Of a DNA stretch of 33,481 bases, positions 1 through 33,481 are shown one piece after another. This DNA comes from Sedimenticola selenatireducens DSM 17993. Lineage in GTDB: Bacteria > Pseudomonadota > Gammaproteobacteria > Chromatiales > Chromatiaceae. The notes beneath the pieces are model-generated. The model was not told the origin of the DNA. It did not search any database and worked only from the letters and a program-made list of their open reading frames with translations. Positions within the stretch are counted from its first letter, which is position 1; each line of letters starts with the position of its first letter. The stretch covers positions 1-33,481 of the forward strand of contig NZ_ATZE01000032.1 of the NCBI RefSeq assembly GCF_000428045.1. Reading direction: 5' to 3'. A program made the translations under genes and the position numbers.

Positions 1-11
1 CGGCGCCCCGC

Positions 12-49
12 AGGGGTGAGTCGCGCAGCGACGAATCCATCCCGAGCGG
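12..49. repeat. Copy 1 of a 38-bp direct repeat
   Basis: Begins AGGGGTGAGTCGCGCAGCGA and ends in CCCGAGCGG. A second copy lies at 153-189, with 34 of 38 positions identical and one base deleted. The core TCGC-GCA-GCGA can form a small hairpin. A dispersed intergenic repeat is the most likely explanation, but only two copies are visible here. Confidence 0.6.
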
Positions 50-68
50 TCCCCAACCCAGGCAAACC

Positions 69-95
69 GGCCCCGTTTATCGGGGCCTTTTGTTT
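69..95 (+). terminator. Rho-independent terminator
   Basis: A perfect 7-bp stem (GGCCCCG / CGGGGCC) with a 5-nt loop (TTTAT) is followed by TTTTGTTT. It probably ends a transcript entering from the left of the window. Confidence 0.8.
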
Positions 96-133
96 CATCA
101 GGGGCGTGAGGTTTTGGTGAGAACCCTTCGGTT

Positions 134-201
134 CGACCAGCCAGCGCCTCGAAGGGGTGAGTCACGCAGCAACGAGTCCATCCGAGCGGCCTTGCTGGTC
201 G
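134..201. repeat. Inverted repeat enclosing repeat copy 2
   Basis: CGACCAGC (134-141) and GCTGGTCG (194-201) are perfect 8-bp inverted arms. They enclose the second copy of the 38-bp repeat (153-189). The right arm is followed by TGGTTTTTG, so the RNA could fold as a long stem with an internal hairpin. It may be a structured untranslated RNA or the remnant of a small repeat element. The function is unknown. Confidence 0.45.
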
Positions 202-824
202 TGGTTTTTGCAGTTTCAGTCGCTCTAAATACCTGACTGTTACGATTAACCGTTACAATCAGTGAGGGTCTGATCATGGGGTCAACGCCAGCTATGTAAA
301 CCCAATCCCGTCATTTCAAACGTGGTTCGATCTATTACTCCCATGCCTGATCCACAAACCCCTGCGCGCGGGTGATAGAACCGGAACAAGTCCCTGACCC
401 AGCCGGAACACAAATGAAAGCGCTTCACCGCTCGCTTAATCCCTTTATATCCAAGCAATCCATTGAGAAGAACTCGAACTGTTTTCAAACGGCCAGGGTG
501 CGAGAAACTTTTCTGAAACTCAGCCTGCTCCAGTTACCCAATTTCTATGAGACAGCACGCGACCAGAATAGGGTGGGTGTGATTCGGGTATGGAAGAAAT
601 CGATCTGTGAGGAGCTATACGCCGAAGGTGAGATCACGGTTATCCGACCGAAGGCCAGGCGGGAATGGAGCTTCCTTCGGGATAAGCCGCCTGGAATACA
701 GGGTCATTGATGGTTCGCAATGTGTCGGCTAATTGGATCTGATTAAAATCACAATTAATGAGTATTCCGTTGGTATATCTAACGGAAAGCGCAACCATAA
801 AATGAAGGCTAACGGGAGAGAACG
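202..824. other. Unassigned region with no recognisable gene
   Basis: Overlapping open frames exist on both strands: a GTG-start frame at 372-710 on the plus strand and an ATG frame at 282-488 on the minus strand. Neither has a convincing ribosome-binding site, a recognisable domain or membrane segments, and they conflict with each other. A short tandem motif, GTTACGAT / GTTACAAT, lies near 239-260. The leader of the NifX-like gene occupies the right end. The region may be decayed coding DNA, but no parent gene could be recognised. Confidence 0.4.
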
Positions 825-1169
825 ATGAAAATCGGTGTGACAAGTCAAAATTTCAAGACCATTACCGGTCATGCCGGCAAGACGAGGCGCTTCCTTATTT
901 ATTCGCAGGATGAACGGGGCAATATCATAGAGATCGAACGGCTCGACTTGCCCAAAGCGATGTCGATGCATGAGTTTCGCGGCGACAGGCATCCGATTGA
1001 TGAGTTCGACGTACTGGTCACCGCCGGTTGTGGTGATGGCTTTAGCCGGCGTATGGCCAGTCGGGGCGTCAAAGTAGTGACCACCAGCGAGGTGGATCCA
1101 AAAGTAGCGGTTTCCCTGCTTCTTGCGGGTGTATCGTTGCCACCGGCACAACCGCACGAGCATGGTTGA
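825..1169 (+). CDS. NifB/NifX-family iron-molybdenum cluster-binding protein
   Basis: This is a 114-residue cytosolic protein resembling the stand-alone Nitro_FeMo-Co domain found in NifX, NafY and the C-terminus of NifB, which bind Fe-S or FeMo cofactor precursors. It shows the family fold cues: an N-terminal beta strand (MKIGVTSQNF), the HPIDEFDVLVTAGCGDGFSRR segment in the middle, and a GVKVVTTSEVDPKVAVSLLLAG end. The start is supported by a GGGAGAG Shine-Dalgarno sequence about 7 nt upstream. No nitrogenase gene lies nearby. Stand-alone members occur in many non-diazotrophs, so a role in nitrogen fixation should not be assumed. The family call is fairly secure; the ligand is unknown. Confidence 0.8.
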   Translation: MKIGVTSQNFKTITGHAGKTRRFLIYSQDERGNIIEIERLDLPKAMSMHEFRGDRHPIDEFDVLVTAGCGDGFSRRMASRGVKVVTTSEVDPKVAVSLLLAGVSLPPAQPHEHG

Positions 1170-1680
1170 GGTCTGTAGCAATAGAGTTGTTTCAATTGAG
1201 CTTTCCCCGAAAGCGATCTGGCTTGGGCATCAGACCAGTATCCACCGCCTGGTTCAAATAACACGGTGGAAAGAGCGATATCCATGCTCGATCAGATCGT
1301 GATTAAACTTTCGCGCTATCACTTTCTGTTCGTTCCCCAAATACCGTATGGCCGTTCGGCCTGAGAGTGTGATGAGTTGGACAATTGTGCTGACAGACAT
1401 CGTCTCGAAGGTTGGACTGACGGTCGTCCTGGGAAGCGGCAAACCCCTCAAGTCACCGGGAAACAGCGTGTTTATGCAGCCTATACTTGGATACAGCCTT
1501 GAAGTTGTCCTCCACGTCCGCCTGACTGACCGGTCATGCCTACACCAGAATCATCAGGTTATGACGCAGGGCCAGTGCCCACGGCAGGGTGGAAGAGTTG
1601 AAGATCAGGTCGACACTGTTTGTAGACTGAATTAAGAGGACATTGTTGGGTTTCCCGAACTTGGATGAGGAGGGAAGACG
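1170..1680. other. Intergenic region, possibly with decayed coding DNA
   Basis: No intact gene is supported here. On the minus strand between about 1640 and 1380, one frame reads like protein (VDLIFNSSTLPWALALRHNL, then ADVEDNFKAVSKYRLHKHAV) but is broken by several stops. This suggests a pseudogene fragment whose family I do not recognise. The right end holds the leader of the acyl-CoA dehydrogenase gene, with a GAGGAGG Shine-Dalgarno. Confidence 0.35.
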
Positions 1681-3141
1681 ATGAACCTGGAGCAACTAAC
1701 GTCGCCCGTGGCGTTTCTGATGGCCCGGCTGGGTGAACTTCCCCGCGAGAAGTCATTGCGGAGTTATCAGGATTGGTGGGTGACTGAGGGCATGGCCATC
1801 TCCGAGTCCGTGGATCGCAACGGCACCCCCTGGCTGCGCCTGTTTGACCGTCAGGGCGGACGGGTGGACGAGGTTCTGTTCGCTCCCGACTACCGGCGAA
1901 TGCTGGGGCGTGGCTACCGGGAGGGAGTGATCTGGCGAGGCTTCGGGGAGGGCGGGTCCCTGTGGCACGCCTATCTGCTGGGTTATGTGACCGCCTTCTT
2001 CGATGCCGGACTCTATTGCCCTTATACGGTCAGTCTTGCCACTGCCATGCCCCTGGCCAAATATGGCGATGAGGCGCTGCAACGGCGTTTCCTTGCCCCT
2101 CTGCTGCGCAAGGACGGGCAGAACTGGCAGGGAGCTACCTGGATGACGGAGATTGGAGGTGGCTCCGACCTGGGTGCCAATGTGGCGACCGTGGCGCGAC
2201 CGGCTGGTGACCGTTGGCGGCTCACTGGTGACAAGTATTTCGCCAGTAACGTGGGGGCGGAAGTGGCGGTGGTGGCGGCCCGCCCCCAGAGTGCGCCAAA
2301 AGGGGTGCGCGGACTCGCGCTGTTCGTGCTGGGGCGTCATACGGAAGACGGTCGCCTGAATTATCGCATCCGTCGGCTCAAGGACAAGATCGCCACCCGT
2401 TCGGTGCCCACCGGTGAGGTGGAACTGCGCGACAGCGAGGCCTGGCTGCTGGGTCCGGCGGAGACCGGGGTCTACCTGATCCTGGAGGTGTTAAACGTCT
2501 CTCGGGTGGCCAACTGCATTGCCAGCGTTGCCCTGGCACAGCGGGCGATGGCCGAGGCGCTGGAGTTCGCCCGCGAGCGGGTGGCCTTTGACAGGCCGAT
2601 CCTCGAACACCCCCTGCTGGCCCGGCAGTTTCGGGAGCGCGCAGATGCCCTCGTGGCAGCCTTCGCCATGGCCTGGGAGGTGGTCACGCTGTTGGATGAT
2701 GTCTGGCGGCAGACTCCGCCCTATGCAGAGCGCTACCATCTGTTCCGGTTGCTGGCCCACCTGGGCAAGTACTGGACGGCCGAACTGGCAGTGGACACGG
2801 CCAAGTGGGCCATGGAAGTCCACGGCGGGTTGGGGGTACTAGCGGAGTATCCGGTGGAGCGCTGGCTGCGTGAGGCCATGATCCTGGCTATATGGGAGGG
2901 CACCAGCCACCGTCAGATGCTCGACGGACTGGAGGCCATGCTGCACAAGGGTGCCCACCGGTTGCTGCTGGCGCATCTGGCACCCCATGCCGACCCGGTC
3001 CGTGCGGCGGCGCTGGAGCGTTCCCTGGAGGCGTTGCTGGGACTGCCCCCCGCGGAGCGGGAGGCTGCGGTGGAGCCACTGTTTCGGGAGCTGGCCCAAT
3101 TTACCGGGGAAGCCCTGGCGCAACGTGGATTTGAGGTATAG
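1681..3141 (+). CDS. Acyl-CoA dehydrogenase family protein (AidB-like)
   Basis: This 486-residue flavoprotein of the acyl-CoA dehydrogenase superfamily is predicted to be a cytosolic FAD enzyme oxidising an acyl-CoA or acting as an AidB-like flavoprotein. The FAD/substrate signature WMTEIGGGSDLG (about 154-165) is of the AidB-type MTE-x-GGSD form, followed by LTGDKYFASN. The C-terminal helical domain contains EVHGGLGVLAEYPVERWLRE (379-398) and IWEGTSHRQMLD, in which Glu406 sits at a position used as catalytic base in some relatives. The start is well supported by GAGGAGGGAAG just upstream. The length is between that of ordinary acyl-CoA dehydrogenases (about 380) and AidB (about 540). No beta-oxidation partner lies nearby, so the substrate is open. 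Confidence 0.85.
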   Translation: MNLEQLTSPVAFLMARLGELPREKSLRSYQDWWVTEGMAISESVDRNGTPWLRLFDRQGGRVDEVLFAPDYRRMLGRGYREGVIWRGFGEGGSLWHAYLLGYVTAFFDAGLYCPYTVSLATAMPLAKYGDEALQRRFLAPLLRKDGQNWQGATWMTEIGGGSDLGANVATVARPAGDRWRLTGDKYFASNVGAEVAVVAARPQSAPKGVRGLALFVLGRHTEDGRLNYRIRRLKDKIATRSVPTGEVELRDSEAWLLGPAETGVYLILEVLNVSRVANCIASVALAQRAMAEALEFARERVAFDRPILEHPLLARQFRERADALVAAFAMAWEVVTLLDDVWRQTPPYAERYHLFRLLAHLGKYWTAELAVDTAKWAMEVHGGLGVLAEYPVERWLREAMILAIWEGTSHRQMLDGLEAMLHKGAHRLLLAHLAPHADPVRAAALERSLEALLGLPPAEREAAVEPLFRELAQFTGEALAQRGFEV

Positions 3142-3208
3142 GGTGCCGGTCGCCCCTACCCGGCGGTAATTTCAAATAACTGGTGGGTAATCAGGTAGGG
3201 TTACAAAG

Positions 3209-4243
3209 TTACTTTATTTCGTGAATCCCAACCTCGCTCCTGTATCGCCCCATATGCCCCTTGTCCAATATCGATGCCAATGACGATAAACGATCGATGA
3301 AGGGCTTTTTTGGTTTGAAGCTGACCTGGTAAAGCTCTGCTGTTTTGCTGGCGTCAAGCAGATAATCATCACTGGTGCATAGTTCATCCACCAGCTTCAA
3401 CTCCAGGGCGCGTGTCCCGTACCAGTGCTCCCCGGTCGCCACGGTAGCCATATCAAGATCCCGATGGGTCTTTACGAATGCCTTGAACAGCCGGTGGGTC
3501 TCATCGATTTCCTGCCGAAACCGGGCTCGGTCCTCGTCGGTGTTTTCACCAAAAAGTGTAACCGTTCTTTTAAACTCTCCGGCAGTGAACTGCTCAAAAT
3601 CAATATCGTGCCGCTTCAGGAAACGGTTGAAATTTGGCAACTGCGCCAATACACCGATGGAACCAACCACCGCAAAGGGTGCGGCAATGATGTGATCGGC
3701 CACACAGGCCATTAGATACCCGCCACTTGCGGCGATTTTGTCTACCGCTATGGTCAGTCGGATTTGCTTGTCCTTGATCCGCATGAGCTGGGAGGCCGCC
3801 AGGCCGTAGGCGTGAACCAGGCCACCACCGCTCTCCAAACGCAGCACGACTTCGTCTGCCGGCCTTGCCACGGTCAGGATGACGGTGATCTCTTCGCGCA
3901 AGGAGGCCACTGCAGAAGCGCGGATGTCACCGTGAAAATTCAGTACGAATATTCTCTTTTTATCTTTTGACGGGTCATCGGGTGTCTGTTCCCGGGATCG
4001 CTTGATCTCCTGCTTTCGCGTTTTCAGGATCTGTTTAAACACCTTCTTTGGCAGCATCGCCGCCTTCAGGGTATGCGCCATGTCGTCATACTCCCGGTTC
4101 AGGTATTTGACTTCAAGACGCTGTTTGCCCAGAGGCCTGTCTCGACCGGCGAGCGCGATGATGCCCCCCGTAATGGCAAGAATGGCCAATACAACGGTGA
4201 TCGATTTAGCCAGAAACAGGCTATAGTCGGTAACAAATTCCAT
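3209..4243 (-). CDS. sohB: Inner-membrane S49 peptidase SohB
   Basis: The 344-residue protein matches SohB, the single-domain member of the signal peptide peptidase A (S49) family, which cleaves peptides at the periplasmic face of the inner membrane. An N-terminal membrane segment (about 9-32) is followed by a charged, helical linker and the S49 domain. The catalytic serine is Ser173 in AASGGYLMA and the general-base lysine is Lys225 in AGEFKRTVT. Family motifs LRLESGGG and GSIGVLAQ are present. The length is close to that of E. coli SohB (about 349). It stands alone, transcribed leftward and convergent with the acyl-CoA dehydrogenase gene, with 67 bp between the two stop codons. Confidence 0.92.
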   Translation of the reverse strand: MEFVTDYSLFLAKSITVVLAILAITGGIIALAGRDRPLGKQRLEVKYLNREYDDMAHTLKAAMLPKKVFKQILKTRKQEIKRSREQTPDDPSKDKKRIFVLNFHGDIRASAVASLREEITVILTVARPADEVVLRLESGGGLVHAYGLAASQLMRIKDKQIRLTIAVDKIAASGGYLMACVADHIIAAPFAVVGSIGVLAQLPNFNRFLKRHDIDFEQFTAGEFKRTVTLFGENTDEDRARFRQEIDETHRLFKAFVKTHRDLDMATVATGEHWYGTRALELKLVDELCTSDDYLLDASKTAELYQVSFKPKKPFIDRLSSLASILDKGHMGRYRSEVGIHEIK

Positions 4244-4684
4244 TCATCACTCTCCCATGCGATGCCGTATTGAATACACAGTCCCTGGCGCCACTCGCGC
4301 ATGCTTCGGATAATCACTTGGTTAAGTTCCAATGAAGGAGTCAAGCATTTATAAGGTAGCCGGTTTGCTAGCAGGTACAATCCACCGGTAACCACCGAAC
4401 CGTAAGGTGGAGTCCGGATGAGCCCCTATGAACTAAGGATCAGCAGCACCTAAAGGCCGTCAGGTATTAAAGGGAGTCTAGTTTGCAGTGATTAAAAAGC
4501 CAGCCAGGTATTCGACACTGATCCCAAGCATTGCGGCTCTCCGGCATGATGCAGTAAGTAATCCAGCCGGCATGGCATGCACCCGTTTCGCAGTGACCGG
4601 ACCATGTATTTCGATATGCTCTGTGTTTGCTCCAGGTCTCGCCAGTTTGAGTATCCAGCAGACATAGTGTGTCAGATTGCCGGA
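4244..4684. other. Intergenic region, no gene recognised
   Basis: This 441-bp gap separates the sohB start from the histidine kinase stop. No frame shows a recognisable domain or a good ribosome-binding site. It should hold the sohB promoter at its left end. A small hairpin (GCCGG / CCGGC) spans the kinase stop codon at about 4679-4694 but lacks a T-run, so a terminator role is doubtful. Confidence 0.4.
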
Positions 4685-6028
4685 TTAAGCCGGCGATTGA
4701 AAAGCGGGTATTTCGATACAAGCTTCGGTACCGCCACCTGGTCGCGCAACCAGGCTAAGACGCCAGCCGTGGAACTGCGCCAGTTGCCGGGCTATGGCGA
4801 GCCCCAATCCGCTGCCGCCGCTGCTGCTGCTACGGGAAGGGTCCAGACGGTAAAAGGGTCGGAATACAGTCTCACGCTCCGCTTCCGGAATGCCTGGCCC
4901 CCGATCCAGTACCTTGATCACGCACCCCTCCGGGGTTCGTCTGTATTCAACGGCAACCCCAAGGCCGTCGCTATAACGCACCGCGTTTTGCAGCAAATTG
5001 GCAAGGATTCTTGTCAGCACCAGCGGCTGCAGGGTGAGCAGACATGGATCACCCGGAGTCCAGTCGATATCCGTACCCATGCGCCGTGCATCGATGACGC
5101 AGCGGTCGATGATATCTCTTATATCAATGGGTTCCGGGCTGTCACCTGCCAGCTCCTGCCCCAACTGCAGGTACTGGCTGATCAGATGCTCCATCTCCTG
5201 GATATCCTGTGTGGCCTCTGCGACCAGCTGTGCATCCGCTTGGGGTCTCAGCATTTCTAGGGTCAGACCCAGGCGCGCCAGAGGCGTGCGCAGATCGTGT
5301 GCGATACCGGAGAGCATGGTCGTGCGATCTGCCAGCAGTTCCTGTACCTGCAGTGCCATGTGATTGAAGGTGCGGGCAAGCTGTAACAGCTCAACCGGAC
5401 CCGCTTCCGGTAACGGTTTGGGTGTAACGCCGCGGCCGATCTCGTCCGCAGCTTTGGCAAAACGTGCCAGTGGACGTGTCAGGCGGCGCACCAGCAAAAG
5501 CGCTGTCAGCAACACCAGTGCTATGCCAAGGGTAAAGACGATCAGAGCCGCCAACGGTGGCTGTGGACCAAGCCGTGCAAGCGTAAATCCAAAACGTACT
5601 ACCCGCTCATTGACGGGGATGTCTGTCCAAAACCAGCGGGTTCCATCGTCAGAAATAGTCTGCTTTATAGTGATGGATTGGTTGCTGCGCCGGGTGAGGC
5701 TGTCCTGCAGGAAGTGAATATAGGGAAGCAGCCGGGTTTCTTCACCGGGCAGCGGCGAGGTGGTTTGGTACATGAACAGGCCGTGATTGAGTTCCAGTTC
5801 CAGTTCAAAATCCGGACGTGTCTGCGGCGGCAACTCGGCCCAGGTTTGCGCTGATACCATCATCAGTGCTGCGAGATCCTCGGCAGAACGCTTGGCAACC
5901 GGTATAACAATCAAGTAGCCGATTGTGATCAAAGTCAGTAGCAGGAACAGTAACGTTGTAGCCGCCAGTGTCGCCGAAGTCTTTGCGTAGAGGGTTTTCG
6001 GCCACCAGCGTTGTAAAAGGTTCTTCAT
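4685..6028 (-). CDS. EnvZ-like sensor histidine kinase
   Basis: The 447-residue inner-membrane kinase senses an envelope signal and phosphorylates the OmpR-type regulator encoded just upstream. It has transmembrane segment 1 at about 15-43, a periplasmic sensor region of roughly 110 residues, transmembrane segment 2 at about 158-180, and a HAMP linker at about 180-232. The HisKA phospho-acceptor is His244 in GIAHDLRTPLARLG. The ATPase domain shows the N box (NLLQNAVRYS, near 344-353), the G1 box DRGPGIP and the G2 box GGSGLGLAI. The organisation and H-box resemble EnvZ. It overlaps the regulator gene by 4 bp, so the two are co-transcribed. The signal is unknown; the regulated secreted proteins next door suggest an envelope cue. 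Confidence 0.93.
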   Translation of the reverse strand: MKNLLQRWWPKTLYAKTSATLAATTLLFLLLTLITIGYLIVIPVAKRSAEDLAALMMVSAQTWAELPPQTRPDFELELELNHGLFMYQTTSPLPGEETRLLPYIHFLQDSLTRRSNQSITIKQTISDDGTRWFWTDIPVNERVVRFGFTLARLGPQPPLAALIVFTLGIALVLLTALLLVRRLTRPLARFAKAADEIGRGVTPKPLPEAGPVELLQLARTFNHMALQVQELLADRTTMLSGIAHDLRTPLARLGLTLEMLRPQADAQLVAEATQDIQEMEHLISQYLQLGQELAGDSPEPIDIRDIIDRCVIDARRMGTDIDWTPGDPCLLTLQPLVLTRILANLLQNAVRYSDGLGVAVEYRRTPEGCVIKVLDRGPGIPEAERETVFRPFYRLDPSRSSSSGGSGLGLAIARQLAQFHGWRLSLVARPGGGTEACIEIPAFQSPA

Positions 6029-6738
6029 CCTTGCGCTTCACCTTTGGGAGCGAACAGGTACCCTTCTCCCCAGATGGTACGAATATAGCGTGGTGTGGCC
6101 TGGTCATCCTCAATCTTGCGTCGCAGCCGGGTGACACGTACATCGATCGAGCGATCAAAGGGTGAACGGTCATAACCCTTGATCAGGTCGATCAAGAGGT
6201 CGCGACTCAAGACCCGGTTGGGGTGTTCAGCAAAGACACGCAGCAAGGTGAATTCTGCAGTCGTCAGCGGTACTGGTTCCCCGTTTCGGGTGAGTTCATG
6301 CCCCGTGATGTCAAGGCGATAGGGACCAAAGGCATGCGTTATTTCTGGCGCCTTGCTGACAGCTGCCGTATGGCGGCGCAACAGGACGCGGATTCTGGCG
6401 AGCAGTTCACGGGGGTTGAACGGCTTGGCAAGATAGTCGTCGGCGCCGATTTCCAGGCCGATAATGCGATCGATGTCCTCGCCGCGCGCCGAGAGCATGA
6501 TAATCGGCAGGTCACCCTCGGCACGCAGCCTGCGCGCCAGGCTCAGTCCATCCTCGCCCGGCAGCATCAGGTCCAGGATTACCGCGTCTGGTGTCTGTTT
6601 CGCGAGAAAATTGTCCATTGCCGGTCCATCCGGAACCGCCGTGACACGAAATCCCTGTTCTACCAGATAACGTGACAGCCGGTCGCGCAGCGCACGATCA
6701 TCGTCCACGATCAGCAGGTGTTCGGATCTGTTTTCCAT
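6025..6738 (-). CDS. OmpR-family response regulator
   Basis: This 237-residue regulator has a receiver domain (1-120) and an OmpR/PhoB winged-helix DNA-binding domain (about 135-232). The acidic pocket is DDD at 12-14, the phospho-acceptor is Asp56 in VILDLMLP, and the conserved lysine is Lys105 in LAKPF. The C-terminal domain ends with the usual RTIWGEGYLF wing motif. It is the first gene of a two-gene operon with the sensor kinase and is divergent from the secreted-protein gene at 6923. The intergenic region contains repeated GAAACA/GTTACA boxes spaced 10 bp apart, as expected for this family. An identical arrangement recurs upstream of the gene at 8907. Its closest experimental model would be OmpR, but the regulon is inferred only from this window. 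Confidence 0.93.
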   Translation of the reverse strand: MENRSEHLLIVDDDRALRDRLSRYLVEQGFRVTAVPDGPAMDNFLAKQTPDAVILDLMLPGEDGLSLARRLRAEGDLPIIMLSARGEDIDRIIGLEIGADDYLAKPFNPRELLARIRVLLRRHTAAVSKAPEITHAFGPYRLDITGHELTRNGEPVPLTTAEFTLLRVFAEHPNRVLSRDLLIDLIKGYDRSPFDRSIDVRVTRLRRKIEDDQATPRYIRTIWGEGYLFAPKGEAQG

Positions 6739-6787
6739 CTTCCAAGTTTATCGGGTTTCCATCACCCATGCCCATTCAATCAATCGT

Positions 6788-6840
6788 TGTGAAACACACT
6801 GTTACATATTCGCCGCCAGCGGAAATCTCTCTGAAACACC
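6788..6840 (+). promoter_or_regulatory. Candidate OmpR-type operator, site A
   Basis: Boxes GAAACA (6791), GTTACAT (6801), GGAAAT (6821) and GAAACA (6833) are spaced 0, 10, 30 and 42 bp apart. The same order and spacing recur at 8774-8821. The first pair forms a 10-bp tandem repeat typical of OmpR/PhoB-family sites, and TGTTACATATT resembles E. coli OmpR boxes. The site lies between the divergent regulator gene and the secreted-protein gene. Confidence 0.65.
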
Positions 6841-6922
6841 CGGCATCGAGTATTCCAGTACGAAAAGATGGCCGGAGCCTTCGTGTGACAGCTTCCGGAA
6901 ATTAACCCACAGGATGATCAAG

Positions 6923-7624
6923 ATGAATAGGACGTTTTTCATAACCAGTTTGCTCTATCTGGGCCTTGCCTTGCCGGCTCACTCGGCTGATGAAATTGAC
7001 ATGATCAGTGGCGAACACCGGTCGCCACCGGACTTCTCCGGCACCTGGCGACTGGACAAGGCCTCAAGTGATGATCCGGAGGCCAAGCTGCAGGAAGCCA
7101 GGGAGATGATGCGAGAGTCGAGAGGTATGCGTGGGGGTATGGGGGGCGGTTTCGGGCGCGGTAAAGGCGGTGACATGGAGGCCCGGCGTCAGGGCAGTGG
7201 CAGGGGCAGGGGCAGGGGCGCTTCCAGAGGTATGCCGGCGGCCTCGGCCAGCGAAGTCCGTGTCCTGATCAGTAGCGCCGAGATACTGGAATTGTCCCAT
7301 GCAGACCCCATGCTGCTGATTTCCGTGGATGGCGGTCCGCAGCAACGACTCTTCACGGATTTTCGCGGAGCGGCGGTATCTGCGAGTAGTTCCGTACCAC
7401 AGGCGGTGACCACGGCAGGCTGGGAGGGTGATGTACTGGTAATCGAAACCACACAGGATAGCAAACCCACCCTGTTGCAACGATACCACCTTAGAACGGA
7501 TAGCGGACAGCTTGAGGTAATCACCAATCTCACGCTACCCGGTACATCGCTGAATGTATCGATCAAATGTTTCTATGACCGGGCAAATGCGCGGACGACA
7601 AGTGCCGCGGGCGTTGGGTCATGA
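6923..7624 (+). CDS. Secreted protein of unknown function with an RG-rich segment
   Basis: The 233-residue product begins with a clear signal peptide (about residues 1-21, ending LPAHSA before DEIDM), so it should be periplasmic. After a short PPDFSGTWRLDKASSDDPEA segment it has a low-complexity Gly/Arg/Met-rich stretch (about 55-100), then a beta-rich domain with repeated short strands and the sequence WEGDVLVIETTQ. The FSGTW and WEGD...L motifs recall small secreted lipocalin-like or DUF-type domains, but no family is assigned. The start at 6923 is chosen because AGGA sits 8 nt upstream; an ATG 9 nt earlier is possible. It is downstream of operator site A and probably co-transcribed with the TPR gene 44 bp later. 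Confidence 0.7.
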   Translation: MNRTFFITSLLYLGLALPAHSADEIDMISGEHRSPPDFSGTWRLDKASSDDPEAKLQEAREMMRESRGMRGGMGGGFGRGKGGDMEARRQGSGRGRGRGASRGMPAASASEVRVLISSAEILELSHADPMLLISVDGGPQQRLFTDFRGAAVSASSSVPQAVTTAGWEGDVLVIETTQDSKPTLLQRYHLRTDSGQLEVITNLTLPGTSLNVSIKCFYDRANARTTSAAGVGS

Positions 7625-7668
7625 TCAGGATTTTAAGCGTCTTATAGGGATTAATCGGAGAGAGATAT

Positions 7669-8757
7669 ATGGGTATGCAAAGCAAAATCACCACAAGGGC
7701 AGTTTGCCTGATACTGTTCTTTTACCTGTTATTTGTCGGCGCCGGGTCGGTGGCAGCCAGTGTCATTATGGACAAACAGGCCGCACAGCTGGATTCAGGG
7801 GAGGCAGATGTTGCGGATGAAGCTATGGCGAAACACGCCTCGACGCCGTCTGTCGTTCTACTAGAGAGGGTACGAAAAAATGCCAGGCAGCAAGCCGCTG
7901 CGGCTGCATTTTCACTGGGAATCATGGCCATAGAGCAGAAGGACTTTACCACTGCAGAACTGCTGGTTCAGGAATCTCTGCAGTTGCAGCCATCAAACCC
8001 CGAGTACCTGTACGTTGCCGCCAGTCTGGCCTTTAACAGGGGAGCATTTGCGGAGGCGGAAGCGTATCAGTTACGGAGTCTGGAACTGACGAAGGCGGAG
8101 CTGGGGACTCAGGATATCCGCACTGCCTCGCTGATGGATGATCTAGGGACTATCTATCTTGCCCAGCAGCATTACGATCAAGCCGAACGTATATGGCGGG
8201 AGAGTCTGTCTATCCGTGAACAGATCCTGGGCAATACGCACCCGTCCATAGCTCCGCGTCTGAAGGATCTGGCAGGATTGGTCATGCATGATGGAAGATT
8301 TGACGAAACCGAGCAACTGCTGAAGCGGTTGATTCATATCCTGGAGGCGGATACAGGGCCAGACCGCATGGATATCGCCACTGCACAGCATATCCTGGCT
8401 GATTTCTATGTCAGCCGGCATCGGAAGAATGAGGCTGATGAACTTTACCGCAGGGTATTGGCGGACTGGAAAGCGGCCCCCACACAAAAGCGCCTGTTAA
8501 TTGCCGCCAGGCTCTATGAGCTTGGTAATGAATACCTTTCGCAACTACGGCTGGAGGAAGCCAGACCGCAGTTCGAGTTGGTGCTTGGATTGCTGGAGAA
8601 CGACTTCGGGGCAGACCACTTGTATGTCCGAGGCGCGAGGACGGCATTGATCAAGCTGAAATCCGAGCAGGAAGAGCACAGTGGAAACAATACGGTTGAT
8701 CCAGTGGGGGACAGAGAATTGCATAGCCGGTTTTCACAACACAGGGAGGTCATGTGA
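7669..8757 (+). CDS. Tetratricopeptide-repeat protein, exported or membrane-anchored
   Basis: The 362-residue protein has an N-terminal hydrophobic segment (about 8-28) that acts as a signal peptide or anchor. It is followed by a helical TPR array (about 75-330) with paired helices such as PEYLYVAASLAFNRGAFAEA and a Kinesin-light-chain-like pattern (LGTIYLAQQHYDQAERIWRE). TPRs mediate protein-protein contacts; the partner is unknown. A GGAGAG Shine-Dalgarno lies 6 nt before the ATG. It follows the secreted RG-rich protein by 44 bp, so it is likely in the same operon and under the OmpR-like regulator. Confidence 0.8.
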   Translation: MGMQSKITTRAVCLILFFYLLFVGAGSVAASVIMDKQAAQLDSGEADVADEAMAKHASTPSVVLLERVRKNARQQAAAAAFSLGIMAIEQKDFTTAELLVQESLQLQPSNPEYLYVAASLAFNRGAFAEAEAYQLRSLELTKAELGTQDIRTASLMDDLGTIYLAQQHYDQAERIWRESLSIREQILGNTHPSIAPRLKDLAGLVMHDGRFDETEQLLKRLIHILEADTGPDRMDIATAQHILADFYVSRHRKNEADELYRRVLADWKAAPTQKRLLIAARLYELGNEYLSQLRLEEARPQFELVLGLLENDFGADHLYVRGARTALIKLKSEQEEHSGNNTVDPVGDRELHSRFSQHREVM

Positions 8758-8770
8758 TCACCGCCGTTTC

Positions 8771-8823
8771 CCTGAAACACTTTGAAACATTTTGGGCGTT
8801 GGCGGAAATATCCCGGAAACAGA
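8771..8823 (+). promoter_or_regulatory. Candidate OmpR-type operator, site B
   Basis: Boxes GAAACA (8774), GAAACAT (8784), GGAAAT (8804) and GAAACA (8816) repeat the order and exact 0/10/30/42 spacing of site A. About two thirds of the surrounding bases are also identical. It lies about 85 bp before the ATG of the glycine-rich secreted protein. Confidence 0.65.
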
Positions 8824-8906
8824 TTCAATCGATCATGGCTTTCAAGATGGCTGCACGCCCGCGGGTGGGAGTGGCAGCGGATTCCAACTGATTAGGAGCA
8901 GTAAAA

Positions 8907-9383
8907 ATGACAAACAAATCAACCCATCAGAAACAGAGATACGGCTTTATTTGTATGGGTTCCTCACGGGTGCTATCGCTTGTGGCGGCTGGATTGCTGA
9001 CATCCTTTGCTGCGCAGGCAGCCGATTATAGTCAATATACAACTGAGGAGTTGGTTCAGATGCGTAACCAAAACCGTGATATGAGCGAGCCGGAGCGGGA
9101 GCAGTATCGCGAGGAGTTACGCACACGGACTCAGGATATGAGTAAAGAGGAACGGCAAAACCTTGGCCTTGGCGATAATCGAAATCTGGAGCCAGGCGCT
9201 GGTCAGCGCACGCGCTTTAACGAAGACAACGACCGTGGGCGGGGTGAGTTGGTGCGTGAACGTTCCCGCACGGAGTTTGGTTCATCCGGCTACGGTTATG
9301 GGTACGAGCAGCGTCAGTCCCAAGGCAGCTTCGGCGGGGGTATGGGAAGAGGTGGTCGCGGCGGCGGTGGGCGTGGCCGATGA
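8907..9383 (+). CDS. Secreted glycine/arginine-rich small protein
   Basis: The 158-residue protein has an extended signal peptide (hydrophobic core about 22-36, ending AAQA before ADYSQY). A charged helical region follows (about 40-85), with EPEREQYREELRTR and SKEERQ motifs reminiscent of short Spy/CpxP-like or DUF1104-like helices. The tail is Gly/Arg/Tyr-rich and disordered (about 120-158, GGGMGRGGRGGGG). The function is unknown. The ATG is preceded by TAGGAG at a suitable distance. It sits directly downstream of operator site B. Its RG-rich tail parallels the RG-rich segment in the product of the gene at 6923, which carries the matching operator. Confidence 0.7.
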   Translation: MTNKSTHQKQRYGFICMGSSRVLSLVAAGLLTSFAAQAADYSQYTTEELVQMRNQNRDMSEPEREQYREELRTRTQDMSKEERQNLGLGDNRNLEPGAGQRTRFNEDNDRGRGELVRERSRTEFGSSGYGYGYEQRQSQGSFGGGMGRGGRGGGGRGR

Positions 9384-9397
9384 CAAGAGCGGTCTGC

Positions 9398-9433
9398 AGT
9401 TGCCAGTTCAAAAGTCATCGTTGACTGGCAACT
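9398..9433 (+). other. Stem-loop downstream of the glycine-rich gene
   Basis: AGTTGCCAGT (9398-9407) pairs with ACTGGCAACT (9424-9433) around a 16-nt spacer that can extend the stem with a bulge. No T-run follows. It may protect or process the mRNA 3' end. The rest of 9384-9625 shows no other feature. Confidence 0.4.
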
Positions 9434-9625
9434 ATCCAGGGGTCTCGATAATCCAGGAATGTTGGATGTGCCAACCGCAGCGATGTGCATCGGTCTCTAT
9501 CAAGGCGATTCGTTTCATCCGCTGGAAACCACGGTTTTCCATGTCTCTGCCGAGTGCTGAATAGTTATATCAATATATTTTGTAGATTCCAGAGAGGACA
9601 GAATCGGATAAATGGAATTGATGAG

Positions 9626-10045
9626 ATGGCAATGACAACCAAATGTATCGGAACCAGGAATGCAGATAGGTCAAACGATCAATCAATAGCGGTTCTGTTA
9701 GGGCCGGAACAGCTTGATCAGATCACCATGTCTGAACTGTTATTTTCAACCAGCAGATTTTTGCCACCATACGCTGCGATTCCTGATCCATACAAATTTG
9801 GCAATACCAAATGGAACCGGCTTTTTTCAGATTGGTTCTACAGTGGGGTGGCCGATCTTCATCTGATCCCCAAGGGTGGAGTGGACGTCAACAAGGCACT
9901 CCGTGTAATCAAGGCGCACATGATTTCATTCGAGCCATCACACGGACATAAAGAGGCGGGCGTGGCGTATATGATGTCGCTGTTATTTGAGGATGCAACC
10001 TGGTCGTTGTATTCCGTTGATCCGATAGACCTTATTGGAGGATGA
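9626..10045 (+). CDS. Hypothetical cytosolic protein
   Basis: This 139-residue open frame has no signal peptide or membrane segment and no family I recognise. Visible features are LFSTSRFLPPYAAIPDPYKFG, an aromatic stretch KWNRLFSDWFYSGV, and a C-terminal LLFEDATWSLYSVD. The frame is open upstream to 9485, but the ATG at 9626 is the first with a protein-like downstream sequence; the ribosome-binding site is weak, so the start is uncertain. It ends 5 bp before the start of the small membrane protein gene, which supports it as a real gene in a two-gene operon. Confidence 0.5.
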   Translation: MAMTTKCIGTRNADRSNDQSIAVLLGPEQLDQITMSELLFSTSRFLPPYAAIPDPYKFGNTKWNRLFSDWFYSGVADLHLIPKGGVDVNKALRVIKAHMISFEPSHGHKEAGVAYMMSLLFEDATWSLYSVDPIDLIGG

Positions 10046-10050
10046 AATCC

Positions 10051-10512
10051 ATGAAATGGTTTAACTGGCCACAGCCCTGGTGGCTTGGTCTGGTGTTCCT
10101 GTTTACGATCCTGTTCGGCTTGCTTACCCTCAAAGAGGGCGGGTCGGTGCTGTTTTTTGATGGCCCGGCGCGGCTTGCTGCAGGACACTATGTCCCCTTC
10201 GTGCTCTGGTTTAACTTTCTCGCCGGTTTTGGCTATGTGATCGCTGGTGTCGGGTTGTGGATGCGAAAGCGCTGGGCGGTATGGCTCACGATCGCGATCA
10301 CTGCTGCCACTGCGCTTATTTTTGCCGCCTTTGAAGCCCATATTTATTCGGGTGGAGCCTATGAGTCCCGCACCCTGTTCGCCATGAGCCTGCGCACGCT
10401 GGTGTTGACCGCAGTGTCGTTCATCGCCTGGCGGCAGCTGTTGCCGCGAGAGGTGTGCTCCGACACTGATCGAAAAGGCGAAGCTATTGGTAATCAAGTC
10501 CACCGAGGGTAA
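10051..10512 (+). CDS. Small integral membrane protein, unknown
   Basis: The 153-residue product has about four transmembrane helices (near 8-24, 46-67, 73-93 and 107-126) with a WPQPWW start and a KEGGSVLFFDGPARL loop. The short hydrophilic tail is probably cytoplasmic. I chose the ATG at 10051 because GGAGG lies 9 nt before it; the in-frame ATG at 10042 would place that sequence directly against the start codon. It is probably translationally coupled to the preceding hypothetical gene. No known family was recognised. Confidence 0.65.
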   Translation: MKWFNWPQPWWLGLVFLFTILFGLLTLKEGGSVLFFDGPARLAAGHYVPFVLWFNFLAGFGYVIAGVGLWMRKRWAVWLTIAITAATALIFAAFEAHIYSGGAYESRTLFAMSLRTLVLTAVSFIAWRQLLPREVCSDTDRKGEAIGNQVHRG

Positions 10513-10757
10513 TTGCTTATAAGAACCTGCTGACGACACTGAATGAACTGGTGCAGGTAGTGGAGAACAGGTTACACAAGCAACAGGCAACGTGATTGTA
10601 CCGGTGTTTGCAGTCGGGCGCGCTCATCATCTCCGCCAACGGAATCACACGTGTCGGTCGTATGCGCCATCATCTGCGCCACACTATCCGGAGACGCGAA
10701 CACAGTGTGTTGTTGTGAGTAACACCACCTTAATATTAATAACACAAGGAGAAGATC
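10513..10757. other. Intergenic region, no gene recognised
   Basis: After the TAA at 10510-10512 the same frame stays open for 27 codons and encodes a helical stretch (KNLLTTLNELVQVVENRLHK) up to a TGA at 10592-10594. This may be chance or the original C-terminus beyond a nonsense mutation. The remainder should hold the promoter of the next gene; none was resolved. Confidence 0.3.
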
Positions 10758-11174
10758 ATGCAGGGCAAGAAGAATATTGCGACCGGTTTTCTGTTTCTGG
10801 CCGGCTTCATGGTATACGGATTTGTGCTGATCTACCTGCGCGACTTCGCACCCGGCAAGGAGCAGTGGATTGCTGATTATGCCATTGGCAAGCATTTCGA
10901 ATCACGTCTGGCACATGTCCACGGCAATCTGTTTGCCATTATCAATATCCTGGTGGGTTATCTGTTGCTGCGGCTACCGGTTGCGCCCGAATCGGCGAAA
11001 TGGATCTCCTGGCTGACCCTGGCCGGCATGCTGATGCCGCTTGGTATCCTCTCCGAAGTGGCCTTTGGGCTGCCGCCACTGCTGGTGCTGGCGGGCGGTT
11101 TCGCCATGGTCCTGGCCATGCTCTGGTTCGGCGTTGCGGCGCTGAAACTGCGTACCGGTGATCTTCAGCTATGA
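10758..11174 (+). CDS. Four-helix membrane protein, unknown
   Basis: The 138-residue protein has four predicted transmembrane helices (about 7-27, 50-73, 78-97 and 101-124). A conserved-looking polar motif, HFESRLAHVHGNLFAIINI, at the start of helix 2 contains two histidines that could bind a metal or heme; this is inference. The ATG has a strong AAGGAG sequence upstream. Its stop overlaps the start of the LOG-family gene by 4 bp (ATGA), so the two are co-translated. The family was not identified. Confidence 0.65.
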   Translation: MQGKKNIATGFLFLAGFMVYGFVLIYLRDFAPGKEQWIADYAIGKHFESRLAHVHGNLFAIINILVGYLLLRLPVAPESAKWISWLTLAGMLMPLGILSEVAFGLPPLLVLAGGFAMVLAMLWFGVAALKLRTGDLQL

Positions 11175-12046
11175 AATCAGAGCGGGATCGTATTCCGGCT
11201 GTTGACATGTCCTCAGAGAGTGAACAGGCGGGATTGTTGCGGAAGATATTGCAGAGTTCTTCTTATCGTCTGGCGCAGGAAGATAAGGAATTACTCGCAA
11301 GTGAGGATTTACGACCGGTGCGTTTGCAATTGGAATTGCTCAAACCCGAACGCTATCTGCGTGAGCACAACGTCCGCTCCACGATCGTTGTCTTTGGCAG
11401 CGCGCGTCTGCTACCACCGGATCATGCAGAGGCGAGATTAGAGGTGTTGGAGAGGCGCGCAGATCCAGCTCTGAAAGCGGAGATCGCCCGTGCCAGAAAA
11501 CAGCTCGAATACTCGCGTTACTATGTCGAGGCACGACATTTTGCCAAGATCGTTTCGCGCCGTTTTCAAAAGGAGGGACGCCGCGATTTTGTCGTGGTAA
11601 CTGGTGGTGGGCCCGGCATTATGGAGGCGGCAAATCGAGGCGCCTATGACGCAGGTGAGCGCAGCATAGGCCTCAATGTCACTCTGCCACACGAGCAAGC
11701 ACCCAATCCGTTTGTGACACCGGAACTCTGTTTTCAATTCCGCTATTTTGGTCTGCGAAAAATGCATTTTCTGCTACGTGCCCGCGGCCTGGTTGCCTTT
11801 CCTGGTGGTTTCGGAACCCTCGACGAACTGTTTGAGACGCTTACGCTCATGCAGACAAAAAAAGTGGCCACAATGCCAGTTGTACTGGTTGGCCAACAAT
11901 TCTGGAGTCGAGTAATAGATTTTAATTTTTTGCTAGAAGAAGGGATGATTGACAAAGAAGATCTAAAATTATTTTCTATTGTTGACAGTGCTGATGAGGC
12001 CATTACGGTACTGTGTGATTTTTACCAAGGCACACCGCCTGAATAG
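11171..12046 (+). CDS. LOG-family (TIGR00730-type) Rossmann protein
   Basis: The 291-residue protein contains the lysine-decarboxylase-like LOG fold. Family motifs are GGGPGIMEAANRGA at 145-158, RKMHF at 196-200 and PGGFGTLDE at 211-219. The last matches the PGGxGTxxE signature of nucleotide 5'-monophosphate phosphoribohydrolases, which release free bases such as cytokinins from nucleotides. An extra N-terminal region of about 65 residues is mostly helical. Members of this longer bacterial subgroup are often annotated as putative decarboxylases, which the motif does not support. It overlaps the membrane-protein gene by 4 bp. The exact substrate is unknown. Confidence 0.88.
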   Translation: MKSERDRIPAVDMSSESEQAGLLRKILQSSSYRLAQEDKELLASEDLRPVRLQLELLKPERYLREHNVRSTIVVFGSARLLPPDHAEARLEVLERRADPALKAEIARARKQLEYSRYYVEARHFAKIVSRRFQKEGRRDFVVVTGGGPGIMEAANRGAYDAGERSIGLNVTLPHEQAPNPFVTPELCFQFRYFGLRKMHFLLRARGLVAFPGGFGTLDELFETLTLMQTKKVATMPVVLVGQQFWSRVIDFNFLLEEGMIDKEDLKLFSIVDSADEAITVLCDFYQGTPPE

Positions 12047-12276
12047 GCGTTGTTCAGATAGTACTGCAAGCAGTCCATGCGATCTTTTCTATGCTACCGG
12101 CCGATCCAGCCAGATATGTTTAATATAAAAGGTTATTTTGGTTGTCGATTACTCCCGCTAACACCTCAGCGATCAGCGTCTGATAAATGGTGGCTTGTTT
12201 TTACACAGGCGAGTATTACGATGCCATGGATCGTATCACTTAATCTTATGTGTCAAATCAGTTAGGAGTTGGGATA
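12047..12276. other. Intergenic region before the RND operon
   Basis: This 230-bp gap should contain the promoter of the efflux operon. It is AT-richer than the flanking genes. No terminator for the LOG gene and no clear operator or -35/-10 pair could be assigned by eye. Confidence 0.35.
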
Positions 12277-13641
12277 GTGGGTTTATTCAGAAGCAGGGGG
12301 CGAGCGTTTTTTATCCCGCTTGGCTTGCTGGTTGGGGTGGGATTGGTCGTGCTGTTCATAATGAACAGCCAGTCTCCCACCCATGGTGAGATTGAAGCCG
12401 TAGTTCCGAAGTTAACCGTGATCACTGTACAGCCCATGGAATTTCAGCTGGCAGCACGTGGTTATGGTGTGACCCGTGCTGCCGATTCCTGGCAGGCGGT
12501 GGCCAATGTGCCAGGTCGTGTGGTGGAGCGACACCCGAATCTGGAGAGTGGCACCCTGGTGCGCAAGGGTACGCTGCTGCTGGCGCTGGACCCGGGTCGC
12601 TACAAACTGGCCATTGCCGATACCGAGGCGGAACTGGCCTCGTTGTCAGCCGAGTTGTCGCAACTCGATACCGAGGAAGAGAATACCCAAAGATTGCTGA
12701 AGCTGGAACAGACGCGACTCACCCTGGCCGAGCAGGAGTTGGCGCGTATCGAGCGGCTGGCGAAAAGCGGTACGGTATCGCAGTCACAACGTGATGAGCA
12801 ACGGCGCGCCACGGTGGCGCAGCGCCAGTCCGTGGCGACGCTGGAGAACCAGCTGGCACTGCTGCCTACCCGAATAGCCTATTTGCAGGCCCAGGTGGAA
12901 CGTGCCAGAACGCGGCTTGAACAGGCCCGGGAGGATCTCGCGGATACTCGTTTCGTGGCACCCTATGATCTGCGTATTGATGAGGTCGAAATCGAGCTTC
13001 ACCAGTATGCGACCGCAGGTCAGCGGCTGTTTCGTGGCGACAGCATCGCGGCCGCTGAGATTGAAACCCACATACCACTGCCGATGTTGCGCCGGCTGAT
13101 GGGCAGCGTACAGCACACCACCCCTCCGGCGGATGCCCTGGATATCAGTGAACTGGTGGACTTTTCTGCCATTGATATCGAGGTGCGGCTGGCGGGGGCA
13201 GAGGAGATTCGCTGGCCGGCACGGGTCACGCGCGTGGCCAGTGGCCTGGACCCGGCCACCCGCACCGCGCGGGTGGTGGTGGTCGTGGATAACCCTTACG
13301 ACAGGGTCACACCGTCCAAGCATCCGCACATGCAGCCGGGCATGTACGTGCAGGTATATCTCACGGCCATGAATCGCGAGCCGCTGCTGGTGATACCGGT
13401 GGCCGCGGTGCACCACAACGAGGTGTACCGGGTTAGCGACAATGACAAGCTCGAACGGAGACCGGTGTCGGTAGCCTTCGAACAGAATGATCTTGCCGTG
13501 ATCAGTGGCGGACTCGCTCCGGGACACCGGGTTATCGTGGACGATCCGGTCCCGGCGCTGGATGGCATGGCGATAAATCCGTGGCGTGATGAGAGCCTGG
13601 AGCAGCGCCTGCAGGCCCAGGCCCGGGGTGAGTCGTTGTGA
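12277..13641 (+). CDS. RND efflux periplasmic adaptor subunit (membrane fusion protein)
   Basis: The 454-residue adaptor links an RND pump to an outer-membrane channel. It has an N-terminal membrane anchor (about 9-29), a split lipoyl domain (AVANVPGRVVERHPNLESGT and later DTRFVAPYDLRI), an alpha-helical hairpin (about 110-222), a beta-barrel domain, and a membrane-proximal domain ending in VPALDGMAINPW. A GTG start at 12277 is chosen because AGGAG lies 8 nt upstream; another GTG at 12250 lacks such a site. The gene overlaps the pump gene by 4 bp (GTGA). No outer-membrane factor gene is in the window, so a shared TolC-like channel is likely. Confidence 0.9.
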   Translation: MGLFRSRGRAFFIPLGLLVGVGLVVLFIMNSQSPTHGEIEAVVPKLTVITVQPMEFQLAARGYGVTRAADSWQAVANVPGRVVERHPNLESGTLVRKGTLLLALDPGRYKLAIADTEAELASLSAELSQLDTEEENTQRLLKLEQTRLTLAEQELARIERLAKSGTVSQSQRDEQRRATVAQRQSVATLENQLALLPTRIAYLQAQVERARTRLEQAREDLADTRFVAPYDLRIDEVEIELHQYATAGQRLFRGDSIAAAEIETHIPLPMLRRLMGSVQHTTPPADALDISELVDFSAIDIEVRLAGAEEIRWPARVTRVASGLDPATRTARVVVVVDNPYDRVTPSKHPHMQPGMYVQVYLTAMNREPLLVIPVAAVHHNEVYRVSDNDKLERRPVSVAFEQNDLAVISGGLAPGHRVIVDDPVPALDGMAINPWRDESLEQRLQAQARGESL

Positions 13642-16600
13642 TCCGCTGGTTCGCTGGTCATCCCACTGCAGCCAACCTGCTGCTGATTGTGTTATTGGCC
13701 ATGGGTCTGTTCGCTGCCCCGTCGCTGAAACGCGAAACCTTTCCTGATTATCGTCCCGTCGAGGTGAGTATTGAGGTGGTTTATCGCGGCGCCGGCGCAG
13801 ACGACGTTGAGGACTCCATTTGCAAGCGTCTCTACGATGCGGTCAAGGGTGTCGACTATCTCGATGAGATCATCTGCGCGGCCCAGGATAACGTGGCCAG
13901 CGCCACGGCGACCATGCAGGCGGGCGGCGACCCGATCCGTTTTCTGAATGATATCGATACCGAGGTCAACGCCATTACCGATCTGCCCGCACGCGCCGAG
14001 GCACCGGTGGTGCGCGAACTGCACCGCAGCGATCTGGTGGCTGCGGTAGCAGTCGCCGGTGACATGCCGTTGCATCAACTGGAGGATTATGCGCTTCTGC
14101 TTGAGGAACGCATCATGGCCCTCCCCGGTGTTGCCAGTGTCACCATCCACGGGCTGTCGCAACGACAATGGCAGATCGAGGCGTCCCGTGAGGTGTTGGG
14201 GCAGTACGGGCTCTCGGCACGTGATCTGGCCGCCCGGGTCGGGCAACAGAATATCGATATGCCACTGGGTACCCTGGAGACCCGGGAGCGGGATGTTCAG
14301 CTGCGCTTTACCGATCAACGTCGTTCACTGGATGAGTTGCAGCATCTGGTCATGATCTCGGACCGTGAAGGGGGCGAGTTGACCCTGGGGGAGATCGCCA
14401 GCCTGAAACAGGTGGGCGAGACGGAGGAGGAGAAGATTCGCTTCAATGGCGAACGGGCACTGGTGCTGGAGGTGAGCAAGTCCCTGCGTGATGACTCCCT
14501 GCGGGTGATGGACGGACTCACGGACCTGGTAGAGCGAGAACGACAGAGAATGGGCAGCGGGGTCCGTCTCCATCTGACCCAGGATATGACCAGTATTGTC
14601 CGGGATCGGCTGCAGATGCTGGTCAACAACGGGTTGATGGGGCTGGTGCTGGTGGTGCTGGTAATGGGCCTGTTTTTCCGTCCCCGGCTGGCATTGTGGG
14701 CGGTACTGGGACTGCCGGTGGCATTCATGGGTGCCTTCTTCGTGATGGGAGTGACCGGGTTATCCCTGAACATGATCACCATGGTTGCACTGTTGATGGC
14801 GATCGGCATCGTCATGGATGATGCGGTGGTCATTACCGACAATATTGTTGCCCATGCCGGTGAGCAGAAGTCGCCCCTGGAGGCCGTGGACAACGGGACG
14901 CGTCAGGTGCTGTCTGGTGTGTTGTCGTCCTTTCTGACCACGGTATCGGTGTTCGTGCCGTTATCCTTTCTGTCCGGAGAGCTGGGCGCCGTGCTTGAGG
15001 TGCTGCCGGTGGTGTTGATAGCCGCGCTGGCGGCCAGCCTGATCGAGGCGTTCTGGATTCTGCCCCACCATATCAAGGGCAGTATTCCGCAACTGCAGGC
15101 AGGTCATGACTCGCGCTTTCGCGCCGCTTTCGAGCGCGGCTTTGCCGCTTTTCGTGAATCGGTGGGTCGCACGGCTGACATGGCGGTTCGCTGGCGTCAT
15201 GTGGTGGTGGGCCTGATGCTGGTGGTGATGCTCGGCTCGGTCGGGTTTATGGCCGGTGGACATATTGGCAGCGAGGCAATGCCGGACATTGATGGAGATG
15301 TACTGGAGGCACGGATCCTGATGCCCCAGGGTACGCCTTTATCACGCACCGAGGTGGTGGCGGAACGGGTCGAGGCGGCCATGCGACTGATCGACCAACG
15401 GCTTACTCCGGCACAGCCCGATGCTGCACCGCTGGTTGAGGCCATCCAGGTACGCTTCAACTACAATCCCAGCGTGGGCGAAGCCGGCGCGCATGTGGCG
15501 ACTGTCATGGTCGATCTGCTCACCGCGGAGCGACGGACGGTGACGCTTGACGATCTGACCCGGATGTGGCGTCAGGAGATCGGCGAAATAGCCGGCATCC
15601 ACAGCCTGATCATCCAGGAGCCGGGCTTTGGGCCTTCCGGGATTCCGGTTGAAATACGTCTGCAGGGTGAGGAACTGCAAGCCTTGAAAAGCGCCGCGGT
15701 GGAAGCGGCGGAGTACCTGGCCGGCTACACGGCCGCCTACAACGTCATTGATGATCTTCGCCCCGGCAAGCCACAACGGACCTTCTCGCTGGCCGCAGGG
15801 GCGCACGGGCTGGGACTGACCGCCGAAGCGGTTGCCTCCCAGTTGCGTGCGGCGTGGTTGGGTGAGATAGCCGACACCCAGCGAATCGGTGATCATGATG
15901 TAGAGATTCTGGTACGCCAGGCAGCGGGCGACCGGGACAGTTTTGACGACCTGGCCGACCAGACCATTACCCTGCCGGACGGCAGCCGGGTGCCGCTGAG
16001 TGAGGCAGCGGAGATGCACGAGCAGCGCGACTGGTCGCGTATTATCCGGATTGATGGCCGACGTACCGTTACCGTGCAGTCCAATGTGGATGCGCGCCTC
16101 AGCAGCGGCCAGGGGATTGTGGCCGACCTGAAAAAGAGCTGGCTGGCGGATTTCCAGGCGCGTCACCCACTGGTGGATGTCCGTTTCGAGGGGCAGGTTG
16201 CCCGGTCAGCCGAAACCGGGGGATCGATTGGCCGCGGTCTGCTCATCGGACTGGTGGGCGTCTTTGTTATTCTCTCCTTCCAGTTCCGCAGCTATGTTGA
16301 GCCGTTGATCGTGATGTTGTCGATTCCGCTGGCTTTTATCGGTGCCGTCTGGGGCCATGTGCTGATGGGCTATTACCTTTCGATGCCGTCCCTGATCGGT
16401 GCGGCCGGACTGGCGGGCATCGTGGTGAATAATGCCATTCTGCTGATCCAATTCATCAAGAGTCATCGGGAACGGGGCCTTTCGGCAGCGGAGGCCGCAG
16501 GGCAGGCCAGCCGCGATCGCCTGCGGGCCATACTCATCTCATCTTCCACGACCATTGTCGGGTTGCTTCCCCTGCTTGCGGAAACCAGCACCCAATCCGC

Positions 16601-16766
16601 GGCGATCAAGCCACTGGTGATCTCGGTGGTGTTTGGTCTGCTTACCTCCACGGTGCTGGTGCTGCTGGTGATTCCGGCGCTGTATGTGCTGTTCGACGAT
16701 TGGGGATGGGCGAGAACCGAGGATATCCCGATGCTGGAGGGACGTACGGGGCCGGAGTCAAGTTAG
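13638..16766 (+). CDS. RND efflux permease (AcrB superfamily)
   Basis: This 1042-residue inner-membrane proton-driven pump has the usual two-fold pattern: transmembrane 1 near 10-28, a large periplasmic loop, transmembrane 2-6 from about 328, transmembrane 7 near 520, a second loop, and transmembrane 8-12 at the end. The proton-relay aspartates are Asp394-Asp395 in AIGIVMDDAVVI. At the position of the AcrB relay lysine (K940) the sequence reads GIVVNNAILLIQF, with Asn931-Asn932, as in several AcrB relatives that are not classical multidrug pumps. The periplasmic domains differ from AcrB, so the substrate is unknown. The gene overlaps the adaptor gene by 4 bp. Confidence 0.92.
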   Translation: MIRWFAGHPTAANLLLIVLLAMGLFAAPSLKRETFPDYRPVEVSIEVVYRGAGADDVEDSICKRLYDAVKGVDYLDEIICAAQDNVASATATMQAGGDPIRFLNDIDTEVNAITDLPARAEAPVVRELHRSDLVAAVAVAGDMPLHQLEDYALLLEERIMALPGVASVTIHGLSQRQWQIEASREVLGQYGLSARDLAARVGQQNIDMPLGTLETRERDVQLRFTDQRRSLDELQHLVMISDREGGELTLGEIASLKQVGETEEEKIRFNGERALVLEVSKSLRDDSLRVMDGLTDLVERERQRMGSGVRLHLTQDMTSIVRDRLQMLVNNGLMGLVLVVLVMGLFFRPRLALWAVLGLPVAFMGAFFVMGVTGLSLNMITMVALLMAIGIVMDDAVVITDNIVAHAGEQKSPLEAVDNGTRQVLSGVLSSFLTTVSVFVPLSFLSGELGAVLEVLPVVLIAALAASLIEAFWILPHHIKGSIPQLQAGHDSRFRAAFERGFAAFRESVGRTADMAVRWRHVVVGLMLVVMLGSVGFMAGGHIGSEAMPDIDGDVLEARILMPQGTPLSRTEVVAERVEAAMRLIDQRLTPAQPDAAPLVEAIQVRFNYNPSVGEAGAHVATVMVDLLTAERRTVTLDDLTRMWRQEIGEIAGIHSLIIQEPGFGPSGIPVEIRLQGEELQALKSAAVEAAEYLAGYTAAYNVIDDLRPGKPQRTFSLAAGAHGLGLTAEAVASQLRAAWLGEIADTQRIGDHDVEILVRQAAGDRDSFDDLADQTITLPDGSRVPLSEAAEMHEQRDWSRIIRIDGRRTVTVQSNVDARLSSGQGIVADLKKSWLADFQARHPLVDVRFEGQVARSAETGGSIGRGLLIGLVGVFVILSFQFRSYVEPLIVMLSIPLAFIGAVWGHVLMGYYLSMPSLIGAAGLAGIVVNNAILLIQFIKSHRERGLSAAEAAGQASRDRLRAILISSSTTIVGLLPLLAETSTQSAAIKPLVISVVFGLLTSTVLVLLVIPALYVLFDDWGWARTEDIPMLEGRTGPESS

Positions 16767-16795
16767 GCCGGGTTAGCGTCGAATATTTCCCCCCG

Positions 16796-18331
16796 CTACT
16801 TCTTGCTGGTGCGCTCCCCTGATAGACGTCCGGCTCCCTGCCGTTGCGCCTTGGTTGATGGGCGGGCGCGGGTTTGTGTTTGGAGGGCCATGCTTCCGTT
16901 GTCACTACGCCGGCTTTTGATCCGGGTCGGGCGCTGATGGTTGTTTTTGGCCCGACCGGTTGTGACGGCCCTGTTGCCTTGCGGGTGTTTGCGTACCGAT
17001 CTAAGGGGCTGTTTTTTGACCGTGCCGGTGAGTGGCCGAATGTTCTGCCCGCCCGCGGAAGCGGGGCGACCCAAGGCGCGGCGACGCTGTTGGGCGCTTC
17101 GCTCCGAAAGCGTTGCCGAACGGCGGCTGGACAGTACATCCGGTTGCCGCCTGCCGCTACCGAGCTGATTTCTTTTTGGTATTGATTTCGTCGTCGCCGG
17201 TCGCTTGGCCCCCGGTGGATTAGCGAATTGGTTCTGTCTGCCTGTTTTGGCGGACTTGGTAGCCACTCGCGGCTTTTCGGGATGCATGCGTTGTCGCTCA
17301 GTGAACCGGAACTTGTCCGGGCTGTTGCCCCGGTTCCCGTTCCGGACCGGGTTCCGGTTGTGGGCGTTGCGCTGTCCGGGGGCGGCGTCCGGCGCCACCT
17401 GCGGGCGGACGGTGAGGACCTGATTCGCACGGTAGTGCTCATTTTTCCGCACTCCCCTCGTTGTGCCCTTTTCAACAAGGCGCCGCTCGCCAGGGAGGTC
17501 TTGTTTAGCCGGAAAATCCCGCTGTCGCAACTGTTGTCTCTCTCCGGTCCGTTTGGCTGCGTGATCGCGCCGGTGTCTGGCCCGCTCCTTGCCAGGTTTA
17601 TTGCGGTTGGAGAGATGTCTGACCCCTGCGTGTGGGCCGGTATTTTTATGCTGGAGCTTCGATTTGGCCTGTGGTTTGACGGGGTGTCGCCGATGGTGTG
17701 GACGCTTGCTGTCGACATGTATCACCAGGTGGAATCGGTGCAGGAGGTAGTATCCGGGGTAATAGTGGCCTTGCCACCAACTCCCATAGGGCCGCCAGCC
17801 ATACAGGTAGTCAAAATCATACGGGGGGCGACAGTAGGTCATTACCGGCGGACCGTAATTATCGTAATACTGTCTGATCGTGGTGCCACTGCAATCGCCG
17901 ACCGAATCGTAAACGTAGCGCTCGGTGTAGCGGGGCCCCAACTCGCCTGGAATGGAGAGACCGAGTTCGGCAGCGAGGTCCTGCAACGCCTCGATCGCCT
18001 CATCCCCGGGGATCCCTATTCGCCCGGTATCGGCCGCCTCGCCAATGGCCAGAGCCAGTTCAGCCAAAATATCCGGTGTTATGGGGTAGTCGACGATCCA
18101 GCCATCATCTGGCGCTATACCCGCGGCATTCAGCCGATCTTCCGCCTCCTCCTCGCTCTCGACCTCCCCGAGGCCGAGGGCTTCAAACAGCAGGATGGCA
18201 AAATCGCCTTGCCGGACCAGGATTGGATCAATCGCTGAGACTGTGTTGTCCTCAACCGAGTGTTGTGCGGCAGCCCAAGTGGGGAGTAGCAGCGCTACTG
18301 CTGCCAATAGCGGGATTAGCGCTCTCTTCAT
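16796..18331 (-). CDS. Secreted bipartite protein with a long basic C-terminal half
   Basis: The 511-residue product starts with a signal peptide (about 1-22, LLPTWAAAQ). Residues about 23-125 are acidic and helical. Residues about 130-185 are rich in Tyr, Trp and Gly, with two cysteines, ending with a DYLYGWRPYGSWWQGHYYPG motif seen in a family of uncharacterised secreted proteins. The remaining 320 residues are Arg/Lys/Gln/Asn-rich, low-complexity and probably disordered. The start at 18331 is supported by GGGAG 8 nt upstream; a TTG start 12 nt earlier is unlikely. Binding to nucleic acid or polyanionic surface polymers is possible but unproven. It is convergent with the efflux pump, with 29 bp between stops. 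Confidence 0.75.
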   Translation of the reverse strand: MKRALIPLLAAVALLLPTWAAAQHSVEDNTVSAIDPILVRQGDFAILLFEALGLGEVESEEEAEDRLNAAGIAPDDGWIVDYPITPDILAELALAIGEAADTGRIGIPGDEAIEALQDLAAELGLSIPGELGPRYTERYVYDSVGDCSGTTIRQYYDNYGPPVMTYCRPPYDFDYLYGWRPYGSWWQGHYYPGYYLLHRFHLVIHVDSKRPHHRRHPVKPQAKSKLQHKNTGPHAGVRHLSNRNKPGKERARHRRDHAAKRTGERQQLRQRDFPAKQDLPGERRLVEKGTTRGVRKNEHYRANQVLTVRPQVAPDAAPGQRNAHNRNPVRNGNRGNSPDKFRFTERQRMHPEKPRVATKSAKTGRQNQFANPPGAKRPATTKSIPKRNQLGSGRRQPDVLSSRRSATLSERSAQQRRRALGRPASAGGQNIRPLTGTVKKQPLRSVRKHPQGNRAVTTGRAKNNHQRPTRIKSRRSDNGSMALQTQTRARPSTKAQRQGAGRLSGERTSKK

Positions 18332-18354
18332 TACAACTCCCAACGGCGTTGTAA
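18330..18354 (-). promoter_or_regulatory. Hairpin enclosing the ribosome-binding site
   Basis: TTACAAC and GTTGTAA form a perfect 7-bp stem in the leader of the basic secreted protein. The stem ends at the first base of the ATG and the loop carries the GGGA Shine-Dalgarno. It may modulate translation. Confidence 0.4.
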
Positions 18355-18556
18355 ATCCCCTTTATCAACAGGCTTAGACACTCGAGGTGGGGCGGGAGTG
18401 CCATGACGGGGTGGAACAGGGTATGCGACTGACGGGGCGGAATGGCCATTTCAGGTTCTGATTGTCATAAAATCGGGGGGTTAGTGGGAGCATTGCGACG
18501 CTAGAGGCATATACAAACTTCCCATTACCCGTGGCCCTATTCGAAGCACCCGGCAC

Positions 18557-19324
18557 TCACCGCATCGACAATCCCTGCGGTATGACATCATCAATCAGTT
18601 GGCGCATCTGCTGATAGTGGGTCCCTCTCCAGTAAATTTTGTGACACTGTTCGCATTGCCCGAACAGCTCCTGATGGGCGCGGGTGTGGGGCAACAGCTG
18701 ATCCTGGATCAACGCCTTTGCCACCGGCCGGATCATGCCGTTGCAGTGCAGACAGCGGGTGAAGGGCAGAAACTGGTTGTGCAGGTCGAGGCGGTCGATG
18801 ACCTCCCGCAGTTGCCGGCGGGGCTGGCGGGAGCGCACGAAGTAGCCGTGGGTGATCTGTCTGCGCATCAGCAGCTTGCGATCACAGGTGAGCAGGATGC
18901 GATGCTGTGCTACTGAGATATCGGCCAGGGTGGGATCGTCATAGTCGTTGCGATACAGGGCGTCGAAACCGAGCATGCGCAGGTAGGCGGCCAGACGGCC
19001 CAGGTGGGCGTCCAGTACAAAACGGGTGGTACGCAAGGGGCGGGGGCGCAGATGGGTGAGCGGGGTGATGTCCAGGGCCTCAAACACCGGGTAGACGCTG
19101 ATTCGATCACCGTCCTGCACCTGGTAGTGAAAATCCACCGGCTGGCCGTTCACGAGAATGAGGTCTATCTCGGTATGCGGGACGCCCAGTGATTCGACCA
19201 GATCCTTGATCGAGCCGGTTTTCTTGTGGTGATGGACAAATTCAATCTTTTGCCTCTTGGCGGGCAGAAAATCGTTCAGCTCTTCGTAGAAGCGCAAGTG
19301 GAGCCGGAGTGCTGGTGTCGCCAT
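18557..19324 (-). CDS. Mut7-C RNase-domain protein with an N-terminal ubiquitin-like domain
   Basis: The 255-residue protein has an N-terminal MoaD/ThiS-like beta-grasp domain (about 5-82, with LVNGQPVDFHYQVQDGDRISVYPV). A Mut7-C PIN-like nuclease domain follows (about 100-250), with Asp105 in FVLDAHLGRLAAYLR and TCDRKLL near 146-152. It ends in a zinc ribbon with CLHC (191-194) and CEQC (224-227). Members of this family are predicted RNases. The start MATPALRLHLR at 19324 gives the normal domain boundary; the upstream in-frame extension overlaps pcm and is unlike protein. It lies 7 bp after the pcm stop, so it belongs to the same operon. Confidence 0.88.
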   Translation of the reverse strand: MATPALRLHLRFYEELNDFLPAKRQKIEFVHHHKKTGSIKDLVESLGVPHTEIDLILVNGQPVDFHYQVQDGDRISVYPVFEALDITPLTHLRPRPLRTTRFVLDAHLGRLAAYLRMLGFDALYRNDYDDPTLADISVAQHRILLTCDRKLLMRRQITHGYFVRSRQPRRQLREVIDRLDLHNQFLPFTRCLHCNGMIRPVAKALIQDQLLPHTRAHQELFGQCEQCHKIYWRGTHYQQMRQLIDDVIPQGLSMR

Positions 19325-19331
19325 CCGTCTG

Positions 19332-20018
19332 TTACTCGTCAAACGCTGCCGGTGACTGGTCCACCAGCGGCACGAACGCGACGCTAAGGATGTCGCGGGT
19401 GTGGGTATGACCCTGCGCATCCTTGGTTACCAGCAGCAGTTGCTGGGACATACGGAAAGAGCCAACCGGGATGACCAGCCGTCCGCCGGGCGCCAGTTGT
19501 TCCCTCAGGGCCTCGGGTATGTACGGAGCCGCCGCAGTGACCAGTATGCCGTGGTAGGGCGCATGTTCCGGCCAGCCCTGATAGCCGTTGCCGCAGCATG
19601 GCTGGATATTGGTATAACCCAGCCGTGCCAGCCGCTGGCTGGCGGATTTGCTGAGTTCCGGAATCAGCTCCATGCTGTACACCTTGTGGTACAGCAGTGA
19701 CAACACCGCTGTCTGGTAACCCGAGCCGGTGCCGACTTCAAGCACAGACTGATCGGGTTCCGGTACCAGCAGATCGGTCATCAGTGCCACGATATAGGGC
19801 TGGGATATGGTTTGGCCATGACCGATCGGAAGCGGACCGTTGTCAAAGGCCAATTTTTTCATTTCATCCGGAACAAACTCATCGCGTGGCACCTGGGCCA
19901 TGGCGTCCATGAGCCGCTGGTCCAGTGACGCCTTGCCGATCAGGTGGCGGGTATAGCCCACTTCACTGTTGATGTCGGCCAGCATCTGCTGCATGTCGCT
20001 GCGGCGTGACAGGGACAC
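19332..20018 (-). CDS. pcm: Protein-L-isoaspartate O-methyltransferase
   Basis: This 228-residue cytosolic enzyme methylates L-isoaspartyl residues using S-adenosylmethionine, starting repair of aged proteins. Family motifs are PRDEFVPDE (44-52), GHGQTISQP (66-74) and the SAM-binding loop VLEVGTGSGYQTAVL (92-106). A GTG start at 20018 follows the stop of the PEBP gene by 3 bp and gives the family's usual length of 205-230. A later ATG (MQQMLADI) is possible but has no ribosome-binding site. It lies in the middle of a three-gene minus-strand cluster. Confidence 0.93.
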   Translation of the reverse strand: MSLSRRSDMQQMLADINSEVGYTRHLIGKASLDQRLMDAMAQVPRDEFVPDEMKKLAFDNGPLPIGHGQTISQPYIVALMTDLLVPEPDQSVLEVGTGSGYQTAVLSLLYHKVYSMELIPELSKSASQRLARLGYTNIQPCCGNGYQGWPEHAPYHGILVTAAAPYIPEALREQLAPGGRLVIPVGSFRMSQQLLLVTKDAQGHTHTRDILSVAFVPLVDQSPAAFDE

Positions 20019-20021
20019 AGG

Positions 20022-20498
20022 TCACGCCTGCTTCTGATACGTCCCGATCAGCTCCGCCTGGGTGATGATATGGCCTTGCATCGCCGCCTCCAGTTGATTT
20101 TTGGTCGGCTGTTTCAAGTCATCGAGCATGCTTTCCAACGCATAGAGTTTGAAGAAGTATCGGTGCCGGCCAATCGGCGGGCAGGGACCGCCGTAACCGG
20201 TGCGATGCCAGTCGTTGAGACCCTCACGGGTACCGGCCGGCAGCTGGGCCCTGGTGACCCGCTCGGGCAGACCGGCTGTGGTGGGCGGCAGGTTATAGAG
20301 CAGCCAGTGCACCCAGGTCATCTTCGGTGCAGCGGGATCGGGCGCATCCGGGTCGTCAACAATCAATACCAGACTGCGGGCGCTGTCGGGGACGTTGTCC
20401 CAGGAGAGCGGTGGAGAGCGGTCCTCCCCCGTGCAGGTGTAGATAGTTGGGATCTCGCTGCCATTCTCAAAAGCGCTGGATGTCAGAATAAGAGTCAT
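20022..20498 (-). CDS. YbhB/YbcL family PEBP (Raf kinase inhibitor-like) protein
   Basis: The 158-residue protein carries the bacterial phosphatidylethanolamine-binding fold: SPPLSWDNVP, a DDPDAPD ligand-pocket motif, HWLLYNLPP, and the GYGGPCPPIGRHRYFFKLYAL signature. The biochemical role of bacterial members is unclear. No signal peptide is present in this start choice, so it is cytosolic. The ATG at 20498 has GGAGACC close upstream. An open frame extending to 20777 is unlike protein and was rejected. It is the first gene of the cluster with pcm and the Mut7-C gene. Confidence 0.9.
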   Translation of the reverse strand: MTLILTSSAFENGSEIPTIYTCTGEDRSPPLSWDNVPDSARSLVLIVDDPDAPDPAAPKMTWVHWLLYNLPPTTAGLPERVTRAQLPAGTREGLNDWHRTGYGGPCPPIGRHRYFFKLYALESMLDDLKQPTKNQLEAAMQGHIITQAELIGTYQKQA

Positions 20499-20776
20499 GG
20501 CGGTCTCCTTGTTCTCTTTTGCGTGGCTGGTTTCCATGCTTGTGTGGCCAAACGCATGTTGGCTAAATTGGACCTTTTCACCCGGTGCAAATTGCCTGAT
20601 CAATACCATAGAACAAAATTGAGGGTAGTGTTTATCGGATACGTGTCGGGGCTGCCGGCAGATAACAGCGGCGTGGAATCGACGGTCATGGCAGGCAAGA
20701 AGCCGTATCCTGGCTATTGTGTCGACAGCGGCCCGTGCATTTGCTTCAATAGGCGACTGTATCGATACAAGTAGCA

Positions 20777-21205
20777 ATGTCCTCTATGCCTGTACAGCGT
20801 CCACAACAGCAGACCGGAGCCGCCCGTGTGGTTTATCTTGCACTGGGCTGGCTGTTTTTTGGTCTGGGTATGCTGGGAGTGGTATTGCCGGTACTGCCTA
20901 CTACGCCCTTCCTGTTGCTGGCGCTCTGGGCCTTCTCCAGAAGTTCGGCCCGGCTACACCACTGGCTCTACCAGCACAGGATTTTTGGTCCTGCGCTGCA
21001 GCGCTGGCATCAGCACCGGATCATCCCGATGCATGCGAAACTGTTTATCGTACTGGCCATGGGAACAAGTTTTGTCTATGTGATCGGTTTCAGCCGTCTG
21101 CCAGCAGGTATTAACTTCGTGGTTGCCATGATCATGATGGCGGTTGCAACCTATCTGCTTAGCCGGCCCAGTTCATTGAAGCCAGAGGAAGAACGGACTG
21201 AATAA
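20777..21205 (+). CDS. YbaN/DUF454 family inner-membrane protein
   Basis: The 142-residue protein matches the DUF454 (YbaN) family. The signature VLPVLPTTPFLLLALWAFSRSS (about 37-58) is followed by the LHHWLYQHRIFGPALQRWHQHR loop. Transmembrane helices are near 19-38, 42-56, 88-104 and 110-127. Its function is not established in any organism that I know of. It is divergent from the PEBP cluster, separated by 278 bp that hold both promoters and no other visible feature. The start codon lacks a strong Shine-Dalgarno; an ATG three codons later is an alternative. Confidence 0.85.
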   Translation: MSSMPVQRPQQQTGAARVVYLALGWLFFGLGMLGVVLPVLPTTPFLLLALWAFSRSSARLHHWLYQHRIFGPALQRWHQHRIIPMHAKLFIVLAMGTSFVYVIGFSRLPAGINFVVAMIMMAVATYLLSRPSSLKPEEERTE

Positions 21206-21335
21206 TCAGGCTTTGGTTAGACGCCTCGTCGGCAGTCACGGGTGGAGCATCCCTATAAATAGCGCCAATCGACAAGCCAGGCTAAACCGCTGATAAAACA
21301 ATACAGTTTCAACTATCCATCCATCGCTCAGCAGC

Positions 21336-21349
21336 GGGTCATATCACCC
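21336..21349. promoter_or_regulatory. Candidate activator site (UAS) for the kinase operon
   Basis: GGGTCATATCACCC differs by one base from the perfect palindrome GGGTGATATCACCC. It is centred about 106 bp upstream of the -12 element at 21446. The same palindrome with one different mismatch recurs at 24632-24645. The rest of 21206-21434 shows no other feature. Confidence 0.6.
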
Positions 21350-21434
21350 CGGAATAGCGGGGCATAGAACCCGTTACACTTGGTCATATTCCTCTGCGAA
21401 CAGAAAATTTGGCATTTGAGCGCATATTGTTTTA

Positions 21435-21450
21435 TGGCCCTGTTTTTGCT
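21435..21450 (+). promoter_or_regulatory. Sigma-54 promoter of the kinase-regulator operon
   Basis: TGGCCCTGTTTTTGCT matches the -24/-12 consensus, with GG and GC separated by exactly 10 bp. The start of transcription would be near 21461, giving a leader of about 160 nt. A sigma-54 promoter here implies positive autoregulation by the NtrC-type regulator. Confidence 0.7.
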
Positions 21451-21619
21451 GTTATTACTTGGATAGCAGCATATATTAGCTATGGGCTGCCTTCTTTGGT
21501 CGGGCTAGGTTTGTTCCTACACTACTGCTTCGCAGCGAGGGAATCTCTGTTGTGTGGTGTGTATTAATCATGTCGTGTGATCACTATGAACCAATCGCAA
21601 AAGGAGTACGGGCGTTTAA

Positions 21620-23065
21620 ATGCGTAGTGTCCAGTATTTATTGATGCGCTCCGTCTGGCTGCTGTCGGGAGTTGCACTGCTTCTGCTCTTTGTCAGCCAG
21701 GGACTTCTGATCTATAGCGCATGGGACTATGCAGCGCGTATAAAGCCAATACAGCAGCATATGGACTATCTGAGAATGCTTGAAGTTGCCGATTTTGATA
21801 TACGCACAAAGTTGGTTAATCTCCTTGACTCGGAAAGTGGATTTTTGGACCCTGATGAGACTGCGCGGCAAACAGAGCAACTTCGCGACCTGATCATATT
21901 TCGAACCAGTCTGGCAAAACCGACCTCAGATGCACTCAACTATGCCCTGACGCAACTGGAAGCTTTTGATGGCAGGGATCAGGTTGCGCTAAGAAAATCC
22001 ATGTCCGCGATGCGAAGCGCCCTCAACCAGGAGCTTAATGCGCATCAGTCATTGATCTCCTCTTTTTATATGAATGCCGAGCGGAAACAACGCTTTGCGA
22101 TCGGCCTTGCATTCGGGTTTCTGATTATTTCAGTCATGCTATGGGCAATGGTACGTCAGCGCATAGTTTTGCCGTTAAGTAAACTCACTGATCAGATGAT
22201 GTTGCTGACAAGGCGTGATTACTCCGAATTGGAAGTCGAAGATGCAGATCCGATGCTGTCTGGAATAATAGAAAAATATAACCATATGGCGAAGCGGTTA
22301 AAGATATTGGAGTCTGCACAACAACAACGGGAGGACACCCTGGCCACCGAGGTGCGAAACACAAGTTATCTGCTGTTACAGCAGCAGTATCGGCTGTCAC
22401 AGGCCGAACGGCTCGGAGCAGTGGGCGAAATGGCTGCGGGTATTGCCCATGAACTGCGTAATCCACTGACAGGTGTACAGATGGCCCTGGATAATATACG
22501 CGGTGACATGCCGGATGAGGATTTGGCTGAGCGTATCGACCTGGTTGCGAGCGAGGTAAGGCGTGTTAACCAGCAACTGAATCATCTGTTGGACCAGACA
22601 AGACAACGACCGGAGTTACCGACAAGTGTAAATATTCATGAGGATTTGAAGAGCCTCATTTCGCTGGTTAAATTCCAACTTTCAAGAGAGATTACGCTAG
22701 TTCATGAGGTAGATAAACAACTGACATGTCAGTTGCCGCGCAATCGGTTTCGTCAGGCGCTGCTAAATCTGATTTTGAATGCCGGTCAGGCACTGAATGA
22801 AACACCCGGAAAAATAACTGTGCGGGTTGTTGAAAAGGGTGATTTGCTTGAAGTCAAGGTAATGGACAGCGGTCCCGGGTTCTCCGCATCGATGCTAAAT
22901 ACAGGAATACAGCCTTTTCACACTGGGCGTTCTGATGGCACTGGGCTAGGCTTGGTGATGGTGCGTCGAACTATTAGCGATTTCGGTGGGGAAGTCCATC
23001 TGAGTAACCAGGAGGAGGGCGGCGCTTGTGTGACTCTGACAATGCCCTGTAATAAGAATGGCTAA
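21620..23065 (+). CDS. Membrane sensor histidine kinase of the sigma-54 system
   Basis: The 481-residue kinase has transmembrane 1 at about 11-33, a helical periplasmic sensor of roughly 125 residues, transmembrane 2 at about 159-179, a HAMP domain (about 180-232), and a HisKA domain. The phospho-acceptor is His277 in AGIAHELRNPLTGVQ, an NtrB/AtoS-like H box. The ATPase domain shows LNLILNAGQALNE, DSGPGFS and GTGLGLVMV. It should phosphorylate the regulator encoded immediately downstream, whose gene it overlaps by 8 bp. The AAGGAG sequence is 13 nt from the ATG, an unusually long spacing. No ligand can be predicted for the helical sensor domain. Confidence 0.92.
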   Translation: MRSVQYLLMRSVWLLSGVALLLLFVSQGLLIYSAWDYAARIKPIQQHMDYLRMLEVADFDIRTKLVNLLDSESGFLDPDETARQTEQLRDLIIFRTSLAKPTSDALNYALTQLEAFDGRDQVALRKSMSAMRSALNQELNAHQSLISSFYMNAERKQRFAIGLAFGFLIISVMLWAMVRQRIVLPLSKLTDQMMLLTRRDYSELEVEDADPMLSGIIEKYNHMAKRLKILESAQQQREDTLATEVRNTSYLLLQQQYRLSQAERLGAVGEMAAGIAHELRNPLTGVQMALDNIRGDMPDEDLAERIDLVASEVRRVNQQLNHLLDQTRQRPELPTSVNIHEDLKSLISLVKFQLSREITLVHEVDKQLTCQLPRNRFRQALLNLILNAGQALNETPGKITVRVVEKGDLLEVKVMDSGPGFSASMLNTGIQPFHTGRSDGTGLGLVMVRRTISDFGGEVHLSNQEEGGACVTLTMPCNKNG

Positions 23066-24494
23066 AACGATACTGATTATTGAAGATGAACCCCTGTTGG
23101 GTGCCGAGCTTAAGCGCCACTTTGAACGGGTAGGCTGGCGTGTGGAATTAGCTGAACAACTGGGGCTGGCAAGAAGCAAGTTGTTTGATAAGGGGTTACT
23201 CCCCCCTGTCGTACTCGCAGACATGAATCTTCCTGATGGAAATTCACTTGATTTATTGGAAGAGGTAAAGCAGAACAAAATTGTTGGCGAGTGGATATTT
23301 CTCACCGGCTACGGCAGCGTTGCTGATTCGGTACGCGCGCTACGGTTGGGTGCTTATGATTTTCTGGAAAAGCCGGTGGACTTCGAGCGGCTGGATTTGG
23401 TGATCAGCGGCGCAATGCGCAGCGCCATTGCCCAACGACGCCTGTATGATCAGTTGGAAACCGGCAGTCGTCATTTTACCGTGGAAAGTTTTATCGGCCG
23501 AAGCAGTGCCGCCGAGCAGATACGGGCGATTTTGCGAAAACTGATTGATACACCCATCTCGGCCTTGATCGTCAGCGGAGAGACTGGCACGGGCAAAGGC
23601 GTTGTGACCAAGATTCTGCATTACAGCGGACAACGTCAAGACGCACCAATGGTTGAAGTCAACTGTTCGGCACTGCCGAAAGACCTTCTGGAATCTGAAC
23701 TGTTCGGCCATGAAGCCGGCTCCTTTACCGGAGCCAAAGGACGGCGAAGAGGTCTTTTTGAACAGGCGGATGGCGGTACATTGTTCCTCGATGAGATTGC
23801 AGAAATGCCTGTTGACTTGCAGTCCAAGCTGCTTAAGGCTCTGGAAGAAAAAAAGTTCCGCCGGGTAGGCGGTGACCGGGAGATTCAGGTAGATGTGCAA
23901 GTGATAGCGGCGACCAACCGTGATTTGCTTACTTGCATTGAAGAAGGGTTATTTCGTAAAGATCTTTATCACCGGTTAAGTGTCTACCAGTTGCGGGTTC
24001 CACCGCTACGTGAGCGGGTGATTGATCTGGAACAGCTGGTGCCGTTATTTATCGCTGAGTTTAATGCAAAGTCGGGTAAGAGTGTTTCTGTGATCGGCGA
24101 AAGGGTCTGGGAGAAGTTGAAGGCGCATAGTTGGCCGGGTAATGTGCGGGAACTGCGTAATGTCATAGAGCGTTGCGTGCTGTTTTCAGACACCAATGAA
24201 CTGCCTGTTCAGTGGCTGCATTTGCAACCAGAAATTTATGCCCCTGAGGAGAGCGTCACCGTCCCCGGGGGGTCACTCTCCGGCCCCGATGCGGTAACAC
24301 CGGATCATCAATTTATACATGTGCCACTTGATGGTTCCATGGGGCTGGATGAAATGGACAGGTTTATTATCTGTGCCGCATTAGAGCAGAATCAGCACAA
24401 TGTTACCGCGACAGCCAGAATGCTCAATACTACTCGCGACACGCTTCGCTATCGTATCAATAAATATGATATCCAACTCCCGGACGGCGCTTAA
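23058..24494 (+). CDS. NtrC-type sigma-54-dependent response regulator
   Basis: The 478-residue regulator has a receiver domain (1-120; phospho-acceptor Asp55 in VLADMNLPDG, Lys105 in EKP), a central AAA+ sigma-54 activation domain (about 146-375) and a C-terminal Fis-type helix-turn-helix (about 445-470, NVTATARMLNTTRDTLRYRI). Walker A is GETGTGKG (174-181) and Walker B TLFLDE (241-246). The sigma-54-contact loop reads GSFTGA (221-226), a known variant of GAFTGA. All parts needed for an active enhancer-binding protein are present. The cluster of sigma-54 promoters on this operon and the genes that follow makes it their likely activator. Confidence 0.95.
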   Translation: MAKTILIIEDEPLLGAELKRHFERVGWRVELAEQLGLARSKLFDKGLLPPVVLADMNLPDGNSLDLLEEVKQNKIVGEWIFLTGYGSVADSVRALRLGAYDFLEKPVDFERLDLVISGAMRSAIAQRRLYDQLETGSRHFTVESFIGRSSAAEQIRAILRKLIDTPISALIVSGETGTGKGVVTKILHYSGQRQDAPMVEVNCSALPKDLLESELFGHEAGSFTGAKGRRRGLFEQADGGTLFLDEIAEMPVDLQSKLLKALEEKKFRRVGGDREIQVDVQVIAATNRDLLTCIEEGLFRKDLYHRLSVYQLRVPPLRERVIDLEQLVPLFIAEFNAKSGKSVSVIGERVWEKLKAHSWPGNVRELRNVIERCVLFSDTNELPVQWLHLQPEIYAPEESVTVPGGSLSGPDAVTPDHQFIHVPLDGSMGLDEMDRFIICAALEQNQHNVTATARMLNTTRDTLRYRINKYDIQLPDGA

Positions 24495-24590
24495 CACGAC
24501 ATCGTCACTCTTCAGCAATAACCATCCACAGAGGCCATTCGCGGCCGGTTTACAATGTCTCTCGTTACTCTTTTCAATGCTCATTATTTT

Positions 24591-24645
24591 GGGTGATTTG
24601 TCTCTCCGGTAATTGGGCGGTATCACCCGATGGGTGATATCACCG
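24591..24645. promoter_or_regulatory. Clustered activator half-sites (UAS) before the BON gene
   Basis: Half-sites are GGGTGAT (24591), ATCACCC (24622), GGGTGAT (24632) and ATCACCG (24639). TATCACCC-GAT-GGGTGATA (24621-24639) is a perfect inverted repeat, and GGGTGATATCACCG (24632-24645) matches the site before the kinase operon. The main site is about 70 bp from the -12 element. Confidence 0.7.
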
Positions 24646-24692
24646 GTTGTTGATAAATATATAACATATTGATTTATTAGATAAATAAGTGT

Positions 24693-24708
24693 TGGCACTT
24701 ATTCTGCT
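24693..24708 (+). promoter_or_regulatory. Sigma-54 promoter of the BON-domain gene
   Basis: TGGCACTTATTCTGCT has a perfect -24 (TGGCAC) and a -12 with one mismatch (CTGCT), with the exact GG-N10-GC spacing. Transcription would start near 24719, leaving a leader of about 150 nt with no strong fold recognised. Confidence 0.7.
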
Positions 24709-24866
24709 TGATACATCCCAAGTCCAACCAGACGTACCGGCATCCATCCAGTGGTTAATCTACTGGAAAGGTATGCAATACGTAGTCGGCTGAGCGGACA
24801 CAGTAATAATGCGTCGGTTCCGCCAGGGATGACAAACTGAACAATTAGATTATGGAGACATATATT

Positions 24867-25718
24867 ATGAAGCGTTATCCAATAAAAGCGATTGTAACCG
24901 CTTGTGCTATCGCATTAGCCACCGCCAGTACGCCGTTACTGGCTGACACAAGCAAAGACAGCTCTTCTGACCTATGGGCCAAAGCATCACTCGCCACAAC
25001 CTATACCCTCAATCGTCATCTTAACCCTTTTGATATCGACATTGAGGTAAACAATGGAGTGGCGACGTTGCGCGGTACTGTCGATGATATGGTTGAGCGT
25101 GATCTCGCTGAAGAGCTGGCTCTGGGCGTTGAAAACATCCGTGAAGTGGATAATCAGCTGAAGGTCAATCCCAACCCGGTTGACTCAGACGGCACGGTCA
25201 AAAAAGACAATAAAGATACAGAGCGTAGCTTTATGCGCAAGGTTGAGGATGCCAACGTGACAGCCAAAGTAAAGTCCCAGCTGTTATGGAACAGCAACAC
25301 AGACAGACTGGATATCACCGTTGAAACTCACGATGGTGTCGTCATGTTATCCGGTTATGTGAAATCGGATGCTGAATCACAACTGGCCGAGCAGATTGCA
25401 CGCAATACCAATGATGTCCGAGAGGTGAAAAACCAGCTGCAGATTGACAAACAGAAAGTACCGTTGGATGTTGCGGCCGAACGTAAAACCGAAGAGGCCG
25501 CTCAAAAGATTACCGACGGCTGGATAACGACCAAAGTAAAATCGGCACTGCTGTATAACCGTACGGTAGATGGCACCGATATCAATGTGGATACGAAAGA
25601 CGGTGTAGTCAGCCTGCGCGGTCATGTGGATAGTGATTTCGAACGCAAGCAAGCCATCGCAATCGCCAGCAATGTTAAGGGCGTGAAGTCCGTAACAGAT
25701 GAGCTTAAAGGCAGTTAG
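24867..25718 (+). CDS. OsmY-like periplasmic protein with three BON domains
   Basis: The 283-residue protein has a signal peptide (about 1-26, ending PLLA before DTSK) and three BON domains, at about 33-100, 122-190 and 210-280. Each has the pattern xxIDIxVxNGVVxLxGxVxS(D) followed by an REVxNQL-like end. BON domains bind membrane lipids; OsmY in E. coli is a periplasmic, RpoS-dependent stress protein with two such domains. The ATG at 24867 is preferred because GGAG lies 9 nt before it; an upstream ATG at 24852 would put that sequence inside the gene. It is directly downstream of a sigma-54 promoter with clustered activator sites. Confidence 0.9.
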   Translation: MKRYPIKAIVTACAIALATASTPLLADTSKDSSSDLWAKASLATTYTLNRHLNPFDIDIEVNNGVATLRGTVDDMVERDLAEELALGVENIREVDNQLKVNPNPVDSDGTVKKDNKDTERSFMRKVEDANVTAKVKSQLLWNSNTDRLDITVETHDGVVMLSGYVKSDAESQLAEQIARNTNDVREVKNQLQIDKQKVPLDVAAERKTEEAAQKITDGWITTKVKSALLYNRTVDGTDINVDTKDGVVSLRGHVDSDFERKQAIAIASNVKGVKSVTDELKGS

Positions 25719-25808
25719 TGGAATAACGGGAAATCACAGGATTGATCACAGGGCCAGGGATGGCGGTGCCGGTATAAAGATTCCTAACAGTCACCGAAGG
25801 AGTATGTT

Positions 25809-26087
25809 ATGAGCAAGTCCAATTCAGCAGAAAAACAAAACCACCAAAGTGACAAGGAGACGATATCCCGTCGGGTTGCCGAAGAGTTGCATGAACGTAT
25901 TGATCAAGCCGCCGATCGGGGCGACGAGTTTGAGCGAAAGCTGCATGAACGCGGTGCGGAAGTGCAAGATAAGGCACGGAATTTGAAAGGCGGTATCAGC
26001 AGGATAGCGCATGACAATCCCTGGGCGCTGGTTGGTGGTTCGGTGGCGTTGGGTATCCTTATCGGCTCACTGGCAAGTCGCCGTTGA
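25809..26087 (+). CDS. YqjD/ElaB-like (DUF883) membrane-anchored protein
   Basis: The 92-residue protein has a long charged amphipathic helix (about 15-65) and a single C-terminal membrane anchor (about 73-90) after the family motif HDNPWALVGGSVALGILIGSL. E. coli YqjD and ElaB are tail-anchored inner-membrane proteins that bind ribosomes in stationary phase. The start has GAAGGAG upstream. Its gene lies 90 bp after the BON gene and begins a tight run with the YqjE-like, YqjK-like and AI-2E genes. No sigma-54 promoter of its own was found in the 90-bp gap, so it may be transcribed from the BON promoter. Confidence 0.88.
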   Translation: MSKSNSAEKQNHQSDKETISRRVAEELHERIDQAADRGDEFERKLHERGAEVQDKARNLKGGISRIAHDNPWALVGGSVALGILIGSLASRR

Positions 26088-26094
26088 GTGACTG

Positions 26095-26514
26095 ATGCAA
26101 CAACCTGAGAGTACTTCGGTGCAAGCGGCAGACAGTGCTACAAAACCAAAATCCGGGTCGCTGCGTGATGCATTGGCTGATGTATTAGAGAGTAGCCGTC
26201 GACAGATTACGGAACTACTGGAACTCATTACGCTTGAAACCAGGTATTCAGGATTGATGCTGGGGGTTGTTCTGGCCATGGCTGTGATGGCTGTGCTTGC
26301 TGTATTCAGTATGTGGGGATTGTTTTTGGCCGCTTCAGTTTTATGGTTGCTTGCATCAGGGTGGAGTTTGATAGCCTCGCTGGTTACTTTAGCTGCAGCC
26401 AATGGCATGATTCTGGGCCTTGCTGTATGGCTGATGCATCGAGCTGTTGTGCGCATTGGTTTTGCCGGCACCCGGCATGTATTGGGATTGGATGAGTCTG
26501 ATGTTTCCAAGTGA
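26095..26514 (+). CDS. YqjE-like phage-holin-family membrane protein
   Basis: The 139-residue protein matches the YqjE/phage holin superfamily III (DUF1469). An amphipathic N-terminal helix (about 22-50, SLRDALADVLESSRRQITELLELI) is followed by two hydrophobic spans (about 54-80 and 83-112) and a short basic tail. Despite the name there is no evidence that these proteins act as holins. The gene starts 7 bp after the YqjD-like gene and overlaps the next one, matching the conserved yqjDEK order in E. coli. Confidence 0.82.
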   Translation: MQQPESTSVQAADSATKPKSGSLRDALADVLESSRRQITELLELITLETRYSGLMLGVVLAMAVMAVLAVFSMWGLFLAASVLWLLASGWSLIASLVTLAAANGMILGLAVWLMHRAVVRIGFAGTRHVLGLDESDVSK

Positions 26515-26779
26515 ATCGCAAATCCGTGCCCAGCGAGAAAAGGCGAACAGGGCAAAGTTAAGCGCAGTGCAGGCGCGGGTAGGTTTAAATCGATCGGTGC
26601 GTGCTTTGGCGGCTTCTCCGGCGGGATTGACTACGGGGTTTATCCTGGGAATGGGAGTTGGCTGGTTTCTGAATTCTCGTCCCGCACCCAGGTCCGGCAG
26701 GGGCTATCGGTTACCATCAATCAGCTTCCTTTTACCACTGTTGCAAATTATTCATTCACAGTTGAAAGACGGAACATAA
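26492..26779 (+). CDS. YqjK-like small membrane protein
   Basis: The 95-residue protein has a basic amphipathic region (ESQIRAQREKANRAKLSAVQ) with regularly spaced Arg residues, then a hydrophobic segment with PAGLTTGFILGMGVGWFL (about 44-61). This pattern resembles YqjK. The start is uncertain: ATG at 26492 or 26501 both fit and both overlap the upstream stop. It follows the YqjD- and YqjE-like genes, as in the E. coli yqjDEK cluster, which supports the call more than the sequence alone. Confidence 0.6.
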   Translation: MSLMFPSESQIRAQREKANRAKLSAVQARVGLNRSVRALAASPAGLTTGFILGMGVGWFLNSRPAPRSGRGYRLPSISFLLPLLQIIHSQLKDGT

Positions 26780-26793
26780 GAGCGAGGCCGACA

Positions 26794-27954
26794 TTGACTT
26801 ATACGGATAAACATTCAGAAGTTGATGTTCGGTATGACGATCGAAACGAAGTCGTTGATACCCCGGTCAGCCGTTCAATGACTACTGCATCCACCGGCAG
26901 CGACCACACAAGCACTCTCTCCGGACTCAGTATTGAGGCCAAACTGCTGGTTGGTCTGATGTCGCTGGCGGTTGTCTATACCTTGTCTGTAGCGCAGAAG
27001 TTCCTGATTCCTGTGGCACTCTCATTTCTTCTCAGCCTGGTCCTGGCGCCCGTAGTCAGGTGGTTGGAACAGTTACATGTACCCAGACCAGCGGGTGCGG
27101 GTGTTATCGTGCTGGTCATGGTGGCGGGATTCAGTTATGGGGTGTCAGGTTCTGTTGCGCCGGTGAGTAATTGGGTCGAAAATGCCCCACGCGTTCTGCG
27201 ACAACTCGAATTAAAAATCTACCCGATCAAGAAAACAGTCGAGGTGGTGAGTGAGACTGCCGAGCAAGTAGACCGTATCGCATCGGTGAATCCAAAACCA
27301 ACGGTACAGGTCAGTGAGCTAAGTTTTCGTGAGGTGCTATATGCCAATACCCAGGGTCTGGTTACGGGTACGGTAATGGTCACTTTCTTGCTCTATTTCC
27401 TGCTCTCCTGGGGGCGAATAGTGCTGTTTCGAATTGCCCGATTGCTTCATGAACATGGAGCAAGGCATCAGTTTTTGGCGTTGTCGGCGATTCTGGAGGG
27501 CGAAGTCTCCAAATACCTGGCCACCATTGCGCTAATTAATTTCTGCCTCGGCATCATAGTCGCCGCGGTGCTGTTTGCATTTGGAATGCCCAATCCCCTG
27601 TTGTGGGGAGCCGCCGCTGCGCTGTTTAATTTCATTCCTTACCTGGGTGGCATGACAACGGCTATCCTGCTGGGTGCGACCGCGTTACTTACCTTTGACG
27701 GTTTTGCTGTTCCCGTGCTGGTAGTGGCTTCATTTATCGGCTTGACGATTATTGAAGGCCAGATTGTAACCCCCTTAATACTGGGCAAACGGCTGGCACT
27801 TAATCCACTGGTGGTCTTTCTGAGCGTGGTTTTCCTGTTCTGGTTATGGGGCGTTCTGGGAGCCTTGATGGCAGTTCCCATGTTAATTACGCTCAAGCTG
27901 ATTGGCGACCAGGTGGAGTCACTGCGACCTATTTCAGTTATTGCCGGCAGGTAA
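26794..27954 (+). CDS. AI-2E family (PerM/TqsA-type) transporter
   Basis: The 386-residue integral membrane protein belongs to the AI-2 exporter/PerM family. A hydrophilic N-terminus of about 45 residues precedes eight or so membrane helices, with the family motifs FLIPVALSFLLSLVLAPVV, a central soluble segment, LLWGAAAALFNFIPYLGG and LTIIEGQIVTPLILGKRLALNPLVV. The start is TTG at 26794, with GAGG 6 nt upstream. The substrate cannot be told from sequence; family members have been linked to AI-2 or to Na+/H+ exchange. It is the last gene of the cluster that begins with the YqjD-like gene, 14 bp after the YqjK-like gene. Confidence 0.88.
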   Translation: MTYTDKHSEVDVRYDDRNEVVDTPVSRSMTTASTGSDHTSTLSGLSIEAKLLVGLMSLAVVYTLSVAQKFLIPVALSFLLSLVLAPVVRWLEQLHVPRPAGAGVIVLVMVAGFSYGVSGSVAPVSNWVENAPRVLRQLELKIYPIKKTVEVVSETAEQVDRIASVNPKPTVQVSELSFREVLYANTQGLVTGTVMVTFLLYFLLSWGRIVLFRIARLLHEHGARHQFLALSAILEGEVSKYLATIALINFCLGIIVAAVLFAFGMPNPLLWGAAAALFNFIPYLGGMTTAILLGATALLTFDGFAVPVLVVASFIGLTIIEGQIVTPLILGKRLALNPLVVFLSVVFLFWLWGVLGALMAVPMLITLKLIGDQVESLRPISVIAGR

Positions 27955-27975
27955 GTGGCCATGTGCATTATCGGT

Positions 27976-27991
27976 CGGTTGTTGTGTTGCT
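27976..27991 (+). promoter_or_regulatory. Possible sigma-54 promoter before cydA (weak)
   Basis: CGGTTGTTGTGTTGCT keeps GG-N10-GC and a good TTGCT -12 box, but the -24 has C for T and no C-A-C. No GGGTG-type activator site was seen upstream. The remaining leader to 28149 shows nothing else. Confidence 0.3.
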
Positions 27992-28149
27992 AAAGCTGCA
28001 ATGTAATGTCGATATGTGGAATCGGACTGCTTGCAAGCTGCAGCATTACTCCGCGTCTGCCGGCAATTCATACATGCGGTTTACCTGAAAAATAGGCTCG
28101 ACGCCAATCATTAACACTGTCGTACCAGTAGGCGGAGATTGTTAAGCTT

Positions 28150-29538
28150 ATGGAACTGTTGACCGACTCACTGTTACTGGCCCGTTTGCAGTTTGCATTC
28201 ACTGCGCTGTTTCATATCATCTGGCCGGTATTGAGTATTGGTCTTTCCCTGTTCCTGCTGTTGCTTGAGATATTGTGGTTAAAAACAGGTGATGTGGATT
28301 ATTACCGCCATCTGCGCTTTTGGATACGGCTGTTTTTGCTCAATTTCGTAATCGGCGTAGTCACCGGACTGCCGTTGCAATTCGAGTTCGGTACCAACTG
28401 GGCGCCTTTCGCAAAGGCCGCCGGTGGATTCTTTGGTAGTGTACTCGGCTTCGAGGCGACCATGGCGTTTATGCTGGAAGCCGGGTTTCTTGGGATTATG
28501 GCCTTTGGGTGGAATCGGGTTTCGCCCGCCATCCATCTATTTTCGACTGCAATGGTCGCAGTGGGGGCGTCACTCTCTGCATTTTGGATTATGTCCGCGA
28601 ACGCCTGGATGCAGACCCCGGCGGGTGGCCATATGGTCGACGGCAGTTTTGTAATCGAATCTTTTTCCCAGGCGATATTCAATCCAAATATGCCAATCGC
28701 GGTTTCTCATATGTGGCTGGCCTGTCTCGAGACGACACTCTTTGTGATTGGTGGTATCTCAGCCTGGTATATTCTGCGGCGGAGAGAGGGCGCTTTTTTC
28801 CTCAAGAGCTTTCGCCTGGTATTGCTCGGAGTTTTGATTGTCACTCCCCTGCAGATACTGCTGGGACACAGCAGCAGTATCGCACTGTTCGAACAGCAGC
28901 CGATCAAGGCGGCCGCTGTTGAGGCACACTGGCAAACCAATCCACCAGATACTGGAGCTGCATGGTCGCTATTGGCCTGGCCGGATCAGGAGGCACAGGC
29001 CAACAAATGGAGTATCGAGATACCCAATGCCCTGAGCCTGTTGGTCACGCAGGAGCGGTATGGTGAGGTAAAGGGACTGCGTGACTTTCCACGTATGGAT
29101 CAGCCACCGGCGTTGCCATTGCTGTACTACAGCTTCCGAATTATGGTGGTTATCGGTTTTTACCTTTTTTTCCTTGCCGGCTGGTCGCTCTGGTTGTGGT
29201 ACCGGGGTAATCTGTCTTCCCACCATATAGGCTCCCGGAAAGGCTTGCTGCGTTTGTGGGTGGCGGCCATTCCGCTTGGATATATTGCCGTTGAATGTGG
29301 ATGGATTGTGCGTGAGGTCGGCAGACAGCCGTGGGCCATTTATGGCCTGTTGCGGACTGTGGACTCCGCTTCTCCATTACCGGCGGCAACGATTGCCGCC
29401 AGTCTGGTCGGGTATGTTGTAATTTATACAATCTTGCTGGCGACCTTTATAGTATTTGCGCGACGTATCCTGGAGGCTGGGCCAGATATGGCGCTGCAAC
29501 CCACGTCACAACATTCTGACCAATGCGAGGCCGGGTGA
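28150..29538 (+). CDS. cydA: Cytochrome bd-type quinol oxidase subunit I (CIO-like)
   Basis: The 462-residue subunit carries the haem and quinol sites of a bd-type terminal oxidase. Visible are the haem ligands His22 (QFAFTALFHIIWP) and His187 (AVSHMW), acidic residues Glu102 and Glu110 in FEATMAFMLEAGF, the quinol-loop residues QPIKAAAVEAHW (250-261, with Lys253 and Glu258), and GRQPWAIYG. The quinol loop is short compared with the E. coli enzyme (522 residues), as in the cyanide-insensitive CioA group, which also has GLPLQFEFGTNW. It is followed by cydB with an overlapping start. The short loop makes cioA an equally good name. Confidence 0.93.
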   Translation: MELLTDSLLLARLQFAFTALFHIIWPVLSIGLSLFLLLLEILWLKTGDVDYYRHLRFWIRLFLLNFVIGVVTGLPLQFEFGTNWAPFAKAAGGFFGSVLGFEATMAFMLEAGFLGIMAFGWNRVSPAIHLFSTAMVAVGASLSAFWIMSANAWMQTPAGGHMVDGSFVIESFSQAIFNPNMPIAVSHMWLACLETTLFVIGGISAWYILRRREGAFFLKSFRLVLLGVLIVTPLQILLGHSSSIALFEQQPIKAAAVEAHWQTNPPDTGAAWSLLAWPDQEAQANKWSIEIPNALSLLVTQERYGEVKGLRDFPRMDQPPALPLLYYSFRIMVVIGFYLFFLAGWSLWLWYRGNLSSHHIGSRKGLLRLWVAAIPLGYIAVECGWIVREVGRQPWAIYGLLRTVDSASPLPAATIAASLVGYVVIYTILLATFIVFARRILEAGPDMALQPTSQHSDQCEAG

Positions 29539-30548
29539 TGGAATTATCGAGCTGGTCTCTTGGTGATATCTGGTTTTGTATCCTGGGTTTGTTCCTGGTG
29601 CTGTACGTGGTGTTGGATGGTTTTGACCTGGGGATCGGTATTATTTCACTGTTTGCCAGGAGTGAGCAGCGCCGTGACATGATGATGGCCAGCCTGGGCA
29701 GTGTATGGGATGCCAATGAGACTTGGTTAGTGGTTTTTGCAGGGGCTCTTTTTGGTGCATTTCCGGCGGTGTATGGAATCGTCTTACATGGACTCTACAT
29801 TCCAATCATTCTGATGTTATTTGGGTTGATATTTCGCGGAGTGGCTTTTGAGTTTCGTGCACATGCCCGGCACAAACAGTATTGGAATTACTGTTTTGGT
29901 GGTGGCAGTCTGTTGGCCGCATCCATGCAGGGTGTCGCACTGGGTGCGCTGATTGGTGGTATTCCCGTTGAGGAAATGGCTTTTAATGGCACTGTTTGGC
30001 ACTGGTGGTCACCGTTTGCGGTGCTGACCGCTGTCGGTGTGGTGTTTGGCTATATGTTGCTAGGCGCCACCTATCTGATTATGAAAACCCAGGGTCGGCT
30101 GCAACAGCACGCACGTCGCGTCGCAAAAATCACCGCATGGCTGACAGTGGCAATAAGTCTTATTGTTTCTCTATGGACACCGATGCGGTTTGATTATATT
30201 GCGCAGCGTTGGCTTGAATGGCCGACATTACTCTATCTTGCTCCATTGCCCATTGCAGCCGCAGGCAGCTTTCTTATGCTGTTACGTGCAATAGACAAGG
30301 GTTATGAACACACTCCATTTTTCTGGAGTGTCGGTATATTTATCTTCGCCTTTATCGGACTCGTGTCCAGCTTCTATCCGTTTCTTATTCCTCCATCCGT
30401 CATGATGGCAAATGTTGCCGCATCAAATAATACGCTGCTGTTCATGCTTGCCGGTATAGGACTGTTGATCCCCATTATGATTTTTTATAATGGTTTTCAA
30501 TACCGTGTATTCCAGGGGAAGATCAAAGTCGATGACTATGGAAATTAA
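29538..30548 (+). CDS. cydB: Cytochrome bd-type quinol oxidase subunit II
   Basis: The 336-residue partner subunit has eight to nine membrane helices and the family motifs VLDGFDLGIGII, WDANETWLVVFAGALFGAFP and RGVAFEFR. The ATG at 29538 shares its first base with the TGA of the upstream cydA gene and has GAGG 7 nt before it; an upstream ATG (29523) was rejected because that sequence would lie inside the gene. No cydX-like small subunit was seen immediately downstream; the next small gene encodes an entericidin-like lipoprotein. Confidence 0.93.
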   Translation: MELSSWSLGDIWFCILGLFLVLYVVLDGFDLGIGIISLFARSEQRRDMMMASLGSVWDANETWLVVFAGALFGAFPAVYGIVLHGLYIPIILMLFGLIFRGVAFEFRAHARHKQYWNYCFGGGSLLAASMQGVALGALIGGIPVEEMAFNGTVWHWWSPFAVLTAVGVVFGYMLLGATYLIMKTQGRLQQHARRVAKITAWLTVAISLIVSLWTPMRFDYIAQRWLEWPTLLYLAPLPIAAAGSFLMLLRAIDKGYEHTPFFWSVGIFIFAFIGLVSSFYPFLIPPSVMMANVAASNNTLLFMLAGIGLLIPIMIFYNGFQYRVFQGKIKVDDYGN

Positions 30549-30662
30549 ACTACCATGGCATAACTACTGTGTCAGTAAAGAGGGTTTCTCTTGATACAAA
30601 AAGAGCAGGCAGACGATTTACCGAACGACTGTAGTCAGACAACGCCGATTAAAGCATGGATA

Positions 30663-30678
30663 TGGCATGCGAGTTGCT
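30663..30678 (+). promoter_or_regulatory. Sigma-54 promoter of the entericidin-like gene
   Basis: TGGCATGCGAGTTGCT fits the -24/-12 consensus with GG-N10-GC and TTGCT. Transcription would start near 30689, leaving a leader of about 66 nt. No GGGTG-type activator site was found in the 110 bp upstream. Confidence 0.7.
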
Positions 30679-30694
30679 GTTATTACCATGGGAC

Positions 30695-30721
30695 CACAAC
30701 AAAAATCACAAAATTGTTGTG
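30695..30721 (+). other. Leader hairpin of the entericidin-like mRNA
   Basis: CACAACAA (30695-30702) and TTGTTGTG (30714-30721) form a perfect 8-bp stem close to the predicted transcription start. It may stabilise the 5' end; a regulator binding to the palindrome is the alternative. Confidence 0.4.
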
Positions 30722-30754
30722 TGACATAACGGCTGTTTAAGGAGGAATATTCTG

Positions 30755-30922
30755 ATGAAAACATTACTGTCGAAGATAAGCGCCACTTTTCTTATTCTTG
30801 TTGTAATGAGCGCAACGTTGTTTGCCCTGACAGGTTGCAATACAACGGCGGGTATGGGTAAGGATATTGAAGCGGCCGGAGAGGCCATTAACGAAGAAGC
30901 GGAAGAAAAGAAAAATTACTGA
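30755..30922 (+). CDS. Entericidin-like small lipoprotein
   Basis: The 55-residue lipoprotein precursor has a hydrophobic signal (about 9-25), the lipobox LTGC with Cys28 as the lipidation site, and the family ending NTTAGMGKDIEAAGEAINE, then a charged tail. EcnA/EcnB are small envelope lipoproteins of a stress-regulated antidote/toxin-like pair; EcnB is under RpoS in E. coli. Only one member is present here, and it looks EcnB-like rather than a pair. The ATG is preceded by AAGGAGG. A sigma-54 promoter lies about 80 bp upstream, and a long inverted repeat follows at 30945-31006. Confidence 0.88.
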   Translation: MKTLLSKISATFLILVVMSATLFALTGCNTTAGMGKDIEAAGEAINEEAEEKKNY

Positions 30923-30944
30923 ATGACCTGATCGACTCCTTGTC

Positions 30945-31006
30945 TTCATCTGAACAATGTCCCTGCTTGCCTGAGCGATTTCAGAAGGAAACATTGTTCA
31001 GATGAA
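30945..31006. repeat. Perfect 16-bp inverted repeat downstream of the entericidin-like gene
   Basis: TTCATCTGAACAATGT (30945-30960) and ACATTGTTCAGATGAA (30991-31006) are exact reverse complements around a 30-nt loop that can form an inner CTGA/TCAG stem. No T-run follows. It may be a transcript end or barrier, or a small mobile-repeat remnant. Confidence 0.6.
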
Positions 31007-31008
31007 AC

Positions 31009-31065
31009 GGGTTAAATCCCCCGTGGTCCAGGGTGTATTAAGCCGCGCGGGGTGTATTTAACCCG
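31009..31065. promoter_or_regulatory. Candidate activator sites (UAS) before the DUF2189 gene
   Basis: Three related elements are GGGTTAAATCCCCC (31009), GGGTGTATTAAGCC (31031) and GGGTGTATTTAACCC (31050). CGGGTTAAAT (31008-31017) is also the exact reverse complement of ATTTAACCCG (31056-31065). They lie 125-185 bp upstream of the -12 element. Matches to the GGGTGATATCACCC palindrome are partial. Confidence 0.5.
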
Positions 31066-31178
31066 TATCCGGCATAATCATTACGGTATGCATTGAATTG
31101 ATATTGTGGGTTGAAAAGCGAAGAACACTTCCGGTTTACGGGCAAGTTCTCCCTTGCCGAAGTGGCTGACATCTGTAT

Positions 31179-31194
31179 TGGCGTATTACTTGCC
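31179..31194 (+). promoter_or_regulatory. Sigma-54 promoter of the DUF2189 gene
   Basis: TGGCGTATTACTTGCC has GG-N10-GC and TTGC at -12. The predicted start near 31205 leaves a short 26-nt leader with a GGGAG Shine-Dalgarno. The rest of 30923-31178 is the inverted repeat and activator sites noted above. Confidence 0.65.
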
Positions 31195-31230
31195 TAGTTA
31201 CAGTCAGGTTAACGGAAAGGGAGCTTACTC

Positions 31231-32025
31231 ATGACTACTTATCAACTATCAACTTCCGAAACACCCAGGCAAAAATACACCATTCACTCGATATCGGTGA
31301 CGCGCCCACTACATTGGTTACGCGCGGGCTGGCGGGATTTTGTTGAACGTCCGGTATTAGGGGTGATCTATGGCCTGTTAGTGACCATCACTGGTCTGCT
31401 GATGACTTTTGGCTTGAATTCCATCGGCATGTTGTACCTGGTGCCGGTATTGTGTGCCGGTTTTTTACTGATCGCGCCAATAATGGTTGTCGGCCTTTAT
31501 GCAGACGCCAAGCAGCGGCAGTTGTCAAATGCCTCCCAGGCCGAGAAAATGGGCCGAATCCTGTATTACAACATGAGCAGTATAAGTGGTATGGGTATTA
31601 TCCTGATGCTTGTTTTCATCAACTGGGTAATGCTTTCCAATTTGATGTTGGCAGGTGTGCTCCATCAAATGCTCCCTACGTTGGGAGGCAGTACTGAATC
31701 CCTATCGATCTTTTACTCAAACCTGCCCTTCCTCTTTGTCTATATTGGACTGGGTGCGATACTCGCCGCACTGGTATTCAGGATCTGTGTCATTTCAATT
31801 CCAATGCTGGTCGATCAGAGCGTTGATACTTTCAATGCGATCTTCGTAAGCTGGAAGGCATCAGGGGAAAATGTTGCCGCCATGACCTTCTGGGCACTTC
31901 TGATTGCCGGCCTCTGCCTGATCGGCTTTCTGACGCTGTTTCTTGGTCTGATAGTGATTATCCCGGTGCTGGGTTATGCCTCCTGGCACGCCTATCAGGA
32001 TCTGTTGAGACCAATAGCTTCATAA
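31231..32025 (+). CDS. DUF2189-family integral membrane protein
   Basis: The 264-residue protein has a hydrophilic start of about 45 residues with the family cue VTRPLHWLRAGWRDFVERPVLGV, then about six membrane helices (near 43-62, 68-92, 116-142, 163-185, 214-236 and 238-255). A cytoplasmic loop reads YADAKQRQLSNASQAEKMGR. DUF2189 members are sometimes labelled cytochrome c oxidase subunit I-like but lack its haem ligands; their function is unknown. The gene has its own sigma-54 promoter and activator sites, so it is likely part of the NtrC-type regulon. Confidence 0.85.
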   Translation: MTTYQLSTSETPRQKYTIHSISVTRPLHWLRAGWRDFVERPVLGVIYGLLVTITGLLMTFGLNSIGMLYLVPVLCAGFLLIAPIMVVGLYADAKQRQLSNASQAEKMGRILYYNMSSISGMGIILMLVFINWVMLSNLMLAGVLHQMLPTLGGSTESLSIFYSNLPFLFVYIGLGAILAALVFRICVISIPMLVDQSVDTFNAIFVSWKASGENVAAMTFWALLIAGLCLIGFLTLFLGLIVIIPVLGYASWHAYQDLLRPIAS

Positions 32026-32045
32026 ATCCGGTGTTAAGTAGATTT

Positions 32046-32070
32046 CCACCCGGTGGTGTCAGTCGGGTGG
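32046..32070 (+). terminator. Possible terminator hairpin after the DUF2189 gene
   Basis: CCACCCG and CGGGTGG form a perfect 7-bp stem around an 11-nt loop, followed by only TTT. It is weak as a rho-independent terminator. The GGGTG sequence in the arm could alternatively be part of the activator-site array. Confidence 0.35.
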
Positions 32071-32218
32071 TTTGGGGCATTACCAATACTGCCGAACAGC
32101 GGTTTCATTTTCTGTGGATGGATCGGGTGTTACCAGCCCTGAGAAACCAGTGACGATATCATTGTCCATAACGGCAAGAACGATGTCGTAGACAACTGGG
32201 CGAATACCCCCATTTATC

Positions 32219-32232
32219 GGGTGGACACACCC
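32219..32232. promoter_or_regulatory. Candidate activator site (UAS) before the CsbD gene
   Basis: GGGTGGACACACCC has perfect GGGTG/CACCC arms with a 4-bp centre, the same 14-bp geometry as the sites at 21336 and 24632. A related half-site, ATCGGGTG, lies at 32122-32129. The centre is about 85 bp from the -12 element. The rest of 32071-32296 shows no gene. Confidence 0.6.
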
Positions 32233-32296
32233 TGTAAATTGCGGCTGATTTATGACACATCATTAAATACCCTTGAATATTAATGACCTGGTCTAT

Positions 32297-32312
32297 TGGT
32301 ATGACTGTTGCA
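32297..32312 (+). promoter_or_regulatory. Sigma-54 promoter of the CsbD gene
   Basis: TGGTATGACTGTTGCA matches the consensus with GG-N10-GC and a perfect TTGCA. Transcription would start near 32323. The 120-nt leader contains a hairpin, GGCTCA-TTT-TGAGCC, at 32340-32354. Confidence 0.7.
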
Positions 32313-32443
32313 GCGACTTATATATGACGCAACCAGGGCGGCTCATTTTGAGCCAAGTAACCGGCACCGGTACAGCGTCAGTAACTCCCATATCAGTGCC
32401 AATAATTGAAGGTTACTCAAACACACTCCTTAGGAGATTGAAA

Positions 32444-32641
32444 ATGAACTGGAATCAAGTCGAAGGTAACTGGAAGCAATTCAAAGGCAAAGCCCAGGAA
32501 AAATGGGGCAAGCTGACGGATGACGAACTTGACGTTATTGAAGGTAAGCGAGAGCGTCTTGTTGGAAAGGTACAAGAGCTGTATGGCAAAGCCAGGGAGG
32601 AGGCGGAAAAAGAAGTCTCCGATTTTGAAAAGGGATTGTGA
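32444..32641 (+). CDS. CsbD-family small stress protein
   Basis: The 65-residue hydrophilic protein has the CsbD pattern MNWNQVEGNWKQFKGKAQEK, then KLTDDELDVIEGKRERLVGK and a C-terminal charged helix. Relatives include E. coli YjbJ and B. subtilis CsbD, both strongly stress-induced (RpoS and SigB respectively); the biochemical function is unknown. The start is clear: TAGGAG lies 7 nt upstream. An upstream in-frame ATG (32273) would place the sigma-54 promoter and leader hairpin inside the gene and was rejected. It probably forms a short operon with the DUF1328 gene. Confidence 0.93.
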   Translation: MNWNQVEGNWKQFKGKAQEKWGKLTDDELDVIEGKRERLVGKVQELYGKAREEAEKEVSDFEKGL

Positions 32642-32737
32642 GTCAGTGTAATCAATATTAATTACGGATGCGGTCTATGCCGGTCTTTATCCTCATGAAG
32701 TCTGTGCAAGCAATACACAGGGCCGAAGGAGATCAAT

Positions 32738-32902
32738 ATGTTAAGTTGGGCAGTCACATTTTTAATTATTGCCATCATTGCGGCACTACTGGGTTTCTCA
32801 GGTATTGCCGGTACCGCGGTGAATATTGCCTGGATTCTGTTTGTTGTCGGTTTGGTTCTCGCGCTGGTATTTTTCGTTATCGGGCGGCGCCCACCGGTAT
32901 AG
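32738..32902 (+). CDS. DUF1328 (YtjA-like) small membrane protein
   Basis: This 54-residue protein consists of two transmembrane helices (about 4-22 and 29-48) separated by [11 protein letters not shown], with a basic C-terminus (GRRPPV). This is the DUF1328 pattern: [20 protein letters not shown] followed by the GIAG turn. The function is unknown. The start has GAAGGAG 8 nt upstream. It is 96 bp downstream of the CsbD gene with no sigma-54 promoter of its own, so co-transcription is likely. A strong hairpin follows at 32929-32962. Confidence 0.88.
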
Positions 32903-32928
32903 TTTCGTATCAAAGCTGATTATAAATA

Positions 32929-32962
32929 ACCCGAGCGCCAAGATGGATCTTGGCGTTCGGGT
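32929..32962 (+). terminator. Strong hairpin ending the CsbD-DUF1328 unit
   Basis: ACCCGAGCGCCAAGAT and ATCTTGGCGTTCGGGT form a 16-bp stem with one mismatch around a GG loop. No T-run follows, so it is a likely but atypical terminator. The remainder to about 33200 shows no gene. Confidence 0.5.
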
Positions 32963-33199
32963 CTGGCATGACATGCACACTTTTAATGTGCCGTGAATTA
33001 CAAAGTATTATTGACGGGTATGCTGTAACAGGTCTCCTGTCTCTTATTATCAAGTGCAGACATCGGGGGGTTACCCGGTCTATTTGTGTTAAAGGACAAC
33101 AAATGGAGATACTGCCCATGGAACGGGATATTTGATAAATACTGCAAATACGCCACAAGTGACGTGCAAAGGCGTTGGCATATTGCTTCTAGACAAATA

Positions 33200-33307
33200 T
33201 AAGAGACCCCCCAGCTTTGCTGGGGAGGCATTAGCAGTTTGACAGTAACGGGAGTCTCATAGTAACTCCAAAGCGTGAGCCGCCAAGCAACACGCAAAGG
33301 AGAAACC
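33200..33307 (+). mobile_element. Left end of an IS200/IS605-type element
   Basis: A perfect hairpin (CCCCAGC-TTT-GCTGGGG, 33209-33225) lies about 80 bp before the transposase start, as expected for the subterminal structure recognised by IS200-type transposases. The exact element boundary cannot be fixed from one end. Confidence 0.6.
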
Positions 33308-33481
33308 ATGAGACGAGTAGAAAGTTTAAGTCACACGAGGTGGGAGTGTAAGTACCATATCGTGTTCATCCCGAAATATCGTAGGAAAGTGCTTTTTGGC
33401 CAAATACGCAAAGAGCTTGGTGAAGTATTTCATCGATTGGCAAAGCAAAAGGAGAGTCTGATCGAAGAAGGTCATATTATG
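33308..33481 (+). CDS. tnpA: IS200/IS605 TnpA transposase, truncated by the window end
   Basis: The first 58 codons of a Y1-type transposase are visible and the frame is still open at the last base. The N-terminal signature SHTRWECKYHIVFIPKYRRK matches the IS200/IS605 TnpA family, which moves single-stranded DNA using a catalytic tyrosine and an HUH motif; both would lie beyond the window. The AAAGGAG sequence 6 nt before the ATG supports the start. The element borders the sigma-54 stress cluster on its right. Confidence 0.88.
   Translation, partial: MRRVESLSHTRWECKYHIVFIPKYRRKVLFGQIRKELGEVFHRLAKQKESLIEEGHIM

Follow-up and report, generated by a model that had tools for sequence, protein, structure and literature searches.

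The question raised by this locus is whether one NtrC-type regulator, acting through a shared DNA palindrome, controls both its own operon and a group of stress genes nearby. The window, that is, the whole stretch of DNA that was analysed, comprises 33,481 nucleotides of Sedimenticola selenatireducens DSM 17993 (contig NZ_ATZE01000032.1). Stress proteins of the CsbD, DUF1328, DUF2189, BON and entericidin families are widespread, and little is known of their roles; enterobacterial members of these families are assigned to RpoS and envelope-stress systems. Judged from the DNA, it is likely that a sensor kinase and its sigma-54 activator control their own operon together with nearby envelope-stress genes.

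The kinase–regulator pair

The pair and the elements before it are listed here; dyads carry no strand and are scored out of eight letters, promoters out of 12 consensus letters.

21240–21253, no strand: outer dyad GGGTGGAGCATCCC, 7/8 letters, 181 bp before the −24 element
21336–21349, no strand: predicted upstream activator dyad GGGTCATATCACCC, 8/8, 85 bp before the −24 element
21359–21372, no strand: second tandem dyad GGGGCATAGAACCC, 7/8, 23 bp further on and 62 bp before the −24 element
21435–21450, + strand: sigma-54-like promoter TGGCCCTGTTTTTGCT of the kinase–regulator operon, 10/12
21620–23065, + strand: membrane sensor histidine kinase, 481 aa, HisKA and HATPase_c (Pfam)
23058–24494, + strand: NtrC-type response regulator, 478 aa (Pfam, NCBIfam and motif positions)

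The regulator contains the parts of an NtrC-type activator: a receiver (Response_reg), an AAA+ domain (Sigma54_activat) and a Fis-type helix-turn-helix (HTH_8), all from Pfam. The AAA+ motifs are GETGTGK at residue 174 and GSFTGA at 221, the latter a GAFTGA-type loop one letter off GAFTGA itself. The HisKA/HATPase_c kinase adjoins the regulator upstream with overlapping reading frames, as a cognate kinase would; its HELRNPL motif lies at residue 277, and its N-terminal sensor region has no Pfam match. Dyads before −24/−12 promoters, a further mark of NtrC-type activators, are predicted in the window.

About 26 further proteins in the genome match the sigma-54 activator domain of the regulator. 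The best paralogue scores 287 bits and full-length family relatives score 514–586 bits, a clear gap that sets the regulator's subfamily apart from activators of the same genome. The subfamily is carried by 45 of 210 family genomes, and it is the larger genomes that tend to bear it. With the kinase as probe, few relatives were obtained (two weak loci in named genomes and three others of 55).

A tandem dyad before sigma-54-like promoters

The elements of the candidate target regions are as follows.

24615–24628, no strand: dyad GGGCGGTATCACCC before BON, predicted activator site, 7/8
24632–24645, no strand: dyad GGGTGATATCACCG before BON, predicted activator site, 7/8, 47 bp before the −24 element
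24662–24674, − strand: IHF-like site AATCAATATGTTA between the dyads and the BON promoter, exact WATCAANNNNTTR match
24693–24708, + strand: sigma-54-like promoter TGGCACTTATTCTGCT of the BON gene, 10/12
24852–25718, + strand: OsmY-like protein with three BON domains (Pfam) and a signal-peptide-like start
25809–26087, + strand: DUF883_C small protein (Pfam)
26095–26514, + strand: small membrane protein, no Pfam or NCBIfam match
30663–30678, + strand: sigma-54-like promoter TGGCATGCGAGTTGCT before the entericidin gene, 11/12, the strongest promoter match
30755–30922, + strand: entericidin EcnA/B-family small lipoprotein (Pfam)
31009–31022, no strand: dyad GGGTTAAATCCCCC before DUF2189, 7/8, doubling as one arm of a longer inverted repeat
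31031–31044, no strand: dyad GGGTGTATTAAGCC before DUF2189, 7/8
31050–31063, no strand: dyad GGGTGTATTTAACC before DUF2189, 7/8, 115 bp before the −24 element
31179–31194, + strand: sigma-54-like promoter TGGCGTATTACTTGCC of the DUF2189 gene, 9/12, the weakest of five
31231–32025, + strand: DUF2189 integral membrane protein (Pfam)
32125–32138, no strand: outer dyad GGGTGTTACCAGCC before csbD, 7/8, 158 bp before the −24 element
32198–32211, no strand: weaker tandem dyad GGGCGAATACCCCC before csbD, 6/8
32219–32232, no strand: dyad GGGTGGACACACCC before csbD, 8/8, 64 bp before the −24 element
32297–32312, + strand: sigma-54-like promoter TGGTATGACTGTTGCA of csbD, 10/12
32444–32641, + strand: CsbD-family protein (Pfam)
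32738–32902, + strand: DUF1328 small membrane protein (Pfam and NCBIfam, above cut-off)

The palindromes that the sequence-only reading had named at 21336, 24632 and 32219 were all found, as were its looser copies (31009–31063); the GG-N10-GC sites lie at 21435, 24693, 31179 and 32297. The closeness of these elements to one NtrC-type regulator is real and non-random, and the pattern is stronger than that reading had it. The palindrome it proposed is likewise real, though its form GGGTG-N4-CACCC is better replaced by GGGT-N6-ACCC in tandem, and dyads at 21240, 21359, 24615, 32125 and, more weakly, 32198 had been overlooked. Dyads do lie upstream of the promoters, at 47–181 bp from dyad end to −24 element rather than 70–180 bp; the nearest is 62 bp away at the kinase operon, 47 at BON, 115 at DUF2189 and 64 at csbD. 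The distance of the outer dyad at 21240 from its −24 element makes its role doubtful.

Two or three copies occur at four of the five promoters (kinase–regulator operon, BON, DUF2189 and csbD), with tandem neighbours 17–23 bp apart (21336/21359, 24615/24632, 31009/31031/31050 and 32198/32219). The entericidin promoter has no dyad of at least 7/8 letters in the 500 bp upstream. A weaker 6/8 copy lies before BON at 24591. The IHF-like site is the single exact match in the window (0.91 expected) to WATCAANNNNTTR, which we take to be the IHF consensus. The BON protein scores 124.7 bits against NCBIfam OsmY, below the cut-off of 174. The DUF883_C gene is possibly in one transcript with BON, the small membrane protein gene at 26095–26514 is possibly part of the same operon, and the DUF1328 gene is probably in one transcript with csbD.

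Over the five upstream regions (912 bp, from promoters picked with the finding already known), GGGT-N6-ACCC comes top among 3,328 dyad patterns (256 half-sites by 13 gaps). Ten of the window's 22 copies with at least 7/8 letters fall inside those 912 bp; dinucleotide shuffles gave a mean of 0.37 copies and reached 10 in none of 2,000. As a control for multiple patterns, 60 composition shuffles were run, and no pattern in any of them exceeded 6 copies, against the 10 real ones. When up to two mismatches are allowed, GGGTG-N4-CACCC is not enriched over the window as a whole (24 against 20.6 expected); since promoter-upstream DNA is enriched, the signal is positional.

For the genomic background, 800 kb (17% of the genome) was sampled. 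Sigma-54-like sites of at least 9/12 with at least two dyads upstream number 4 of 654 in the background against 4 of 25 in the window (Fisher 9e-5), and ORFs overlap all four background sites; at a threshold of 10/12 the counts are 0 of 108 against 3 of 6 (Fisher 8e-5). The expectation that the palindrome is commoner before sigma-54 sites than elsewhere thus withstood a test on 17% of the genome, and the stricter comparison is why the putative regulon looks local. Imperfect dyad copies could lie beyond the sampled 17%.

Exact GGGTG-N4-CACCC occurs at 11 places in the genome (four for the reversed control pattern); of the 10 outside the window, nine are inside ORFs and one is between two ORFs. 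Exact GGGT-N6-ACCC followed by TGG-N9-TGC at 40–101 bp gave 16 matches, two of them in the window; the other 14 comprise 12 within ORFs of at least 150 aa, one in an ORF 5′ end and one adjoining an ORF. A genome-wide regulon is rejected for now, as exact matches to dyad and promoter beyond the window are nearly all in ORFs. The second csbD of the genome has neither dyad nor sigma-54-like promoter.

Dyads and promoters among relatives

Noncoding DNA of related loci was defined with a 130-aa ORF floor. In an unbiased enumeration over 66 relatives' loci and the window, the top palindrome was TGGTT-N6-AACCA, with 13 noncoding copies in 13 loci and three in coding DNA, of which there was five times as much sequence. 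Its spacing equals that of the window dyad, and the half-sites differ by one base each. The exact form GGGTG-N4-CACCC is not conserved and has no noncoding copy in the 66 loci.

In 26 relatives the kinase gene immediately precedes the regulator gene. For 14 of them the 900 bp upstream contain a sigma-54-like site scoring 10/12 or better, and TGGT-N8-ACCA dyads accompany it in 12 of the 14 (21 copies, against at most 12 for the best pattern in 60 shuffles), often paired and 18–23 bp apart. The window has no copy of TGGT-N8-ACCA; in place of the subfamily's TGGTT-N6-AACCA it has GGGT-N6-ACCC. Same-spaced dyads at the relatives' own kinase–regulator promoters support the window regulator as the probable binder. 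What is conserved is the N6 spacing of the dyad, whereas its half-site varies.

The nearest tree neighbour of the regulator, L121 (98/97, long branches), has a G-type dyad, TGGGGCAAAACACCCA, before its kinase gene, 52 bp ahead of a sigma-54-like site. A recognition-helix cause of the GGGT half-site is not supported. The helix reads TTRDTLRYR in the window and TTRETLRYR or TTREKLRYR in most relatives; the regulators of G178 (TTRETLRYR) and L121 (TTRETIRYR) lack the D, yet G178 has TGGGTCAAATGACCCG before csbD and L121 its G-type dyad. The only other regulator with D, in L132, is accompanied by GGGTGAAATCCCCC, but within a likely terminator.

Of the 45 genomes with the regulator, 34 have a csbD gene, as do 23 of the 159 others; these counts are not independent because the genomes share kinship. 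Upstream of csbD, a sigma-54-like site of at least 10/12 is present in 17 of 34 genomes with the regulator and in 0 of 22 others (reverse-strand control: 2 of 34 and 0 of 22); in the other 17 of the 34, no sigma-54-like site was found. An unbiased test gave no significance to the dyads before relatives' csbD: its highest-ranking patterns are GC-rich and close to the shuffle maximum (18 against 17). A simple scan for dyad plus promoter over the 210 family genomes gave a weak difference (7 of 45 regulator-bearing, 11 of 165 others). Sigma-54-like sites also precede DUF2189 in three of the four relatives' loci having it, DUF1328 directly (at least 9/12) in two of five, and BON in the sole locus with BON. 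Together, the relatives' dyads and promoters lend support to the earlier proposal that the regulator may control its own operon, BON, DUF2189 and csbD.

Explanations and known systems

We infer regulator binding, phosphorylation, promoter use, signal and stress role from these sequences. The kinase would sense envelope disturbance and phosphorylate the regulator; regulator dimers would bind tandem GGGT-N6-ACCC dyads 47–115 bp upstream of −24/−12 promoters, perhaps aided at BON by an IHF bend; and the AAA+ domain, with its GSFTGA loop, would open the sigma-54 RNA polymerase complex. Targets would be the kinase–regulator operon (autoregulation), BON (perhaps with DUF883), DUF2189 and csbD-DUF1328. 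On a broader reading, to which we give about an even chance, the two-component system is patchy across the class, enterobacterial RpoS/Cpx/Rcs-type stress genes have come under sigma-54 (OsmY-like BON, CsbD, DUF1328 and DUF2189; in relatives, a DegP-like protease and cytochrome bd), and the N6 half-site has drifted from GGTT to GGGT with the regulator.

With some 26 other activators in the genome, the dyads could be operators of sigma-54 promoters bound by an activator encoded elsewhere, and the half-site GGGT is unlike the TGGTT dominant among the regulator's relatives. We consider this unlikely: the dyads lie at the regulator's own operon and only nearby, same-spaced dyads occur at relatives' kinase–regulator operons, and the nearest tree neighbour has a G-type dyad at its kinase gene.

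It is very improbable that the palindromes are terminators or other intergenic RNA hairpins beside chance −24/−12 matches. Two similar adjacent dyads necessarily make a larger hairpin, long inverted repeats lie at 30945–31006 and 31004–31069, the dyads at 31009–31063 belong to longer inverted repeats that may have another role, and the GGGT-like pair 3′ of the L132 regulator resembles a terminator with a T run. Against this, a search with loops of 3–8 placed no terminator-like site on the dyads, no Rfam match was found, the spacing to the −24/−12 sites is set, the kinase-promoter dyads lie 250 bp beyond the end of the preceding gene and the relatives' dyads there are not GC-rich hairpins. It is likewise very improbable that the dyads bind an unrelated repressor or nucleoid protein that lies near these promoters by chance. 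Palindromes of such size are common as operators, but the tandem layout and −24 spacing match relatives' kinase–regulator promoters and, in the excerpt of PMC1569441, PrsR sites (62.8 bp mean).

Control of the stress genes by the window regulator through sigma-54 would give an all-or-none, one-regulator handle on the whole set; the defined operator could predict further regulon members in other genomes, and a half-site change with spacing kept would be a natural case of operator–regulator co-drift. The type of wiring is ordinary. The particular system has no established name and seems new to description, on the sole basis of a literature search that found no description of such a kinase–regulator/sigma-54 envelope-stress system; in PMC12316311, CsbD, BON domain, entericidin, DUF1328, cytochrome bd and transaldolase each have 0 occurrences.

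Among known systems, NtrB/NtrC has a domain plan identical to that of the window pair, and NtrC dyads lie upstream of sigma-54 promoters, often paired. The NtrC half-site, GGTGCA, is not that of the window, and the regulator scores 349.5 of 558.6 bits against the NtrC model, below the cut-off. GlrK/GlrR (QseE/QseF), ZraS/ZraR and AtoS/AtoC of enterobacteria also join a kinase to an NtrC-type regulator, and GlrR and ZraR have links to envelope functions; the window regulator is far below their cut-offs (AtoC 351.3/714, ZraR 264/760, GlrR 261.9/763 bits), and the GlrR site, TGTC-N10-GACA, differs from the window motif.

PrsK/PrsR, the PEP-CTERM regulatory system (TIGR02916/TIGR02915), is likewise a tandem membrane kinase and NtrC-type Fis-HTH regulator. 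The excerpt of PMC1569441 describes a conserved 17-nt PrsR activator motif, sometimes repeated, before −24/−12 promoters in large intergenic regions. The window pair falls below both cut-offs (regulator 317.2 against 502.6 bits, kinase 88.6 against 300), and in that excerpt the printed PrsR motif ends TTTACA and the targets are PEP-CTERM genes, in contrast to the stress genes of the window.

The gene kinds match those of E. coli RpoS, Cpx and Rcs stress genes (osmY, yjbJ, ytjA, ecnB, degP). According to the excerpt of PMC5105897, a block of lipoprotein transport induces yjbJ, osmY, ytjA and ecnB, and degP is a CpxA/R gene; the excerpt of PMC2907692 lists osmY and ecnB among RpoS genes. Replacement of RpoS by the sigma-54 system is rejected, as the genome has RpoS above cut-off (451.8 against 378.7 bits). 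The E. coli drivers are RpoS, Rcs or Cpx, whereas the window, despite the presence of RpoS, has sigma-54-like promoters with predicted activator dyads.

Genes and candidate promoters of the window

The overlapping kinase and regulator genes of the window are followed on the same strand by genes for a triple-BON OsmY-like protein, a DUF883_C protein, a small membrane protein and an AI-2E family transporter and, further on, for cytochrome bd-type subunits, entericidin, DUF2189, CsbD and DUF1328 proteins. The palindromes and -24/-12-like sites from which the sequence-only reading proposed a local sigma-54 regulon are all present in the window sequence where it placed them. Its list lacked the entericidin site, which is the best consensus match of the five candidate promoters (kinase–regulator operon, BON, entericidin, DUF2189 and csbD).

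Selected features of the window
21620-23065, plus strand: membrane sensor histidine kinase
23058-24494, plus strand: NtrC-type regulator (sigma-54 activator)
30663: sigma-54-like site of entericidin, 11 of 12 consensus letters
30945-31006: inverted repeat 3′ of the entericidin gene, with perfectly complementary arms of 16 nt
31004-31069: next inverted repeat in the row, with arms of 19 nt, 84% complementary
33207-33227: GC-rich hairpin

The 500 bp upstream of the entericidin promoter contain no activator dyad, and this gene (30663-30922 with its promoter) may depend on a different activator or on the downstream dyads at 31009. An Rfam search returned no match for either inverted repeat. The cytochrome bd-type subunit genes (28150-30548) lie amid stress genes and carry no dyad. 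What we take to be an IS200-type transposase-like frame begins at about 33309, at the window end (33481).

A paired dyad upstream of sigma-54-like sites

The palindrome GGGTG-N4-CACCC, initially regarded as the shared mark of these promoters, stands out by position near them but not window-wide, where 24 copies with at most two mismatches compare with 20.6 expected. When all 256 four-letter half-sites were counted at 13 gaps in up to 200 noncoding bp 5′ of each of the five promoters (912 bp in total), the top pattern was GGGT-N6-ACCC (termed the dyad), with 10 copies of at least 7/8 letters; the second-best pattern had 7, and the whole window holds 22 such dyads. Dinucleotide shuffles of the 912 bp gave a mean of 0.37 copies, with 0 of 2,000 reaching 10, and in 60 composition shuffles no pattern exceeded 6 copies; as the promoters were chosen with the finding known, these figures test the dyad and not the promoters. 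Dyads are paired or in triplets, spaced 17-23 bp, at the kinase, BON, DUF2189 and csbD promoters, the nearest lying 62, 47, 115 and 64 bp, respectively, from the -24 element.

The background was sampled as 40 stretches of 20 kb from the source genome (17% of 4.59 Mb), scored for dyads 20-190 bp upstream of sigma-54-like sites. Among 654 background sites of at least 9/12 letters, 51 had at least one dyad and 4 had at least two, all 4 overlapped by ORFs; 4 of the 25 window sites had any dyad, and all 4 had at least two (4/25 versus 4/654, Fisher 9e-5). At sites of at least 10/12 letters the counts with two or more dyads were 0/108 and 3/6 (background and window; Fisher 8e-5). The outcome that would have told against the regulon, a palindrome no commoner before sigma-54 promoters than elsewhere in the genome, was not seen in this 800-kb sample. 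Dyad pairs 15-30 bp apart numbered 5 in 800 kb (4 inside ORFs) versus 4 in the 33-kb window. Given this contrast, and since exact-motif searches of the whole genome returned nothing convincing beyond the window, the regulon looks local within the sampled DNA.

Relatives of the regulator and their candidate targets

Clear relatives of the regulator (E <=1e-110) occur in 45/210 family genomes, the full-length ones scoring 514-586 bits versus 287 bits for the best paralogue in the source genome, and more widely in 19/369 class and 3/398 phylum genomes (source genome counted in both). Their flanking regions (48 + 18) make 67 loci with the window. The exact GGGTG-N4-CACCC did not carry over to these loci, its noncoding copies being confined to the window. 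The top palindrome in their noncoding DNA is TGGTT-N6-AACCA, which occurs 13 times across 13 loci, the window not among them, and 3 times in coding DNA, which is fivefold longer; GGTT-N6-AACC and GGGT-N6-ACCC are equally spaced, and a single letter separates their half-sites. The kinase lies directly 5′ of the regulator in 27 loci, window included, and 14 of the 26 relatives so arranged have a sigma-54-like site (at least 10/12 letters, within 900 bp upstream). At these 14 kinase promoters the top pattern is TGGT-N8-ACCA (21 copies in 12/14; best of 60 shuffles 12). The relatives' nearest dyad, where listed, is 52-78 bp from the -24 element, and pairs lie 18-23 bp apart in eight loci. In the tree the window regulator sits on a long branch next to L121, its closest neighbour (98/97), a placement the program flags as long branches meeting; the L121 kinase promoter carries TGGGGCAAAACACCCA at 52 bp, with G in the variable place as in the window.

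Between dyads and kinase, four loci (L055, L074, L085 and L127) encode a small protein of 114-119 aa, a candidate sensor partner, that has a signal-peptide-like start and belongs to the operon in L055, L085 and L127; a Pfam scan of those from L055 and L127 gave no match. In two more distant relatives (L131 and L133, 45% identity), the regulator is immediately followed by a sigma-54-like site and a gene of 139-143 aa, which in both begins with a similar SFGAFKPVGN stretch.

A dyad of this kind with a sigma-54-like site precedes cytochrome bd genes or cydA (L122, L128 and L129; Pfam for L128), a DegP-like trypsin/PDZ protease directly 3′ of the regulator (L116), a transaldolase–transketolase fusion (L094) and a formate/nitrite-type transporter (L064); 4 of ten genes so placed had no match in a Pfam scan. 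By eye, the gene after the regulator in L117 starts similarly to the L116 protease. Sigma-54-like sites also precede DUF2189 (10/12 in L052, L054 and L060; not in L082), DUF1328 (12/12 in L091, 11/12 in L093) and the BON gene of L065 (11/12); the L064 entericidin, when scanned, had none.

The csbD gene is present in 57/204 family genomes and in 34/45 regulator-bearing ones (Fisher 1.8e-14, kinship ignored; the two counts come from 210 genomes for the regulator and 204 for csbD, a possible difference of six). A sigma-54-like site (at least 10/12, within 300 bp) precedes it in 17/34 regulator-bearing versus 0/22 other genomes (p 4e-5, kinship ignored; one genome with short upstream DNA left out), the reverse-strand control giving 2/34 and 0/22; with a loosely defined dyad added, the counts are 11/34 versus 0/22. 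In an unbiased palindrome test of 17 such csbD promoters, all that emerged were GC-rich patterns close to the maximum of the shuffles (18 versus 17), so csbD dyads in relatives are not established. The second csbD of the source genome has neither dyad nor sigma-54-like site.

Proposed mechanism, stress role and known systems

Architecture and placement fit a textbook sigma-54 activator: regulator dimers would bind the tandem dyads, the DNA would loop, and the AAA+ domain would remodel the closed complex of sigma-54. The window's only exact IHF consensus match (0.91 expected) lies at BON, between dyads and promoter.

The kinds of genes in the predicted regulon suggest a stress role. Among E. 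coli genes, yjbJ is of the CsbD type and ytjA of the DUF1328 type. According to PMC5105897, a block in lipoprotein transport induces yjbJ, osmY, ytjA and ecnB, and degP belongs to the CpxA/R genes; PMC2907692 counts osmY and ecnB among the RpoS genes. RpoS is encoded in the source genome, which rules out a sigma-54 system replacing a lost sigma factor.

Neither kinase nor regulator reached the cut-off of an NCBIfam equivalog, and a literature search gave no description of this system among the matches listed. What makes the system of interest is that sigma-54 would control this set of genes. Among published systems, PrsK/PrsR comes closest in layout, but its motif is different and the window's kinase and regulator score below its cut-offs; in section 7 of PMC1569441 the PrsR activator motifs are sometimes repeated and lie at a mean of 62.8 bp from the -24/-12 motif.
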